Below are positions 1 to 64,000 of a stretch of 64,000 nucleotides of DNA, in pieces. The stretch spans positions 124,001-188,000 of the forward strand of contig JACPOI010000020.1 in NCBI GenBank assembly GCA_016185015.1. Reading direction: 5' to 3'. The translations under genes were made by a program, and so were the position numbers. Below the pieces are notes generated by a model. It worked only from the letters and a program-made list of their open reading frames with translations. It was not told where the DNA came from and searched no databases. The first letter of the stretch is position 1; each line of letters begins with the position of its first letter. The DNA comes from Burkholderiales bacterium (lineage in GTDB: Bacteria; Pseudomonadota; Gammaproteobacteria; Burkholderiales; Burkholderiaceae_C).

Positions 1-846
1 CTGCACCGGCGCGATCGCCTGGCCCAGCAGGACCCAGGCCAGCACCAGCGCCGCGACCGGCTCCACGTTCATGATGGGTGAGCTGCCGACCACGCCCAGC
101 TTGGGCAGCAAGGTGAACATGATGGTGAAGGCCGTGCCGTAGAACAGCGTGAGGCCGGCCAGGCCCCACCAGCCGGCCGCCGCCTGCGGCAGGTGCAGGC
201 CGCCTTGCAGCGGCACGGCCACCAGCGCCAGCAGGCCGACCAGGGCCATGGTGATGACCGTGCGCAGGCGGCCGTCGACGCTGGCCGCCTCATGCTGCGT
301 GAGCACCAGGGCGGCGCCGAACACCGCGGCGGCCACCATCGCAAAGGCCACGCCCGCGCCGATGCGGCTCCACTGCCCGGCCGCACCCAGGCCCGAGGCC
401 GCACCCAGCGCGTCGAGCGCCAGGGCCAGCCCGAACAGCAGCACCGGCATGGCCAGCAGCACGGCGCGTTCGGGCCGGTGCCGGTAGAGCAGCCAGGCGA
501 ACAGGGCGGTCCACAGCGGGTAGGTGTTGAAGGTCAGCAGCGCCAGGGCCACCGGCAGGCGCACCACGGCGGCGTACAGGCACAGGCTCTGCACCGCGAC
601 CAGGGCGCTGATGAGCAAGAGGAAGCCGCGCTGGCGCGGCGTGACGACGAGTGACACGCCTTGCTGCCAGACGATGGCGCCGACGACGACGGCTGTGACG
701 AAGCTGCGCACCAGCACGGCGGTGGCCACGTCCAGGCCATGGTTGAAGGCCAGGCGCGCGGCCACATGGTTGGCGCCGAACAGGCAGGCGGTGAAGAGCA
801 GCGTGAAGAAGGCGGCGCGGCTGAGCGCGCGGGGCGATGTGGGCAT
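1..846 (-). CDS. EamA/DMT-family transporter (3' end outside window)
   Basis: An open frame of 282 codons starts at an ATG complementary to 844-846 and runs off the left edge without a stop, so only the C-terminus is missing. The translation begins MPTSPRALSRAAFFTLLFTA and consists of successive hydrophobic helices. An early helix contains FGANHVAARLAFNHGLDVAT and a later one FTLLPKLGVVGSSPIMNVEP, which are typical of EamA-domain drug/metabolite exporters of the inner membrane, usually 10 TM helices and about 300 aa. It lies 15 nt downstream of the panE-like gene and is probably its operon partner. The substrate cannot be inferred. Other ORFs here are GC-driven shadows. Confidence 0.85.
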   Translation of the reverse strand, partial: MPTSPRALSRAAFFTLLFTACLFGANHVAARLAFNHGLDVATAVLVRSFVTAVVVGAIVWQQGVSLVVTPRQRGFLLLISALVAVQSLCLYAAVVRLPVALALLTFNTYPLWTALFAWLLYRHRPERAVLLAMPVLLFGLALALDALGAASGLGAAGQWSRIGAGVAFAMVAAAVFGAALVLTQHEAASVDGRLRTVITMALVGLLALVAVPLQGGLHLPQAAAGWWGLAGLTLFYGTAFTIMFTLLPKLGVVGSSPIMNVEPVAALVLAWVLLGQAIAPVQ

Positions 847-861
847 TCAGTACTGCCTGGC

Positions 862-1854
862 TTACAGCAGGCCGCGCGTGCGGGCCTGCAGGCGGGCCAG
901 CCCAAGCAGCACGTCGGTGTAGGGCGTGGCCACGCCGGTCAGCGTGCCCAGTTCCTGCACCACGGTGACCAGCGCGTCGATCTCCACGGGCCGGCCGGCT
1001 TCCACGTCCTGCAGCATCGAGGTCTTGAAGGCACCCAGCTTCATCGTGACGGCATGCCGATCCTCGGGCTGCTGGAAGATCGGGATGCCGATGCGCGCGC
1101 CGATCTCCTTGGCCTCGAGCATCACCTTCGAGATGAAGTCGCGCACCAGCTTGTCACCCAGGATCTTGTCGGTGGTGGCGCCGGTCAGCGCGCTGACGGG
1201 GTTGACCGTCATATTGCCCCAGAGCTTGTACCAGATGTCCTTCTGGATCTGGGCCGAGAGTTCGGTCTCGAAACCGGCCTGGCTGAGCAGCTGCACGAGT
1301 TGCTGCACGCGTTCGGTCTTCTGGGCCGAGGGTTCACCGACGATGAGGCGGTTGCCGAAATGATGTTGCGCGTAACCCGGCTCCCGGATCGAGCAGCTGG
1401 CGTGCACCACGCCGCCGACGATGTGCGCCGCAGGGATGGCCCTGGCGATCTCGCCCTTGGGGTCGATGGCCTTGAGCTGGGTGCCGGCGAACTTCTCGCC
1501 AAAGCCCTGGAAGAACCACCAAGGCACGCCGTTCATGGCCGTCAGCACCACGGTGGAGGGCCCCAGCAGCGGAGCGATCTGGCGCGCCACCTCGGGCAGG
1601 GACGGCGCCTTGACGGCCAGGATCACCAGGTCCTGCATGCCCAGCTCGGCCGGGTTGGCGCTGGCGCGCACCGGGGCGCTGAGCAGTTCCTTGTCGATCT
1701 GGCAGCGCAGGCCGTCCTGCTGCAGGGCACTGAGCGTGGCGCCGCGCGCGACCACGCTGACCTGGCAGCCGGCACGCGCCAGCCGCACACCCATCCAGGC
1801 GCCGATGGCGCCCGCACCGTAGATGCAAACCTTGCCGTAAGGCGTGTTGCTCAT
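862..1854 (-). CDS. 2-dehydropantoate 2-reductase (ketopantoate reductase) family protein
   Basis: 330 aa starting at MSNTPYGKV, ATG at 1852-1854; the open frame continues upstream but homology begins here. The N-terminal Rossmann nucleotide site IYGAGAIGAWMG (about residues 10-21) is that of PanE/ApbA NADPH-dependent ketopantoate reductases, followed by the family's helical C-terminal half. PanE reduces 2-dehydropantoate to pantoate for CoA synthesis. Its place in a catabolic operon between a class II aldolase (29 nt upstream) and an EamA exporter (15 nt downstream) suggests instead a paralog acting on another 2-oxo or hydroxy acid. The family call is firm; the substrate is unknown. Confidence 0.85.
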   Translation of the reverse strand: MSNTPYGKVCIYGAGAIGAWMGVRLARAGCQVSVVARGATLSALQQDGLRCQIDKELLSAPVRASANPAELGMQDLVILAVKAPSLPEVARQIAPLLGPSTVVLTAMNGVPWWFFQGFGEKFAGTQLKAIDPKGEIARAIPAAHIVGGVVHASCSIREPGYAQHHFGNRLIVGEPSAQKTERVQQLVQLLSQAGFETELSAQIQKDIWYKLWGNMTVNPVSALTGATTDKILGDKLVRDFISKVMLEAKEIGARIGIPIFQQPEDRHAVTMKLGAFKTSMLQDVEAGRPVEIDALVTVVQELGTLTGVATPYTDVLLGLARLQARTRGLL

Positions 1855-1883
1855 GCTCTCTCCCTGTCGGACCGGTGAGCCGG

Positions 1884-2663
1884 TCAGTTCTTGTAGCTGG
1901 TGTCCAGTCGGTCCACCTGCCGTACCAGCGCGTCGAACACATCCTGTCCGGCGCCGTGGTTGGGGTTGAACTGTAGCGCGTCGCGCGTGCATTTGGCGGC
2001 GACGGCTTCGGGCACGGGAATGGCCGGGCCCATGCTCAGGGTGGCCAGCTGGATTTCGCAGGCGCGCTGCAGCGTCCACAGGATGGCAAAGGTCTGCGGC
2101 AGCGTGGCGCCCCAGGCTAGCAGGCCGTGGTTGCGCAGGATCACGGCCGGTTTCGCGCCGATGCTCTTCAGCAGGCGCGGCGCCTCGTCGGCATGGATGG
2201 TGATGCCCTCGAAGTCATGGTAGGCCACCATGTCGTGCAGCTGGGCGGAATAGAAGTTGTTCTGGGCCAGCCCGCTCTGCTGGCAGGCCACGGCCACGCC
2301 GGCCGTGGTGTGGGTGTGCATGACGCAATGCGCTCCGGCAATGTGCTCATGGATGGCCGAGTGCACCGTGAAGCCGGCCGGGTTGACCGGATGGGTGGAG
2401 CCGTCGAGCACGCGGCCCTGCAGGTCGATCTTCACCAGGTTGCTGGCGGTGACCTCGCTGTAGTGCAGGCCGAAGGGGTTGATCAGGAAATGCTTTTCGC
2501 CACCGCTCACGCTGGCCGGCAGGCGCAGCGTGATGTGGTTGTAGATCATCTCGGTCCAGCCCAGCATCGCGAAGATGCGATAACAGGCTGCCAGCTGCAG
2601 GCGCGCCTGCCATTCCTCCGGGTGCATCTGCACGGGAGGTGCCGATTTCAGGATGGCATTCAT
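1884..2663 (-). CDS. class II aldolase/adducin family protein
   Basis: 259 aa starting MNAILKSAPP, ATG at 2661-2663; a TTG four codons upstream gives a longer frame but is less likely. The protein is an AraD/FucA-like class II aldolase: ITLRLP near the N-terminus, a histidine cluster in HEHIAGAHCVMHTHTTAGVA that would bind the divalent metal, and LRNHGLLAWG near the C-terminus. Such enzymes cleave or epimerise phosphorylated or free sugar and hydroxy acids in the cytoplasm. It follows the Bug receptor gene after a repeat element and precedes the panE-like gene. Some members of this family act as dehydratases or decarboxylases, so the reaction is open. Confidence 0.88.
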   Translation of the reverse strand: MNAILKSAPPVQMHPEEWQARLQLAACYRIFAMLGWTEMIYNHITLRLPASVSGGEKHFLINPFGLHYSEVTASNLVKIDLQGRVLDGSTHPVNPAGFTVHSAIHEHIAGAHCVMHTHTTAGVAVACQQSGLAQNNFYSAQLHDMVAYHDFEGITIHADEAPRLLKSIGAKPAVILRNHGLLAWGATLPQTFAILWTLQRACEIQLATLSMGPAIPVPEAVAAKCTRDALQFNPNHGAGQDVFDALVRQVDRLDTSYKN

Positions 2664-2711
2664 GGCCGGGTCCAATCAATGCTTCAAAAAATCCCGACGG
2701 TCGCGCAGCGG

Positions 2712-2797
2712 ATGTTTCAGCGCCGGGCCGTCCCAAGCTGAAACGCGGCTCCCTCGGGGGGCAGGGAGCGACACGCAGTGCGCGACCGTGGGGGCCT
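2712..2797 (-). repeat. two-hairpin intergenic element, copy C
   Basis: GC-rich element beginning 2 nt after the stop of the Bug receptor gene and read on its strand. It shares GGCCCCCACG, ACTGCGTGT and CTGCCCCCCGAGGG with copy A at 37514-37597. A first stem can form around the CCCCCCGAGGGAG tract. The second hairpin has 8-bp arms GTTTCAGC and GCTGAAAC (plus positions 2714-2721 and 2737-2744) enclosing a 15-nt loop that differs from copy A at one base, whereas the arms differ at several positions and stay complementary. Confidence 0.75.
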
Positions 2798-2798
2798 T

Positions 2799-3788
2799 TC
2801 AGGCGTCGGCGGTGAAGCCGATGGTCTTGACGATGGGCGCCCACTTGGCGGTGTCCTGCTTGAGCAGTTCGGCCAGTTCGGCGGGCGAGTTCGACATGGC
2901 TTCCAGGCCGAAGGTGGCCAGGCCGTCAACCACGTCCTTGGAGGCCAGCGCGGCCTTGAGCGCGCTGTTCATGCGTGCCACGAGCGCAGCGTCGGCCTTG
3001 GGGGGCAGGAAAAAGGCAAACCATTCGCTGTGCGTGAGTTCCTTGAAGCCCTGCTCCGCGTAGGTCGGCACGTCCGGGGCGAAGCGGTTGCGCTTGGATC
3101 CGGAGGTGGCCAGGATCCGCACCTTGCCGGTGGCCAGGTGCTGCGTGATGTCGCCGATGGGGCCGCTGACAGCGGCAATCTGGCCGCCCAGCAGGTCCAG
3201 CATGGCCGGTTGTGTGCCGCGGTAGGCGGCGTGCTTGAGGTCGATGCCGCCGCTCTTGCCCAGCAGGGCACCCACGAAGTGCGGCGTGGAGCCGGCCGCG
3301 GGGGAGCCGAAGTTGGCCTGGCTGGGATTGGCCTTGGCCCAGGCGATGAAGTCGGCCACGTTCTTCACGCTGGCCGGCACCAGGGGGCCGACGGCAAAGC
3401 CGAAGTCGAACACGCAGGCCAAAGTGACCGGCGTGACGTCGGCCACCGGGTCATACGGCAGCTTCTTGAAGATGTGGGGGTAGATGGTGAACATCGAGGT
3501 CGGCGACTGCAGCAGCGAGGTGCCGTCGGCCGGCTGGCCCTTGATGTACTGGATGGCGATCTGGCCGCCCGCGCCGGTCTTGTTCTCGACCACCACGGTC
3601 TTGGCATAGGGGCCGGTCAGGCGTGTGCCCACGCGGCGGCAGGTGTTATCCGAGGTGCCGCCGGCAGCAAAGCCGGTGATGATCTTCAGGGTGTCGATCT
3701 GGGCCTGGGCCATGGCCTGCTGGCCTAGGCTGGCCAGCAGCGCGGTGGCGCCGGCGGACTGGATGACGTGGCGACGGGAAATGCTCAT
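2799..3788 (-). CDS. Bug-family (tripartite tricarboxylate transporter) periplasmic substrate-binding protein
   Basis: 329 aa starting MSISRRHVIQ, ATG at 3786-3788, preceded by AAGGAGA seven bases upstream; the upstream in-frame extension is rejected. The signal region has a twin arginine before the hydrophobic stretch and ends in QQAMAQAQ, so export to the periplasm is expected, perhaps by Tat. The mature start LKIITGFAAGGTSDNTCRRV and the GGQIAIQYIKGQPADGTSLL segment are typical of TctC/Bug receptors, which bind carboxylates or aromatic acids. No TctA or TctB membrane genes lie nearby, as is common for the many orphan Bug proteins of Burkholderiales. It lies 30 nt downstream of the IlvD-type dehydratase gene in the hpa unit. 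Confidence 0.92.
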   Translation of the reverse strand: MSISRRHVIQSAGATALLASLGQQAMAQAQIDTLKIITGFAAGGTSDNTCRRVGTRLTGPYAKTVVVENKTGAGGQIAIQYIKGQPADGTSLLQSPTSMFTIYPHIFKKLPYDPVADVTPVTLACVFDFGFAVGPLVPASVKNVADFIAWAKANPSQANFGSPAAGSTPHFVGALLGKSGGIDLKHAAYRGTQPAMLDLLGGQIAAVSGPIGDITQHLATGKVRILATSGSKRNRFAPDVPTYAEQGFKELTHSEWFAFFLPPKADAALVARMNSALKAALASKDVVDGLATFGLEAMSNSPAELAELLKQDTAKWAPIVKTIGFTADA

Positions 3789-3818
3789 GGGTATCTCCTT
3801 GTGATGAGCTGACAAAAT

Positions 3819-5540
3819 TCAGGAAACGTCGCGCAACCAGGTGACGGCCCCGGAATGGGTGACCGCGCCCTGGTGGCTCGGGCGTACTGTGAGTGCATAT
3901 TTTTCCAGCAGGCCGCCCCGGGCGATACCCGTGTTTACCTGCAGTCCGGCCAGACGTAGGCTGATTTCTTCCGGCTTCAGCTCCACCGAGATGCTGCGCG
4001 CCTGCGGCCGCGCGTCGATGGCGATCATGTCGCCGTCACGCAGTGCGGCGATCGGCCCCTTGTCGGCGGCCTCCGGCCCGGCGTAGCCGATGCATAAACC
4101 ACGGGTGGCGCCGGAAAAGCGCCCGTCGGTCAGCAGGGCCACCTTGTCGCCCATGCCCTGGCCATAGAGCAGGGCCGTGATGCCCAGCATCTCGCGCATG
4201 CCGGGGCTGCCCTTGGGGCCTTCGTTGCGGATCACGATCACGTCGCCCGGCTGGTAGCGCAGGGCCTGTACCGCGGCCTGCGCTTCCTCTTCGGACTCGA
4301 ATACACGGGCCGGGCCGCGGTGTACCAGGGCCTTGAGGCCGGCGGTCTTGAGCAGGGCGCCATCGGGACAGAGGTTGCCTTTGAGCACGGCCAGGCCCCC
4401 GTCCCTGGAGATCGCGTCTTCGAAGCGGCGCACCACCTGGCCGTCGGGATCGTTGGCATCCGCAATTTCCTCGGCCAGTGTGCGACCGGTCCAGGTCAGC
4501 GCGTCGCCATGAAGGTGGCCGCTGCGCAGCAGTTCGCGCAGCACCACGGCCGCGCCGCCGATGTAATACATGTCGCGCGCCAGGTACTTGCCGCCGGGGC
4601 GCAGGTCGGCGATCAGCGGCGTGCGGGCAAAGACCTCGGCCACGTCATCGAGGTGGAACTTGATGCCGGCCTCGTGCGCGATGGCCGGGATGTGCAGCGC
4701 CGCGTTGGTCGAGCCGCCGGTGGCCGAGACCACGGCGCAGGCGTTCTCCAGCGCCTGGCGGGTGACGATGTCGCGCGGTAGCGGCGCCTCACCCATGACC
4801 GCCTTCATCAACTGTTTGCCGGCGCGCCGCATCAGCGGTGCGCGTTCGCTGAAGACGGCTGGCACCATGCTCGAACCGATGGGTGCCAGGCCCAGCGCCT
4901 CGGAGACCATGCCCATGGTGTTGGCCGTGAACTGGCCCGCGCAGGCGCCGGCCGTGGGCAGGCAGGCCTGGCTGATGGCATCGAGTTCCTCGAGGGTGGC
5001 GTCGCCGGCCAGCACCTTGCCGATGGTCTCGTAGGTATCGACCACGTTGAGGTCACGCCCGTCCACGCCCGGTGTCTGCCCCGGCAGGGCCGAGCCGCCG
5101 TGCACGAAGACGCTGGGCACATTGCAGCGCACCATGCCCATCATCAGGCCGGGCAGGTTCTTGTCGCAGGCGCCGATGCCGAAGATGCCGTCCCACTGGT
5201 GGCCGCGCACCGAGGCCTCCACGCTGTCGGCGATGAGCTCACGCGAGATCAGCGAGAAGCGCATGCCCGAGTGCGCCATGGTCAGGCCGTCGGAGACGGA
5301 GACCACGGGGCATTCGTGCGGCGTGCCGCCCGCGGCGTAGATGCCGGTCTTGGCGTGCTGGGCCTGATCGCGCAGGTTGAGGTTGCAGGGGCTCATCTCG
5401 CCGCCCGTGTGGAAGACGCCGATGTGCGGACGGTTGATGTCCTCCGCGTCCTGGCCCAGCGCATGCAGGAAGCTGCGCGTGGTGGCGCGGATCGTGCCCT
5501 CGTAGATCGTGGCGGAACGGAATTTCTTCTTGTCGGTCAT
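3819..5540 (-). CDS. IlvD/Edd-family dehydratase (dihydroxy-acid or sugar-acid dehydratase)
   Basis: 573 aa from MTDKKKFRSA (ATG 5538-5540); an ATG five codons upstream (5555) is possible but overlaps the previous gene. The iron-sulfur cysteines lie in GEMSPCNLN (C52), GACDKNLPG (C125) and ACAGQFTANTMG (C200). FSGATRG and GPKGSPGM mark the C-terminal active-site domain. The family dehydrates 2,3-dihydroxy acids to 2-oxo acids: dihydroxy-isovalerate in branched-chain amino acid synthesis, or sugar acids in catabolism. The start is 4 nt after the SDR stop, within a catabolic operon, which favours a sugar-acid or hydroxy-acid role, but a housekeeping IlvD cannot be excluded. No ilv biosynthetic genes are adjacent. 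Confidence 0.9.
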   Translation of the reverse strand: MTDKKKFRSATIYEGTIRATTRSFLHALGQDAEDINRPHIGVFHTGGEMSPCNLNLRDQAQHAKTGIYAAGGTPHECPVVSVSDGLTMAHSGMRFSLISRELIADSVEASVRGHQWDGIFGIGACDKNLPGLMMGMVRCNVPSVFVHGGSALPGQTPGVDGRDLNVVDTYETIGKVLAGDATLEELDAISQACLPTAGACAGQFTANTMGMVSEALGLAPIGSSMVPAVFSERAPLMRRAGKQLMKAVMGEAPLPRDIVTRQALENACAVVSATGGSTNAALHIPAIAHEAGIKFHLDDVAEVFARTPLIADLRPGGKYLARDMYYIGGAAVVLRELLRSGHLHGDALTWTGRTLAEEIADANDPDGQVVRRFEDAISRDGGLAVLKGNLCPDGALLKTAGLKALVHRGPARVFESEEEAQAAVQALRYQPGDVIVIRNEGPKGSPGMREMLGITALLYGQGMGDKVALLTDGRFSGATRGLCIGYAGPEAADKGPIAALRDGDMIAIDARPQARSISVELKPEEISLRLAGLQVNTGIARGGLLEKYALTVRPSHQGAVTHSGAVTWLRDVS

Positions 5541-5544
5541 GGGG

Positions 5545-6321
5545 TCATCCAGCATTCAGGTGCAGGCCATTGTCCATGGGGATCACCGTGCCCGTCATGC
5601 CTGGTGCACGTTCGGTGATGAAGCAGGCCAGCGCTGCCACCTCTTCCGGCTGCGACACGCGCTTGAGCGGTGAGCTCTCGGTCTGCACCTGCAGCACTTC
5701 GGCGTGACGCACGGCGTCCAGCACACGGCTGGGCAGGCCGCCCTCGACAAAACCCGGCGCGATGGCGTTGACGCGGACCTGCGGGCTCAGCGCGCGCGCC
5801 AGCGAGAGCGTGAGGGTGTTGACCGCACCTTTGGAGGCGGCGTAGGCCATGGACGAGCCGCGCCCGATCACGCCGCCGATCGACGAGATGTTGACCACGC
5901 TGCCCTGGCCGGAGGCCTGCAGTGCCGGGGCGCAGGCGCGGGTCATGCGGTACAGGCCCACGGTATTGACATCAAAAGTGCGGTGGAACTCGGCCGGGTC
6001 GAGTGCGTCCAGGTCGGTGTGAGGAATGAAGCGTGTGGTGCCGGCGCAGTTGATCAGCGCGTCGATGCGGCCGAAGCGTTTCAGCGCCGCGGTGGCGAAG
6101 GCCGTGCAGCTTTCGTCGCTGCTGACGTCGAGTTGTTGCAGCAGGGGGCTGATGCCGTGCGCCTCGCATTCGGTAGCGACGTCCAGCAGCGCGACGTGGT
6201 TGCTTTCGTCCAGCCAGCTCAGGGCCAGTTGCCAGCCGTGCGCAGCAAACTCGCGCGCGCAGGCCGCGCCGATGCCGGTGGCAGCGCCGGTGATCAGGCA
6301 GACGCGTTGCGCTGCGGTCAT
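5545..6321 (-). CDS. SDR-family NAD(P)-dependent oxidoreductase
   Basis: 258 aa classical short-chain dehydrogenase. The cofactor site TGAATGIGAACA is at residues 11-22, NCAGTT follows strand 4, the catalytic serine is in VVNISSIGG, and the YxxxK pair is in YAASKGAVNTL. After the active site comes RVNAIAPGFVEGG, as in FabG-like reductases. The gene starts 3 nt after the hpaI stop and ends 4 nt before the IlvD/Edd start, so it is probably co-translated. In sugar-acid pathways an SDR commonly oxidises the sugar or hydroxy acid before the dehydratase acts, which is consistent with this pairing. The substrate is not deducible. Confidence 0.92.
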   Translation of the reverse strand: MTAAQRVCLITGAATGIGAACAREFAAHGWQLALSWLDESNHVALLDVATECEAHGISPLLQQLDVSSDESCTAFATAALKRFGRIDALINCAGTTRFIPHTDLDALDPAEFHRTFDVNTVGLYRMTRACAPALQASGQGSVVNISSIGGVIGRGSSMAYAASKGAVNTLTLSLARALSPQVRVNAIAPGFVEGGLPSRVLDAVRHAEVLQVQTESSPLKRVSQPEEVAALACFITERAPGMTGTVIPMDNGLHLNAG

Positions 6322-6324
6322 TGC

Positions 6325-7137
6325 TCAGTACACCTTGTCGCCGGCGGCGAGAGGTTTCACGTCGCCCTTGTAGAGCGCGGCCAGCGCCGAGGTCTGGCGC
6401 ACCAGGATCTGCGTGTCCAGGCCCACGGCGACGAAGCTGGCGCCGATCTCCAGGTAGTGGCGTGCCAGCGTCTCGTCGCTGATCAGGATGCCCGCGGCCT
6501 TGCCGCACTTCACGATGCGTCGGATCGCGTCGTCGATGGCTTTTTGCACTTCGGGGTGCGTGGCCTGGCCGATGTAACCCAGCGAGGCCGAGAGGTCGGC
6601 CGGGCCGATGAAGACACCGTCCACGCCGGGCGTGTTGGCAATCGCTTCCAGGTTGTCCAGCGCGGTGCGCGACTCGGCCTGCACCAGCAGGCAGACCTGC
6701 TCGTTGGCCTCCTTGCCGTAGTTGGGGTAACGGCCCCAGCGCGCGGCGCGCGTGCCCGCCATGCCGCGCACGCCCTCGGGCGGGTAGCGCATGGCTTTGA
6801 CCAGGGCTGCGGCCTGCTCGGCCGGGTCCACCATGGGCACGAGCAGGGTCTGGAAGCCCAGGTCCAGGAACTGCTTGATGATGGCCGTGCCGGCCTCGCC
6901 GTGCCCCAGCGGCACACGACCGATGGGGTGCGAGCCCGGATAGGCCGCAATCGTCTGCAACTGCGAGAGTAGCGTGGGCAGGGTGGTGGGTGAATGCTCG
7001 GCGTCGAGCAGCAGCCAGTCGAAGCCGGCGCCCGCGCAGATCTCGGTGCTGACGGGGTGGCCCAGGTTGACCCACAGGCCGATCTGGGCCCGTTTTTTGG
7101 CGATGGCTTGCTTGAAGGCATTGACGGGTGTTTTCAT
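6325..7137 (-). CDS. hpaI: 4-hydroxy-2-oxoheptane-1,7-dioate aldolase
   Basis: 270 aa, a HpcH/HpaI class II pyruvate aldolase. QIGLWVNLGHPVSTEICAGA and FDWLLLDAEHSP match the N-terminal barrel of E. coli HpaI, and GVDGVFIGPADLSASLGYIG carries the metal and pyruvate site. It makes the last cut of the homoprotocatechuate pathway, giving pyruvate and succinic semialdehyde, in the cytoplasm. It follows hpaH by 9 nt and precedes the SDR by 3 nt. The name rests on the intact hpa neighbourhood, because close relatives cleave 2-keto-3-deoxy sugar acids. Given the dehydratase/SDR genes just downstream, a second sugar-acid substrate is conceivable. Confidence 0.93.
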   Translation of the reverse strand: MKTPVNAFKQAIAKKRAQIGLWVNLGHPVSTEICAGAGFDWLLLDAEHSPTTLPTLLSQLQTIAAYPGSHPIGRVPLGHGEAGTAIIKQFLDLGFQTLLVPMVDPAEQAAALVKAMRYPPEGVRGMAGTRAARWGRYPNYGKEANEQVCLLVQAESRTALDNLEAIANTPGVDGVFIGPADLSASLGYIGQATHPEVQKAIDDAIRRIVKCGKAAGILISDETLARHYLEIGASFVAVGLDTQILVRQTSALAALYKGDVKPLAAGDKVY

Positions 7138-7146
7138 GCGGACTCC

Positions 7147-7962
7147 TCAGACAAAACGGAAATTCAACTGGCCCAGGGGGCCGTAGTCGGCCTCGAACAG
7201 ATCACCGGCTTTGCCCGGCACCGGGCGCGTGAAGGAGCCGGCCAGCACGATCTGTCCGGCCTCCAGGTGCTCGCCCCAGGGCGCGAGTTTGTTGGCCAGC
7301 CAGGCGATGCCGATGGCCGGGTGGCCCTGCACGCCGGCGGCCAGGCCGGTTTCTTCCACCACGCCGTTCTGGCGCAGGATGGCGCCGACCCAGGGGAGAT
7401 CGATGTTCCTGGGGGCGGCGCGCTGGGCGCCGATCACGATGCCGGCATTGGCCGCGTTGTCGCTGATGGTGTCATAGACCTTGCGCATCACTTTCGTGTG
7501 GCGGTCGAACTGCTCGATGCGCGCGTCGATGATCTCGACGGCCGGGGTCACGTAGTCGGTGGCGGCGATCACCTGTTCCTGCGTGATGTTCGGGCCCTTG
7601 AGCGGCGTTTTCAGTACGAAGGCCAGTTCCACCTCCACCCGCGGCGCAATGAAACGCGCAGCCGGGATGTCCAGCATCTGGCCCGGCGTGCAGCTGAACA
7701 GCATGCTGTCGAGCAGGGTGCCGTAGTCGGGTTCGGCTATCTGGCTGGACTGCTGCATGGCGCGCGAGGTCAGGCCGATCTTGTGGCCGATGACCTGGCG
7801 GCCCTGTGCCAGTTGCAGCGCGACCCAGGCGCGGCTGATACGGTAGCCATCCTCGATGGTCATGCCGGCAAAGTGCTTGGAGAAATGCTCCAGCTGGGTA
7901 CGCGTGTCCTGCGCCTGCTGCAGCTTGGCGGCCAGTTGTTGCGTGAGCTCAGGCGTGAACAT
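7147..7962 (-). CDS. hpaH: 2-oxo-hept-4-ene-1,7-dioate hydratase
   Basis: 271 aa starting [13 protein letters not shown] at 7960-7962; the frame stays open to 8862 but upstream it only translates hpaF and hpaD out of frame. [40 protein letters not shown] and [14 protein letters not shown] align with E. coli HpaH, a fumarylacetoacetase-fold, divalent-metal hydratase. It adds water to 2-oxo-hept-4-ene-1,7-dioate, giving the substrate of HpaI. It lies 2 nt downstream of hpaF and 9 nt upstream of hpaI, so the three are co-transcribed. Length equals that of the family. Confidence 0.95.
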
Positions 7963-7964
7963 GG

Positions 7965-8363
7965 CTATTTGAAAAGCGGGTGGATGTTGCTGTGCTTGGC
8001 GTTGTAGACCTCGCCGCCTTCGTCGATCTGCAAGGTGAGGCCCAGCAATCGCTTGTCGTACAGGGCTGCGAAGTGTGCCTTGATCCGGGCGAGCAGGGCC
8101 TGTCCCGCCTGTTCCTTTACGGTGTCGGATCGCCCAAACCCCATGCGCAGGTTCAGGTAGACGAAGGCGTAGTCCTGCTTGCCGTCGGCCACCGCGTAGT
8201 GCGGTGCCGGGTAGGCGAAGACGCGGGTGCCGCCCGTGGGGAAGACCTGATCGCCGGACTCGTCTTGTTGTTCGATCATCACGTCGGCCAGGTCGCGGCA
8301 CAAGGCCGTCATGTCGGCTTCTTTTTCCAGGTTGCCGGTGTAGAGGATGACGAGGTGGGGCAT
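7965..8363 (-). CDS. hpaF: 5-carboxymethyl-2-hydroxymuconate delta-isomerase
   Basis: 132 aa starting [10 protein letters not shown]. The proline at position 2 becomes the N-terminal catalytic base after Met removal, as in the tautomerase superfamily. [20 protein letters not shown] and [20 protein letters not shown] match the E. coli HpaF (CHMI) segments around DGQHDYAFVHMTLK and KTHFAALMESRLL, and the HPLFK ending mirrors HALFK. The enzyme isomerises 5-carboxymethyl-2-hydroxymuconate before decarboxylation by HpaG. It lies 18 nt after hpaD and 2 nt before hpaH. Confidence 0.94.
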
Positions 8364-8381
8364 GGTGGAAATCCTGCGTGT

Positions 8382-9305
8382 TCAGAGTCTGGGGAAGGCG
8401 CGGTAGCCCTGGGCGGTGGAGGCTTGTGGTTGCGGCACGGCCTGGCCGCTGACCGGCAGCACCGGGAACACGGCATTGAGCTGGCCGGTGCCGGAAGCGC
8501 CGAAATAGGGCGTGAGGATCTCGGCCTGCCCGGTGTATTCGGACCAGCCCAGCGCGCCCAGCAGCATGGCTGTGTCGTGCATGAAGCCCTCGCCATGGCC
8601 CTTGCTGGCGTACTCGGGGAGCATCTCGCAAAACGTGGGCCAGTCGCCGGCCTGCCACATGCGGATCACATCGCGGTCCATGTGTTCGAGCAGCGGGCTC
8701 CAGATCTTGTGCGCGTACTCGGGCGCCAGGCCGTTTTGCGCGAAGCGGTGGCTGAGCGAGCCACTGGCGAAGAAGGCGACGGTGCCGTCGTAGTGCTCTT
8801 CCACCGCGCGGCGCATGGCAAACCCCAGGCGCGCGCTGTCGTTGAGGTAGTGCACTTGGCACAGGGCCGAGACCGAGATCACCTTGAAGTGCTGGTCCTG
8901 GTTCATGTAGCGCATGGGCACCAGGGTGCCGTACTCGGGCGCCAGCGTGGTGGCCGGGTGGGCCAGGGTCTCGACGCCGTGCTCGCTGCAGACCTTGGCC
9001 AGCAGCTGGCCCAGCGCCGGGTTGCCCGGGAATTCGTAGGCCAGGTTGCTGATGAAGTGCGGCAGCTCGTTGCTGGTGTACAGGCCCTTGAAATGCGGCG
9101 CGCAGTTCACGTGGTAGTTGGCGTTGACCAGCCAGTGCGTGTCGAACACCACGATGGTGTCCACGCCGAGTTCACGGCAGCGGCGGCCGATCTCCTTGTG
9201 GCCGTTGATCGCATCCTGTCGCGTGCCCTGGCGTGGCCCAGGCAGCTCGCTGAGGTAGATCGAGGGGACGTGGGTGATCTTGGCGGCGAGAGCGAGCTTG
9301 CCCAT
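8382..9305 (-). CDS. hpaD: 3,4-dihydroxyphenylacetate (homoprotocatechuate) 2,3-dioxygenase
   Basis: 307 aa starting [15 protein letters not shown], identical over those residues to E. coli HpaD; the upstream in-frame extension to 9476 is discarded. It belongs to the LigB-type class III extradiol dioxygenases: [37 protein letters not shown] and ASGSLSHRF contain the metal ligands and active-site histidines. It opens the homoprotocatechuate ring to 5-carboxymethyl-2-hydroxymuconate semialdehyde, using Fe(II) and O2. The C-terminus is about 25 residues longer than the E. coli enzyme and rich in Gln and Pro. Start 2 nt after the hpaE stop. Confidence 0.95.
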
Positions 9306-9307
9306 GG

Positions 9308-10783
9308 TCAGGCTCCCCAATGCGGGATGTGGTGATGGCCCATGCTCACGGCCACGTTCTTGGGCTCCAGGAACACCTCGTAGCTCCAGGTGCCGCCTTC
9401 GCGCCCCGTGCCGCTGGCCTTGGTGCCGCCGAAGGGCTGGCGCAGGTCCCGCACGTTCTGGCTGTTGACGAAGCACATGCCGGCCTCGATGGCGCCGGCC
9501 ACGCGGTGTGCGCGGCCGATGTTCTCGCTCCAGACATAGCTGCTCAGGCCGTATTGAATGTCATTGGCCAGTCGTATGGCGTCGGCCTCGTCCTTGAAGG
9601 GAATCAGGCAGGCCACGGGGCCGAAGATCTCCTCCTGCGCGATGCGCATGCGGTTGTCCACGTCGGCGAAGACGGTGGGCCAGACGTAGTTGCCCTTTTG
9701 CACGCGCGCCGCCAGCGCAGGTGCGTAGGAGGGGCGGTCGAGCCCGCCGCAGACCAGCGTGGCGCCTTCCTTGGGGCCGAGTTCGATGTAGCTGCGGACC
9801 TTGGCCAGGTGGGCCTGGCTGATCATCGGGCCGATGATGGTTTTCTCGTCTTGCGGGTCGCCGACCGTGATGCGTTTGGCGCGCTCGGCGAACTTCTGCA
9901 CGAAGTCCGCGTAGATGCTCTGCTGTACCAGGATGCGGCTGCCCGCGGTGCAGCGCTCGCCGTTGTTGGAGAAGATCATGAAGACCGCGGCGTCCAGCGC
10001 GCGCTCCAGGTCCGCGTCGTCGAAGATCACGAAGGGGCTCTTGCCGCCCAGTTCCATGCTGAACTTCTTCAGGCCCGCGGCCTTGACGATGCGGTTGCCC
10101 GTGGCTGTGGAGCCTGTGAAGGAGATGGCACGCACGTCGGGGTGGGCGCACAGCGGCTCGCCGGCTTCCTTGCCGTAGCCGTGCACGACGTTGAGCACAC
10201 CGGCGGGGATGCCGGCTTCCAGCGCCAGCTCGCCCAGGCGTGCCGCCGTGAGCGGCGAGAGTTCGCTCATCTTGAGCACGGCCGTGTTGCCGAAGGCCAG
10301 GGCCGGCGCCACCTTCCAGGTGGCGGTCATGAAAGGCACGTTCCAGGGGCTGATGAGCGCGCACACGCCCACCGGGTGGAACAGGGTGTAGTTCAGGTGC
10401 GTGGGCGTGGGGTAGGTGTGGCCGTCTACACGGGTGCACATCTCGGCGAAGTAATGGAAGTTGTCGGCCGCGCGCGGGATCAGCTGCTTGCCGGTCTGGG
10501 CGATGACCTGGCCGGTGTCGTCGGTCTCGGTGCGGGCTATCTCGGGCACGTGCTGGGCGATCAGCTCGCCGAGCTTGCGCATGAGTTTGGCGCGCTCGGG
10601 GGCGGGCAGGCCAGCCCACTTCGGGAAGGCGTCCTTGGCAGCGGCCACGGCGGTGTGCATTTCGGCCGCACCGCCCGCCGCAACTTCGGCCAGGACTTCC
10701 TGCGTGGCCGGGTTGACGGTCTCGAAATAGTCGACGCCGGCGACCGGTTTGCCGTTGATGAGGTGGTTGATGACGGTGTTCAT
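9308..10783 (-). CDS. hpaE: 5-carboxymethyl-2-hydroxymuconate semialdehyde dehydrogenase
   Basis: 491 aa aldehyde dehydrogenase starting MNTVINHLIN (ATG 10781-10783); the frame reads on to 11533 but that part is out-of-frame hpaG2. The conserved parts are in order: CALISPWNVPFM, the NAD site SFTGSTATGN, the catalytic Glu in MELGGKSP and the catalytic Cys in NNGERCTAGSR. It oxidises the ring-cleavage semialdehyde to the dicarboxylate 5-carboxymethyl-2-hydroxymuconate, with NAD+. Its start overlaps the hpaG2 stop by 4 nt and hpaD follows after 2 nt. The specific substrate is assigned from the gene order. Confidence 0.94.
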   Translation of the reverse strand: MNTVINHLINGKPVAGVDYFETVNPATQEVLAEVAAGGAAEMHTAVAAAKDAFPKWAGLPAPERAKLMRKLGELIAQHVPEIARTETDDTGQVIAQTGKQLIPRAADNFHYFAEMCTRVDGHTYPTPTHLNYTLFHPVGVCALISPWNVPFMTATWKVAPALAFGNTAVLKMSELSPLTAARLGELALEAGIPAGVLNVVHGYGKEAGEPLCAHPDVRAISFTGSTATGNRIVKAAGLKKFSMELGGKSPFVIFDDADLERALDAAVFMIFSNNGERCTAGSRILVQQSIYADFVQKFAERAKRITVGDPQDEKTIIGPMISQAHLAKVRSYIELGPKEGATLVCGGLDRPSYAPALAARVQKGNYVWPTVFADVDNRMRIAQEEIFGPVACLIPFKDEADAIRLANDIQYGLSSYVWSENIGRAHRVAGAIEAGMCFVNSQNVRDLRQPFGGTKASGTGREGGTWSYEVFLEPKNVAVSMGHHHIPHWGA

Positions 10784-11529
10784 GCGGAGATGGTGTTGAC
10801 GAGGGCGCCGAGGCCCTCGATCTCGGTGACGATGACATCGCCGGGCCGGCAGTCGACGATGCCGTCGGGTGTGCCGGTCAGGATGAGGTCGCCGGGGTTC
10901 AGTGTCATGAAGCTGCTGAAGTACTCGATCAGGTAGGGTACGTCGAAGATCATGTCGCGTGTATGGCCGGCCTGCGTCACCTTGCCGTTGACCGTGGTGC
11001 TCAGGGCCAGATTCATGGGATTGGGCACATCGGCGGTGTCGACGCGCCAGGGGCCCAGCGGCGTGCAGGTGTCGCGGTTCTTCACGCGCAGGTTGGGCCG
11101 GTACCAGTTTTCCAGGTAGTCGCGGATGGCGTAGTCGTTGGCCACGGTGTAGCCGGCGATGTAGTCGTAGGCGTCGGCCCGCTTCACGTTTTTGGCACGC
11201 TGGCCGATCACCACGGCCAGTTCGCATTCGTAGTGCATGTAGTCCACACCGGCCGGGCGCACGGTATGGGCGCGGTGGCCGATCAGCGAGCCTTCGCCCT
11301 TGATGAAAACCAGCGGCTCTTCGGGTGCCTTGAAGGCCAGTTCCTTGGCGTGGTCGGCATAGTTCAGGCCCAGGGCCAGGACGGTGCGTGGCCAGGGCAC
11401 GGGGGCCAGCGGCGGCAGCCAGGTCACGGCATCGAAGTCGACCAGGCGGCCATCGGCCAGCAGGAGGCGGCCGTGGTGTTCGGTGGCGTCGTGGATCGCG
11501 CCGTCGTAGGCCACGCGGGCGTGTTTCAT
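10780..11529 (-). CDS. hpaG2: homoprotocatechuate pathway isomerase/decarboxylase, C-terminal-type subunit
   Basis: 249 aa fumarylacetoacetase-fold protein that aligns with the C-terminal half of the fused E. coli HpaG/HpcE. LALGLNYADHAKELAFKAP, EPLVFIKGEGSL, YMHYECELAVVIG, NDYAIRDYLENWYRPNLRVK and FMTLNPGDLILTGTPDG are the shared segments; the E residues in YECELAVV would bind the metal. The pair HpaG1/HpaG2 decarboxylates the 5-oxo triacid and isomerises 2-hydroxyhepta-2,4-diene-1,7-dioate. Here the two halves are separate genes overlapping by 4 nt (ATGA type), unlike the fused enterobacterial form. Confidence 0.94.
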   Translation of the reverse strand: MKHARVAYDGAIHDATEHHGRLLLADGRLVDFDAVTWLPPLAPVPWPRTVLALGLNYADHAKELAFKAPEEPLVFIKGEGSLIGHRAHTVRPAGVDYMHYECELAVVIGQRAKNVKRADAYDYIAGYTVANDYAIRDYLENWYRPNLRVKNRDTCTPLGPWRVDTADVPNPMNLALSTTVNGKVTQAGHTRDMIFDVPYLIEYFSSFMTLNPGDLILTGTPDGIVDCRPGDVIVTEIEGLGALVNTISA

Positions 11530-12197
11530 GCAACCTCCCGCACCAGCGTGTTCGTCAACGTGCCCAGCGCGGGCATGCCGATGGCAGAAATCTCGATGCG
11601 CTGCCCTGCGCTGGCCAGCGGGCGCTTGGCGCCCAGACCCAGCAACATCTCGTCGCCGTGGCGCAGCGTCATGAACTCGCTGACGTCGGCAATGAGTTGC
11701 GCGGCATGACGGCGCATCTGCGCTAGGTCCACGGTCTGCTGCAACCGGCCGTCGACGCGCACCTCCAGCCGCAGCCGGTTCGGGTCGCCCACCTCCGCTG
11801 GTGTGGCGCAGCGCGGCCCGATGCCCAGGAAACCATCAAGGTTCTTGTACTTGACTGGCGGGCGGTAGTAGCTGGCGTGCGGCAGCGAGAGGTCGTTGAC
11901 CAGCACGTAGCCTGCCACGTGCGATAGCGCAGTGTCGACGCTGACCTGGTGCGCGGCCGTGCCGATGACCATCGCCAGGCTGGCGCCGATCTCCACTTCC
12001 GGTGCGCGCGCCGGTACCGCGATGGCCGCACCGCAGGCGCTCCATGTGTTCGCGGTTTTCACATAGAGCACCGGCGCCTTCGGGGCGGCCTTGTAGGGCG
12101 GCTCATTCATCTGCGCGGCCCAGGCGGCCCACTCGTCCTTCGAGTTGAGCAGCACGCCATAGACCGTGCCGGCCGCCAGGACGGGTGCGTGGCTCAT
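11526..12197 (-). CDS. hpaG1: homoprotocatechuate pathway isomerase/decarboxylase, N-terminal-type subunit
   Basis: 223 aa. GTVYGVLLNSKDEWAAWAAQ and PPYKAAPKAPVLYVKTANTW correspond to the N-terminal half of E. coli HpaG (GTIFAVALNHRSQLDAW, SPYKAPPKTAVWFIKPRNT), and VLVNDLSLPHASYYRPPVKY to its ANDVSLPEESFYRPAIK. It has the fumarylacetoacetase fold and is the partner of hpaG2 immediately downstream. The start overlaps the end of hpaR by 4 nt, so regulator and first enzyme gene are translationally coupled. Confidence 0.92.
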   Translation of the reverse strand: MSHAPVLAAGTVYGVLLNSKDEWAAWAAQMNEPPYKAAPKAPVLYVKTANTWSACGAAIAVPARAPEVEIGASLAMVIGTAAHQVSVDTALSHVAGYVLVNDLSLPHASYYRPPVKYKNLDGFLGIGPRCATPAEVGDPNRLRLEVRVDGRLQQTVDLAQMRRHAAQLIADVSEFMTLRHGDEMLLGLGAKRPLASAGQRIEISAIGMPALGTLTNTLVREVA

Positions 12198-12628
12198 GCG
12201 GGTTCCTCCAGGGCAATCAGTTCATCGAGCAGCCCATAGAGCTGCTCCAGTTTTTCCTTGCCCAGGCCGCGCTCCAGGCGCTGGTAATGCGCCTCGATCG
12301 ACTGGGACAGGGTGGCGACCAGCGCCAGGCCGCGGGGCGTGGCGCGCACCACGGTGCGACGCTGGTCGGCCGCGTCGCGCTCGCGTTGCACCAGCCCGTC
12401 GCGCTCCATGCGGGCCAGCACGCCGGTGAGGCTGGGGCCGAGGATGTAGGCCTCGCGTGCCACGCGGCCGGTTTCCACCACACCGTGTTCGCCCAGCACG
12501 CGCAGGACGCGCCACTGCTGGTCGCTCAGGCCTTGGTCGCGCAGGCCGGGGCGGTAGTGCGTCATCACGGCTTCGCGCGCCTGCAGCAGCAGGCGGGGCA
12601 GGTTGCGATGGCGAAAAGCGGTGGACAT
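12194..12628 (-). CDS. hpaR: MarR-family repressor of homoprotocatechuate degradation
   Basis: 144 aa winged-helix protein. LLQAREAVMTHYRPGLRDQG, LSDQQWRVLRVL, PSLTGVLARMERDGLVQR and ADQRR align with E. coli HpaR (LLQAREAAMSYFRP, LTEQQWRIVRIL, PSLTGILTRMERDGLV, NDQRK). HpaR is a dimeric repressor that releases DNA when an aromatic pathway substrate binds. As first gene of the operon it would control its own synthesis and that of all hpa enzymes. A perfect palindrome 17 nt upstream of the ATG is the likely operator. A recognisable Shine-Dalgarno sequence is lacking. Confidence 0.93.
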   Translation of the reverse strand: MSTAFRHRNLPRLLLQAREAVMTHYRPGLRDQGLSDQQWRVLRVLGEHGVVETGRVAREAYILGPSLTGVLARMERDGLVQRERDAADQRRTVVRATPRGLALVATLSQSIEAHYQRLERGLGKEKLEQLYGLLDELIALEEPA

Positions 12629-12645
12629 GGCGGAAGCGTCGATTT

Positions 12646-12661
12646 ATTTAACATGTTAAAT
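12646..12661. promoter_or_regulatory. 16-bp palindromic operator, probable HpaR site
   Basis: ATTTAACATGTTAAAT is a perfect inverted repeat, in size and AT-rich make-up like MarR-family operators. It sits 17 nt upstream of the hpaR ATG and covers the predicted -10 (TAACAT) of the hpaR promoter, so binding would block RNA polymerase. Assignment to HpaR is by position and symmetry. Confidence 0.75.
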
Positions 12662-12680
12662 GTTTTGATGCCGTATTCAA
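12653..12680 (-). promoter_or_regulatory. predicted sigma-70 promoter of the hpa operon
   Basis: On the minus strand TTGAAT (12675-12680) and TAACAT (12653-12658) are 16 bp apart and would start transcription near 12646, giving a leader of about 17 nt. The -10 hexamer lies inside the 16-bp palindrome. Hexamer matches are partial, so the start site is approximate. Confidence 0.5.
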
Positions 12681-12716
12681 GCCAGGCCCCGCCCCGCAGG
12701 CCCCGGACTTACCCGG

Positions 12717-12734
12717 ACTGTAAGTTCATACAGT
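12717..12734. promoter_or_regulatory. LexA-type SOS box upstream of radA
   Basis: The sequence is ACTGTA, six bases, TACAGT: two perfect 6-bp arms that contain the canonical CTGT-N8-ACAG core of the E. coli-type LexA box, and the base after it extends the usual ACAGTA flank. It ends 19 nt before the radA ATG and overlaps a possible -10 (TACAGT). LexA recognition is inferred from the match. Confidence 0.65.
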
Positions 12735-12753
12735 ATTCGGGTACCATCAGTGC

Positions 12754-14121
12754 ATGGCGAAAGACAAGACCATCTACACCTGCAACGAGTGCGGCGGCAC
12801 CAGCCCCAAGTGGCTGGGTAAGTGCCCGCACTGCAACGCCTGGAACTCGCTGATCGAGTCTGTGGCCGAGAGCGCCGCGCCGACCAAGAACCGTTTTGCC
12901 GCATTGGCGAAAACCGCCGAGGTGGTTGCGCTGGCCGACATCGAGGCTTCCGATGTGGAGCGCACACCGACCGGCCAGGACGAGCTGGACCGGGTGCTGG
13001 GCGGCGGCATCGTCGAAGGCGGTGTGGTGCTGATCGGCGGCGACCCGGGCATCGGCAAGTCCACGCTGCTGCTGCAGGCGCTCGATGCCTTGCAGCGTGC
13101 GGGCCAGAAGACGCTCTACGTCACGGGTGAGGAAAGCGGTGCGCAAGTGGCGCTGCGCGCGCGCCGCCTGGGGCTGGACGGCTCGCGGGTGCAGGTGCTG
13201 GCCGAGATCCAGCTCGAGAAGATCCTGGCCACGCTGGACGCGCACCAGCCGGCCATTGCAGTGATCGACTCTATCCAGACCGTCTATTCCGATCAACTCA
13301 CCTCCGCGCCCGGCTCGGTGGCGCAGGTGCGCGAATGCGCGGCCCACCTCACCCGTGCAGCCAAGGCCAGCGGTACGGCCATCGTCCTCGTAGGCCACGT
13401 GACCAAGGAGGGCGCACTGGCCGGTCCGCGTGTGCTGGAGCACATGGTGGACACGGTGCTGTATTTCGAAGGCGATACGCACAGCAGCTTTCGCCTGATC
13501 CGCGCCATCAAGAACCGCTTCGGCGCGGTGAACGAGATCGGCGTTTTCGCCATGACGGAAAAAGGCCTCAAGGGCGTGAGCAACCCCAGTGCCATTTTTC
13601 TGAGCCAGCATGCCGAGCCCGTGCCCGGCAGCTGCGTGATGGTCACGCTGGAAGGCACACGCCCCATGCTGGTGGAAATCCAGGCGCTGGTAGACAGCGG
13701 CGGCCCGTCTCCGCGGCGCCTGTCCGTGGGCCTGGACCGGGATCGCCTGGCCATGCTGCTGGCCGTGCTGCACCGGCATGCCGGCGTGGCCTGCCTGGAC
13801 CAGGATGTGTTCGTCAACGCCGTGGGCGGCGTGCGCATCAGCGAGCCCGCGGCCGACCTGGCGGTGATGCTGGCCATCACCTCCAGCCTGCGCGGCAGGC
13901 CCTTGCCCAAAGGCTTTCTCGCTTTCGGCGAAGTGGGCCTGGCCGGTGAGGTGCGCCCCGCGCCGCGCGGGCAGGAGCGCCTGAAGGAAGCTGCCAAGTT
14001 GGGCTTTTCCGTGGCCGTGGTGCCCAAGGCCAATGCACCCAAGAAGCCCATCGAGGGCCTGACCATCCACGCCGTCGAGCGGGTGGAAGAAGCCCTCCAG
14101 GTCTTGCGCACGCTGGAGTAA
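12754..14121 (+). CDS. radA: DNA repair/branch-migration protein RadA (Sms)
   Basis: 455 aa, normal for the family. Four cysteines (C10, C13, C24, C27) in YTCNECGG and GKCPHCNAW form the N-terminal zinc finger. Walker A GGDPGIGKST lies at about residues 95-104, the RadA-specific KNRFG motif follows the RecA-like core, and a Lon-protease-like domain forms the C-terminus (ISEPAADLAVMLAI, AFGEVGLAGEVRP). RadA is a DnaB-type hexameric ATPase that drives branch migration in RecA-dependent recombination. It is divergent from hpaR, and the LexA-type box in its promoter suggests SOS induction. Confidence 0.97.
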   Translation: MAKDKTIYTCNECGGTSPKWLGKCPHCNAWNSLIESVAESAAPTKNRFAALAKTAEVVALADIEASDVERTPTGQDELDRVLGGGIVEGGVVLIGGDPGIGKSTLLLQALDALQRAGQKTLYVTGEESGAQVALRARRLGLDGSRVQVLAEIQLEKILATLDAHQPAIAVIDSIQTVYSDQLTSAPGSVAQVRECAAHLTRAAKASGTAIVLVGHVTKEGALAGPRVLEHMVDTVLYFEGDTHSSFRLIRAIKNRFGAVNEIGVFAMTEKGLKGVSNPSAIFLSQHAEPVPGSCVMVTLEGTRPMLVEIQALVDSGGPSPRRLSVGLDRDRLAMLLAVLHRHAGVACLDQDVFVNAVGGVRISEPAADLAVMLAITSSLRGRPLPKGFLAFGEVGLAGEVRPAPRGQERLKEAAKLGFSVAVVPKANAPKKPIEGLTIHAVERVEEALQVLRTLE

Positions 14122-14165
14122 GGTCTGTTCCTACAATCCTGAGCATTCAATGCCCAGGAGCTGTC

Positions 14166-14573
14166 ATGTCCCACCTCACCCTCGCCGTCGCCCGTGACCT
14201 GATAGCCCAGGCCATGGCCCACGCCACCCAGAATTTCAAGAAGCCGGTCTGCGTCTCGGTCTGCGACGCCAGTGGCCTGCTGCTGGCTTTCGTGCGCATG
14301 GAGGGTGCGCCGGTGCGCAGCGTGGCCATCTCGCAAGGTAAGGGCTACAGCGCGGCGCGCATGGGCGTGACCACGCAGGCGGTGCTGGAGCGGCTGCACC
14401 GCGAGAACATAGAAATCGGCTACTTTTGCGACCCGTTGCTCACGGCCCTGCCCGGCGGTTCCCCCTTGAAGGACAAGGCCGGTGTGTTGTGCGGGGCCAT
14501 GGGCGTCAGCGGCCTGACCTCGGCCGAGGACCAGCAGGTCACCGACTTCATCGCCGGCAAGTTCGCCGCATGA
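14166..14573 (+). CDS. GlcG/HbpS-family (DUF336) protein
   Basis: 135 aa. [48 protein letters not shown] and [22 protein letters not shown] are the conserved blocks of the GlcG/HbpS fold, a small alpha/beta protein known to bind heme or small organic cofactors in Streptomyces HbpS and encoded next to glycolate oxidase in E. coli. Its biochemical role here is unknown. The SD AGGAG is 5 nt before the ATG. It overlaps the following aldo/keto reductase by 4 nt (ATGA), so the two are probably co-translated. Confidence 0.88.
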
Positions 14574-15403
14574 AGACAGTGCGCCTGCCCTCAGGCGAAC
14601 AGTTGCCGGCCCTGGGCCAGGGCACCTGGTACATGGGCGAGGACCGCAGCGCGCGCAAGGCGGAAGTCGCCGCATTGCAGCTGGGCCTGGACCTGGGCCT
14701 GACGCTGATCGACACCGCCGAGATGTACGCCGAGGGCGGGGCCGAGCAGGTGGTGGGCGAGGCGCTGCTGGGGCGGCGTGAGCAGGCCTTTCTCGTCAGC
14801 AAGGTCTATCCGCACAACGCCTCGCGCCAGGGGGCTGTTGCGGCCTGCGAGCGCAGCCTGCAGCGCCTCAAGACCGACCGTATCGATCTTTACCTCCTGC
14901 ACTGGCGCGGCCCCTATCCGCTGGCCGAGACCGTGGAGGCTTTCGAGGCCCTGCAGCGGGCCGGCAAGATCCGCCACTGGGGCGTGAGCAACCTGGACCT
15001 GGCCGACATGCAGGAGCTCCGGCGCGTGCCCGGCGGCGCGGCCTGCGCCGCGAACCAGCTGCTCTACAACCTGGGACGGCGTGGCATCGAATGGGACCTG
15101 CTGCCCTGGTTGCGCGAACGCGGCGTGCCCGTCATGGCCTATTCGCCGATCGAGCAGGCGCGCCTGCTGGGCCACAAGGGCCTGCAGGATTTCGCCCGCC
15201 GCCACGGCATGACCCCGGCGCAAGCCGCGCTGGCCTGGCTGCTGGCACAGGAAGGCGTGATCGCCATCCCCAAATCGGCCCATCTGGCGCGCGTGCGTGA
15301 GAACGCGGCGGCCCGTGAGATCACGCTGACCCCGGCCCAGCTGGCCGAACTCGACCGCCTGTTTGCGCCGCCCGCCGGGCCTTCAGACCTGGACATGCTC
15401 TGA
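14570..15403 (+). CDS. aldo/keto reductase
   Basis: 277 aa starting [20 protein letters not shown] (ATG 14570-14572 overlapping the previous stop); the longer frame from 14426 is out-of-frame GlcG. The catalytic tetrad is visible as D and Y in [13 protein letters not shown] in [11 protein letters not shown] and H in LYLLHWRGP. The C-terminal [18 protein letters not shown] binds NADPH, a signature of AKR family enzymes. It is a cytosolic monomeric (TIM-barrel) reductase of unspecified carbonyl substrates. Confidence 0.93.
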
Positions 15404-15416
15404 GACAATCGGGGTC

Positions 15417-15854
15417 ATGTCTTTTCAGAAAATCCTTCTTCCCATCGGCGCCGTGGCGCTGGTCGTGGCTGGCTACCGCTTCGGGGGCTGGGCCGGCGTG
15501 GCCTTTGCTGTCGGTGCCCTCATGCTGTGGCTGATGCTGCACTTCACCCGCCTCATGCACATCCTCAAGCGCGCGGCCGACAGCCCCCTGGGTTATGTGG
15601 GCAGCGCCGTGATGCTGCAGGCCAAGCTCAAGCCCGGCATGACGCTGATGCACGTGGTGGCCATGACCCGTTCCCTGGGCGAAGCGCAAAGCCCGCCCGA
15701 CAGCCAGCCCGAGATGTTTCGCTGGACCGACCCGTCCGAGGCCTCGGTGACCTGCGAATTCCATGCGGGCAAGCTGGTGCGCTGGGACTTCCGCCGCCCG
15801 GACGCGACCGACCCCGGATCCACCACCATGCCGGGCCTGCCGTCGGCCCCGTAA
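15417..15854 (+). CDS. small inner-membrane protein of unknown function
   Basis: 145 aa starting MSFQKILLPIGAVALV, ATG 15417; the upstream ATG at 15363 would overlap the aldo/keto reductase and is not used. One hydrophobic segment or a tight hairpin occupies about residues 5-45 (ALVVAGYRFGGWAGVAFAVG, MLWLMLHF). A soluble C-terminal part follows with FRWTDPSEASVTCEFHAGKL and DFRRPDATDP. I recognise no catalytic motif. It sits 52 nt upstream of ilvE, whose predicted -10 (TAAAAT, 15851-15856) overlaps its stop. Confidence 0.8.
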   Translation: MSFQKILLPIGAVALVVAGYRFGGWAGVAFAVGALMLWLMLHFTRLMHILKRAADSPLGYVGSAVMLQAKLKPGMTLMHVVAMTRSLGEAQSPPDSQPEMFRWTDPSEASVTCEFHAGKLVRWDFRRPDATDPGSTTMPGLPSAP

Positions 15855-15906
15855 AATCAGGGTTTTGGCCCGGCCGAACGGGCAGCCCCTACCAAGGAAA
15901 GAACCG

Positions 15907-16845
15907 ATGAGCCCCCTACCGACCTCGATGTCCGACCGCGACGGAAAAATCTGGATGGACGGCCAGCTGGTGGAATGGCGTGACGCCAAGATCCACGTGC
16001 TGAGTCATACCCTGCACTACGGCTGCGGCGCTTTCGAGGGCGTACGGGCCTACAACACGGTCAACGGAACGGCCATCTTCCGCCTGCAGGAGCACACCGA
16101 GCGCCTGTTCAACAGCGCCAAGATCCTGCGCATGAAGATCCCCTTCACCATGGAGCAGGTCAACGAGGCGCAGAAGGACGTGGTGCGCGCCAACAAGCTC
16201 GAGAGCTGCTACCTGCGCCCGCTGACCTGGATCGGCGACAAGAAGCTGGGCGTTTCCCCGAAGGGCAACACCATCCACCTGATGGTCGCGGCCTGGGCCT
16301 GGGGCGCCTACCTGGGCGAGGAGGGCATGAAGCGCGGTATCCGTGTCAAGACCTCCAGCTACACGCGCCACCACGTCAACATCACCATGACGCAGGCCAA
16401 GGCGGTGAGCAACTACACCAACTCGATCCTGGCGAATATGGAAGCCACGGACGACGGCTACGACGAGGCCCTGCTGCTCGATTCCTCTGGCTTCGTCTCC
16501 GAAGGCGCGGGCGAGAACATCTTCGTCATCAAGGGCGGCGTCATCTACACGCCCGACCTGTCGGCCGGCGCGCTCAACGGCATCACGCGCAACACCGTCT
16601 TCCACATCGCCAAGGACCTGGGCCTGGAGATCGTGCAGAAGCGCATCACGCGCGACGAGGTCTACATCGCCGATGAGGCCTTCTTCACCGGCACGGCCGC
16701 TGAAGTGACCCCGATCCGCGAACTCGACCGCGTCGAGATCGGCAGCGGTTCGCGCGGCCCGATCACGGAGAAGATCCAGAGCGCCTTCTTCGACATCGTC
16801 AACGGCCGCAATCCCAAGTACGCCCACTGGCTCACGAAAGTTTGA
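15907..16845 (+). CDS. ilvE: branched-chain amino acid aminotransferase
   Basis: 312 aa from MSPLPTSMSDRDGKIWMDGQ, ATG 15907 preceded by AAGGAAAG. This is a fold-type IV PLP aminotransferase: HTLHYGCGAFEGVRAY, the PLP lysine in MTQAKAVSNYTNSILA, EALLLDSSGFVSEGAGENIF and FFTGTAAEVTPIRELD are the IlvE blocks. It interconverts Val, Leu and Ile with their 2-oxo acids. The gene is followed by a two-hairpin repeat and the zinc-finger gene. A possible -10 TAAAAT is at 15851-15856. Confidence 0.96.
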   Translation: MSPLPTSMSDRDGKIWMDGQLVEWRDAKIHVLSHTLHYGCGAFEGVRAYNTVNGTAIFRLQEHTERLFNSAKILRMKIPFTMEQVNEAQKDVVRANKLESCYLRPLTWIGDKKLGVSPKGNTIHLMVAAWAWGAYLGEEGMKRGIRVKTSSYTRHHVNITMTQAKAVSNYTNSILANMEATDDGYDEALLLDSSGFVSEGAGENIFVIKGGVIYTPDLSAGALNGITRNTVFHIAKDLGLEIVQKRITRDEVYIADEAFFTGTAAEVTPIRELDRVEIGSGSRGPITEKIQSAFFDIVNGRNPKYAHWLTKV

Positions 16846-16940
16846 ACACCCCCAGGCTGCGCGCACTGCGTGTCGCTTCGCCACCCCCCTTGCCGGGGGC
16901 AAGGCCAGTGGCCCGGCCAAGCCGGTTCCACGGCGCTCCG
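16846..16940 (+). repeat. two-hairpin intergenic element, copy B
   Basis: The element begins directly after the ilvE stop and shares GCGCACTGCGTGTCGCT with copy C and CGGTTCC(A/G)CGG plus GGCCCGGC with copy D. First stem: CCTTGCC/GGCAAGG around 16888-16904. Second hairpin: GCC-A-GTGG-C-CCGGC, loop CAA, GCCGG-TT-CCAC-GGC at 16904-16934. Compared with copy D, GTGG/CCAC replaces GCGG/CCGC, which keeps base pairing. Confidence 0.75.
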
Positions 16941-16985
16941 CGATGAGACCCGGGGTTGTGCATCCATCGCTGAAACGAGGTACTC

Positions 16986-17192
16986 ATGAGTAAACAAACT
17001 GTTGAACTGCTGGCCCAGGACCTGAACCACCAGGGCGGCGTCTACTGTCCCAGCCCCAAGGCCGACATGAAGCTCTGGAACAGCCACCCCAAGGTCTACC
17101 TGGATGTGGCGCATACCGGCGAAGCCAAGTGCCCCTATTGCGGCACGGTCTACAAGCTGAAGGCCGGTGAGCATTTCGCCGCGCATCACTAA
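16986..17192 (+). CDS. CHCC-type zinc-finger domain protein
   Basis: 68 aa. The conserved metal site is GGVYCPSPKADMKLWNSHPK then VAHTGEAKCPYCGTVYKL, giving Cys-His-Cys-Cys ligands like those of the zf-CHCC family that includes the mitochondrial complex I subunit NDUFS6. Bacterial members are short stand-alone proteins of unknown function and often lie between ilvE and waaF in Burkholderiales. The 3' end overlaps the waaF GTG start by 26 bp in another frame. Confidence 0.92.
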   Translation: MSKQTVELLAQDLNHQGGVYCPSPKADMKLWNSHPKVYLDVAHTGEAKCPYCGTVYKLKAGEHFAAHH

Positions 17193-18198
17193 AGCACAGG
17201 GCCGCGACACCGCGGCCCTGGTCATTGCGCCCCAGTGGATTGGGGACGCGGTCATGACCGAGCCGCTGATGCGGCGTCTGGCCGCGCGCGGCGAACGCCT
17301 TACCGTCGGGGCCCTGCCCTGGGTGGCGCCGGTCTACCGCGCCATGCCGCAGGTGGCCGAGGTCATCGAATTCCCCTTTGCCCACGGTGGCCTGCAGTTC
17401 AAGGCGCGTCGTTCCCTTGCCCAGCAGATGGAAGGCCGCTTCGACGTGGCCTACGTGCTGCCCAATTCGCTCAAGAGCGCGCTGCTGCCCTTCCTGGCGA
17501 GCATCCCCAAGCGCGTGGGCTACCTGGGCGAGGCGCGCGTGGGCTTGCTCACCCATCGGCTGAAAAATCCCCCGAAGGACAAGCGCCCCCCCATGGTCGC
17601 TTTCTATTCAGCTCTCAGCGGCGAGCCGGGCATCGAGGCTGACCGGCCGCGCCTGCAGGTCGATGAGGCCCTATGTGATGCCGTGCTGGCGAAACTGGGG
17701 CTGGCACGCGGCGCGTACTACGTCTTTGTGCCGGGCGCCGAATACGGCCCGGCCAAGCGCTGGCCGGCACAACGCTTTGCGGAACTGGCGCAGCAGCTCG
17801 ACGCCCCCGTGCTCTTGCTGGGCGCGGGCAAGGAAGCGGTGCTGGGCCAGGAGATCATGGTGCTCGCAGCGGGGGCGGACTGCCGCAACCTGGCTGGCAC
17901 CACCTCGCTGGCCGAGGCCTTTGCCCTGATTGCCGCCGCGCGCCGCGTGATCAGCAACGACACCGGTCTCATGCATGTGGCCGCCGCCCTGGACGTACCG
18001 CAGGTTGCCCTCTTCGGCTCCAGCAGCCCGGAACACACCCCGCCGCTCAGCGCGCGCGCACAGGTGCTCTGGCTCAAGAACGATCCCGCCTACCAGCCGC
18101 CGCTGGACTGTGCGCCCTGTTTCCAGCGTGTATGCCCGCTGGGTCATCTGCGTTGCCTCAACGACATCACGGCCGAACGGGTGCGCTCGGCGCTTTGA
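17167..18198 (+). CDS. waaF: lipopolysaccharide heptosyltransferase II
   Basis: 343 aa, glycosyltransferase family 9. VIAPQWIGDAVMTEPLMRRL is the N-terminal acceptor-site block, FVPGAEYGPAKRWPAQRFAE is the ADP-heptose region, and SNDTGLMHVAAALDVPQVALFGSSSPEHTPP the C-terminal nucleotide block. The enzyme adds the second heptose to the inner core of LPS at the cytoplasmic face. The start is a GTG at 17167 inside the zinc-finger gene; a start further downstream would still leave the motif intact. An ATG at 17254 is too late. Confidence 0.95.
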   Translation: MSISPRITKAQGRDTAALVIAPQWIGDAVMTEPLMRRLAARGERLTVGALPWVAPVYRAMPQVAEVIEFPFAHGGLQFKARRSLAQQMEGRFDVAYVLPNSLKSALLPFLASIPKRVGYLGEARVGLLTHRLKNPPKDKRPPMVAFYSALSGEPGIEADRPRLQVDEALCDAVLAKLGLARGAYYVFVPGAEYGPAKRWPAQRFAELAQQLDAPVLLLGAGKEAVLGQEIMVLAAGADCRNLAGTTSLAEAFALIAAARRVISNDTGLMHVAAALDVPQVALFGSSSPEHTPPLSARAQVLWLKNDPAYQPPLDCAPCFQRVCPLGHLRCLNDITAERVRSAL

Positions 18199-18222
18199 GC
18201 GTCCCACCCGGCCATGCAGTCG

Positions 18223-18251
18223 AAAAAAAAGCCACCCTTGCGGGTGGCTTT
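18223..18251 (-). terminator. Rho-independent terminator (strong on minus strand)
   Basis: Stem GCCACCC/GGGTGGC (18231-18237 and 18242-18248) extended by AAA/TTT, loop TTGC. On the minus strand it is followed by eight Us, a strong terminator. On the plus strand only TTTGAAAA follows, so it may also end the waaF transcript weakly. Confidence 0.8.
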
Positions 18252-18358
18252 GAAAAGTCCTCGAAAGGACGTCGTTGGGATCGTTGACATCGGCCTGCGC
18301 TGCTAGAGGAAAACGCAGACCGGTGGTATCTGGGAAATTTGACTGTGACAGCAGTACA
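18223..18358 (-). ncRNA. candidate small RNA ending at the 18223 terminator
   Basis: The strong minus-strand terminator lies more than 200 nt beyond the stop of the nearest minus-strand gene (18455) and the space between has no convincing ORF. A -10-like TATATT (18364-18369 on the minus strand) would give a transcript of about 135 nt. The -35 is poor. It may instead be the 3' UTR of the 75-aa gene. Confidence 0.25.
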
Positions 18359-18389
18359 GGCACAAATATAGCGAGCTGTTTGCATCCGG

Positions 18390-18413
18390 CATATCCCACA
18401 AATTGGGGATATG
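18390..18413. promoter_or_regulatory. inverted repeat, possible operator
   Basis: CATATCCC and GGGATATG are 8-bp perfect arms separated by 8 nt. The site lies in AT-rich intergenic DNA just upstream of the -10-like sequence of the candidate small RNA. No regulator can be named. Confidence 0.35.
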
Positions 18414-18454
18414 GCGCCTAAAGTGTCTCGAAATAAGACATTCAGGATGCGTTT

Positions 18455-18682
18455 TCAGGCGGCCCGGACTTGCGAGCTGGCGCTGAACAGGGCTTCAAAG
18501 GCCATATCGAAGGCGTCGGGCCGGGAGTCCGAGATGAACAGGCCGACCTGGTCCAGTTCTACGACGTACATCGTGAACTGGCTCAGCAGGTTCTGCTCGA
18601 TCTTCAGGCCGCGGAAGCTCTGGTGCCGCGTGACGATGGTCGAGCGGTCGGGTTGCGGTGGACGGGCGATGCTGGCGCTCAT
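18455..18682 (-). CDS. hypothetical protein, 75 aa
   Basis: Starts MSASIARPPQPDRSTIV, ATG 18680-18682, with an AAGGGGG Shine-Dalgarno. The centre is GLKIEQNLLSQFTMYVVELD, then FISDSRPDAFDMAFEALFSA. There is no signal peptide or membrane segment, and the composition is that of a small soluble alpha/beta protein. I recognise no family. It lies between the waaF terminator and the sensor kinase gene on the same strand as the latter but 102 nt from its stop. Confidence 0.65.
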   Translation of the reverse strand: MSASIARPPQPDRSTIVTRHQSFRGLKIEQNLLSQFTMYVVELDQVGLFISDSRPDAFDMAFEALFSASSQVRAA

Positions 18683-18784
18683 GGTGTGTTCCCCCTTGTC
18701 TGCCGCAAGAATAGGAAACAAGGGCCGACGGCGCCAGCCCCTGCCGGGCCGGCCGCGTGCGGTTTTTCACGCCCGAGGCGTTTG

Positions 18785-19975
18785 TCAGCGGGCTAGCGGC
18801 AGGCGCAAGACGAAGCAGGCCCCACCGCCCGGGCGCTCTTCGTTGTGCACCGTGCCACTGTGGCGCTGGGCGATGGAACGCACCAGGGCCAGGCCCAGGC
18901 CCACACCGCCCTCGCGCTCGGACGCGCCGGGCAGACGGAAGAAGGGCTCGAAGATGCGCTCGCGCAGGGCGGGCGGGATGCCCGGCCCCCGGTCGCAGAC
19001 CCGGATCTCGACGTGGGTGCCCTGGGTTTGCAGGGTCAGGGTCACCTCGCCGCCGCCATGCCGGCGGGCGTTCTCCAGCAGGTTGCGCAGGGCGCGCCGC
19101 AGCAGCCGGGTCAGGCCCGACACCAGGACGCTGGTGGTGCCGGCCGGTGCGTCCAGTTCGGCGCCGGTGCGGGCGCATTCCTCGGCACACAGGCCCACCA
19201 GCTCGACCGGTTCCAGCGGCCCCAGATCGTCGGGGCTGGCATCCAGCCGGCTGGCCAGCAGGATCTCGTCGATCAGCTGGTCGAGCTCGCGGATGTTGCG
19301 CGCCATTTCCTCATGGTTGGCCGGGCTGGGCTGGGCCTGCATGAGTTCCAGGCCCATGCGGATGCGCGCCAGCGGCGAGCGCAGTTCGTGCGAAGCATTG
19401 GCCAGCAGGGCCTTGTGCGACAGGAGCAGGGCCTGCACGCGGGCGGCGGCGACGTTGAAGCGTTGCGCCAGGAAAGCCACCTCGTCCTGCCCGTCCTCGG
19501 GCAGGCGGCGCGCCAGATCGCCCTCGCCCCAGCGTTCCACGCCCTGCTGCAGAGTTTCCAACCGTTTGGTCAGGCGCCGCACGATGGGATAGGCGCCCAG
19601 GGCCACAGCTGCCGCGACCAGGCCGAGCAGCACGAGCAGGTTGTAGGGGGGCGGCAAGCCGGTCGGGCCCAGGGGCGGCGAAGGCGGCGGGCGGTTGCCG
19701 GGGCGCGGCAGTTGCACAAAGACCGTCTGCCCGTCGCGCAGCGGCACCTCGAACTCCCAGCCCTGGCCGGGCACGCGTGCGCCCCGGGTCTGGGCCTGGC
19801 CCAGCACTTCGCCCTGGGCATTGCGCAGGATGATCTCGCGGCCCGGGCGCTGGGCGCGCTCGCGTTCCGCCTCCTCGCGCCAGATCCAGCCGAAGATCAG
19901 GGTCAGCAGCACGATGGCGGCCACCACGGCCAGCCAGATGCGGATGTAGAGGCGCTGGGTCAGCGGCGTGCTCAT
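18785..19975 (-). CDS. sensor histidine kinase of a CpxA/RstB-like two-component system
   Basis: 396 aa. TM1 at about 12-31 and TM2 at about 111-133 bracket a short periplasmic domain of about 80 residues ending in a Pro-rich linker. A HAMP segment follows, then the H-box SHELRSPLAR (phospho-acceptor H196), N-box NLLENARRHG, and G-boxes DRGPGIP and GVGLGLALV. It autophosphorylates and passes phosphate to the response regulator encoded 12 nt upstream. The small periplasmic domain resembles CpxA/RstB sensors of envelope stress or acid, but the signal is unknown. Confidence 0.93.
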   Translation of the reverse strand: MSTPLTQRLYIRIWLAVVAAIVLLTLIFGWIWREEAERERAQRPGREIILRNAQGEVLGQAQTRGARVPGQGWEFEVPLRDGQTVFVQLPRPGNRPPPSPPLGPTGLPPPYNLLVLLGLVAAAVALGAYPIVRRLTKRLETLQQGVERWGEGDLARRLPEDGQDEVAFLAQRFNVAAARVQALLLSHKALLANASHELRSPLARIRMGLELMQAQPSPANHEEMARNIRELDQLIDEILLASRLDASPDDLGPLEPVELVGLCAEECARTGAELDAPAGTTSVLVSGLTRLLRRALRNLLENARRHGGGEVTLTLQTQGTHVEIRVCDRGPGIPPALRERIFEPFFRLPGASEREGGVGLGLALVRSIAQRHSGTVHNEERPGGGACFVLRLPLAR

Positions 19976-19987
19976 GTGCGTTCGGGG

Positions 19988-20698
19988 TCAGTCCTGCTGA
20001 CGGGCGAAGACGTAGCCCACGCCGCGCACCGTCAGGATGCGTTTGGGTGCCTTCGGGTCGGCTTCGATGGCGGCGCGGATGCGGCCCATGTGCACGTCGA
20101 TCGAGCGGTCGAAGGCTTCCAGCTCGCGCCCGCGTACCGCTTCCATGATCTGGTCGCGCGTGAGCACGCGCCCGGCGCGCTCGGCCAGCGCGACCAGCAG
20201 GTCGAACTGGTAGGAAGTGAGTTCGCAGGCAGCCCCGTTGACGCTGACGGTGCGCGCGTCGCGGTCGATGGCCAGGGAGCCGAAGCGCAGCTGGCTGGCG
20301 GGAGCGGGTCCGTTGCCGCCGCGGCGGCGCAGCACGGCGCGGATGCGCGCCAGCAGCTCGCGCGGCTCGAAGGGCTTGGCCAGGTAGTCGTCGGCACCCA
20401 TCTCCAGGCCGATCACGCGGTCCATGGGATCGCCTTTGGCGGTGAGCATCAGGATGGGGGTCTGCGCCAAGGCCGAGGGCAGGGCGCGGATGCGTCGGCA
20501 GATTTCCAGGCCGTCCATGTCGGGCAGCATGAGGTCGAGCACCAGCAGCTGGGGCGCCGGGTGGGCGGCCTGCAGCCGCGCCAGGCCTTCTTCGCCGCTG
20601 CCCGCGATGTCCACCGTGTAACCGGACTGCGCCAGGTACTCGCTGACCATGGCGGCCAGGCGGGCGTCATCCTCGATCATCAGCAGGGGCTGGCTCAT
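19988..20698 (-). CDS. OmpR-family response regulator (CpxR/RstA-like)
   Basis: 236 aa from MSQPLLMIEDDARL (ATG 20696-20698; another ATG at 20716 is in frame). Receiver domain with acidic pair E9-D10-D11, phospho-accepting D55 in LVLDLMLPD, and LAKPFEPREL; then a winged-helix domain with LTSYQFDLLVALAERAGRVL and RSIDVHMGRIRAAIE. The LTAKGDPMDRVIGLEMGADDYL segment closely resembles CpxR/RstA. A GTAAA-N5-GTAAA direct repeat upstream suggests autoregulation. It is co-transcribed with the kinase gene. Confidence 0.94.
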   Translation of the reverse strand: MSQPLLMIEDDARLAAMVSEYLAQSGYTVDIAGSGEEGLARLQAAHPAPQLLVLDLMLPDMDGLEICRRIRALPSALAQTPILMLTAKGDPMDRVIGLEMGADDYLAKPFEPRELLARIRAVLRRRGGNGPAPASQLRFGSLAIDRDARTVSVNGAACELTSYQFDLLVALAERAGRVLTRDQIMEAVRGRELEAFDRSIDVHMGRIRAAIEADPKAPKRILTVRGVGYVFARQQD

Positions 20699-20760
20699 GT
20701 CCGCGAGTTTATCCATGTGCCCATGATGCGGCGCGGCCGTCAGCCGCCCTTGTCGCGGCT

Positions 20761-20775
20761 GTAAAGATAGGTAAA
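20761..20775 (+). promoter_or_regulatory. CpxR-type direct repeat
   Basis: GTAAA GATAG GTAAA fits the enterobacterial CpxR box (GTAAA-N5-GTAAA) without mismatch and places both half-sites on one helix face. It lies between the ampG stop (20780) and the response regulator start (20698), 63 bp upstream of the latter. Confidence 0.6.
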
Positions 20776-20779
20776 CGCC

Positions 20780-22102
20780 TCAGCGGCGTGCGGCCCGCGC
20801 CGCCAGCCCCACCAGCAGCAGCACGGGCAGGCCCAGCAAGGCGGTGGAGACGAAGAAATGGCTGTAGCCATAGGCGTCCACGTAGTGGCCCGAGAAGCCG
20901 GCGATGAACTTGGGGGCGAGCAGCATCATGGAGCTGAACAGCGCGTACTGCGTGGCTGAGTAGCTGATGTTGGTGAGGCTGGAGAGGTAGGCGATGAAGG
21001 CCGCCGAGGCGATGCCGCTGGAGAGGTTGTCGGCCGAGATCACGAAGATCAGCGCCGTCACATCATGCCCGCGCGTGCCCAGCCAGGCGAACAGCAGGTT
21101 GCTGGCCGCACTGAACACGGCGCCCAGCATGAGCACGCGCATCACGCCCAGGCGCATGGCCAGCACGCCGCCCACGAAGGCGCCCACCAGGGTCATGATC
21201 ACGCCGTAGATCTTGGTCACGGCCGCGACCTCGTCCTTGGTGTAGCCCATGTCCACGTAAAAGGGATTGGCCATGATGCCCATGACCACGTCGCTGATGC
21301 GATAGACCGCGATCAGCGCCAGGATCAGGCCGGCCTGCCACTTGTAGCGGCTCAGGAAATCGGTGAACGGCTCCACCATGGCTCCCTGCAGCCACTCACC
21401 CAGGTTGCGCGCCGGCGGCAGTTCGTGGCGAACGGGTTCGCGGGAGAGCAGCACCGTCAGCACACCGGGCAGCATGCTGGCGGCCATGACCAGGTAGGCG
21501 GTGGCCCAGGCGGCGTTCTGGTAACCCGTTGCGTTGATCTCGGCCCGCGCGGCCAGCCACAGCACGCCGGCGCCGGCCCAGATCATGGCCATGCGGTAGC
21601 CGGTCTGGTAGGCCGCCGCCAGCGCGGCCTGGCGCTCGGCCCCGGCCGATTCGATGCGGAAGGCATCGAGCGCGATGTCCTGCGTGGCTGAGGCGAAGGC
21701 TACGGCCAGCGCACACCAGACCACGACACGCAAACCGTCCTGCGGATTCGCCAGCGCCATGCCGACCAGCCCGGCCATGATGGCCGCCTGCGAGACCAGC
21801 AGCCAGCTGCGGCGCAGGCCCAGCCATCGTGTCAGGCCCGGCAGCGGCAGGCGGTCCACCAGCGGCGCCCAGGCCCACTTGAAGGCATAGGCCAGGCCGA
21901 CCCAGCTCAGTTCGCCGATGGTGCCGCGGTCCACGCCGGCCTCGCGCAGACGGAAGCTCAGCGTGCCCAGCACCAGCAGCAGGGGCAGGCCGGCTGCGAA
22001 GCCCAGGGCCAGCATGCGCAGGGTGGCCGGTTCAAGGTAGACGCGCAGCGTGTCGGCCCAGGAGGGCTTGAGTTGGCCCGGTTCGGGCGCACTTGAGGTC
22101 AT
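20780..22102 (-). CDS. ampG: AmpG-type muropeptide MFS permease
   Basis: 440 aa from MTSSAPEPGQLKPSWADTLR (ATG 22100-22102); the frame upstream to 22237 is a shadow of the divergent protease gene. Twelve or more hydrophobic helices. LGFAAGLPLLLVLGTLSFRL, WVGLAYAFKWAWAPLVDRLP and ATQDIALDAFRIE are the AmpG signatures. AmpG imports GlcNAc-anhydroMurNAc peptides from the periplasm for cell-wall recycling, which in many bacteria also signals beta-lactamase induction; no ampD, ampR or ampC is in the window. Divergent from the M48 protease with about 35 bp between starts. Confidence 0.93.
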   Translation of the reverse strand: MTSSAPEPGQLKPSWADTLRVYLEPATLRMLALGFAAGLPLLLVLGTLSFRLREAGVDRGTIGELSWVGLAYAFKWAWAPLVDRLPLPGLTRWLGLRRSWLLVSQAAIMAGLVGMALANPQDGLRVVVWCALAVAFASATQDIALDAFRIESAGAERQAALAAAYQTGYRMAMIWAGAGVLWLAARAEINATGYQNAAWATAYLVMAASMLPGVLTVLLSREPVRHELPPARNLGEWLQGAMVEPFTDFLSRYKWQAGLILALIAVYRISDVVMGIMANPFYVDMGYTKDEVAAVTKIYGVIMTLVGAFVGGVLAMRLGVMRVLMLGAVFSAASNLLFAWLGTRGHDVTALIFVISADNLSSGIASAAFIAYLSSLTNISYSATQYALFSSMMLLAPKFIAGFSGHYVDAYGYSHFFVSTALLGLPVLLLVGLAARAARR

Positions 22103-22137
22103 GCGGGGAATAATAAGCGTTGCCCCACCTGCTACCC

Positions 22138-23022
22138 ATGCCCATGATCGAAACCAGACGACTTTCCCTTGCCGCCCTGGGTGCCTTGCTGATACCAGCC
22201 CTGCTGCTGGCGGGCTGCAACGAACGCCCCGCGCCACAGCGGGACGGCGTGGACGTGGGCAAGAACTCGGCCTTCACCAAGCTGGTGTCGGCCGAGCAGG
22301 TCGAGAAAACGGCCGAGCAGCAATACACCCAGCTTCAGATGCAGGCCGCCAGCAAGCATGCCTTGCTGTCCAGGGACCATCCGCAGGTGCAGCGGCTGCA
22401 GGCCATCGCCAGGAAGATCATTCCCCACGCGCTGGCGTGGAATCCGCGCGCGCAGGACTGGAAGTGGTCGGTCAGCGTGATCAACTCGTCGCAGGTCAAT
22501 GCCTTTTGCATGCCGGGCGGCAAGATCGCCTTCTATACCGGCATCCTGGACCGGTTGCAGCTCAGCGACGACGAGGTGGCCATGGTCATGGGCCATGAGA
22601 TGGCGCACGCGCTGCGTGAACATGCGCGCGAGCGCATGGGCAAGGGCGCCGTAACCCAGGGCGTGGCACGCGTGGGCGGGGCGGTGGTGGCCGCCTGGCT
22701 GGGGGTGGACCCGCGCCTGACCGATGGCGTGGCGCGCGGCGGCGCCAACCTGCTGGCGCTGGAGTTCAGCCGCAGCGATGAATCGGAGGCCGACCTGGTC
22801 GGCCTGGAGCTGGCCGCGCGCGCCGGCTACGACCCGCGCGCCGGTGTCAGCCTCTGGCAGAAGATGAGCGCCGCCAGCAAGGGCGCGCCGCCGCAGTGGC
22901 TCTCGACCCATCCTTCGGGCAAGACGCGCATCGCCGAGATCGAGAAGAACCTCCCCAAGGTGTTGCCGCTGTACGAGCGGGCACGGTCGCCGTCGTCACC
23001 TCGCGGCACCGGCCGGCCATGA
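22138..23022 (+). CDS. M48-family metalloprotease lipoprotein (LoiP/YggG-like)
   Basis: 294 aa from MPMIETRRLSLAALGALLIP; a second ATG two codons later is equally possible. The signal peptide ends in LLLAGC, a lipobox that anchors it by lipid, most likely in the outer membrane. The zinc site is HEMAH (H153-H157), with the third ligand in SDESEADLVGLEL. The STHPSGKTRIAEIE tail is typical of M48B enzymes that degrade misfolded outer-membrane proteins. It ends at a bidirectional terminator. Confidence 0.93.
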   Translation: MPMIETRRLSLAALGALLIPALLLAGCNERPAPQRDGVDVGKNSAFTKLVSAEQVEKTAEQQYTQLQMQAASKHALLSRDHPQVQRLQAIARKIIPHALAWNPRAQDWKWSVSVINSSQVNAFCMPGGKIAFYTGILDRLQLSDDEVAMVMGHEMAHALREHARERMGKGAVTQGVARVGGAVVAAWLGVDPRLTDGVARGGANLLALEFSRSDESEADLVGLELAARAGYDPRAGVSLWQKMSAASKGAPPQWLSTHPSGKTRIAEIEKNLPKVLPLYERARSPSSPRGTGRP

Positions 23023-23051
23023 AAAAAGCGCAGCTGGGCTGCGCTTGTTTT
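23021..23051. terminator. bidirectional Rho-independent terminator
   Basis: Nine-bp stem AAGCGCAGC/GCTGCGCTT with loop TGG (23026-23046). It is flanked by AAAAAA on the left and GTTTT on the right, so it can end both the protease transcript and the convergent barrel-protein transcript. Confidence 0.8.
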
Positions 23052-23068
23052 CGGGGGGCGGTTGCGGA

Positions 23069-23710
23069 TCAGAAGCGATAGACCATGCCGACGGAAACGC
23101 TGGGCAGGTAGCTCAGGCCCCCGAGGGAGTCGTGCATCTTCTTCTTCTGTGCCTCGACGTCGGCCTGGGTGATGCCGTTGTAGCCCACCAGGTCGGTATC
23201 GATCTCGGCCGTGAACGAGCCGAGGGTGACGCCGACGTCGGCGTAAAAGCCCAGGCCCTTGGTCGAGACATGGTGGCCGTAGCCCAGGCCCAGGTAGGCG
23301 GTGGTGCTCGGGTATTTCAGGTTGACGTTGAATTTCTTGCCCGTAGTGTCAGTCGTGACATTGCCGATGGTGGTGTTGGGGCCGCCCACACCATTCACGG
23401 TCAGCTTGGTGTCGTTGGCCGTGACGCCACCGACCAGGCGAAAGCCGCCGTTGAAGGGAAACCAGTCGGCAAAAAGGCCGGCGCGGCTGGACTTGAAGGT
23501 GGCGTCGTAGCGCACGCCGTTGTCGGTGCCGTTGGCGCTGGCCGACAGGCCCCCAGCGTATTCGCCGCGCACGCCCCAGCTCTGGCTGACGGGGTGGGCA
23601 TAACCCAGGGTGTAAAGGCCGGGCAAGCCGATGCCGCCATAGATGTCTTGCGCCTGGACGTTGGCGCCCAAGCCGGCGAGCAGACCCAGGCTGATGAGGT
23701 ATTTTTTCAT
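23069..23710 (-). CDS. outer-membrane beta-barrel protein, paralog 1
   Basis: 213 aa. Signal peptide [20 protein letters not shown], then a mature part of alternating polar and aromatic strands: DIYGGIGLPGLYTLGYAHPV, GLFADWFPFNGGFRLVGGV, YLGLGYGHHVSTKGLGFYAD. It ends YLPSVSVGMVYRF, with the C-terminal Phe that targets barrels to the BAM complex. The spacing suggests 8 strands, OmpW/OmpA-barrel size. The function is unknown. It is a tandem paralog of the next gene. Confidence 0.82.
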   Translation of the reverse strand: MKKYLISLGLLAGLGANVQAQDIYGGIGLPGLYTLGYAHPVSQSWGVRGEYAGGLSASANGTDNGVRYDATFKSSRAGLFADWFPFNGGFRLVGGVTANDTKLTVNGVGGPNTTIGNVTTDTTGKKFNVNLKYPSTTAYLGLGYGHHVSTKGLGFYADVGVTLGSFTAEIDTDLVGYNGITQADVEAQKKKMHDSLGGLSYLPSVSVGMVYRF

Positions 23711-23851
23711 TTCAGGGGGGTAAAAGGAAATTCAGGCCACGATTATTTCAAAACACGGGCGCGTGGGCTATCGGTAACCCCTGATGGCAGTCGGGCACAG
23801 GCCGAGTATTCCGGCCTGCGCGAGGCGCCCGAAGCGCTCGGGCGTAGCGCG

Positions 23852-24454
23852 TCAGTAGCGGTAGATCAGGCCGAGCGAAACGCTGGGCAGGTAGCGAAAG
23901 CCCAGCCAGCCGTTGGTCTGCGTGCGCCAGCCTTCCATGCCTGCCGCCGAACTGGCGCCACCGCCCTGGCTGCTGTCGGCATCGGCCGGCAGGGTGCTCA
24001 GTGAGACCCCCATGTCGGCGTAAAAGCCCAGGCCTTTGCTCGCGAGGGCGTGCTGCCCGTAGCCTATGCCCAGATAGGTGGAGGAGTTGGGGTATTTCAG
24101 GCGCAGGCTGTTCGTCGTGCCGGCCCAGCCGTTCACCGGTGCATTGACGAGCTCCGGCCGGTTCTCGGTGAGGTTGACGCCACCCACGAGACGCAGGCCG
24201 CCACCAAAGGGGAACCAGTCGGCATACACCCGGGCGCGGTTCGCCTGGAGTCCGGCACCGTTGTCCACCAGGCCCTCGCTGCCGGCGCGATTCCAGTTCA
24301 GGCCCGGGCTGGCGTCAGCGCGCAGGCTCAGGCTGCCGCTGAGCGAGTACAGGCCGGGCAGGCCCAGATCGGTATAAATATTCTGTGCCACTGCGGGGCC
24401 AGCCGCTGCGGAACAGACGGCCAGCGCCACCCAGTGGGCGCGTAGCGGGATCAT
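23852..24454 (-). CDS. outer-membrane beta-barrel protein, paralog 2
   Basis: 200 aa, with a cleavable signal ending in GPAVAQ. It shares GLPGLY, RVYADWFPFGGGLRLVGGV, LKYPNSSTYLGIGYGQHALA, SKGLGFYADMGVSL and the ending YLPSVSLGLIYRY with paralog 1. Divergence is concentrated in the predicted surface loops. It lies 141 nt upstream of paralog 1 on the same strand, so a tandem duplication is likely. No substrate or ligand can be inferred. Confidence 0.8.
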   Translation of the reverse strand: MIPLRAHWVALAVCSAAAGPAVAQNIYTDLGLPGLYSLSGSLSLRADASPGLNWNRAGSEGLVDNGAGLQANRARVYADWFPFGGGLRLVGGVNLTENRPELVNAPVNGWAGTTNSLRLKYPNSSTYLGIGYGQHALASKGLGFYADMGVSLSTLPADADSSQGGGASSAAGMEGWRTQTNGWLGFRYLPSVSLGLIYRY

Positions 24455-24585
24455 GACTAACCTTGAAGAATTCAGACACTGGTCTTGATTATTCAGAATA
24501 TCGGCAGCCAGCAGCGCTTAGATGAGCTGTGCACTGGGTCTTTGTGCAGGTTTACAGCCATGTATGGAAAGACATGAGCGGGCGC

Positions 24586-25224
24586 TCACGTTCCGCCGAC
24601 GAAAGGATTGCTCTGGCGTTCGCGGCCGAAGGTGCTCTCGGGACCGTGGCCGGGGATGAAGACGGTGTCGTTGCCCATGGGCCACAGTCGCTCGGTGATG
24701 CTGCGGATCAGGTCGGCGTGGTTGCCCTGGGGGAAGTCGGTGCGGCCGATCGAACCGGCAAACAGCACGTCACCAACGAAAGCGCGCTGGGCTTCGGGGG
24801 AGTGGAAGACCACGTGTCCCGGCGTGTGGCCCGGGCAGTGCCGCACATTGAGGGTGCAGTGGCCGATGCTGACGGTGTCGCCGTCCTGTAGCCAGCGGGT
24901 CGGGATGAAGGCTTCTGCCGGCGGCAGACCGAAGCGGCGGCTCTGTTCGGCCAGGCCGTCGATCCAGAACTGGTCGCCCGGGTGCGGACCGATGATGGGC
25001 AGACCCAGCTGGCGTGACAACTCGGCCGTGCCACCAGCGTGGTCGAGATGGGCGTGGGTCAGCCAGATGGCCTTGAGCGTGACGCCCAGCCGTGCCACGG
25101 CGGCCGTGATACGGGGCAGGTCGCCGCCCGGGTCGATGACGGCGGCTTCCAGGGTTTCGTCACACCAGACGATGGAGCAGTTCTGTTCGAAGGCGGTGAC
25201 GGGAACGGTCTGGTACTTGAGCAT
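24586..25224 (-). CDS. MBL-fold metallo-hydrolase (YcbL/glyoxalase II-like)
   Basis: 212 aa from MLKYQTVPVTAFEQNCSI, ATG 25222-25224. The metal-binding motif THAHLDHAGG, the histidine in CPGHTPGH, the Asp in FVGDVLFAGSIGRTD and the last His in FIPGHGPES form the complete dinuclear site. The size and order match the type II glyoxalase-like YcbL proteins that hydrolyse thioesters such as S-lactoylglutathione. The substrate is not certain. Confidence 0.93.
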   Translation of the reverse strand: MLKYQTVPVTAFEQNCSIVWCDETLEAAVIDPGGDLPRITAAVARLGVTLKAIWLTHAHLDHAGGTAELSRQLGLPIIGPHPGDQFWIDGLAEQSRRFGLPPAEAFIPTRWLQDGDTVSIGHCTLNVRHCPGHTPGHVVFHSPEAQRAFVGDVLFAGSIGRTDFPQGNHADLIRSITERLWPMGNDTVFIPGHGPESTFGRERQSNPFVGGT

Positions 25225-25371
25225 GTTGATGGATCGAAAACGGGGCTGGTATGCTTTGACCAGCATTTTGCATGGATCGCGGAGGCTTGACGGCCGCCTT
25301 CGGAGAGCATTGTTCTGCGGACCGGCGTTTGCCAGCAGCCGGCAACTGACAACAAAAATCAGGGAGACGGG

Positions 25372-27957
25372 ATGTCACCGGCAAGCATGCACAACAAGAA
25401 TACGACTCAGGTAGACAGACACAGCGCAAGACCGGTCCTGGCGGGCGTCGGCATCATGGCCCTGCTCTGCACGCTCTTGTGGACCGGTGCGCTGGCCGTC
25501 GACATCCCGGCCAGCCAGTTCCTGGTCCTGCACACCACGCTGGAGGTGGCCTCCATCATCGTCTCCATGCTCGGCTTCGGCATAGCCTGGCATGCCTATT
25601 CGAGCGAGCGCCCGGGCAATATCGTGATCCTGGGTGTGGTGCTGTTCGCCACCGCCTTGCTCGACTTCGGGCACACCCTGTCCTACGCCGGGATGCCGGA
25701 TCTGGTAACACCGTCCAGCCCGGGCAAGGCCATCGCCTTCTGGCTGCCCGCGCGCTTGCTGGTGGCCGTCGGCCTGCTGGCCATCGCCTTGCGATCCTGG
25801 CGCCCGCTGGGCACACCGCACATCCGTCACGGGCTGATGACCGCCGTGCTGGGCTATGTGGCGCTGATCTACTGGCTGATCCTGGTCCGGCCGGATCTGC
25901 TGCCGGCCTTGTTCGTCCCCGGGCAGGGCCTGACGCCCTTCAAGGTCCGTCTTGAGTACGTGCTGGTCGTGGTCTACGGCAGCGCCGCCCTGCTGTTCTA
26001 TTACCGCCAGCGTTATCGAGCCGGCACGCCGTCGTCGCATGCCAGCGATCTTGACCTGTTTGCCGCCGCAGCCATTGCCGGACTCTCCGAGCTGTTTTTC
26101 ACGCGTTATGAGCGTGTCACGGACCTGGTCAATGCAACCGGCCACGTCTACAAGATCGTCAGCTACTACTTCATCTACCGCGCAGTGTTCGTCAGCAGCG
26201 TGCGCCAGCCCTTCGAGGCGCTGCATGCGGCGCTGGGCAAGGAGAAGACGCGCGCCGCCGAGCAGCACTCCTTCGTGCGCACGCTGGATCTGCTGGAAGA
26301 GGCGGTGATCGAGCTGGACACCCGTGGGCGCATCGTCAGTGCGAACAGCGGCTGGTGGCTGCTGATCGGCGCCACCCCGACGTCGGATGTCAGCCTGATG
26401 GAGCACCTCAATGAAGAGGACCGCAGTGCCTTCGAGCTGCACTTCCTCAGCCTGGCGACCGGCAAGAAGGACGAGTTCCGCGGGCGCTACCGCTTCCAGT
26501 CGCCGGCGCGGTCCGAGCAGTGGCTGGAGTGCCGTTTTGTGGTCGAGCGTGCCGAGACGGGCGAGATCTGCGGCGTGCGCGGTGTATTGCGCGACATCAC
26601 CAAGAGCTATCTGCAGGAGCGCCACATCAGCTACATGGCGCTGCACGACGCGCTGACCGGGCTGCCCAACCGCGTGCTGCTGGAAGACCGCATCAAGCAG
26701 GCCATCCAGCAGGCCGCGCGCACGGGCAACCATGTGGCGGTGTGTTTCATCGACCTCGACCATTTCAAGAACATCAATGACGCCTATGGTCACAAGGCAG
26801 GGGACGCCCTGCTGCTGACGCTGGCGCAACTGCTCAAGGGCTGCCTGCGCGAGGGGGACACCCTGGCGCGCTGGGGCGGCGACGAGTTTGTGGTGCTGCT
26901 GCCCGATCTGCACAGCGCCGATGCCGTGCGGCAGGTCGCACAGAAGATGGTGGAGTCCATGCGCCAGACGATCGTGCTGGACGGCTTGAGCATCAATGCC
27001 ACCTTCAGCATGGGCATCGCGGTCTATCCCGATGACGAGGGCGAGGGCGACATCGACAGCCTGCTGGCCCGGGCCGACCGCGCGATGTTCTATGCCAAAT
27101 CGCAGGGGCGCAACAACTTCCAGCTGTTTGCCGACATGTCATCCAAGGGCCTGGGCAAGAAGGAGCTCTACATCCAGACCCGTCTGGCCCAGGCCATCCG
27201 CGAGCGACGCATTGCCGTCTGGTTCCAGCCGCTGGTGGCGGCCGAGCCCCTGCCCGATGGCCGGGCGCGCCTGGTCGGGGTGGAGGCGCTGGCCCGCTGG
27301 CACGATCCCGACCTGGGCTGGATCTCGCCTGGCAGCTTCATCCCGATGGCGGAAAACCTGGGCCTGATCGGCGAGCTCGGTCTGCTGGTCCGGCGCCGGG
27401 CTTTCGAGCAGTTCCGTGCCTGGCGTCAGACCCATCCGGGGCTGACGCTGTCGGTCAACATCTCCAAGCGTCAGCTTTTCGCGACGGACTTCATGTCCAT
27501 GCTGTTGGCCGATGTCGAGGAGTATGGCCTGGACCCGCATGCACTGGTGCTGGAAATCACCGAGTCCGTGGCCCTGATGGACGTGGAGTTCGCCGAAGAG
27601 CGCCTGCGCCTGCTGGCCGGGGCTGGCTTCACTTTGTCCATTGACGATTTCGGTACGGGGTATGCGTCGCTGTCGCAGCTGCACGAGCTGCCGATCAGCG
27701 AGCTGAAGATCGACATCTCCTTCGTGCGCCGGATGCACAGCGAGGAAGGCCGGCGCATGACGCAGGGCATCGTCAGCATGGCCCAGGCCTTGCGCCTGCG
27801 CACCGTGGCTGAAGGCGTGGAGGACGAGGCCACGGCACATGTCCTGCGCGAACTGGGGGTCGACCTTCTGCAGGGCTACCACTTCAGCCGCCCTTGTCCG
27901 GCCAGCGAACTCGAAGCGTTGCCCCTGCTCGCGGCGGGTGCGCACCGCAGCGGCTGA
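25372..27957 (+). CDS. membrane-bound cyclic-di-GMP enzyme, MASE3-PAS-GGDEF-EAL
   Basis: 861 aa. About 270 N-terminal residues form a multi-helix MASE3-type sensory membrane domain (LDFGHTLSYAGMPDL, TGHVYKIVSYYFIYRAVFVS), followed by a PAS segment (TLDLLEEAVIELDTRGRIVS), a GGDEF domain and an EAL domain. The cyclase site GGDEF is at 502-506, with an RxxD inhibitory site (REGD) five residues before it. The EAL motif VEAL is at 637-640, with NISKRQL, LEITESV, IDDFGTGYASL and EGVEDE all present. Both active sites look intact, so it could make or break c-di-GMP. Confidence 0.94.
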   Translation: MSPASMHNKNTTQVDRHSARPVLAGVGIMALLCTLLWTGALAVDIPASQFLVLHTTLEVASIIVSMLGFGIAWHAYSSERPGNIVILGVVLFATALLDFGHTLSYAGMPDLVTPSSPGKAIAFWLPARLLVAVGLLAIALRSWRPLGTPHIRHGLMTAVLGYVALIYWLILVRPDLLPALFVPGQGLTPFKVRLEYVLVVVYGSAALLFYYRQRYRAGTPSSHASDLDLFAAAAIAGLSELFFTRYERVTDLVNATGHVYKIVSYYFIYRAVFVSSVRQPFEALHAALGKEKTRAAEQHSFVRTLDLLEEAVIELDTRGRIVSANSGWWLLIGATPTSDVSLMEHLNEEDRSAFELHFLSLATGKKDEFRGRYRFQSPARSEQWLECRFVVERAETGEICGVRGVLRDITKSYLQERHISYMALHDALTGLPNRVLLEDRIKQAIQQAARTGNHVAVCFIDLDHFKNINDAYGHKAGDALLLTLAQLLKGCLREGDTLARWGGDEFVVLLPDLHSADAVRQVAQKMVESMRQTIVLDGLSINATFSMGIAVYPDDEGEGDIDSLLARADRAMFYAKSQGRNNFQLFADMSSKGLGKKELYIQTRLAQAIRERRIAVWFQPLVAAEPLPDGRARLVGVEALARWHDPDLGWISPGSFIPMAENLGLIGELGLLVRRRAFEQFRAWRQTHPGLTLSVNISKRQLFATDFMSMLLADVEEYGLDPHALVLEITESVALMDVEFAEERLRLLAGAGFTLSIDDFGTGYASLSQLHELPISELKIDISFVRRMHSEEGRRMTQGIVSMAQALRLRTVAEGVEDEATAHVLRELGVDLLQGYHFSRPCPASELEALPLLAAGAHRSG

Positions 27958-27998
27958 GGGCTCGTGCGCACCGCGCATTTCTCGGCACAATCCAGTCC

Positions 27999-29333
27999 AT
28001 GAACCCGTCCCTGCCCCCCGATACCTCCCGCCTGCTGCCCGATGACGACGCGCAGCGCGCCATGTTGCACAACGAGGTGCATGCTCGCCCCTCGGCACGT
28101 ATCCGCCTGCCGGCCCTGGTGGTCTATGTGGCCGTGCTCAACGAAGGCATCAGCCGCGAGCAGGAGTGCGAGCACCTGCGACGCCTGCCGGGCCAGCAGG
28201 ATCTGACGCCCGAGCGCCTGCAGGGCAATTTCCTGCGCCTGCGCTTCGAGGGCTACACCGTCAAGTGGGAACGGCACACCGAATTCACGCGCTATTCCAT
28301 CGTGCAGCCGCTGCCCGCACACGCCTACCTGGGTGCCAGTGACCCCGAGCTGTTGTCAGCCCTGGTGGTGTCCCCCGGGTGGTTGCGCGAGATACCGGGC
28401 CGCACCATTGCCGCCATCAAGCTGGCCATGGTGCATGGCGACCTGCGCTCGCCCGAAACCACCATGGCGCAGGCGCGCAGCTGGTTTGGCGACCATGCCG
28501 TGGTGGCCTCGGTCATGGGCAACAACGGACACTCCTGGGCAGTGACCGACTTCCAGTTGCGCGACAGCGGCTTCGAGCGCCTGCTCGTGATCGCGCCGCC
28601 CACCACGTCCGAGACGCGCGCCGGCCGTATTTCACAGCGCCTGCTGGAACTGGAAACCTACCGCCTCATGGCCTTGCGCGGACTGCCGGTGGCCAAGGGG
28701 CTGGGCCCCATGCTGAGCGATGCCGAGCGGCAGCTGGCCGACATCACGGCGCAGCTGGAGAACAAGTCGGCTTCCGAGCAGGCCTTGCTGGACACGCTGG
28801 TCTCGCTGGCCGGTCGGGTCGAGCGCGCCACCGCCGAGCACGACTACCGCTTCTCGGCCACACGGGCCTATGACACCCTCGTCGGCCAGCGCCTGGCCGA
28901 GCTGCGCGAGCAGCCCGTGTCCGGCACCCAGACCCTGGGCGAATTCCTGCAGCGCCGCCTGTCACCGGCCATGGCCACCGTCGTGGCCACGGCGCAGCGT
29001 TTGGCGTCGCTCTCCGAGCGTGTGTCGCGCGCCAGCGCCTTGCTGCGCACGCGTGTGGACATTGCCACCGAAGTGCAGAACCAGCAACTGCTGGCCAAGC
29101 TGACCCGCGGGCAGGAACTGCAGCTGCGCCTGCAGTCCACCGTGGAAGGCCTGTCCATCGCGGCCATCTCCTACTACGTCGTCAGCCTGCTGCTCTACGG
29201 CGTCAAGGCCGTCAAGGCGATGGGCGTGCCGCTCAATACGGAGATCGCCGTCGGCGCGCTGATCCCGCTGGTGCTCTGGGGCGTGTGGCGCACCACCCGG
29301 CGCATCCACGCCCGGTTGCACGCCGGGCACTGA
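27999..29333 (+). CDS. DUF3422-family membrane protein
   Basis: 444 aa from MNPSLPPDTSRLLPDDDAQR, ATG 27999. HNEVHARPSARI at the N-terminus is the family's hallmark. A long soluble region with coiled-coil character follows, and two hydrophobic helices lie near the C-terminus (ISYYVVSLLLYGVKAV and IAVGALIPLVLWGVW), so it is probably an inner-membrane protein facing the cytoplasm. The family is widespread in proteobacteria but has no established function. There is no clear SD; an ACAAT at 27987 suggests a very short leader. Confidence 0.88.
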   Translation: MNPSLPPDTSRLLPDDDAQRAMLHNEVHARPSARIRLPALVVYVAVLNEGISREQECEHLRRLPGQQDLTPERLQGNFLRLRFEGYTVKWERHTEFTRYSIVQPLPAHAYLGASDPELLSALVVSPGWLREIPGRTIAAIKLAMVHGDLRSPETTMAQARSWFGDHAVVASVMGNNGHSWAVTDFQLRDSGFERLLVIAPPTTSETRAGRISQRLLELETYRLMALRGLPVAKGLGPMLSDAERQLADITAQLENKSASEQALLDTLVSLAGRVERATAEHDYRFSATRAYDTLVGQRLAELREQPVSGTQTLGEFLQRRLSPAMATVVATAQRLASLSERVSRASALLRTRVDIATEVQNQQLLAKLTRGQELQLRLQSTVEGLSIAAISYYVVSLLLYGVKAVKAMGVPLNTEIAVGALIPLVLWGVWRTTRRIHARLHAGH

Positions 29334-29340
29334 GCGACGG

Positions 29341-30132
29341 TCAGAGCAGTCCTTCGTAGGCGATTGTCAGGGGGGCGTGGTCGGAGAACTTCTCGCCCTT
29401 GTAGATGGACTCGCTGCGCGCTCGCGCGGCCAGCGCCGGTGTGGCCAGGTGGTAGTCGATGCGCCAGCCCACGTTCTTGGCGTAGGCCTGGCCGCGGTTG
29501 CTCCACCAGGTGTAGGCGGCGTCGGTGGCCTCGGGCTGCAGCTGGCGGTAGACGTCGACCAGGCCGCCTTCGCTCAGCAGTCGCGTCATCCAGGCGCGTT
29601 CCTCGGGCAGGAAGCCTGAGTTCTTCAGGTTGCCCTTCCAGTTCTTCAGGTCCATCTCCTTGTGCGCGATATTGACGTCGCCGGTGACGATGAACTCACG
29701 TTCCTGCCGCAGCTGCTGCAGGTGCGGGTAGATCTGGTCGAGGAAGCGGGACTTGGCCTGCTGCCGTTCTTCACCGGACGAGCCGCTCGGGAAATAGCAA
29801 CTGATCAGTGAAAGCTTGCGCTGCGGTGTATCAAAGCGCAGCTCCACGTAACGCCCCTCGGCGTCGAATTCGGGCGAGCCGTAGCCGATGCGTACGTCGC
29901 TGGGTTCGTGCCGGGTGTAAAGGCCCACGCCCGAGTAGCCCTTCTTCTCGGCGAAATGGAAGTGGCCGCGCAGGCCGCAGAGTTCCTCGAAGCGTCCGGC
30001 TACGTCGCCGGCCTGCGCCTTGACTTCCTGCACGCCAATACAATCGGGGCGCGTCTGGTCCAGCCAGGCTTCCAGCCCCTTGCTGGTGGCAGAGCGGATG
30101 CCGTTGAGGTTGAGACTGACGAGTTTGAACAA
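29341..30132 (-). CDS. xthA: exodeoxyribonuclease III
   Basis: 263 aa if started at TTG 30130-30132 (MFKLVSLNLNGIRS), which fits homologs and has GGGGAA upstream; an ATG at 30144 would add four residues but has no SD. Family motifs: NLNGIRS, the metal Glu in IGVQEVKAQ, YSGVGLYTR, GDVNIAH, and the final SDHAPLTI with catalytic Asp-His. It is an AP endonuclease and 3' exonuclease of base-excision repair. It is head to head with pyrE with no spacer. Confidence 0.93.
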   Translation of the reverse strand: MFKLVSLNLNGIRSATSKGLEAWLDQTRPDCIGVQEVKAQAGDVAGRFEELCGLRGHFHFAEKKGYSGVGLYTRHEPSDVRIGYGSPEFDAEGRYVELRFDTPQRKLSLISCYFPSGSSGEERQQAKSRFLDQIYPHLQQLRQEREFIVTGDVNIAHKEMDLKNWKGNLKNSGFLPEERAWMTRLLSEGGLVDVYRQLQPEATDAAYTWWSNRGQAYAKNVGWRIDYHLATPALAARARSESIYKGEKFSDHAPLTIAYEGLL

Positions 30133-30142
30133 GGAATTCCCC

Positions 30143-30835
30143 ATGGTGGACGGTGTGGAGGGTGGTCAGGACAAGCTGGCCCAGGATTTCGTGGCCTTTG
30201 CGGTCGAATGTGGCGTGCTGCGTTTTGGCGAGTTCAAGACCAAGGCCGGTCGTCTCTCCCCGTACTTCTTCAATGCAGGCCTGTTCGACGACGGCGCCAA
30301 GCTGGGTCGGTTGGCGGAATTCTATGCCCGGCGCGTGATCGCGTCCGGCATCGAGTTCGACATGATCTTCGGTCCGGCCTACAAGGGCATTCCGCTGGGC
30401 GCGGCGCTGGCCGTGGAGCTGGCGCGGCTCGGGCGCAACGTGCCTTTTGCCTACAACCGCAAGGAGGCCAAGGACCACGGCGAGGGTGGCACCCTGGTGG
30501 GTGCGCCGCTCAAGGGCCGGGTCCTGATCGTGGACGACGTCATGTCCGCTGGCACGGCCGCGCGCGAGTCCATCGCCCTGATCGAGGCGGCCGGTGCCAC
30601 GCCCCATGGCGTGGTGATTGCGCTGGACCGGCAGGAAATGGCCACCGACAACGGCCATGACGTGCCCTACAGCGCTGTGCAATATGTACGGAATCGCCTG
30701 GGATTGCAGGTGGCTGCCATTGCGAAGCTGGCTGATTTATTGCAGTATTTGGAACAACACAGCCGCGCCGGAGGGTCCGCCGACCATCAGCGCGTGCTGG
30801 CTTACCGGCAGAAGTACGGCGTCCAGGACACTTGA
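30143..30835 (+). CDS. pyrE: orotate phosphoribosyltransferase
   Basis: 230 aa from MVDGVEGGQDKLAQDFVAFA, ATG 30143 with AAGGAA seven nt upstream. LKTKAGR-type segment FKTKAGRLSPYFFNAGLFDD, FGPAYKGIPLG and the PRPP loop VLIVDDVMSAGTA identify PyrE. It converts orotate and PRPP to OMP in pyrimidine synthesis. The start codon overlaps the alternative xthA ATG on the other strand by two bases. The DUF4124 gene follows after 4 nt. Confidence 0.96.
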   Translation: MVDGVEGGQDKLAQDFVAFAVECGVLRFGEFKTKAGRLSPYFFNAGLFDDGAKLGRLAEFYARRVIASGIEFDMIFGPAYKGIPLGAALAVELARLGRNVPFAYNRKEAKDHGEGGTLVGAPLKGRVLIVDDVMSAGTAARESIALIEAAGATPHGVVIALDRQEMATDNGHDVPYSAVQYVRNRLGLQVAAIAKLADLLQYLEQHSRAGGSADHQRVLAYRQKYGVQDT

Positions 30836-30839
30836 ACAT

Positions 30840-31490
30840 ATGAAGCGATTGGCAGGAATGGTAGGGGTGGGGGTGCTGCTGCTTGGCAGCGCCACGCAGG
30901 TCTACGCGCAGGGCAGCGCCGAGGGTGGCATCTACACCTGCATCGATGCCAAGGGGCGCAAGCTCACCTCCGATCGCCCCATCCGCGAGTGCGCCGATCG
31001 TGAGCAGAGGCTGCTCAATCCCAGCGGCACGGTGCGCGCCATCGTCGGCCCCACCCTGACCGGGCCGGAACGGGCCGCCCTGGAGGCCAGAAAACGCCGT
31101 GAAGCCGAAGAGCAGGCACGCCAGGCCGAGGAAAAGCGCCGCGAGCGCGCCCTGCTGGTGCGTTACCCCAGCCGCTCCGTGCACGACAAGGAGCGCGCCG
31201 AAGCCCTGACCTCCATCAGTCTGGTGCGGCAGGCGGCGATGAACCGCGTCAAGGAACTGGAGCGTCAGCGCAAGGAGCTCGACACTGAGCTGGAGTTCTA
31301 CGCCAAGGATCCGAGCAAGGTGCCGCCCTCGCTCCAGCGCCTGGTGGATGAGAACACGAAAAGCATGGAAGTGCAGCAGCGCTTCATCGCCGACCAGGAG
31401 GCCGAGATGGGGCGCGTCAACCGCCGTTTCGACGAGGAACTGGTGCGCCTGCAGCAGCTCTGGGCGCAGATCGCCGCGCCGTCGAACTGA
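30840..31490 (+). CDS. DUF4124-type periplasmic protein
   Basis: 216 aa from MKRLAGMVGVGVLLLGS. A signal peptide ends at about QVYAQG. A short DUF4124 module follows (GGIYTCIDAKGRKLTSDRPI), then a long charged coiled coil (EARKRREAEEQARQAEEKRR onward) that runs nearly to the end. The function is unknown. The gene begins 4 nt after pyrE, so it is probably co-transcribed, and is convergent with gatB. Confidence 0.88.
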   Translation: MKRLAGMVGVGVLLLGSATQVYAQGSAEGGIYTCIDAKGRKLTSDRPIRECADREQRLLNPSGTVRAIVGPTLTGPERAALEARKRREAEEQARQAEEKRRERALLVRYPSRSVHDKERAEALTSISLVRQAAMNRVKELERQRKELDTELEFYAKDPSKVPPSLQRLVDENTKSMEVQQRFIADQEAEMGRVNRRFDEELVRLQQLWAQIAAPSN

Positions 31491-31535
31491 ACTCCGCAGG
31501 CCAGCCGCCGCCGGCGGCCTGACCCACGAAGAGAC

Positions 31536-32981
31536 TCAAGCCAGCTTGCTGCGCAGCAGGTCATTGACCTGTTGCGGATTGGCCTTGCCCTTGCTGGCTT
31601 TCATGACCTGACCCACGAGCGCGTTGAAGGCCTTGTCCTTGCCGGCCTTGAACTGCGCCACGTTGTCGGCGTTGGCCGCGATCACCTCGTCGATGATCTT
31701 TTCCAGCGCGCCGCTGTCGCTCATCTGCTTGAGGCCCTTGGCTTCGATGAGGGCATCGATGTCCTGGCCTTCTCCGCTCCACAGGGCGTCGAAGACCTGC
31801 TTGCCGGCATTGTTGGAGATGGTGCCATCGGCGATGCGGGTGATCAGTGCAGCCAGCTGGGTCGCGCTGACCGGCGCTTGCTCGATGGCGAGTTCGCCGG
31901 TGTTCAGGCGTCGCGAAACCTCACCCATGATCCAGTTGCTCGCCAGCTTGGCTTGCTTGCAGGCCTGGGCCGTCGTTTCGAAGTAGGCCGCCATGGCCTT
32001 GCTTTGCGTGAGCGTGGTGGCGTCGTATTCGGGCAGGCCGTAATCGGCCACGAAGCGCGCCGCCATGGCGCGCGGCAATTCGGGCAGTTCGCTGCGCACG
32101 CGCTCCACCCAGTCGGCGGCAATCACCAGCGGCGGCAGGTCCGGGTCGGGGAAGTAGCGGTAATCGGCCGCGTCTTCCTTGGTGCGCATGGACCGCGTCT
32201 CGCCGGTGTCGGGGTCGAACAGCACAGTGGCCTGCTGGATCGCATGGCCGTCCTCGATCTGCTCGATCTGCCAGCGCACTTCAAAGTCGATGGCCTGCTG
32301 CATGAACTTGAAGCTGTTCAGGTTCTTGATCTCCCGCCGTGTGCCCAGGGGCTGGCCCGGCTTGCGCACCGAGACGTTGGCGTCGCAACGGAAGCTGCCT
32401 TCCTGCATATTGCCGTCGCAGATGCCGATCCAGGTCACGATCTTGTGCAGCTCCTTGGCGTAGGCCACCGCCTCTTCGCTGGAGCGGATGTCGGGTTCGG
32501 TCACGATCTCCAGCAGTGGCGTGCCGGCGCGATTCAGGTCGATGCCGCTCTGACCAATGAAGTCTTCGTGCAGCGACTTGCCGGCGTCTTCTTCCAGATG
32601 AGCGCGTACCAGGCGCACGGTCTTCTTCTCGTCGCCGAGGAAGAACGACACCTCGCCACCTTGCACCACCGGGATCTCGAACTGGCTGATCTGGTAACCC
32701 TTGGGCAGGTCGGGGTAGAAGTAGTTCTTGCGCGCAAAGATGCTGCGCGGTGCGATGGTGCTGCCGATGGTCAGGCCCAGGCGGATGGCGCGCTCGACCG
32801 CGCCGCGGTTCATCACCGGCAGGGTGCCGGGCAGGGCCAGGTCCACGGCGCAGGCCTGGGTGTTGGGCTCGGCGCCGAAGGCGGTCGGTGCGCGGCTGAA
32901 GATCTTGCTCTGGGTGGAGAGCTGGGCATGCGTCTCGAAGCCGATCACGACTTCGTAGCCCTGGACGAGTTTGGCAGTCAT
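31536..32981 (-). CDS. gatB: aspartyl/glutamyl-tRNA amidotransferase subunit B
   Basis: 481 aa. [20 protein letters not shown], the cradle-domain [51 protein letters not shown] and the C-terminal YqeY-like tail ([16 protein letters not shown]) are typical. GatB binds and phosphorylates the misacylated Glu-tRNA(Gln) or Asp-tRNA(Asn). It lies 1 nt downstream of gatA, so the order gatC-gatA-gatB is one operon. Confidence 0.97.
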
Positions 32982-32982
32982 C

Positions 32983-36031
<3,049 letters not shown>

Positions 36032-36046
36032 TCAACAAGGTCAGCG

Positions 36047-36985
36047 ATGCCACTTGGTACGCTGGACAGGGCACCTCCCCCGTTCTTCCGGCAGGGCGCT
36101 TCGGCCCTGTCCAAGCTCATGTTGTTCAGCGCCGTGGCGCTGTTCCTCATGGTGGCGGACACACGTTTTCAGCTCACCGGTCCGGTGCGCATGACCATCG
36201 CCTCGGCGCTTTACCCCGTGCAATGGGCTTTGCTGCAGCCGGTGACCTGGACGCGCGACGGCTTCCACCACGTGCAGTCGCTGCGCAGCGCCCAGGACGA
36301 CGCCACCACCCTGCGCGAGCAGCTGCGCCTGCAGGCGCCGCGGGTGCAGCAGTTCGACCAGCTGTTCCAGGAGAACGAGCGCCTGCGCCAGCTGCTGGAA
36401 CTGCGCGAGCGCATGCCCACGCCCGGCCTGGCCGCGCAGGTGCTCTACGACGCGGCCGATCCCTATGCGCACAAGGTCATCATCGACAAGGGCCTGATCC
36501 ACGGCGTGAGCGCCGGGGCCCCGGTGCTTGACGAATCCGGCGTGCTGGGGCAGGTGACCCGCGTCTATCCTTCGCTGAGCGAGGTGACGCTGGTGATCGA
36601 CGCCGACCAGGCCATCCCCGTGCTCAATATCCGCACCGGCGTGCGCGCCGTGGCCTTCGGCGACCCGAGCCTGCACGGTGGTGCGCTGGAGTTGCGCTAC
36701 ATGGGCAGCAATGCCGACGTCCAGCCCGGCGATGTCCTGACCACCAGCGGCATCGACGGCGTATTCCCGCCGGGCCTGCCCGTGGCGCGCGTCGAAAAGG
36801 TCGAGCGCCGCGTTGAACTGCCCTTTGCGCTGATCTACTGTGTGCCGCAGGCCCGGGTGGCTGGCGCTTCGCAGGTGCTGGTGCTGCCCACGCTGGCCGG
36901 CCAGCAGCCGCTGCGGCCGCAGGACAAGCCGGTGATCGCCGGCAAGCCGGTCAAGAAGGACAGCGGCAAGGGGGTGCAGAAATGA
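36047..36985 (+). CDS. mreC: rod-shape-determining protein MreC
   Basis: 312 aa from MPLGTLDRAPPPFFRQGASA. One TM helix at about 22-45, a coiled coil (AQDDATTLREQLRLQAPRVQ and on to LLELRERM), then the beta-sandwich core with VIIDKGLIHGVSAGAPVLDE and DVLTTSGIDGVFPPGLPVAR. The periplasmic domain links MreB to PBP2. A Lys-rich tail ends the protein. It overlaps mreD by 4 nt. Confidence 0.96.
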   Translation: MPLGTLDRAPPPFFRQGASALSKLMLFSAVALFLMVADTRFQLTGPVRMTIASALYPVQWALLQPVTWTRDGFHHVQSLRSAQDDATTLREQLRLQAPRVQQFDQLFQENERLRQLLELRERMPTPGLAAQVLYDAADPYAHKVIIDKGLIHGVSAGAPVLDESGVLGQVTRVYPSLSEVTLVIDADQAIPVLNIRTGVRAVAFGDPSLHGGALELRYMGSNADVQPGDVLTTSGIDGVFPPGLPVARVEKVERRVELPFALIYCVPQARVAGASQVLVLPTLAGQQPLRPQDKPVIAGKPVKKDSGKGVQK

Positions 36986-37512
36986 TCATGCGTCCCGGCC
37001 AGCAGCTCCTGTTGCCCGCCAACCCTCTTTTCATCTGGGGCAGCCTGGCAGGGGCTTTCGGCCTCAACCTGCTGCTCAACATCGCGCTCTGGGGGCGCGC
37101 CGCCTGGGCGCCGGACCTCTTGGCCCTGACCCTGGTCTTCTGGGGCGTGCACCAGCCGCAGCGCGTCGGCATCGGGGCGGCCTTCGTGTTCGGCCTGCTG
37201 ATGGACGTGCACCAGGGCAGCGTGCTGGGGCAGCATGCCCTGGCCTATTCGGTGCTGAACTTCCTGGCCATCGCCATCCATCGCCGTCTGCTGTGGTTCA
37301 CGCTGGCCTCGCAGTCGGTGCACGTGCTGCCCCTGCTGATTGCCGCCCATTCGGTGGCGCTGGCCGTGCGCCTGATGGTGGGCGGCAATTTCCCGGGCTT
37401 TTCGATGCTGCTGGCGCCGCTGATCGAGGCGCTGCTGTGGCCGCTGGCCTCCCTGCTGCTGCTGCTGCCGCAGCGGCGCGCGCCCGACCCCGACGCCAAC
37501 CGGCCGCTGTAA
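36982..37512 (+). CDS. mreD: rod-shape-determining protein MreD
   Basis: 176 aa integral membrane protein with about five or six helices: LFIWGSLAGAFGLNLLLNIA, LLALTLVFWGVHQPQRVGIG, and FVFGLLMDVHQGSVLGQHAL, which is the most conserved MreD block. It is part of the elongasome. Its start ATG overlaps the mreC stop (ATGA), and the stop TAA is followed within 2 nt by a two-hairpin element. Confidence 0.95.
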   Translation: MIMRPGQQLLLPANPLFIWGSLAGAFGLNLLLNIALWGRAAWAPDLLALTLVFWGVHQPQRVGIGAAFVFGLLMDVHQGSVLGQHALAYSVLNFLAIAIHRRLLWFTLASQSVHVLPLLIAAHSVALAVRLMVGGNFPGFSMLLAPLIEALLWPLASLLLLLPQRRAPDPDANRPL

Positions 37513-37513
37513 C

Positions 37514-37597
37514 ATGGCCCCCACGCTTGTCACTGCGTGTACTGCGCTGCCCCCCGAGGGGGCTGGTTCGCCTTGGGGCGGCCCGGCGGCGAACCGG
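37514..37597 (+). repeat. two-hairpin intergenic element, copy A
   Basis: The element starts 1 nt after the mreD stop. First hairpin: GCCCCC-CGA-GGGGGC around 37549-37563. Second hairpin: arms GGTTCGCC (37565-37572) and GGCGAACC (37588-37595) with loop TTGGGGCGGCCCGGC. The loop matches copy C except for one base, while the arms differ and remain complementary. Confidence 0.75.
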
Positions 37598-37622
37598 TTA
37601 GCTACTTAATAGTCCTCGCACC

Positions 37623-39605
37623 ATGACCGAACTGCGCAACGTCGAAGCCGACCTGCATCGCTTCCGTGCGCGCGGGCTGGTCGTCTCTGCGCTGGTGTTT
37701 GCCTGCTTTGTGATCCTGTTTTTCCGGCTGGTCTACCTGCAGGTGGTCCGCCATACCGAGCTGCAGGAGCAGGCCGAGATCAACCGCACCACGGTCGTGC
37801 CGCTGGTGCCCACGCGCGGTCTGATCCTGGACCGCAACGGCATTCCGCTGGCGACCAACTACTCGGCTTACACATTGGAGATCACGCCCTCCCAGGTCGC
37901 CAATCTGGAGCAGACCATCAACGAGCTGGCCGACATGGTCGAGATCACGCCGCGCGACCGCCGGCGCTTTCGCAAGCTCATGGAAGAAACCAAGGGCGCC
38001 GAATCCCTGCCCATCCGCACCCGCCTGTCTGACGAGGAGGTGGCGCGTTTTGCCGTGCAGCGTTATCGCTTCAGCGGCGTGGACATCCGCGCACGCCTGT
38101 TCCGCAACTACCCCTGGGGCGAGCTCGGCAGCCATGTGGTGGGTTACATCGGCCGCATCAACCCGGCCGAGAAGAAGGAGCAGGAGGAGTGGGACGATGA
38201 GGACCAGGCCAACTACCGCGGCACCGACTACATCGGCAAGCTCGGCGTGGAGCAGAGCTTCGAGAAACACCTGCACGGCATCACGGGTTTCGAGCGCGTC
38301 GAGACCTCGGCTGGTGGGCGGGCCGTGCGCAAGCTGGCCAGCAGTTCGGCCAAGCCCGGCAACAACGTGGTGCTGTCGATCGACATCAAGCTGCAGAACC
38401 TGATCGAAGAGATGTTCGGCCAGCGCCGTGGTGCGCTGGTGGCGCTCGATCCCAGCACCGGCGAGATCCTGGCCTTCGTCAGCAAGCCGACCTTCGACCC
38501 CAACATGTTCGTCGAAGGCATCGACTCCGAATCCTGGCAGGCGCTCAACGAGTCGATCGACAAGCCGCTGCTGAACCGGGCTCTGCGCGGCACCTACCCG
38601 CCGGGTTCGACCTACAAGCCTTTCATGGCCATGGCGGCGCTGGAGACCGGCAAGCGCTCGCCGTCCACCATCGTCTACGACGGCGGCTCCTGGACCTTCG
38701 GCGACCACACCTTCCGCAGCCACGGCGATGGCGGGCTGGGCCCGGTGGACATGCACCGCAGCATCGTCAAGTCCAGCAACGTCTACTACTACTCCCTGGC
38801 CAACGAGCTGGGCGTGGACGCCATCCACGATTTCATGAAACCCCTGGGTTTCGGCCAGCTCACGGGCATCGATATCCAGGGCGAGGTGCGCGGCGTGCTG
38901 CCCAGCCAGGCCTGGAAGCGCCGGACCTACAAGCGGCCGGAGCAACAGAAGTGGTATGCCGGTGAAACCATTTCACTGGGCATCGGCCAGGGCTACAACA
39001 CCTTCACCATGCTGCAGCTGGCGTCGGCCACGGGCACGTTAGCGAACAACGGGATCAAGTACACCCCCCATCTGGTCATCGGCACGCAGGATGCCGGCAG
39101 TACGGTGGTACAGGACGTGGCCAAGAAACAGCCGGAGAACCTGCGCTACGGCCAGCAGAACCTGGCCGTCGTGCGCCGGGCGCTGGCGGCCGTCACGCAG
39201 GACGGCACCTCGGCGCGCTCCTTCCTCGGCGCCAAGTACCTCAGCGCCGGCAAGACCGGCACCGCGCAGGCCGTGACCATCGGCCAGAAGGAGAAATACG
39301 ACGCGCGCAAGATGGAGGAGCACCAGCGCGACCATGCGCTGTACATCGCCTTCGCACCGGTGGACGAGCCCAAGATCGCCCTGGCGGTGATCGTGGAGAA
39401 CTCGGGCTTCGGTGCCGAGCATGCCGCCCCGATGGCACGGCGCGTGTTCGACTACTGGCTGCTGGGCCAATACCCGAGCGAGGAAGACCTGGCCGCCGTC
39501 AAGCAGGGCCGCGCAGCGACGCCGATCGGCAAGCCGCGCCTGGCGGCCGAGGTGGCCTGGCCGCCCAAGGGCAAGGCCGGCGTACAAGTCGCCGTGGAGC
39601 CCTGA
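37623..39605 (+). CDS. mrdA: penicillin-binding protein 2 (elongation transpeptidase)
   Basis: 660 aa. One N-terminal TM helix (about 20-40), the pedestal region beginning NRTTVVPLVPTRGLILDRNG, and a transpeptidase domain with catalytic S329 in PPGSTYKPF, KSSNVYY and AGKTGTAQ motifs in order. It cross-links lateral peptidoglycan together with the SEDS polymerase RodA, whose gene is not in the window. It follows mreD after copy A of the repeat, the usual mreBCD-mrdA order. Confidence 0.97.
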   Translation: MTELRNVEADLHRFRARGLVVSALVFACFVILFFRLVYLQVVRHTELQEQAEINRTTVVPLVPTRGLILDRNGIPLATNYSAYTLEITPSQVANLEQTINELADMVEITPRDRRRFRKLMEETKGAESLPIRTRLSDEEVARFAVQRYRFSGVDIRARLFRNYPWGELGSHVVGYIGRINPAEKKEQEEWDDEDQANYRGTDYIGKLGVEQSFEKHLHGITGFERVETSAGGRAVRKLASSSAKPGNNVVLSIDIKLQNLIEEMFGQRRGALVALDPSTGEILAFVSKPTFDPNMFVEGIDSESWQALNESIDKPLLNRALRGTYPPGSTYKPFMAMAALETGKRSPSTIVYDGGSWTFGDHTFRSHGDGGLGPVDMHRSIVKSSNVYYYSLANELGVDAIHDFMKPLGFGQLTGIDIQGEVRGVLPSQAWKRRTYKRPEQQKWYAGETISLGIGQGYNTFTMLQLASATGTLANNGIKYTPHLVIGTQDAGSTVVQDVAKKQPENLRYGQQNLAVVRRALAAVTQDGTSARSFLGAKYLSAGKTGTAQAVTIGQKEKYDARKMEEHQRDHALYIAFAPVDEPKIALAVIVENSGFGAEHAAPMARRVFDYWLLGQYPSEEDLAAVKQGRAATPIGKPRLAAEVAWPPKGKAGVQVAVEP

Positions 39606-39611
39606 GACCGC

Positions 39612-40376
39612 TCAGACTTGGCGCAGGAAGGCGTCGTAGCCGGTCTTGAGGATCAGCGCACTCACCACCACGATGAAGACGCTGCGCACGAAGCCGGCAC
39701 CGTGCTTGAGCGCCAGCCGTGTGCCCAGCAGGCTGCCCACGATATTGGCCAGCGCCAGCGTCAGCGCGAAATGCCACCAGACATGGCCTTTGATGGCGAA
39801 CAACAGGAGCGCCGAGAGGTTGCTGCTCAGGTTGAGCAGCTTGGCCCCGGCCGAAGCGTGCAGGAAGTCATAACCCAGCCAGCGCACGAAGAGGAAGACG
39901 AAAAAGCTGCCCGTGCCCGGGCCGAAGAAGCCGTCGTAAAAACCGATCAACAGGCCCACCGTGCCGGCGGCCAGCAGCTCCTGGCGGCCCGCAAAACGCG
40001 GCGCATGGTGGCGACCCAGCTCCTTTTTCATCAGCGTGTAGACCAGCACCCCCAGCAGCACGGCTGGCAGCAGCTTGCGCAGGAAATCCGGTGAGATCAG
40101 CGTGACCAGCCAGGCCCCCGCCAGCGCGCCGGCAAACGACAGGGCCATGGCCGGGAGCATGGTGCGCCAGCGCAGGTCCACGCGTCGCACGTACTGCACC
40201 GAAGCGAAGGCCGTGCCCCAGATCGAGGCGGATTTGTTGGTGCCGAAGAGGGTGGCCGCATGGGCCGTGGGGTAGGCGGCAAACAGGGCCGGCAACAGGA
40301 CCAGGCCGCCGCCGCCCACGATGGCATCGACAAAACCCGCCAGCAGCGAGGCCAGCGTGACGAGAAGGAATTCCAT
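39612..40376 (-). CDS. TSUP-family (TauE/SafE) permease
   Basis: 254 aa, about eight helices in two homologous halves. LAGFVDAIVGGGGLVLLPAL and TLFGTNKSASIWGTAFASVQ form the first half, and GFYDGFFGPGTGSFFVFLFV, the strongest signature of the family, the second. The family exports or imports sulfur-containing organic anions such as sulfite or sulfoacetate. The specific substrate is unknown. A terminator-like hairpin lies 20 nt upstream of the ATG. Confidence 0.92.
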   Translation of the reverse strand: MEFLLVTLASLLAGFVDAIVGGGGLVLLPALFAAYPTAHAATLFGTNKSASIWGTAFASVQYVRRVDLRWRTMLPAMALSFAGALAGAWLVTLISPDFLRKLLPAVLLGVLVYTLMKKELGRHHAPRFAGRQELLAAGTVGLLIGFYDGFFGPGTGSFFVFLFVRWLGYDFLHASAGAKLLNLSSNLSALLLFAIKGHVWWHFALTLALANIVGSLLGTRLALKHGAGFVRSVFIVVVSALILKTGYDAFLRQV

Positions 40377-40395
40377 GAGAACCGGGAGCTACAAA

Positions 40396-40424
40396 TAAAA
40401 AGGCACCGGGGTTAGCGGTGCCTT
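40396..40424 (-). terminator. intrinsic terminator or attenuator in front of the TSUP permease gene
   Basis: Nine-bp stem AAGGCACCG/CGGTGCCTT (40400-40408 and 40416-40424); on the minus strand it is followed by TTTTTATTTG. It stands upstream of the 40376 start, so it either ends a minus-strand transcript from further right, or attenuates the permease gene itself. Confidence 0.7.
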
Positions 40425-40652
40425 GGTGAACGCCATCTGCTCTGGATGGTATCAATTTTCTTGTACGTTTGAGTCGAAGTCTTCCTCGGTTCCTCTCATG
40501 CAGCGCCTGGGGCGCGCTTGCGAGTGGTCGTAATGTAAGTCAGTGCGCCAGGTCACGGACTAGGGGTTTCCCCGGGCCGGTGCGGCGGCTTGTTCAGGCT
40601 ATGGCACGGATACTGCTTCCTGGCTGGTCCGTGTCCTGCAGGAAACCCCACC

Positions 40653-40967
40653 ATGCTCGAGAGTGAACGCATCGCCATCGCCGCCCATCTGCATGTGCAG
40701 CTGCGCCGGGTCACCGGACGGGTGACCGATACCGAATGGATGGCCCGCAACCTGGAATATGCCGACGACGTGGTGCGTTTTGCCCGCGCAGCCGCCCTGG
40801 AAAAAGGCCTGGATGAGCTGGCCGAGCTGGCGCACCGCATGGATACCGCCATGCAGGCCTTGCGCCCTGCACCAAAACCAGTCAAGGTCGCACCCAAGGT
40901 GATGCCCGTTGAAGCCCCATCGGCTCCGGCGGGGCTGGAGGCGCGTTACGTCGGGCGTTTGCGCTGA
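40653..40967 (+). CDS. hypothetical protein, 104 aa
   Basis: Starts MLESERIAIAAHLHVQLRRV, ATG 40653, weak SD. The first 75 residues are helical with RVTGRVTDTEWMARNLEYAD and FARAAALEKGLDELAELAHR, then a Pro/Ala/Lys-rich linker (APKPVKVAPKVMPVEAPSAP) and a short end YVGRLR. No membrane segment. I recognise no domain. It is convergent with the GMC gene, 9 nt from its stop. Confidence 0.65.
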   Translation: MLESERIAIAAHLHVQLRRVTGRVTDTEWMARNLEYADDVVRFARAAALEKGLDELAELAHRMDTAMQALRPAPKPVKVAPKVMPVEAPSAPAGLEARYVGRLR

Positions 40968-40976
40968 GCCGCTGGC

Positions 40977-42683
40977 TCAGGCCTCGGCCAGGATCAGGTG
41001 CGCCGCGCGCTCGGCGATCATCAAGGTGGGTGAGTTGGTGTTGCCACTGGTGATGGTGGGCATGACACCGGCATCGGCCACGCGCAGGCCGCGGATGCCG
41101 CGCACGCGCAACTGCGGGTCGACCACGGCCATGGGGTCGTCCGCACGGCCCATGCGTGTGGTGCCCACCGGGTGGAAGATGGTGGTGGCGATGTCGCCGG
41201 CCAGCCGCGCCAGGTCTTCGTCGCTCTGGTACTGCGTGCCGGGTTTCCATTCCTGCGGCTGGTACTTCGCCAGCGCGGGCTGCTCCACGATGCGGCGGGT
41301 CACGCGCAGCGAATCGGCTGCCACCTTGCGGTCCTGGTCGGTGCTCAGGTAGTTGGGCGCAATCGCCGGCGCGTCCTCGAAGCGCTTGCTGCGGATCTGG
41401 ATGGTGCCGCGGCTGGTCGGGTTGAGGTTGCAGACGCTGGCGGTGAAGGCGTTGAAGCCGTGCAGCGGTTCACCAAAGGCGTCCAGCGAGAGCGGCTGCA
41501 CGTGGTATTCGATGTTGGGCCAGGGCTGGGCCGGGTCGCTTTTCGTGAAGGCGCCGAGCTGGCTGGGTGCCATGCTCATGGGGCCGCTGCGCTTGATCGC
41601 GTACTCCAGCCCGATCATGGCCTTGCCCCACAGGCTGTTGGCCATGGTGTTGAGCGTCTTGACACCCTGCACCTTGTAGACCGAACGGATCTGCAGGTGG
41701 TCCTGCAGGTTGGCACCCACGCCGGGCAGTTCGTGCACCACGGGCACCTCGTGGCGGCGCAGCAGCTCGCCGGGGCCGATGCCCGAAAGCTGCAGGATCT
41801 GCGTGGAGCCCACGCTGCCCGCGCTCAGTACCACCTCACGGGTGGCGGTGGCCGTCACCATCTCCTGGCCGGTCCAGACCTGCACGCCGGTGCATTGCTT
41901 GCTGCCGTCGGGCGCGGTGTCCACGACCAGGCGCGCCACCTGTGCCGAAGTCCAGAGCTCGAAGTTGGGGCGTCCGTAGCATTTCGGGCGCAGGAAGGCC
42001 TTGGCCGTGTTCCAGCGCCAGCCGCTCTTCTGGTTGACTTCGAAATAACCCACGCCTTCGTTGTTGCCGCGGTTGAAGTCTTCGCTGGCAGGAATGCCGG
42101 CCTGCTGTGCCGCTTGAGAAAAGGCGTCCAGCACGTCCCAGCGCAGGCGTTGCTTCTCGATGCGCCATTCGCCGCCCGTGATGTGGTGGCGCATCAGCGT
42201 GCGGTAGTGGTCGGCTGGGTGTTTTTTGAGGTCGAGCAGCTCGGTCGGCACGCCCTTGGCGCCGTGCAGGGCATCGGCACCCTTGTAGTAGTCCTCGTGG
42301 TGCTTGAAGTAGGGCAGCACCTGATCCCAGCGCCAGCCGTCGTCGCCGGTCAGCTGGGCCCACTGGTCGTAGTCGCGCGACTGGCCGCGCATGTAGATCA
42401 TGCCGTTGATGCTGGAGCAGCCGCCCAGGGTCTTGCCGCGCGGGTAACGCAGGCTGCGGCCATTCAGCCCGTCGGCGGGTTCGGTGTTGTAGAGCCAGTC
42501 GGTGCGCGGGTTGCCGATGCAGTGGAGGTAACCCACCGGGATGTGGATCCAGTGGTAGTCGTCGCGGCGCCCCGCCTCGATCAGCAGCACGCGCTTGCTC
42601 GCGTCCATGCTCAGCCGGTTGGCCAGCAGGCAGCCGGCGGTGCCCGCGCCGATGATGATGTAGTCGAAGGTCGTGTCGCTCAT
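40977..42683 (-). CDS. GMC-family FAD-dependent dehydrogenase (alcohol/choline dehydrogenase type)
   Basis: 568 aa from MSDTTFDYIIIGAGTAGCLL, ATG 42681-42683. The FAD-binding GAGTAG motif is at about 12-17; the GMC signature 1 is in RYPRGKTLGGCSSINGMIYM, signature 2 in SAGSVGSTQILQLSGIGPGE, and the active-site His in FHPVGTTRMGRADDPMAVVD. Such enzymes oxidise primary alcohols, choline or polyethylene glycols. It follows mmsA and a repeat element on the same strand, so alcohol and aldehyde oxidation may be linked. Confidence 0.92.
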   Translation of the reverse strand: MSDTTFDYIIIGAGTAGCLLANRLSMDASKRVLLIEAGRRDDYHWIHIPVGYLHCIGNPRTDWLYNTEPADGLNGRSLRYPRGKTLGGCSSINGMIYMRGQSRDYDQWAQLTGDDGWRWDQVLPYFKHHEDYYKGADALHGAKGVPTELLDLKKHPADHYRTLMRHHITGGEWRIEKQRLRWDVLDAFSQAAQQAGIPASEDFNRGNNEGVGYFEVNQKSGWRWNTAKAFLRPKCYGRPNFELWTSAQVARLVVDTAPDGSKQCTGVQVWTGQEMVTATATREVVLSAGSVGSTQILQLSGIGPGELLRRHEVPVVHELPGVGANLQDHLQIRSVYKVQGVKTLNTMANSLWGKAMIGLEYAIKRSGPMSMAPSQLGAFTKSDPAQPWPNIEYHVQPLSLDAFGEPLHGFNAFTASVCNLNPTSRGTIQIRSKRFEDAPAIAPNYLSTDQDRKVAADSLRVTRRIVEQPALAKYQPQEWKPGTQYQSDEDLARLAGDIATTIFHPVGTTRMGRADDPMAVVDPQLRVRGIRGLRVADAGVMPTITSGNTNSPTLMIAERAAHLILAEA

Positions 42684-42734
42684 GGTCTCCTCTCCCCATC
42701 GCGCAACAGGACGTAGCGCGCAAGGGTTTTTATT

Positions 42735-42821
42735 CGGGGCCACCGCGGAACCGGCTTCGCCGGGCCGCTGGTGGCGTCCCCCTCCGGGGGAAGACGGCCT
42801 TCAGGCCGGCTCAGGGGGGCT
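42735..42821 (-). repeat. two-hairpin intergenic element, copy D
   Basis: The element begins 2 nt after the mmsA stop on the minus strand. First hairpin: TCCCCC-GGA-GGGGGA. Second, longer hairpin at plus 42739-42775: GCCACC-GCGG-AA-CCGGC, loop TTC, GCCGG-G-CCGC-T-GGTGGC. It shares the apical CCGGC/GCCGG stem and TT bulge with copy B, whose flanking pairs differ but remain complementary. Confidence 0.75.
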
Positions 42822-42823
42822 TC

Positions 42824-44335
<1,512 letters not shown>

Positions 44336-44426
44336 GATGAAGTCTCCACGTGGATGGCGAAGTGTCGGGGAAATTCAGGGGTTTTTCCAATGACTTGCAC
44401 AAAATGGTGGTATAAATTTTTCAAAT

Positions 44427-45323
44427 ATGACTATCGCTCCCGACCTCCAGGCCTTGCGCGCCTTTGTCGCCGTGGCACGGGAAGGCAATGTCTCGCGCGC
44501 GGCGGCCCGTTTGCACCTGAGCCAACCGGCCGTCAGTTTGCAGCTCAAGGCTCTCGCTGAACTTACAGGCCTGCAGCTCTTCACGCGCACGCCGCACGGC
44601 CTGGCGCTCACGCCCGACGGTGCGGCGCTGCTGCCCCAGGCCGAGAAAGCCCTGGCGGCACTGGCCGATTTCGGCCAGGCGGCGCAAAGCCTGCACAACA
44701 CGGTGCGCGGGCGCCTGCGCATCGGTACCATCCTCGACCCGGAGTTCATCCGCCTGGGGGCCTTCCTCAAGGAGCTAGTGGAAACGGCGCCGCAGATCGA
44801 GACCGAGCTGCGCCAGGGCATGAGCGGCGAGGTGTTGGCACAGATCGGCCGTGGCGAACTGGACGTCGGTTTCTACCTGGGCCTGCCGGGGGAAACGCAG
44901 GAGGGGCCGTACGAGACGCGCGTGCTCTCGCATTTCAGCTACCGCGTGCTGGCGCCGGCCGGCTGGGGCGAGCAGGTGCTGGGCCGCGATTGGAAAGCCC
45001 TGGCGGCCCTGCCCTGGATCGCCACACCGCCGGCCTCGGCCCACCACCGCTTGCTGGCCGGTGTCTTCGGCCCGCTGGGTGTGACGCCGCGCCAGGTGGC
45101 CCTGGTGGACCAGGAGGCCTCCATGCTGGACCTGGTGCGCTCCGGCGTGGGCCTGAGCCTGGTGCGCGAGTCCATCGCCATCACCGAGGCGCAGGCGCGC
45201 GGCCTGGTGGTGGCGGACCGCGTGAGCCTGGAGTGTCAGCTTTGTTTTGTCAGCCTGCGCGCGCGGCGTGGGGAGCCGGTGCTGGCGAGTGCGTGGGCGG
45301 CGCTGGAGCAGGTGTGGCGGTGA
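44427..45323 (+). CDS. LysR-family transcriptional regulator
   Basis: 298 aa. Winged-helix N-terminus: DLQALRAFVAVAREGNVSRA, HLSQPAVSLQLKALAELTGL, LTPDGAALLPQAEKAL. The effector domain follows from about residue 90. As divergent neighbour of mmsA it probably regulates mmsA and the GMC gene. There is no Shine-Dalgarno before the ATG, and a TATAAA at 44411-44416 would put transcription start within a few bases of it, so a leaderless mRNA is plausible. Confidence 0.93.
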   Translation: MTIAPDLQALRAFVAVAREGNVSRAAARLHLSQPAVSLQLKALAELTGLQLFTRTPHGLALTPDGAALLPQAEKALAALADFGQAAQSLHNTVRGRLRIGTILDPEFIRLGAFLKELVETAPQIETELRQGMSGEVLAQIGRGELDVGFYLGLPGETQEGPYETRVLSHFSYRVLAPAGWGEQVLGRDWKALAALPWIATPPASAHHRLLAGVFGPLGVTPRQVALVDQEASMLDLVRSGVGLSLVRESIAITEAQARGLVVADRVSLECQLCFVSLRARRGEPVLASAWAALEQVWR

Positions 45324-45327
45324 CGAA

Positions 45328-46839
45328 TTACTTCGTCAGATACCCCATCCACTGCCAGTACGTCGCCCCCAGCAGCAACACCAGCGCAAACCCGATCACC
45401 GTGAGCACCAGCCCCGTGCGCACGAAGTCACGCACCGCAAAGGTGTCGGTACCGTAGGCCACCATGTTCTGTGGCGCATTAACCGGCAGGATGAAGCCGA
45501 AGCTCACCACGAACTGCAGCAGCATGGTCATGCCCACGAGGTTCATGGGCGCGGCATCGGGGCCGCCGGCGATCTGCTGCAGCACGCTGATCATGATGGG
45601 GATCATGGCCGAGGCCAGGGCGGTGGCGCTGGCAAAACCCAAGTGCACCACGATCAGGAACAGCGACAACAAGGCCAGGATCATGAACGCCGAGGCGCCG
45701 GCCAGGCCGAGGTTGGCGACGATGATGTTGGCCAGCCAGGCGGCGGCCTTGGTCTGCAGGAGCGCGGTGCCCAGGCTGATGCCGGTGCCGAAGAGCACGA
45801 TGGTGCCCCACGGAATACGCGACTGCGCCTGCTTCCAGCCCATGACACCGATGCCCGGTGTGAACATGAGTGCGATGGCGGCGATGGTGGTGGACGAGGT
45901 GTCGAAGGGGTGCAGCACCTTTTCGGTGGCCCAGAAGGCCAGCAGGGCCAGGGTGATGAACAGCAGCTTCTTCTCGGCCCAGCTCATCGGCCCCAGCGCG
46001 TGCAGCGCCAGGCGGATGGTTTCCTTGCCGCCGGCGATCTCTTTCGTCTCGGGCGGCATCATCTTGATCATCACGAAGTACAGCGCGATGGACATCAGGA
46101 TGGACCAGGGTGCCGCGGCGATCAGCCAGTCGCTCCAGGTGATAGTCTGGCCGTAGGCCTTCTCGATGAAGCCGATGGCCACCATGTTCTGCGCGGCCGC
46201 GGTCTTCACGCCCACGTTCCAGATCGAGGCGGACTGGGCGGTGGCGATCATCAGCATGCCGGCGAAACGCGAGCGCTGGTCCACGCCGAAGGCCAGGATG
46301 ATGCCCATGATGATGGGCACCAGGCAGGCCACGCGCGCCGTGGTCGAAGGCACCAGGAAGGACAGCACGATGCCCACCAGGATGGCGCCGACCAGCACGC
46401 GGTTGGTCCGCGCGCCGACCTTGGAGAGGATGAAGAGGGCGATGCGCTTGTCCAGCCCCGTGATGGTCATGGCCGCCGAAAGGAAGCAGGCCGCCGCCAC
46501 CAGCGCCAGCGCCGTGTTGGCAAATCCGCCCAGCGCCAGTGTGAGCGCCGGCCCGGTGCCCAGCACGGCTTCGGGCTTGGCCGCATTGGGCGCCATGCCG
46601 AGCATGAAAGCCATGAGGGCGGTGATGAGCACGGCGCTGATGGCGTAGTCCACCGCTTCGGTCACCCACAGGATGACGGAGAACAGCAGCAGGCCCAGCA
46701 TGATCTGCCCGGCCACCGGCAGCCCCGCCGGTTTGGGCAGGAGCATGACGACGATCAGGCCGGCCAGGGCGGCCAGCAGTCCGTAGACGTTGATGGATTC
46801 GCGCGCTGGCGCGCGGCTCGCAGCTTCATTCGTTGCCAT
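45328..46839 (-). CDS. SLC13/DASS-family sodium-coupled anion (dicarboxylate) transporter
   Basis: 503 aa, about 12 helices. LSFLVPSTTARVACLVPIIM and FILPVNAPQNMVAYGTDTF carry the SNT-like motifs (here ST-T and N-AP) of the divalent anion:sodium symporters. The length and motif context favour C4-dicarboxylates, 2-oxoglutarate or citrate, but sulfate or sulfonates are possible. SD AGGAGG precedes the ATG by about 7 nt. A perfect FNR-type box is centred 66.5 bp upstream of the ATG, implying low-oxygen induction. Confidence 0.9.
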   Translation of the reverse strand: MATNEAASRAPARESINVYGLLAALAGLIVVMLLPKPAGLPVAGQIMLGLLLFSVILWVTEAVDYAISAVLITALMAFMLGMAPNAAKPEAVLGTGPALTLALGGFANTALALVAAACFLSAAMTITGLDKRIALFILSKVGARTNRVLVGAILVGIVLSFLVPSTTARVACLVPIIMGIILAFGVDQRSRFAGMLMIATAQSASIWNVGVKTAAAQNMVAIGFIEKAYGQTITWSDWLIAAAPWSILMSIALYFVMIKMMPPETKEIAGGKETIRLALHALGPMSWAEKKLLFITLALLAFWATEKVLHPFDTSSTTIAAIALMFTPGIGVMGWKQAQSRIPWGTIVLFGTGISLGTALLQTKAAAWLANIIVANLGLAGASAFMILALLSLFLIVVHLGFASATALASAMIPIMISVLQQIAGGPDAAPMNLVGMTMLLQFVVSFGFILPVNAPQNMVAYGTDTFAVRDFVRTGLVLTVIGFALVLLLGATYWQWMGYLTK

Positions 46840-46898
46840 GGCGGTCTCCTCCTGGCTGTGATGGTGGCGCCATGCTACGCCAGCGTCCGCTGCGGGGC

Positions 46899-46912
46899 TT
46901 GATATGGATCAA
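46899..46912. promoter_or_regulatory. FNR/Anr-type box, transporter side
   Basis: TTGAT-ATGG-ATCAA, a perfect match to the FNR consensus TTGAT-N4-ATCAA. A class II arrangement would set transcription start near 46864 on the minus strand; a -10-like TAGCAT lies at 46872-46877, within one base of the expected place. Confidence 0.75.
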
Positions 46913-46955
46913 GCTTGGCAAGCCTGGAGCCATGCTGCGGTGCGGGATGAAAAGC

Positions 46956-46969
46956 TTGATGGGCATCAA
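46956..46969. promoter_or_regulatory. FNR/Anr-type box, lipoprotein side
   Basis: TTGAT-GGGC-ATCAA, a second perfect FNR consensus, 57 bp from the first. With the box at -41.5 the start would be near 47004 on the plus strand, and AAGAAT occupies exactly the -12 to -7 positions (46992-46997). Confidence 0.75.
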
Positions 46970-47033
46970 AGCAGTCCGGGCCCGGCTTCCGAAGAATGGA
47001 TTCCATGTTCATTCCCTTCGCAGGAGATCCACC

Positions 47034-47687
47034 ATGCGTCATCAGAAACAGAAACGCGCTTTCAGCCTGGGTTTGCTGGGGCTGGCCACGGTCATGGGCC
47101 TGCCGGCGTGCGTAAGTACGCCACCGGTGGCCGAAAAGTTCGTCGGCGTTCAATATGGCACGGTGGCTGTGTACCACCGCAAGAGCAGCGGCAGTTACGG
47201 CAATTTCGATGACCAGGTGAGCTGGGACCACAAGCCCGGCAGTTGGCAGGGGCAAGCGGCCATGGCGGGGGTCTCGCCCCAGGCCGGCGTCCAGCTGTAC
47301 GAAAGCAAGACCCACGGACTGGTTGCGCTGCTGGGCCGCGACGGCAAACCCGTGGTGACCTATGACCCGCCGATCGCCTACCGCTGGCCGATGAAAGTGG
47401 GCGACAGCTGGAGCAGCGAACACAAGGTAACCATGCATGCCAGCGGCAAGGTTGTGCCGCTGACCCTGAACTACAAGGTCGAGGCCTACGACCGGATCAC
47501 CGTGCCGGCCGGCAGCTTCAATTCCTACCTGGTGGTCAGCACCGACTCGAACGGCGAGGTGCAGCGCGTCTGGATCGCCCCGGCGGACAGCATCAGTGTG
47601 GTCAAGCGTACGCTGGACCGCCCGGCCACGCACCCGCAGGGGGCTGGCCATCTGGAAGGTGAGCTGATCTCCCGCAAGCTGCCGTAA
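47034..47687 (+). CDS. putative lipoprotein of unknown function
   Basis: 217 aa from MRHQKQKRAFSLGLLGLATV, ATG 47034 with CAGGAGAT upstream. The signal peptide ends VMGLPAC, a likely lipobox, followed by Val-Ser-Thr. The mature domain is all-beta in character (VGVQYGTVAVYHRKSSGSYG, YRWPMKVGDSWSSEHKVTM, VPAGSFNSYLVVSTDSNGEV, VWIAPADSISVVKR). No enzyme motif seen. The FNR-type box upstream suggests expression under oxygen limitation. It is convergent with the enoyl-CoA hydratase. Confidence 0.82.
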   Translation: MRHQKQKRAFSLGLLGLATVMGLPACVSTPPVAEKFVGVQYGTVAVYHRKSSGSYGNFDDQVSWDHKPGSWQGQAAMAGVSPQAGVQLYESKTHGLVALLGRDGKPVVTYDPPIAYRWPMKVGDSWSSEHKVTMHASGKVVPLTLNYKVEAYDRITVPAGSFNSYLVVSTDSNGEVQRVWIAPADSISVVKRTLDRPATHPQGAGHLEGELISRKLP

Positions 47688-47696
47688 GCAATCGGC

Positions 47697-48479
47697 TCAG
47701 CGCCCGGGCCAGACCGGTTTGCGTTTTTCCTTGAAGGCGGCCTGGCCTTCTTTCGCGTCTTCGGTCAGCGTGAAGAGAGCGATCTGGCTTTCGGTGAAGG
47801 ACATGGCTTCCTCGAAGGCCATGGCCTCGATCTTTTTCATGGTGTACAGGCCGCGGCGGATGGCCGCCGGCGATTTGTCCAGCAGGCGCTCCAGCAGCCA
47901 TTGCAGCTTGCCGTCCAGGTTGTCATCGACGTAGTTCACCAGACCGTATTCCAGTGCCTGGGCTGAATCGAGCGGCTCGCCGGTCAGGCACAGCTCGGCC
48001 AGCTTACGCCGCGGGATCTGGTGTTGCAGCACGCTGAGCACCTGGGCCGGGAACACGCCGACCTTCACCTCTGGCAGGCCGAAGGTGGCGTGGCGGGCCG
48101 CCACCGCCAAGTCACACATGGCCAGCAGGCCCATGCCGCCGGCCATGCAGGCGCCGTTCACCCGCGCGATCAGCGGCACGGTGCTGGCCTTAGCGGCGCG
48201 CAGCACACGCGCCACGTGGCCCTGCGGCTCGGAATAGTCGGTGGTGAAGGCCTGGTCGGCCTGCAGGTCGGCGCCGGCGCAGAAGGCCTTGCTGCCCGCG
48301 CCGGTAATGACGATGGCGCGGACCTCGCGCTGCTGCTGGGCCGCATCGATGGCACGCGCCATGGCGGCCAGCACGCTATGGCTGACCGCGTTGCGGCGCG
48401 CCTCGCGGTGAATCGTGAGCCACAGCACGGGGCCGCGCTGCTCGACCAGCAGTTCGTCGGTGGCGGGGGTGACGCTCAT
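47697..48479 (-). CDS. enoyl-CoA hydratase/isomerase family protein
   Basis: 260 aa crotonase-fold protein. The two oxyanion-hole segments ITGAGSKAFCAGADLQ and NGACMAGGMGLLAMCDLAVA are intact. FGLPEVKVGVFPAQVLSVLQ has a Glu at the position of one of the two catalytic glutamates, but the first is not obvious, so it may be an isomerase or hydrolase-like member. The C-terminus ends in FKEKRKPVWPGR, as in enoyl-CoA hydratases. Substrate unknown. Confidence 0.9.
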   Translation of the reverse strand: MSVTPATDELLVEQRGPVLWLTIHREARRNAVSHSVLAAMARAIDAAQQQREVRAIVITGAGSKAFCAGADLQADQAFTTDYSEPQGHVARVLRAAKASTVPLIARVNGACMAGGMGLLAMCDLAVAARHATFGLPEVKVGVFPAQVLSVLQHQIPRRKLAELCLTGEPLDSAQALEYGLVNYVDDNLDGKLQWLLERLLDKSPAAIRRGLYTMKKIEAMAFEEAMSFTESQIALFTLTEDAKEGQAAFKEKRKPVWPGR

Positions 48480-48572
48480 GGGCTCTCCTGTGGCGTGAAT
48501 GGGATGCCGCTATTGTGGCGGCGAAATCAGGCGCTACGATGCATGCCATCACGGTTCCATTGGCAGCCCTCC

Positions 48573-49694
48573 ATGACCCCTACCCCCCCCAGCTTGCGCC
48601 GGCAGTCCTTGCCGCAAGGGGTGGCGGTCGTGCTGCAGGGGCAGTGGACGGCGGCGCAACTGGCCGAACCATCGGCCTGGGCTGGGCTGCAGCGCGAGTT
48701 GCCGGCGGCACTGCAGGGGGGCCAGGCCTGGGACTTGCGCAGCATCCAGCGGCTGGACCATACCGGCGCCCAGCTGCTGTGGAACAGCTGGGGCCGGCGC
48801 TGGCCCGCGCAACTCGACACCCTGCCAGCGCAGCGGGCAGTGCTCGAACGCGTGGCGCGCTACACCGTGGCGATGCCCCCCACCGAACACCACGGCCCGG
48901 TCTATTTGTGGGAGCGGCTGGGCCGCCAGGTCTTGCTGGTGCTGGTGCACCTGCTGGGCATGCTGCGCCTGACGGGGCAGCTGGTGCTGGACCTGCTGCG
49001 TCTCCTGCGTCATCCACGGCAGGGGCCCTGGCGCGATTTCTCGGGCCATCTGTACCACATCGGTGCCACCGCGTTGCCCATCACGGCGCTGGTGGGTTTC
49101 CTGATCGGCGTGGTGCTGGCCTACCTGGTGGCACAGCAGCTGCGACTGTTCGGCGCCGACCCCTACATCGTCAACCTGCTGGGCATCTCGGTGATCCGCG
49201 AGCTGGGGCCCGTGCTCGCGGCCATCCTGATCGCCGGGCGTTCGGGCTCGACCATCACGGCGCAGATCGGCGTGATGCGCGTGACGGAGGAGATCGACGC
49301 CATGCGCGTGATGGGCATCGCGCGCGGCTGGCGCCTGGTGCTGCCGCGTGTGCTGGCCATGGCCGTGGCCATGCCTCTGATTTCGGTCTGGACCACGCTG
49401 GCGGCCCTGGTGGGGGGCATGATCGCCTCCGATCTCACCATGGGCGTGTCGCCGGCCTATTTCCTCTCGGCGCTGCCCGATGCCGTGCAGGTCTCCAATC
49501 TGACGCTGGCCACGGGCAAGTCGGTGGCCTTCGGCATGCTGATCGCGATGGTGGGCTGCCACTTCGGCCTGCGCGTCAAACCCAATACCGAGAGCCTGGG
49601 CCAGGGCACCACGGCTTCGGTGGTGGTGTCGATCACGGTGGTGATCCTGGTGGATGCGCTGTTTGCCGTGCTGTTCAGGAACGTGGGCATATGA
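48573..49694 (+). CDS. MCE-system ABC permease with N-terminal STAS-like domain (MlaE/LinK type)
   Basis: 373 aa from MTPTPPSLRRQSLPQGVAVV; an ATG ten codons upstream is possible. Residues 15-100 resemble a STAS fold (LQGQWTAAQL, WDLRSIQRLDHTGAQLLWNS), the role played by the separate MlaB protein in E. coli. The MlaE domain follows: GALALVGFLIGVVLAY-like helix, LLGISVIRELGPVLAAILIA, GRSGSTITAQIGVMRVTEEI and DAMRVMGI. It is the inner-membrane permease of a lipid transporter. It overlaps the ATPase gene by 4 nt. Confidence 0.92.
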   Translation: MTPTPPSLRRQSLPQGVAVVLQGQWTAAQLAEPSAWAGLQRELPAALQGGQAWDLRSIQRLDHTGAQLLWNSWGRRWPAQLDTLPAQRAVLERVARYTVAMPPTEHHGPVYLWERLGRQVLLVLVHLLGMLRLTGQLVLDLLRLLRHPRQGPWRDFSGHLYHIGATALPITALVGFLIGVVLAYLVAQQLRLFGADPYIVNLLGISVIRELGPVLAAILIAGRSGSTITAQIGVMRVTEEIDAMRVMGIARGWRLVLPRVLAMAVAMPLISVWTTLAALVGGMIASDLTMGVSPAYFLSALPDAVQVSNLTLATGKSVAFGMLIAMVGCHFGLRVKPNTESLGQGTTASVVVSITVVILVDALFAVLFRNVGI

Positions 49695-50485
49695 CGATGA
49701 GCACACCCATGGTCGAGATCGAAGGCCTGTCCTCCGTGTTTCGCAGCGCCGGCCGCGAGTTTGTCGTGCACCGCGATCTGAACCTGAAGATCGAGGCGGG
49801 TGAGCTGATGTCCGTGGTCGGCGGCTCGGGCAGCGGCAAGACCGTGCTGCTGCGCCAGATGCTGGGGCTGGAGCGGCCGGCGCGCGGCCGTGTCAGCGTG
49901 TTGGGTCGCCCGGCCAGCGAGCTCGGCGCACCGGGGGCGGCCAGCCGCGTGGGCATGCTGTTTCAGCACGGTGCGCTGTTCTCGGCCTTCAGCGTGCTCG
50001 AGAACATCGCCTTTCCCCTGCACGAACTGCGCACCCTGCCGCCAGAGCTGGTGCGCGACGCGGCGATGGTCAAGCTGCAGATGGTGGGGCTGGACCCGTC
50101 GCAGGCGCACAAGATGCCGGCCGATCTGTCGGGGGGCATGGTCAAGCGCGTGGCGCTGGCGCGCGCGCTGGTCATGGACCCGCCCCTGCTGCTGCTCGAC
50201 GAGCCGACCGCCGGCCTGGACCCCGACAGCGCCGACGACTTCTGCGATCTGCTGCGCTCGCTGCACCAGGAGCTGGACCTGACGGTGGTGATGGTCACGC
50301 ACGATCTCGATACCATCTTCGAGTTGAGCACCCGCGTTGCCGTGCTGGCCGAGCAGCATGTCATTGTCAGTGGTACCCCGCAGGAAGTGATGGCGCATGC
50401 CCATCCCTTCATCCGTGACTTCTTCCGGGGGGAGCGTGGGCGGCGGGCGCAAGCCCTGTTGCATGATTCGGCGAAAGACGGGTAG
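49691..50485 (+). CDS. MCE-system ABC transporter ATPase (MlaF/LinL type)
   Basis: 264 aa from MTMSTPMVEIEGLSSVFRSA. Walker A GGSGSGKT, Q-loop FQHGALFSAFSVLENIAFPL, signature LSGGMVKRVALARAL, Walker B LLLLDEPTAGLDP and switch His in VTHDLD are complete. The GALFSAFSVLENI block and C-terminal HPFIRDFFRG are specific to MlaF-like ATPases. It energises lipid transfer through the permease encoded just upstream. Confidence 0.95.
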   Translation: MTMSTPMVEIEGLSSVFRSAGREFVVHRDLNLKIEAGELMSVVGGSGSGKTVLLRQMLGLERPARGRVSVLGRPASELGAPGAASRVGMLFQHGALFSAFSVLENIAFPLHELRTLPPELVRDAAMVKLQMVGLDPSQAHKMPADLSGGMVKRVALARALVMDPPLLLLDEPTAGLDPDSADDFCDLLRSLHQELDLTVVMVTHDLDTIFELSTRVAVLAEQHVIVSGTPQEVMAHAHPFIRDFFRGERGRRAQALLHDSAKDG

Positions 50486-50495
50486 AAAGCAGCTT

Positions 50496-51428
50496 ATGGA
50501 AAACAAGGCCCATGCACTGGCCGCCGGCACCTTCGTGCTGCTGGTCACGGCGCTGCTGGTGGCGCTGGCGGTCTGGCTCACGCGCCAGGCCGGCGAGGTG
50601 CGCAGTTACGAGGTGTCCACGCGCGATGCCGTCACCGGCCTGCAGTCTCAGGCCTCGGTGCGTTTTCGCGGCGTCAAGGTCGGCAAGGTGGCGGACATCG
50701 GTTTCGACCCGCTGAGTCCGGGTCTGGTGCTGGTGCGCCTGGAGCTGGACGCGAGCGCGCCCATCACCCGTTCGACCTACGCCAGCCTGGGCTATCAGGG
50801 CCTGACCGGCATCGCCTTCGTGCAGCTCGACGACAGCGGCGAGTCGCGCGAGCCGCTGGCGGCGGCCAGTGGCCCCGCGCCGCGCATCCCCATGCGTCCG
50901 GGCCTGATGGACCAGTGGTCGCGCCAGGGCGAGCGCCTGCTGGGTCAGCTGGAGGAAACGACGCGCCGCGTCAACCAGCTGCTGGCCCCCGAGAACCAGC
51001 AGGCGCTGCGCAAGAGCATCGACGCCTTGCGCGAGGCGGCCGCGGCTGTGCCGCCGGCCATGCAGGAGGCGCGCGTCTCCTTCCAGGCCATGCGCGAGTC
51101 GGCGAACAGTGTCAGCGCCAGTGCCGAACAGGTGCGCAAGACGGCCGACCACTATGCGGGCCTGGCCCAGCGCCTGCAACAACCCGGTGGCACGCTGGAC
51201 CAGCTGCAGCAGGGTGTGGGCGCGCTGGCCAGCACCGGCCAGACCCTGCAGCAGTCCAGCCTGCCGCGCCTGAACCGCGCGCTCGATGACGCCGGCCGCT
51301 CGGTGCGCCAGGTGGGGCGCGCCGCCACCACGCTGGACGACAACCCCCAGGCCCTGATCTACGGCCCGGCCCTGGCACTGCCCGGCCCGGGCGAACCCGG
51401 TTTTGTCGTGCCGCGAGGTGCGCGATGA
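50496..51428 (+). CDS. MlaD/MCE-domain periplasmic lipid-binding protein (LinM type)
   Basis: 310 aa from MENKAHALAAGTFVLLVTAL, ATG 50496. One N-terminal TM helix, then the single MCE domain (VTGLQSQASVRFRGVKVGKV, GYQGLTGIAFVQLDD), then a long helical, Gln/Ala-rich region (about residues 150-290) with ESANSVSASAEQVRKTADHY and repeated QQ pairs that could form a coiled coil across the periplasm. No SD of note. It overlaps the lipoprotein gene by 4 nt. Confidence 0.93.
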   Translation: MENKAHALAAGTFVLLVTALLVALAVWLTRQAGEVRSYEVSTRDAVTGLQSQASVRFRGVKVGKVADIGFDPLSPGLVLVRLELDASAPITRSTYASLGYQGLTGIAFVQLDDSGESREPLAAASGPAPRIPMRPGLMDQWSRQGERLLGQLEETTRRVNQLLAPENQQALRKSIDALREAAAAVPPAMQEARVSFQAMRESANSVSASAEQVRKTADHYAGLAQRLQQPGGTLDQLQQGVGALASTGQTLQQSSLPRLNRALDDAGRSVRQVGRAATTLDDNPQALIYGPALALPGPGEPGFVVPRGAR

Positions 51429-52060
51429 GGAGAGACGCCATGACCCAAGCAGCAGCCTCTTTTCGCAGCGCAGCGCGCTGGACGCTGGTGCTGTCGGCTG
51501 CCCTGCTGACAGCCTGTGCCGGCTTGCCCGAACGCGCGCCGGCGCCGCTGCGTTATGACTTCGGCCCGGCGGCCGCCGCAAGCCAGCCGGCGTCGGGCAC
51601 GCGACCGCTGCTGGCCTTGCGCGTGCAGGCCAGTCCGGCGCTGGACAGCCCGGCCATGCTGTATCGCCTGGCGTATGCCGATGCGCAGCAGCTGCGCGCC
51701 TACAGCCAGGCACGTTGGGCCATGGTGCCCGCCGAACTCCTGCAGCAACGCCTGCGCGATGGCCTGGGCCGGCAGTACGTGCTGCCGCCGGCGGGTGACG
51801 CTGCGCCCCGCCTGCTGCACATCGAGCTCGAAGAGTTCAGCCAGCTGTTCAGCAGCGCGGAGCAAAGCGCCGGCTTGCTGCGCCTGCGCGCCAGCCTGCT
51901 GCAGCGCACGGGGGGCGGTGAACAGCTGCTGGCCCAGCGCGAACTGCAGCTGCAACAGCCCGCCGCCAGCGCCGATGCGGCTGGGGGCGTGCGCGCTTTG
52001 GGTGCAGCCACCGATGCCGCGATCACTGAATTGGTGCAGTGGCTGCAAATGCAACGATAA
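51425..52060 (+). CDS. ABC-type transport auxiliary lipoprotein (LinN/PqiC type)
   Basis: 211 aa. The signal peptide ends in LLTACAG, a lipobox with Cys at about residue 31. Mature sequence: LRYDFGPAAAA, a central LALRVQASPALDSPAMLYRL, and a C-terminal helix ATDAAITELVQWLQMQ. The pattern fits ABC-transport auxiliary lipoproteins that sit in the outer membrane and partner MCE proteins. It is the fourth gene of the unit. Confidence 0.88.
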   Translation: MRRDAMTQAAASFRSAARWTLVLSAALLTACAGLPERAPAPLRYDFGPAAAASQPASGTRPLLALRVQASPALDSPAMLYRLAYADAQQLRAYSQARWAMVPAELLQQRLRDGLGRQYVLPPAGDAAPRLLHIELEEFSQLFSSAEQSAGLLRLRASLLQRTGGGEQLLAQRELQLQQPAASADAAGGVRALGAATDAAITELVQWLQMQR

Positions 52061-52073
52061 GCATGCATACAAA

Positions 52074-52173
52074 CTGAGGATTGCCCCGGGATGGTGCAAT
52101 CCTCAGGATCTTCAGTGCCCTGAATCAGGCACGCTCCTTGCGGACAGGTGGATATTCATTACCACCAAGGAGC
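52074..52173 (+). promoter_or_regulatory. structured leader (three hairpins) sequestering the TRAP-receptor Shine-Dalgarno
   Basis: Hairpin 1: CTGAGGATTGC (52074-52084) with GCAATCCTCAG (52096-52106), 11 perfect pairs. Hairpin 2: GTGCC/GGCAC at 52115-52132. Hairpin 3: GCTCCTTG (52133-52140) pairs with CAAGGAGC (52166-52173), enclosing GGTGG/CCACC (52147-52151 and 52162-52166). The right arm of hairpin 3 is the AAGGAG SD of the next gene, so translation would be blocked when it folds. Confidence 0.6.
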
Positions 52174-52179
52174 TTCCTC

Positions 52180-53298
52180 ATGAAATTGGACCGTCGTTCG
52201 TTTGTCTCCAAGAGCGTCACCGCTGGTGCAGCTGGCGCTGCACTGGCTGTTCCCATGGCCGCGTCTGCGCAGACCTCGCCGAGCGTTCGCTGGCGCCTGG
52301 CTTCGAGTTTCCCGAAAAGCCTGGACACCATCTATGGTGGCGCCGAGGTGCTGTCCAAGCGGGTGTCAGAAATCACGGGTGGCAAGTTCCAGATCACGGT
52401 GCACGCCGCGGGTGAGATCGTTCCCGCTTTTGGCGTGGTCGATGCAGTGCAGTCTGGCAGCGTGGAAATCGGACACACGGCCAGCTATTACTTCGTGGGC
52501 AAGAACCGGGCTTTCGGCTTCGAGACCACGGTGCCTTTCGGCATGAACCAGCGCCAGCAGAACGCGTGGATGTATTACGGCGGCGGCCTGCAATTGGTGC
52601 GCGATTTCCTGCGCGACTACAACATCGTGAGTTTTCCCGGCGGCAATACCGGCGTGCAGATGGGTGGCTGGTTCCGCCGCGAGATCAAAAGCACCGCCGA
52701 CCTCAAGGGCCTGAAGATGCGCATTGCCGGCCTGGGCGGTGAGGTCATGTCCCGCCTGGGTGCCGTGCCGCAGCAGATTGCTGGCGGGGACATCTACCCC
52801 GCGCTGGAAAAAGGCACGATCGATGCAGCCGAGTGGGTGGGCCCTTACGATGATGAAAAACTCGGCTTCTACAAGGTCGCGCCCCACTACTACTACCCCG
52901 GCTGGTGGGAGAGCAATTCCATGTACTCCTTCTATATCCACAGCAAGGCCTGGGACAGCCTGCCCAAGGAATTCCAGGCGGCTTTCGAAGCGGCCGCGGC
53001 CGAGGCCAATCTGGACATGATGGCCAAGTACGACTTCAAGAACCCCGACGCGCTCAGGCGCCTGGTGGGTGCTGGCGTGAAACTGCATGCCTACCCGGTC
53101 GATCTGATGCGCAAGGCGCAGGATGCGGCTTTCGACCTGTACGAGGAAGAGGCAGCCAAGAACCCGGCCTTCAAGAAGATCTACGAGCCCTGGAAGAAGT
53201 TCCGCGCCGAGATCATGCTCTGGCACCGCTTCGCCGAGCACACCTACTCGAACTTTGTCTACACCAATCCGCCCAAGAGCGCGGCCAAGAAGGCCTGA
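52180..53298 (+). CDS. TRAP-transporter DctP-family solute-binding protein
   Basis: 372 aa from MKLDRRSFVSKSVTAGAAGA, ATG 52180, SD AAGGAG at seven bases. The signal has a DRRSF twin-arginine motif and a cleavage at ASAQ, so Tat export to the periplasm is likely. Domain features: WRLASSFPKSLDTIYGGAEV, HAAGEIVPAFGVVDAVQSGS, FRREIKSTADLKGLKMRIAG with the conserved substrate-binding Arg, IYPALEKGTIDAAEWVGPYD. No DctQ or DctM gene adjoins, so it is an orphan receptor that may dock to a distant permease. Confidence 0.93.
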   Translation: MKLDRRSFVSKSVTAGAAGAALAVPMAASAQTSPSVRWRLASSFPKSLDTIYGGAEVLSKRVSEITGGKFQITVHAAGEIVPAFGVVDAVQSGSVEIGHTASYYFVGKNRAFGFETTVPFGMNQRQQNAWMYYGGGLQLVRDFLRDYNIVSFPGGNTGVQMGGWFRREIKSTADLKGLKMRIAGLGGEVMSRLGAVPQQIAGGDIYPALEKGTIDAAEWVGPYDDEKLGFYKVAPHYYYPGWWESNSMYSFYIHSKAWDSLPKEFQAAFEAAAAEANLDMMAKYDFKNPDALRRLVGAGVKLHAYPVDLMRKAQDAAFDLYEEEAAKNPAFKKIYEPWKKFRAEIMLWHRFAEHTYSNFVYTNPPKSAAKKA

Positions 53299-53372
53299 GC
53301 CCGGCACGGCGTATCACCGGCCTGCGGCGACGCGGTAGCATGGCGACACTTGGCCGGTGGCGCCTTGCGGGT

Positions 53373-53397
53373 CCTGCGCACCGCAGGTTTTTCTTTT
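53373..53397 (+). terminator. Rho-independent terminator after the TRAP receptor gene
   Basis: CCTGCG/CGCAGG stem with CAC loop (53373-53387) followed by TTTTTCTTTT. It ends only 13 nt before the ATG of the next gene. Confidence 0.75.
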
Positions 53398-53410
53398 GCA
53401 TGGAGCATTG

Positions 53411-55015
53411 ATGTCCCAGTCCGTCTACGGCCGCCGCGGTATCGCGGTGGCGCCCCATTCCCTGGCTGCCGAGTCGGCCGTGGCCGTGCTGCGCGAGGGC
53501 GGCAACGCCCTGGAGGCCATGGTTGCCGCTGCGGCCACCATCGCCGTGGTCTACCCGCACATGAACTCCGTCGGAGGCGACAGCTTCTGGGTCATCAACG
53601 GCCCGGGCAACCGTCCCGGCGGCATCGACGCCAGCGGCCGCAGCGCGCTGGCGGCCAGCCGCGACTGGTACGCCCAGCGCGGCATCAGCGGCAGCATTCC
53701 TTTCCGTGGCGGCACCGCCGCGCTGACGGTCGCCGGCACCATCTCGGGCTGGGGCGCCGCGCACAAGTTGTCGGCGCAGTCACTCGGGGGCCGCCTGCCG
53801 CTGTCGCGCCTGCTTGACGATGCCATTTTCCTGGCGCGCCAGGGCATCCCGGTCACGCGCAGCCAGGCCAGCACCACGCAGGCCAAGCTGGCCGAACTCA
53901 AAGACCGCCCGGGTTTCGCTGAAACCTTCCTGACCCAGGGCCAGGTGCCGCAGGAGGGCGCGTTGTTCAAGCAATCGCGCCTGGGCGACACGCTGGCGCT
54001 GATCGCGCGCAAGGGCACGGACGAGTACTACCGCGGCGCGCTGGCCAAGCAGATGGCGGCCGAACTTGCCGCCGTGGGCAGCCCGCTGACGCTGGCCGAC
54101 CTGCAGGCGCACCAGGCCAGGCTGATCGATCCGCTCACCGTGCCGGTCGGTGGCGCGCAGCTGCACAACATGGTGCCACCTTCCCAAGGCCTCGTCTCGC
54201 TGCTGATCCTGGCGCTGATGGAGCGCTTCCCCGGCTGGAAGCAGGCCGGCCCCGAGAGCGCAGCTTTCATCCATGCGCAGGTGGAAGCGACCAAGCTGGC
54301 CTTCCGCGTGCGTGATCGTTACCTGACCGACCCCGACTTCATGGCCCTGCCGCCGGCCGAGCTGCTGACGCCGGCGCGCATCGATGCGCTGGCACGCGAG
54401 TTCAAGCCGGACACCGCCCTGCCTTGGGGCAAGACGGCCAAGCCCGGCGACACCATCTGGATGGGCGTGATCGACAAGAACGGCCTCGCCGTTTCTTTCA
54501 TCCAGAGCATCTACCACGAGTTCGGCTCGGGTGTGGTGCTGCCCAGCAGCGGCGTCAACTGGCAGAACCGTGGTTGCAGCTTCTCGCTGGACCCGGCGCA
54601 CGTGAACACGCTGGAGCCGTGCAAGAAACCTTTCCACACACTCAACCCCGCCATGGCCCAGCTGGCCGATGGCGGCACCATGGTCTACGGCACCATGGGC
54701 GGCGACGGCCAGCCGCAGACCCAGGCGACCATCTTCAACCGCGTGATGCGTTTTGGTGACCACCCGCAGCAGGCCATCGAGCGGCCGCGCTGGTTGCTGG
54801 GCCGCACCTGGGGCCAGTCCAGCGACTCGCTCAAGCTGGAGAGCCGCTTCGACCCGGCCGTGCTGACGCAGCTGCGTGCGCAGGGACACGAGGTGGAGGC
54901 CATCGCCGCCTGGGACGAGGGCGTGGGCCATGCCGGCATGCTGGTGCGCCACCCGAATGGCGTGCTCGAAGGCGGCTACGACCCGCGCTCCAACGGCGCG
55001 GTGGCGTCGTTCTAG
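53411..55015 (+). CDS. gamma-glutamyltransferase-family protein
   Basis: 534 aa from MSQSVYGRRGIAVAPHSLAA; an upstream ATG (53357) overlaps the terminator and is not used. AAESAVAVLREGGNALEAMV and VVYPHMNSVGGDSFWVINGP are the N-terminal blocks of the GGT fold. In DTIWMGVIDKNGLAVSFIQS the Thr aligns with the autoprocessing nucleophile, although the usual TTH triplet is altered to TIW. No signal peptide, so it is cytosolic, unlike classical GGT; it may be an acylase or oxamate-type amidohydrolase. Confidence 0.9.
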   Translation: MSQSVYGRRGIAVAPHSLAAESAVAVLREGGNALEAMVAAAATIAVVYPHMNSVGGDSFWVINGPGNRPGGIDASGRSALAASRDWYAQRGISGSIPFRGGTAALTVAGTISGWGAAHKLSAQSLGGRLPLSRLLDDAIFLARQGIPVTRSQASTTQAKLAELKDRPGFAETFLTQGQVPQEGALFKQSRLGDTLALIARKGTDEYYRGALAKQMAAELAAVGSPLTLADLQAHQARLIDPLTVPVGGAQLHNMVPPSQGLVSLLILALMERFPGWKQAGPESAAFIHAQVEATKLAFRVRDRYLTDPDFMALPPAELLTPARIDALAREFKPDTALPWGKTAKPGDTIWMGVIDKNGLAVSFIQSIYHEFGSGVVLPSSGVNWQNRGCSFSLDPAHVNTLEPCKKPFHTLNPAMAQLADGGTMVYGTMGGDGQPQTQATIFNRVMRFGDHPQQAIERPRWLLGRTWGQSSDSLKLESRFDPAVLTQLRAQGHEVEAIAAWDEGVGHAGMLVRHPNGVLEGGYDPRSNGAVASF

Positions 55016-55022
55016 CGCGGGC

Positions 55023-55655
55023 TCAACGCCCGAGGGCCGGGAACAGTTTCACCAGCCCATCGGACATCACCTCGACGGCCAGGGCCGCGAGGATCAGGCC
55101 CATGAGCCGGGTCATCACGTTGATGCCGGTCTTGCCCAGCACGCGCGCGATCGGTTCGGCCAGGCCGAAGCACAGGGCCGTGGCCAGCGCCACCACCACG
55201 CCGTAGCCCACCAGGGTGCCCAGCTGGAGGAAGTCCTTGGCCTTGTCGGCGTAGATCACCACGGTGGACATGGTGGCCGGACCGGTCAGCAGCGGGATGG
55301 TCAGCGGTACCACGGCGATGCTGGCGCGCGCGGCCGAACGCTCGGCCGCGCTCTGCATCTCTTCGGCGTTGGATTTGGCTTCGGCCGGCTGTGCGTTGAG
55401 CATGGCCAGGGCTGAGGTCAGCAGCAGCATGCCTCCGCCGACCTGGAAGCTCGCGAGCGAGATGCCGAAGAAGGCCAGGATCTGCAGGCCCAGCAGGGCG
55501 CTGATGGCGATCACGGCAAAGGCGCTGAGCGAGGAGATCCAGATCGTGCGCAGGCGTTGCTCGCGCGTGAAGCCCTGCGTGTAGTGGATGAAAAAGGGAA
55601 CGATGGCCAGCGGGTTGACGATGGCCAGCAGGGTGACAAGGGGTTTGAAGTCCAT
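55023..55655 (-). CDS. MarC-family (UPF0056) integral membrane protein
   Basis: 210 aa from MDFKPLVTLLAIVNPLAIVP, ATG 55653-55655. Six predicted helices; LLAIVNPLAIVPFFIHYTQG, FGISLASFQVGGGMLLLTSA and VVPLTIPLLTGPATMSTVVI are the conserved MarC blocks with duplicated Asn/Pro-Gly motifs. The function of the family remains unproven. It is 1 nt downstream of the MaoC-like gene. Confidence 0.92.
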   Translation of the reverse strand: MDFKPLVTLLAIVNPLAIVPFFIHYTQGFTREQRLRTIWISSLSAFAVIAISALLGLQILAFFGISLASFQVGGGMLLLTSALAMLNAQPAEAKSNAEEMQSAAERSAARASIAVVPLTIPLLTGPATMSTVVIYADKAKDFLQLGTLVGYGVVVALATALCFGLAEPIARVLGKTGINVMTRLMGLILAALAVEVMSDGLVKLFPALGR

Positions 55656-55656
55656 C

Positions 55657-56142
55657 TCAGTCCTTGCTGGGCGTCGCCACGGCCGGCGTGCGCCGGCGGA
55701 ACATGCCCCAGCCTTCCATGTGCAGCACCTTGTCGCCGCGCTGGTTGTGCATCTCCCAAAGCGTGCGCACCAGGCCCACATCGGGCCGGCTGCCCATGGG
55801 GCGGCTGTCCAGGATGGTGTGGCGCAGTGTCAGCACGTCACCGGGAAACACCGGCTTGGTCCACTTGAGGCTCTCCAGCCCGGGCGAACCCAGGCCGGCC
55901 GCCTCGGACAGGAAGTTGTCGACCATCAGGCGCATGGCCATGGCGCAGGTGTGCCAGCCGCTGGCGCACAGGCTGCCGAAGACCGAGGCCTGGGCGGCGG
56001 CCTCGTCCAGGTGGAAAGGCTGTGGGTCGAACTGGCGTGCGAAGTCCATGATCTGTTCGCGCGTGGGGCTCACGTTGCCGAGCTCGCGGTTGCTGCCCAC
56101 CGCCATGTCTTCCCAGTAGTACTTCAAGGGTTTCGTGCTCAT
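55657..56142 (-). CDS. MaoC-family (hot-dog) dehydratase
   Basis: 161 aa. The hydratase-2 motif is DFARQFDPQPFHLDEAAAQA, with Asp and His in the usual places, followed by SLCASGWHTCAMAMRLM. These enzymes hydrate trans-2-enoyl-CoAs or related thioesters. It shares its first base with the stop of the SDR gene upstream, so the pair is co-translated. Its true substrate is unknown. Confidence 0.92.
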   Translation of the reverse strand: MSTKPLKYYWEDMAVGSNRELGNVSPTREQIMDFARQFDPQPFHLDEAAAQASVFGSLCASGWHTCAMAMRLMVDNFLSEAAGLGSPGLESLKWTKPVFPGDVLTLRHTILDSRPMGSRPDVGLVRTLWEMHNQRGDKVLHMEGWGMFRRRTPAVATPSKD

Positions 56143-56888
56143 CAGCGTCCTCCCGTCACGTCCAGTATGGAGCCGGTCGCATAACCGGCTTCATCCGACA
56201 GCAGCCAGACGATGGCGTTGGCAATTTCCTGCGCCGTGCCGGGGCGCTGCATCGGGATCTGCGGTGCCAGGCGTTGCGCGCGGCCGGGCTGGCCGCCACT
56301 GGCGTGGATCTCGGTGTCGACGATGCCGGGGCGCACGGCGTTGACGCGGATGCCCTCCGCTGCCACCTCGCGTGCCAGGCCCAGGGTGAAAACGTCGACC
56401 GCGCCCTTGGCGGCGGCGTAGTCCACGTACTGCCCGGCTGCGCCGTGGACGGAGGCCACGCTGCTGACGTTGACGATGGCGCCGCCCGTGCCGCCATGGC
56501 GCGTGCTCATGCGGCGCACGGCTTCACGCGCACACAGCATCGTGCCGAAGACATTGATTTCGAACATGCGGCGCCAGCGTGCCAGGCTCTGCTCGTCCAC
56601 GCGCTGGGCCGTGTCCACCACACCGGCGTTGTTGGCCAGGGCCGTGGGGCGGCCCAGCTTGGCGTCGACCTGCTCAAACATGGCCAGCACCTGGGCCTCG
56701 TCGGCCACATCGGCGCGCACCGCCATGGCCGTGCCGCCGCCGGCGCGGATCTGCCGCACCACCTCGTCGGCGGCCAGCGAGTTGGCGGTGTAGTTGACGG
56801 CGACGGCGTAACCCCGCTGGGCGGCCAGCAGCGCCGTGGCGGCGCCGATGCCGCGGCCGCCCCCGGTGACCAGTAGAACCTTGTCCAA
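56142..56888 (-). CDS. SDR-family oxidoreductase
   Basis: 248 aa from a TTG at 56886-56888 (MDKVLLVTGGGRGIGAATAL), chosen because GGAG is placed 7 nt upstream and the Rossmann motif follows directly; longer frames add unrelated sequence. TGGGRGIG cofactor site, NNAGVV, VNVSSVASVHG catalytic Ser, YVDYAAAKGAVD with the Tyr-Lys pair. Together with the MaoC gene it could form a beta-hydroxyacyl or alcohol conversion pair. Confidence 0.92.
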   Translation of the reverse strand: MDKVLLVTGGGRGIGAATALLAAQRGYAVAVNYTANSLAADEVVRQIRAGGGTAMAVRADVADEAQVLAMFEQVDAKLGRPTALANNAGVVDTAQRVDEQSLARWRRMFEINVFGTMLCAREAVRRMSTRHGGTGGAIVNVSSVASVHGAAGQYVDYAAAKGAVDVFTLGLAREVAAEGIRVNAVRPGIVDTEIHASGGQPGRAQRLAPQIPMQRPGTAQEIANAIVWLLSDEAGYATGSILDVTGGR

Positions 56889-56965
56889 ATCTGAGCTCCT
56901 GCAGGTGTGATGACGACAAGATACCATTGCCGCAGAAACAGCCAGATAACGCAAGAGGAGACACG

Positions 56966-57574
56966 ATGAGCCGCACAGTGGACTACTATTTCGCGCCGCA
57001 AAGCCCCTGGACTTATCTGGGCCACGCGCGTTTTGCCGCCATGGCCAAGGCCGCTGGCGTCACCGTCCGCGTGTTGCCGGTGGACCTGGGCGGCAAGGTG
57101 TTTCCCATTTCCGGCGGGCTGCCGCTACCGAAGCGCGCGCCGCAGCGCCAGGCCTACCGCCTGGTGGAGCTCAAGCGCTTCAGCGAGTTCCTCAAGATCC
57201 CGCTGCATCCCCAACCCAAATACTTCCCGGTCGGTGGTGACAACGCGGCATGCCTGATCATCGCCGTGGACCTACATGACGGCCCGGACGCTGCGATGAA
57301 GATCGCCGGCGCCGTGCTGTCCGCCGTCTGGGCGCAGGAACGCAATATCGGCGACGACCAGGTGCTGGCCGAGCTGCTGGCCGAAAACGGCCTGGACGCC
57401 AAACGCCTGGCCCAGTCCGGTAGCCAGGAGGTGCGCGAGCGTTACGAGGCTTACACGCAGCAAGCCATCGCGGCTGGTGTCTTCGGCGCGCCGAGCTACG
57501 TCATCGACGGCGAGATGTTCTGGGGCCAGGACCGGCTCGATTTCGTGGCCCGCAAGCTGGGCGTATCCGTCTGA
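56966..57574 (+). CDS. 2-hydroxychromene-2-carboxylate isomerase-family protein (DsbA-like fold)
   Basis: 202 aa from MSRTVDYYFAPQSPWTYLGH, ATG 56966 preceded by AAGAGGAG. The family replaces the CxxC of DsbA by SPWTY; the conserved FFxPxSPYxxLG is seen as YYFAPQSPWTYLG. AAGVFGAPSYVIDGEMFWGQ and DRLDFVARKL at the C-terminus complete the kappa-class GST/HCCA isomerase pattern. Glutathione-dependent isomerisation of aromatic catabolites such as those of naphthalene is the reference role; here it is unproven. Confidence 0.9.
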   Translation: MSRTVDYYFAPQSPWTYLGHARFAAMAKAAGVTVRVLPVDLGGKVFPISGGLPLPKRAPQRQAYRLVELKRFSEFLKIPLHPQPKYFPVGGDNAACLIIAVDLHDGPDAAMKIAGAVLSAVWAQERNIGDDQVLAELLAENGLDAKRLAQSGSQEVRERYEAYTQQAIAAGVFGAPSYVIDGEMFWGQDRLDFVARKLGVSV

Positions 57575-57597
57575 CAGACAAACCTGGAGAACCGCGT

Positions 57598-58281
57598 ATG
57601 GGACAGTTCATCGATCTGAAGGCCGCCAACGGCTTCACGTTTCCCGCCTATGTGGCGCAACCTGCGACCAAGCCGCGTGGCGGCGTGGTGGTACTGCAGG
57701 AGATCTTCGGCGTCAACGCGCACATCCGTGCCGTGGCCGACGGCTATGCGGCGGCGGGTTATCTGGCGGTGGCGCCGGCCACCTTTCACCGCGTCAAGCC
57801 CGGGGTCGAGCTCGGTTACCAGCCGGATGACATGAGTGCCGGCATGGCGCTCAAGGCCACGGTGGAAGCGCTGCCCGCACCGGGCGTGTTGCAGGACATC
57901 CAGGCCGCCATCCATCATGCGGCCGGTGCCGGCAAGGTGGGCGTGGTCGGCTATTGCTGGGGCGGCCTGCTGACCTGGCGCACGGCCTGCCTGCTCAAGG
58001 GGGTGAGTGCGGCCGTGCCCTACTACGGCGGCGGCATCACGACCGAGGCCGAGATCGCACGCAGCCCGAAGTGCCCGGTGCTGGCGCACTTTGGCGAGAA
58101 GGACCACTGGATTCCGCTGGAGGGCGTGGCGGCCTTCCAGAAGGCCCACCCGGAGGTCGAGGTGCACGTCTATGCGGCCAACCACGGCTTCAACTGCGAT
58201 CATCGCGGTGCCTGGGACGCTACCGCAGCCGCGCAGGCGCGCGAGCGCACGCTGGCCTTTTTCACCAAGCACCTGGGCTGA
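57598..58281 (+). CDS. dienelactone hydrolase family protein
   Basis: 227 aa alpha/beta hydrolase. The nucleophile is C120 in GYCWGG, the acid in FGEKDHW and the His in NHGFNCD; the Glu in [12 protein letters not shown] is the one that activates Cys in dienelactone hydrolases. It hydrolyses cyclic lactones in aromatic degradation, although many members are broad esterases. It lies 23 nt after the HCCA-isomerase gene and is followed by the amidohydrolase after 4 nt. Confidence 0.92.
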
Positions 58282-58285
58282 AAGC

Positions 58286-59149
58286 ATGTGGCGCCCGCTG
58301 GTTTTCCTGTGTTGGCCGGCCTTGACCGGCCTGGCCCAGGCGGCTGACTACAGCGGCCCGCTGTTCGATGCCCACTTGCACTACAACGAAGAGGCGTATC
58401 AGGGTCCGCACCCGCTGGACGATGTGCTGGCCCGCATGCAGCGCAACGGTGTGCGCGCCATCGTCGCCAACAGCCGGCCCAACGACGGCACCAAGACACT
58501 GGCCGGGGCGGGCACGCAGACCCGCGCTGCCGGCGTGACGGTGGTGCCCTTCATCCGCCTGTACCGCAACCGCGCCGACTATGACAACTGGTTCCGCGAC
58601 GAAAGCATCTACACCATGGTGCAGACCGAGTTCGCGCGGGGCACGGCGGCCGGGCCCTACCGCGGCATCGGCGAATTCCATCTCTACGACAGCGCCAATG
58701 CCAACGGTCCGGTGGCGAAGAAGCTCATGCAATTCGCCGCAGAGAAGCAGCTGGCCGTGCTGGCGCATGTGGACGACGTGGCAATCGACCTGCTGATGGC
58801 GCATGCGAGTGGCGTACGCCTGATCTGGGCGCATACCGGCATTGGCGGCGCACCGGCGGCGCGCGTGCAGGCCTTGCTGGACAAGTACCCCAGGCTCATG
58901 GGCGAGCTGTCCTACCGGCCTGGACTGACCTGCGGTGAGGGCAGCTTGTGCCCGGAATGGCGCGCGCTGCTGCTGAAATACCCGGATCGCTTCATGATCG
59001 GTTCGGACACCTGGGTCAACCAGCGCTGGATGTATTACGACGAACTGATGCGCGGCTACCGTCGCTGGCTGGGCGATCTGCCCCCGGACGTGGCGCGCCG
59101 CATCGCCTGGGACAATGGGGCGAACCTGTTCCAGTTGAACAGACCCTGA
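58286..59149 (+). CDS. exported amidohydrolase-fold protein
   Basis: 287 aa from [23 protein letters not shown] 58286. The first 20 residues form a signal peptide, so the protein is periplasmic. Amidohydrolase (TIM-barrel) features: [11 protein letters not shown] metal site, [26 protein letters not shown] and the closing Asp in [13 protein letters not shown]. The substrate is unknown; the family includes lactonases and decarboxylases. It is 1 nt from the next gene. Confidence 0.88.
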
Positions 59150-59150
59150 G

Positions 59151-59837
59151 ATGAGCTCGACCTTCCAGCTGCCCCTCTTCCCGCTGCAGACCGTCCTGTT
59201 TCCCGGCGGCGTGCTGCCATTGCGAATTTTCGAAGTGCGTTATCTGGACCTGATCCAGCGCTGCCAGAAGGAAGGGGCCCCCTTCGGCGTGGTCTGCCTG
59301 AGCCAGGGCAGCGAGGTGCGGCAGCCGCCGCGTCCCGGCGAGGCTGGTGAGCCGGCCTTCGGGCCCGAAGTGTTCCACCTCGTGGGCACGATGGCGCACA
59401 TCACCGCCTTCGAGCGGCCACAGCCCGGGCTGATGCTGGTCCGCTGCCGTGGCGGCCGGCGCTTCCGTCTGCTGCGCAGCGAGCAGCTCAAGCATGGTCT
59501 GTGGACCGGCGAGGCCGAATACCTGGAGGAAGACACACCGGTGCCGGTGCCGGCGGATCTTGTCCATGTCCGGGTGGGCCTGGAGCGCCTGCTGCAACAC
59601 ATGCAGGCGCAAGCCAAAGCCGGGGACGAGCTGCCGATCCAGCCGCCGCTGCAGTGGGACGATTGCGGCTGGCTGGCCAACCGCTGGTGCGACATCCTGC
59701 CGGTGAGCCCGCAGCTCAAGCAGCAGTTCCTGGCGGTGGACAGCCCCCTGGTGCGGCTGGAGCTGGTGGCCGACCTGCTGGTGCACCTGAAGATCGGCAC
59801 CGGGCCCGAGGCCGGGGCCAGTCCCGGGCCGTCCTGA
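59151..59837 (+). CDS. LON-substrate-binding-domain protein
   Basis: 228 aa. LPLFPLQTVLFPGGVLPLRI with FEVRYLDLIQRCQKEGAPFG is the start of the LON N-terminal (PUA-like) domain without the AAA+ or protease parts. Such stand-alone proteins are common in proteobacteria and are of unknown role, possibly peptide binding. It is convergent with corA. Confidence 0.93.
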   Translation: MSSTFQLPLFPLQTVLFPGGVLPLRIFEVRYLDLIQRCQKEGAPFGVVCLSQGSEVRQPPRPGEAGEPAFGPEVFHLVGTMAHITAFERPQPGLMLVRCRGGRRFRLLRSEQLKHGLWTGEAEYLEEDTPVPVPADLVHVRVGLERLLQHMQAQAKAGDELPIQPPLQWDDCGWLANRWCDILPVSPQLKQQFLAVDSPLVRLELVADLLVHLKIGTGPEAGASPGPS

Positions 59838-59838
59838 C

Positions 59839-60933
59839 TTAACGCCCGCTGCGCTCGAGGTAGCGCTTGCGCCAGAACAGCAGGACCAGCGCCACAGCGG
59901 TCAGTCCCATCGACCCCATGGCCCACCAGAAGCCGCTGTCGCTGTGGATCAGCGGGATGGCATCGAAGTTCATGCCGAAGATGCCGGCAATCAGGTTCAG
60001 CGGCAGGAAGATCGCGGTCAGCACGGTCAGCGTGCGCATGATGTCGTTGGTGCGGTTGCTCTGCGCGTTGAAGTGGATTTGCACGGCCGTCTCCACACTC
60101 TGTTCCAGCCGCCGCACATGGTGCACCACGCGTTCGATGTGCTCCAGCAGGTCGCGGCTGCGCACCAGCAGCAGGTCACGATCGCGCTGGGCCGCCGGTG
60201 TGTTCGCTTCCGGCCAGGTCTTGACGGCTTCAATCCAGTCCTGCACGGCGGAGCGCTGGTCTTCACAGATCTCGTCGAGCTGGTGCAGCGCCAGCCGTGT
60301 GTTCAGCAGGGCTGTCCAGTTGTTGAAACGTGTGCGCGGGTTGAGCAGCTCGGTCTGCCAGTGGTCGAGCTGGCGTGTGAGTTCGCGCCGCAGTTCCAGA
60401 AAGCCATCGACCATCTGGTTGACGATGCGCAGCATCAGGTCGGCCGGTGAGGTGGGCAGCCGGCTGTTGGCGCTACGGACGTCGTTGCTTTGTACCTGCA
60501 GCAGCCGCGACGCATAGGCATCGCGCGCCGCGCAATCCGCCGGGTGGACCGTGAGCAGCACGCGCTCGAACACCGCGAAGCCCACGGGGCTGGTGTCGAC
60601 ATGTCGCAGGATGGGTGGGCCCCCGCGGCGCGGCGAACCTCGTTCCGGATCCGGTGCGCTGCTGGCGCCGGTCGCCAGCCGACGAAACACCAGCAGGTCG
60701 TATTGCGAGGTGTAATCGAAGTGCGAGGGCAGCTGCGCGTTGAGCAGGTCCGAGACGTGCAGGTCGACCAGTTGCATGCCACACAGGTTCTGCAGCGTGG
60801 CCTGGAGCTGCTGCCAGCCGGCCTCGAATTCCTGGCGGGTACAGGCGATCCAGATGTGGCCGAGCGATGGAAGTTGGGCCGGCGGCGCTTCGCTTTCGCT
60901 GACGCCGCCGGGGCTGATGCTGAAGACGCGCAT
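59839..60933 (-). CDS. corA: CorA-family magnesium/divalent-cation transporter
   Basis: 364 aa. Large N-terminal cytoplasmic domain, a long stalk helix (HHVRRLEQSVETAVQIHFNA), then TM1 ending in the selectivity motif IFGMNFD and TM2 near the C-terminus (WWAMGSMGLTAVALVLLFW) with a basic tail KRYLERSGR. The GMN triad marks CorA/ZntB-like channels; the residues after it (FDAIPL) are not the classic MPEL, so ion preference is open. Confidence 0.9.
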   Translation of the reverse strand: MRVFSISPGGVSESEAPPAQLPSLGHIWIACTRQEFEAGWQQLQATLQNLCGMQLVDLHVSDLLNAQLPSHFDYTSQYDLLVFRRLATGASSAPDPERGSPRRGGPPILRHVDTSPVGFAVFERVLLTVHPADCAARDAYASRLLQVQSNDVRSANSRLPTSPADLMLRIVNQMVDGFLELRRELTRQLDHWQTELLNPRTRFNNWTALLNTRLALHQLDEICEDQRSAVQDWIEAVKTWPEANTPAAQRDRDLLLVRSRDLLEHIERVVHHVRRLEQSVETAVQIHFNAQSNRTNDIMRTLTVLTAIFLPLNLIAGIFGMNFDAIPLIHSDSGFWWAMGSMGLTAVALVLLFWRKRYLERSGR

Positions 60934-60950
60934 GCTGGCCTGGGGTCGTC

Positions 60951-62057
<1,107 letters not shown>

Positions 62058-62074
62058 TCACCGGCAGTAACCCG

Positions 62075-63775
62075 TCATACGCGGGCCGGCTTGGTAACCA
62101 TCACCCCGAGGATGTGGACCTGCCTGTGGCAAACCGTGTGCAGGAGCACCCGGTTTGAGAGTGCATTCGTACCACCCAACCCCAGAGGGATGATGTGGTG
62201 GTCATGCATGTCACGGTCGTCGATCTCGATGGCTGTGCCGCAATGTGCACACAGCCCGCCTTGATCCAGCCAGAGCGAGGCGCGTTGCGTGTCCCAGAGG
62301 CTCGCGGCCATCCGGTTCACTCTCAGCTCCTCGCCATATACCTCCCAAGCCGGGTCGTAAGGGTTGTATTCCTCACGAACCTTCTTGTGGCGGACAATTT
62401 TCGTGTCTGCCAGGCGGTATAGCCGGATTGTCAGCTTGTCTCCCGAGCGATCCACGGTGTCGGCGCTGAATTCAAAGCGACCAGAGGCATCCGTCCAGTA
62501 ATGACGGAATACCTTGTGCTTGTCCCAGCGCGGGTGACGCCGCAGACCCCACCGCATGAGCCGCCAGTAAAGGCGGTGATCCATTTTGGTGAAAGCCTGC
62601 TTTGCCACCACACCCTTGTGGTACTCGGCCCAACCGCGAAGCTTGCGGTTCAGGTTCAAGATCATGACGTCGGTGTGTAGATGCAGTGATGAGGTCACTT
62701 CTTCCTCCAACTTGCGGTAGAACGCCTTAACATTCTTCCGGCTTGGTTTGATGAGCAGTTTCCCTCCGTATTTACGGAAGTTCCAGCCCAGGAAGTCAAA
62801 GCCCTCATCCACATGGACAACTTTCGTTTTGGTCGCGTTCAGAGTGAGGCCCCTATCCGTTAGGAAGGATGTCACCCATGGCATGACCGTGTCGTTGAGC
62901 ACCTCGGGAGAGGCGCCCGTAATGACGAAGTCATCGGCATATCGGACGAGATGCACCTTCAGCTTTCGGGTCTTCGCCACACCGTACAGAGCCACCAAGT
63001 GCTCCTTCAGGCCGCGTTCAAGACCGTCCAACGTCAGGTTAGCCAGCAGAGGGGAGATGACGCCCCCTTGCGGGGTACCTTTCTCCGTTTTCTGCAGCGC
63101 CCAGAGTTGCCGTTTATCCACTACACCAGACCGCAACCACGTTCGTAGCACCCGCTTGTTCATGTGAACATTGGCGAGTAGCCAGTCGTGATTAATGTTG
63201 TCAAAGAACCCTTTAATGTCCGCATCCAATATCCATTGGGCGCCGTTGGCGCCGGACAGAACATTGAATAGCTGTGACATCGCATCATGCGTCGAGCGCG
63301 CTTTCCTGAATCCGTATGAATTCGGGTCCGCGTGACACTCCGCAGCAGGGTCCAGTCCCAAGTGGAATAGGGCCTGCATTGCGCGATCCAGCATGGTGGG
63401 AATACCCAGTGGGCGTTCGTCACCATTCGGTTTTGGGATCCATGCGCGCTTTAGTGGGCGTGCACGGTACCCTTGGGTCTTCAACCGCCATATAGCGGTC
63501 CATTTACTCTCAGGCGAGTCCCAGAGTTCGCGGTCGATGCCACTCGTCCGCTTTCCCCGGTTTTCGGTCACTCGTTTAACGGCCAGAGCCCTAGCCTGCC
63601 ACGAGCGGATAAGACTACGTTGGAGTCGCTTGACCCGTCGATAGTCTCGATCTTTCTCAGCCTGCGCAATTACTCGCTGCGCCTTTCCCACAAACATCAG
63701 GACTTGCTTCCAGTTGATGGAGAACCAGTCCGTCGGCTCGTGCGGAGGCGCAGAGACCTTGCGATCATTTTCCAT
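62075..63775 (-). CDS. group II intron-encoded reverse transcriptase/maturase with HNH endonuclease domain
   Basis: 566 aa from MENDRKVSAPPHEPTDWFSI, ATG 63773-63775 with GGAGGAAGG upstream. RT blocks: IPTMLDRAMQALF, ADIKGFFDNINHDWLL, KGTPQGGVISPLLANL, catalytic VRYADDFVI (Y279-D282). Maturase domain X follows (NLNRKLRGWAEYHKGVV). The C-terminal HNH is CAHCGTAIEIDDRD, HDHHIIPLGLGGTNALSN, LLHTVCHRQVH, with zinc cysteines. No frameshift, so the intron looks mobile. GC is lower than in the neighbouring genes. Confidence 0.95.
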   Translation of the reverse strand: MENDRKVSAPPHEPTDWFSINWKQVLMFVGKAQRVIAQAEKDRDYRRVKRLQRSLIRSWQARALAVKRVTENRGKRTSGIDRELWDSPESKWTAIWRLKTQGYRARPLKRAWIPKPNGDERPLGIPTMLDRAMQALFHLGLDPAAECHADPNSYGFRKARSTHDAMSQLFNVLSGANGAQWILDADIKGFFDNINHDWLLANVHMNKRVLRTWLRSGVVDKRQLWALQKTEKGTPQGGVISPLLANLTLDGLERGLKEHLVALYGVAKTRKLKVHLVRYADDFVITGASPEVLNDTVMPWVTSFLTDRGLTLNATKTKVVHVDEGFDFLGWNFRKYGGKLLIKPSRKNVKAFYRKLEEEVTSSLHLHTDVMILNLNRKLRGWAEYHKGVVAKQAFTKMDHRLYWRLMRWGLRRHPRWDKHKVFRHYWTDASGRFEFSADTVDRSGDKLTIRLYRLADTKIVRHKKVREEYNPYDPAWEVYGEELRVNRMAASLWDTQRASLWLDQGGLCAHCGTAIEIDDRDMHDHHIIPLGLGGTNALSNRVLLHTVCHRQVHILGVMVTKPARV

Positions 63776-64000
63776 ACCTTCCTCCGATTTAGGAATGAAC
63801 CCGGAGTGAGGTATGGGCCCGGAGGCTCATACCCTCCGGGTCGTCTTAAGAAGCAACGGCATTACGCACGTTACGCCAGCAGCAAGTCAGCTCACTTTCG
63901 TGCGGGGGATGGCCCCCTATCTCTCGCATTACACGAGAGCATTTGCTTCCTACTGCATCCTCTACCCCCTCCTCCGTGGCCCTTGCGGGTTGCCACCACG

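Follow-up and report, generated by a model that had tools for sequence, protein, structure and literature searches.

Two families of dispersed two-hairpin repeats in a Burkholderiales genome, one of them placed mostly in sense orientation just after stop codons

REP/BIME elements of enterobacteria are short dispersed palindromes found in 3′ UTRs, and roles in exonuclease block, in transcription attenuation and, within 15 nt of stop codons, in ribosome stalling have been described for them (PMC5082802, PMC12306157). According to PMC12306157, 446 of 4,072 REPs of E. coli lie no more than 15 nt from a stop; the figure for an older collection is 260 of 496. In REP systems with a RAYT, the rayt gene has a copy of the repeat on each side, the two being inverted relative to one another (PMC2817692). 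The ERIC element of Yersinia (127 bp) is intercistronic, co-transcribed, and sensitive to orientation; a change of fold induced by the ribosome, exposing an RNase E site, has been proposed for it (PMC2229807). The same paper mentions the Rickettsia palindromic element (RPE), which lies in-frame within conserved protein genes. The ‘Beta-proteobacterial repeat element’ (BRE; Hot 2011, PMC3110155) is about 75–91 bp long, GC-rich, and mostly intergenic, with some copies overlapping ORF ends, wholly inside coding sequence, or in tandem; its hosts are Comamonadaceae and Azoarcus, and its authors call for more investigation before any function is suggested. Statements on these papers, here and below, refer to the excerpts of them that were available.

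The window analysed here is a stretch of 64,000 nt from a Burkholderiales genome, the family of which, judged by the named hosts of the repeats, would be Comamonadaceae. A preliminary description of this DNA had reported four copies (A to D) of one two-hairpin element. All four were located, each immediately past the stop codon of the upstream gene. As described, this gene is read in the direction of the element, and the gene list places co-directional genes on both sides of every copy. The view that the four copies are a single element was not borne out. B and D belong to one family (F2) and A and C to another (F1), with separate models and different genome-wide behaviour. The features of the four copies are as follows (the gene names ilvE, mmsA, mreD and mrdA and those around copy C are those of the preliminary description).

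16846-16940, plus strand: copy B (F2), directly after the stop codon of an aminotransferase class IV gene (ilvE); the next gene encodes a zf-CHCC zinc-finger protein
16849-16853, plus strand: C-tract 1 of B, 3 nt past the stop codon
16855-16882, plus strand: hairpin 1 of B, variable in sequence
16886-16899, plus strand: C-tract 2 with G-tract of B (model R1 positions 4-17)
16901-16937, plus strand: hairpin 2 of B, with the F2 core, 15 pairs (model R1 positions 19-55)
42735-42823, minus strand: copy D (F2), between aldehyde dehydrogenase (mmsA) and GMC oxidoreductase genes
42814-42819, minus strand: C-tract 1 of D
42795-42808, minus strand: hairpin 1 of D, CGGCC-TGAA-GGCCG
42777-42790, minus strand: C-tract 2 with G-tract of D (F2 model)
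42739-42775, minus strand: hairpin 2 of D, with the F2 core (F2 model)
37513-37597, plus strand: copy A (F1, BRE-like), between mreD and mrdA
37565-37595, plus strand: hairpin 2 of A, GGTTCGC CTTGGGGCGGCCCGGCG GCGAACC
2713-2797, minus strand: copy C (F1, BRE-like), between Bug receptor and aldolase genes
2714-2744, minus strand: hairpin 2 of C

Both families are laid out as a C-tract, a short hairpin, a C-tract with a G-tract, and, as the family-defining feature, a final hairpin. The build said to be common to all four copies stands for this 5′ layout and for the GGCCCGGC core, but not for hairpin 2, the core of which is CTTGGGRCGGCCCGGCG in F1 and AGYGGCCCGGCRAAGCCGGTTCC or a close variant in F2. 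Short motifs are no commoner in the window than in shuffled sequence (CACTGCGTGTCG, 12 versus 13.8; CGGCCCGGCG, 46 versus 40.6; C5NAG5, 42 versus 55.3). The whole F2 composite, unlike its short motifs, is far above chance: the F2 covariance model, built from 28 sequences with B and D among them, finds B with an E-value of 2e-12 and D with 6e-14, and the next match in the window has an E-value of 1.4. Pattern searches of the genome of the window gave 23 F1-type and 32 F2-type places, some of the weaker ones being chance by eye, and the covariance models gave 21 copies of F1 (E < 1e-4) and 36 of F2 (E < 1e-5). The cores, the pattern searches, and the genome-wide placement rule out one family for all four copies. 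At the Rfam gathering score, neither F1 nor F2 was matched in the window; with a weak threshold, the best match at D had an E-value of 0.77 and there was none up to 1 at A. The only Rfam match in the window is to a group II intron at 61950-62026 on the minus strand (58.4 bits).

In the genome of the window, 27 of the 36 F2 copies lie between co-directional genes, 8 are at convergent junctions after the gene read in their own direction, 1 is antisense (L078), and none is found between divergent genes. The element thus follows a same-strand gene in 35 of 36 cases, and its C-tract starts no more than 15 nt from the stop codon in 33 of 36 (median 4 nt). At the convergent sites, the C-tract is 2–7 nt from the sense stop in seven copies and 38 nt in one; the end of the opposite gene lies 24–240 nt past hairpin 2. 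All 36 neighbouring upstream ORFs match a Pfam family (for L078, on the opposite strand) and are therefore taken to be real genes; they have no evident common function. Random insertion splitting no gene would satisfy the placement of F2 at 7.2% of the points and orientations in the window; orientation alone in this genome gives p = 1e-9. The preliminary description had proposed covariance models and genome-wide counts as a check of its rule that place and orientation after the stop are fixed. For F2 (B and D) these counts agree with the rule throughout the genome and do not show the pattern named there as refuting it, the convergent copies lying after the sense gene; for F1 (A and C) the rule fails.

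The same placement is found beyond this genome. In relatives, a same-strand gene lies upstream of F2 at 53 of 56 fetched loci, with 51 of these 53 no more than 15 nt from the stop, and among the GTDB matches listed, the gene upstream is on the same strand in 106 and on the opposite strand in 12, and was not found in 1 (119 in total); in neither set are the counts independent, as some loci are orthologous. The GTDB sample comes from an exact 23-mer scan that gave at least 117 stretches with 124 matches, 5 of which have less than 250 nt upstream and were set aside. Among the matches listed, 103 of the 106 same-strand cases start no more than 15 nt past the stop and 5 of the 12 opposite-strand cases are divergent junctions. 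Exceptions to the same-strand rule are therefore 1/36 in the genome of the window, 3/56 in relatives, and 12/118 among the GTDB matches listed. Eight plasmid records contain F2. Three have no usable annotation. In each of the other five (5/5), a same-strand CDS ends 4–36 nt before the start of the match, and the CDS listed next runs in the same direction; one such site separates the small from the large permease gene of a TRAP transporter.

As a short palindrome dispersed in 3′ UTRs, F2 resembles REP/BIME (PMC5082802 and PMC12306157, in the parts available), and with 36 copies in this genome and at least 91 in a relative it is a many-copy extragenic palindrome. It is unlike the REP of E. coli, as far as these excerpts describe it, in having 33 of 36 copies near a stop, a fixed orientation, and a longer layout. 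F2 shares its intercistronic position with ERIC but is anchored at the stop codon, unlike the 127 bp ERIC element of the available part of PMC2229807.

F2 occurs inside apparent operons (panB-panC, accC-prmA, methylmalonyl-CoA mutase-meaB, dctP-dctQ, glyA-nrdR, and binding protein-permease). Gene prediction relied on a codon model derived from the fetched loci, and the predicted starts are approximate; in 10 of the 27 co-directional copies, the predicted start of the next gene lies 17–49 nt past hairpin 2. This leaves little room for a promoter and a ribosome site, and the downstream gene is therefore probably transcribed through F2. The 3′-UTR role suggested for all four copies has good support, for F2, from position and predicted structure. 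We think it somewhat probable that F2 is a dispersed, transcribed 3′-UTR or intercistronic RNA element, with a mechanism that we infer as follows. The hairpins would stop 3′-to-5′ exonucleases and in part end or process the message, giving the upstream and downstream genes different levels of expression. F2 would then be a partly passable 3′-end element that shifts the balance of expression between the two genes, as the available part of PMC5082802 describes for REP. Such an element fits best because of the operon positions, the read-through geometry, and the lack of a U-tract. A plain exonuclease block would have no need of a fixed orientation, which suggests that the single strand beside the stop codon matters too.

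The strong hairpin 2 and the presence of 8 of the 36 copies at convergent junctions, with none at divergent ones, would suit a full transcription terminator. We regard this as highly improbable, as F2 also lies within operons with little space for a new promoter and lacks a U-tract. None of 35 copies in the genome of the window has five or more T within the 10 nt following hairpin 2, which rules out a canonical intrinsic terminator. Partial termination dependent on rho may take place at F2.

Read from the stop codon, F2 consists of 0–15 nt, C-tract 1, the short and variable hairpin 1, C-tract 2 with the G-tract, and the 15-pair hairpin 2, the core of which is almost fixed in sequence. In 28 copies from the genome of the window, 97.1% of the cells of the two-helix structure are paired and 61 are double-changed (20.7 in shuffles). 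The corresponding values for 100 model hits (80 GTDB loci listed) are 97.6% and 209 (55.9 in shuffles), in an alignment fitted to the model itself. The 14 orthologous panB-panC copies have 12 double-changed cells compared with 4.4 in shuffles; across these 14 genomes, the pairs with a double change number three, no more than in shuffles. G-U pairs are nearly absent from hairpin 2 (8 of 1,498 cells in the 100 GTDB hits among the loci listed). Hairpin 2 therefore fits a DNA palindrome as well as an RNA, and such scarcity would be unusual under a constraint on RNA only. Folding energies of single copies lie below those of shuffles for C (z −4.2) and D (z −2.3) and not clearly beyond them for A (z −1.21), B (z −0.38), and a panB-panC copy (z −0.65). 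In at least four copies in the genome of the window (L030, L039, L046, and L050), the 5′ part contains a longer structured insert. An insert with a (GTCC)AAGCCTGCGCAGGCAGGCTTGGAGCCGCGG-like hairpin is present at these four loci and at L162, L186, L271, and L295; at L186, in genome G013, it is located in an F1 copy, at an internal place similar to that in F2.

C-tract 1 and hairpin 1 would fall within the footprint of a ribosome terminating at the stop. Hairpin 1 begins no more than 15 nt from the stop in 30 of 32 parsed copies of the genome of the window (35 given; median 10 nt) and, among the GTDB matches listed, in 58 of 62 parsed copies (69 given; median 9 nt). Both C-tracts are possible partners of the G-tract in 124 of the 126 copies analysed (26/26 from the genome of the window, 36/37 from relatives, and 62/63 listed GTDB copies; 12 further copies were dropped by the regular expression and 8 skipped). 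In the minimum-energy folds of these 126, the G-tract pairs with C-tract 1 in 42, with C-tract 2 in 79, and with neither in 5. Together with the fixed orientation, these observations would agree with a ribosome-responsive switch or staller. A ribosome at the stop would cover C-tract 1 and hairpin 1, leaving the G-tract to pair with C-tract 2; once it has gone, the G-tract could pair with C-tract 1, and mRNA decay or ribosome release would be coupled to translation. The ribosome-dependent fold would resemble the one proposed for ERIC (PMC2229807), a likeness of description and not of sequence, and ERIC of Yersinia and REPs within 15 nt of stops offer precedents in the excerpts available (PMC2229807, PMC5082802, PMC12306157). 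We nevertheless consider the switch unlikely. Shuffled 5′ parts, which are still C-rich, also permit pairing with C-tract 1 in 77–82% of cases, and hairpin 1 differs little from shuffled sequence (10 of 32 copies in the genome of the window and 18 of 63 listed GTDB copies rank below the 5% level of shuffles made from the same copy). Because the tracts are nearly invariant, covariation between C-tract 1 and the G-tract is uninformative. A wider proposal is that F2 is a family-wide post-stop RNA switch, spreading among unrelated genes and arriving always in sense and directly after the stop; this seems to us quite improbable. Here the terminating ribosome would decide which C-tract pairs with the G-tract, and the message would be cut, ended, or protected as a result; sense-only arrival could perhaps stem from movement via transcribed or translated RNA.

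Orthologous junctions are filled in some genomes and empty in others. At the ilvE site, F2 is present in 6 of 22 readable genomes, 7 have gaps of 10–12 nt, and 9 have other spacers. Between panB and panC, it is present in 14 of 25 readable genomes; in 10 the junction is too short to accommodate it (−7 to 4 nt to the chosen panC anchor, or overlap by eye) and G009 has another spacer of 43 nt with a small hairpin. Among 24 genomes with a located mmsA end, 8 have F2 and 5 have F3, the sequence of G020 is cut, and the rest differ. Every F2 copy seen at these three sites is in sense orientation. As F2 is missing from many of the orthologous junctions (16 of 22 at ilvE and 11 of 25 at panB-panC), it is dispensable there. 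F3 is a third, long inverted repeat with the core GATGTGGCAAAGCGCAGCGCCTCTGAGCCC, located at the mmsA junction in species that lack F2 (L156, L160, L161, L163, and L164); at L160, the core differs by one base.

The patchy presence with short empty sites, the DNA-like palindrome with few G-U pairs, and the mobile behaviour of the sister family F1 would all be expected of a neutral mobile DNA repeat that inserts beside stop-like trinucleotides and persists wherever it disrupts no gene. This origin appears rather unlikely to us. Real stops account for 62 of the 251 tolerated window points directly after TAA, TAG, or TGA (24.7%), whereas 33 of 36 copies have a real stop close by; moreover, 0 of 36 lie between divergent genes, the junction is not fixed (0–15 nt), and no transposase is linked at the loci examined. 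Of 26 genomes of the genus, 25 have a PF01797 Y1 (RAYT-like) gene, 22 of them in a single copy. Neither F1 nor F2 flanks it at any of six loci of 5 kb (6/6; best F1 E-value 0.32, no F2 up to 1), and mobilisation by the Y1/RAYT gene is thus unsupported. The gene lies at about 2292-3018 of L240, with relatives in L241-L245; at four of the six loci, its downstream flank has short repeats of the AATTATT/GGGGTCAGA type by eye, which are neither F1 nor F2.

F2 was found in 32 of the 60 genomes searched, that of the window included. All are within the family of the window, and none of 24 genomes from other families has it. One relative has at least 91 copies (95 candidates scored). Hosts among the matches listed are Variovorax, Hydrogenophaga, Rhodoferax, Ramlibacter, Acidovorax, and Polaromonas and, further, Rubrivivax, Rhizobacter, Inhella, and Aquabacterium. 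The open-licence literature yielded papers on BRE and on REP elements in general, with no mention of F2 in the available parts of PMC3110155, PMC5082802, PMC12306157, PMC3733652, PMC2229807, and PMC2817692; the BRE section of PMC3110155, in particular, has no F2. Searches of the same literature for the literal sequence and for a Comamonadaceae intergenic repeat gave nothing pertinent. The earlier remark that no function had been described stands for F2 within this literature; F1 fits the described BRE, itself without an assigned function. Within this literature, we take F2 to be a newly recognised repeat of the REP/ERIC kind and F1 to be very probably known already. F2, now separated from BRE, accounts for intergenic sequence unmatched by Rfam in Variovorax, Hydrogenophaga, Rhodoferax, and others. 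As it respects the stop codon and the orientation in about nine-tenths of its copies across many genera, it amounts to a natural experiment on post-stop sequence. The ilvE and panB-panC junctions are occupied in some species and vacant in close relatives, so that any effect of F2 on the two neighbouring genes is open to direct measurement.

F1 is placed differently. Of its 21 copies in the genome of the window, 10 are in sense between co-directional genes, 1 is in sense at a convergent junction, 4 are antisense, and 6 are inside ORFs; among the 15 intergenic copies, sense outnumbers antisense by 11 to 4 (p = 0.12). The position after a stop is thus one of several that F1 tolerates. In the six intragenic copies (L004, L010, L011, L013, L014, and L119; sense in two and antisense in four), the frame stays open and 24–28 residues are encoded. 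The hosts are MurG, a fatty-acid hydroxylase, an acyl-CoA dehydrogenase, PEP carboxylase, a UvrA-type protein, and a hydroxyacylglutathione hydrolase. The F1-coded stretch is inside or at a break of the Pfam match in MurG, PEP carboxylase, acyl-CoA dehydrogenase, and hydroxyacylglutathione hydrolase and outside the matched domains in the other two. In-frame copies in conserved protein genes recall RPE, by description and not by sequence (PMC2229807, in part), although RPE belongs to another host group. At the mreD-mrdA junction, F1 is present in 4 of 24 readable genomes of the genus, one with a longer insert. G015 has a 9-nt gap there, with flanks 97–98% identical to those of the genome of the window; in G002, the F1 copy is identical to A, with a flank identity of about 80%. 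G007 has a 127-nt spacer, possibly a degenerate F1 copy. This presence and absence, the identical G002 copy, and the intragenic copies indicate that F1 behaves as a mobile repeat.

F1 was detected in 32 of 60 genomes, one of them outside the family of the window; copy A had no match in a phage collection. In size, copy number, host range, and the presence of tandem and intragenic copies, F1 agrees with BRE as far as the available part of PMC3110155 describes it: a GC-rich, mostly intergenic repeat of Comamonadaceae and Azoarcus. Judged by this description, F1 is very probably BRE. A tandem array of four F1 copies with a period of 84 nt is located at G031:C30:7874-8205. In the window, a long inverted repeat at 2675-2798 (minus strand), with a T-run (GGGATTTTTT) after its right arm, encloses copy C; the F1 repeat looks as if it has been built into a terminator-like structure here (fold z −4.2).
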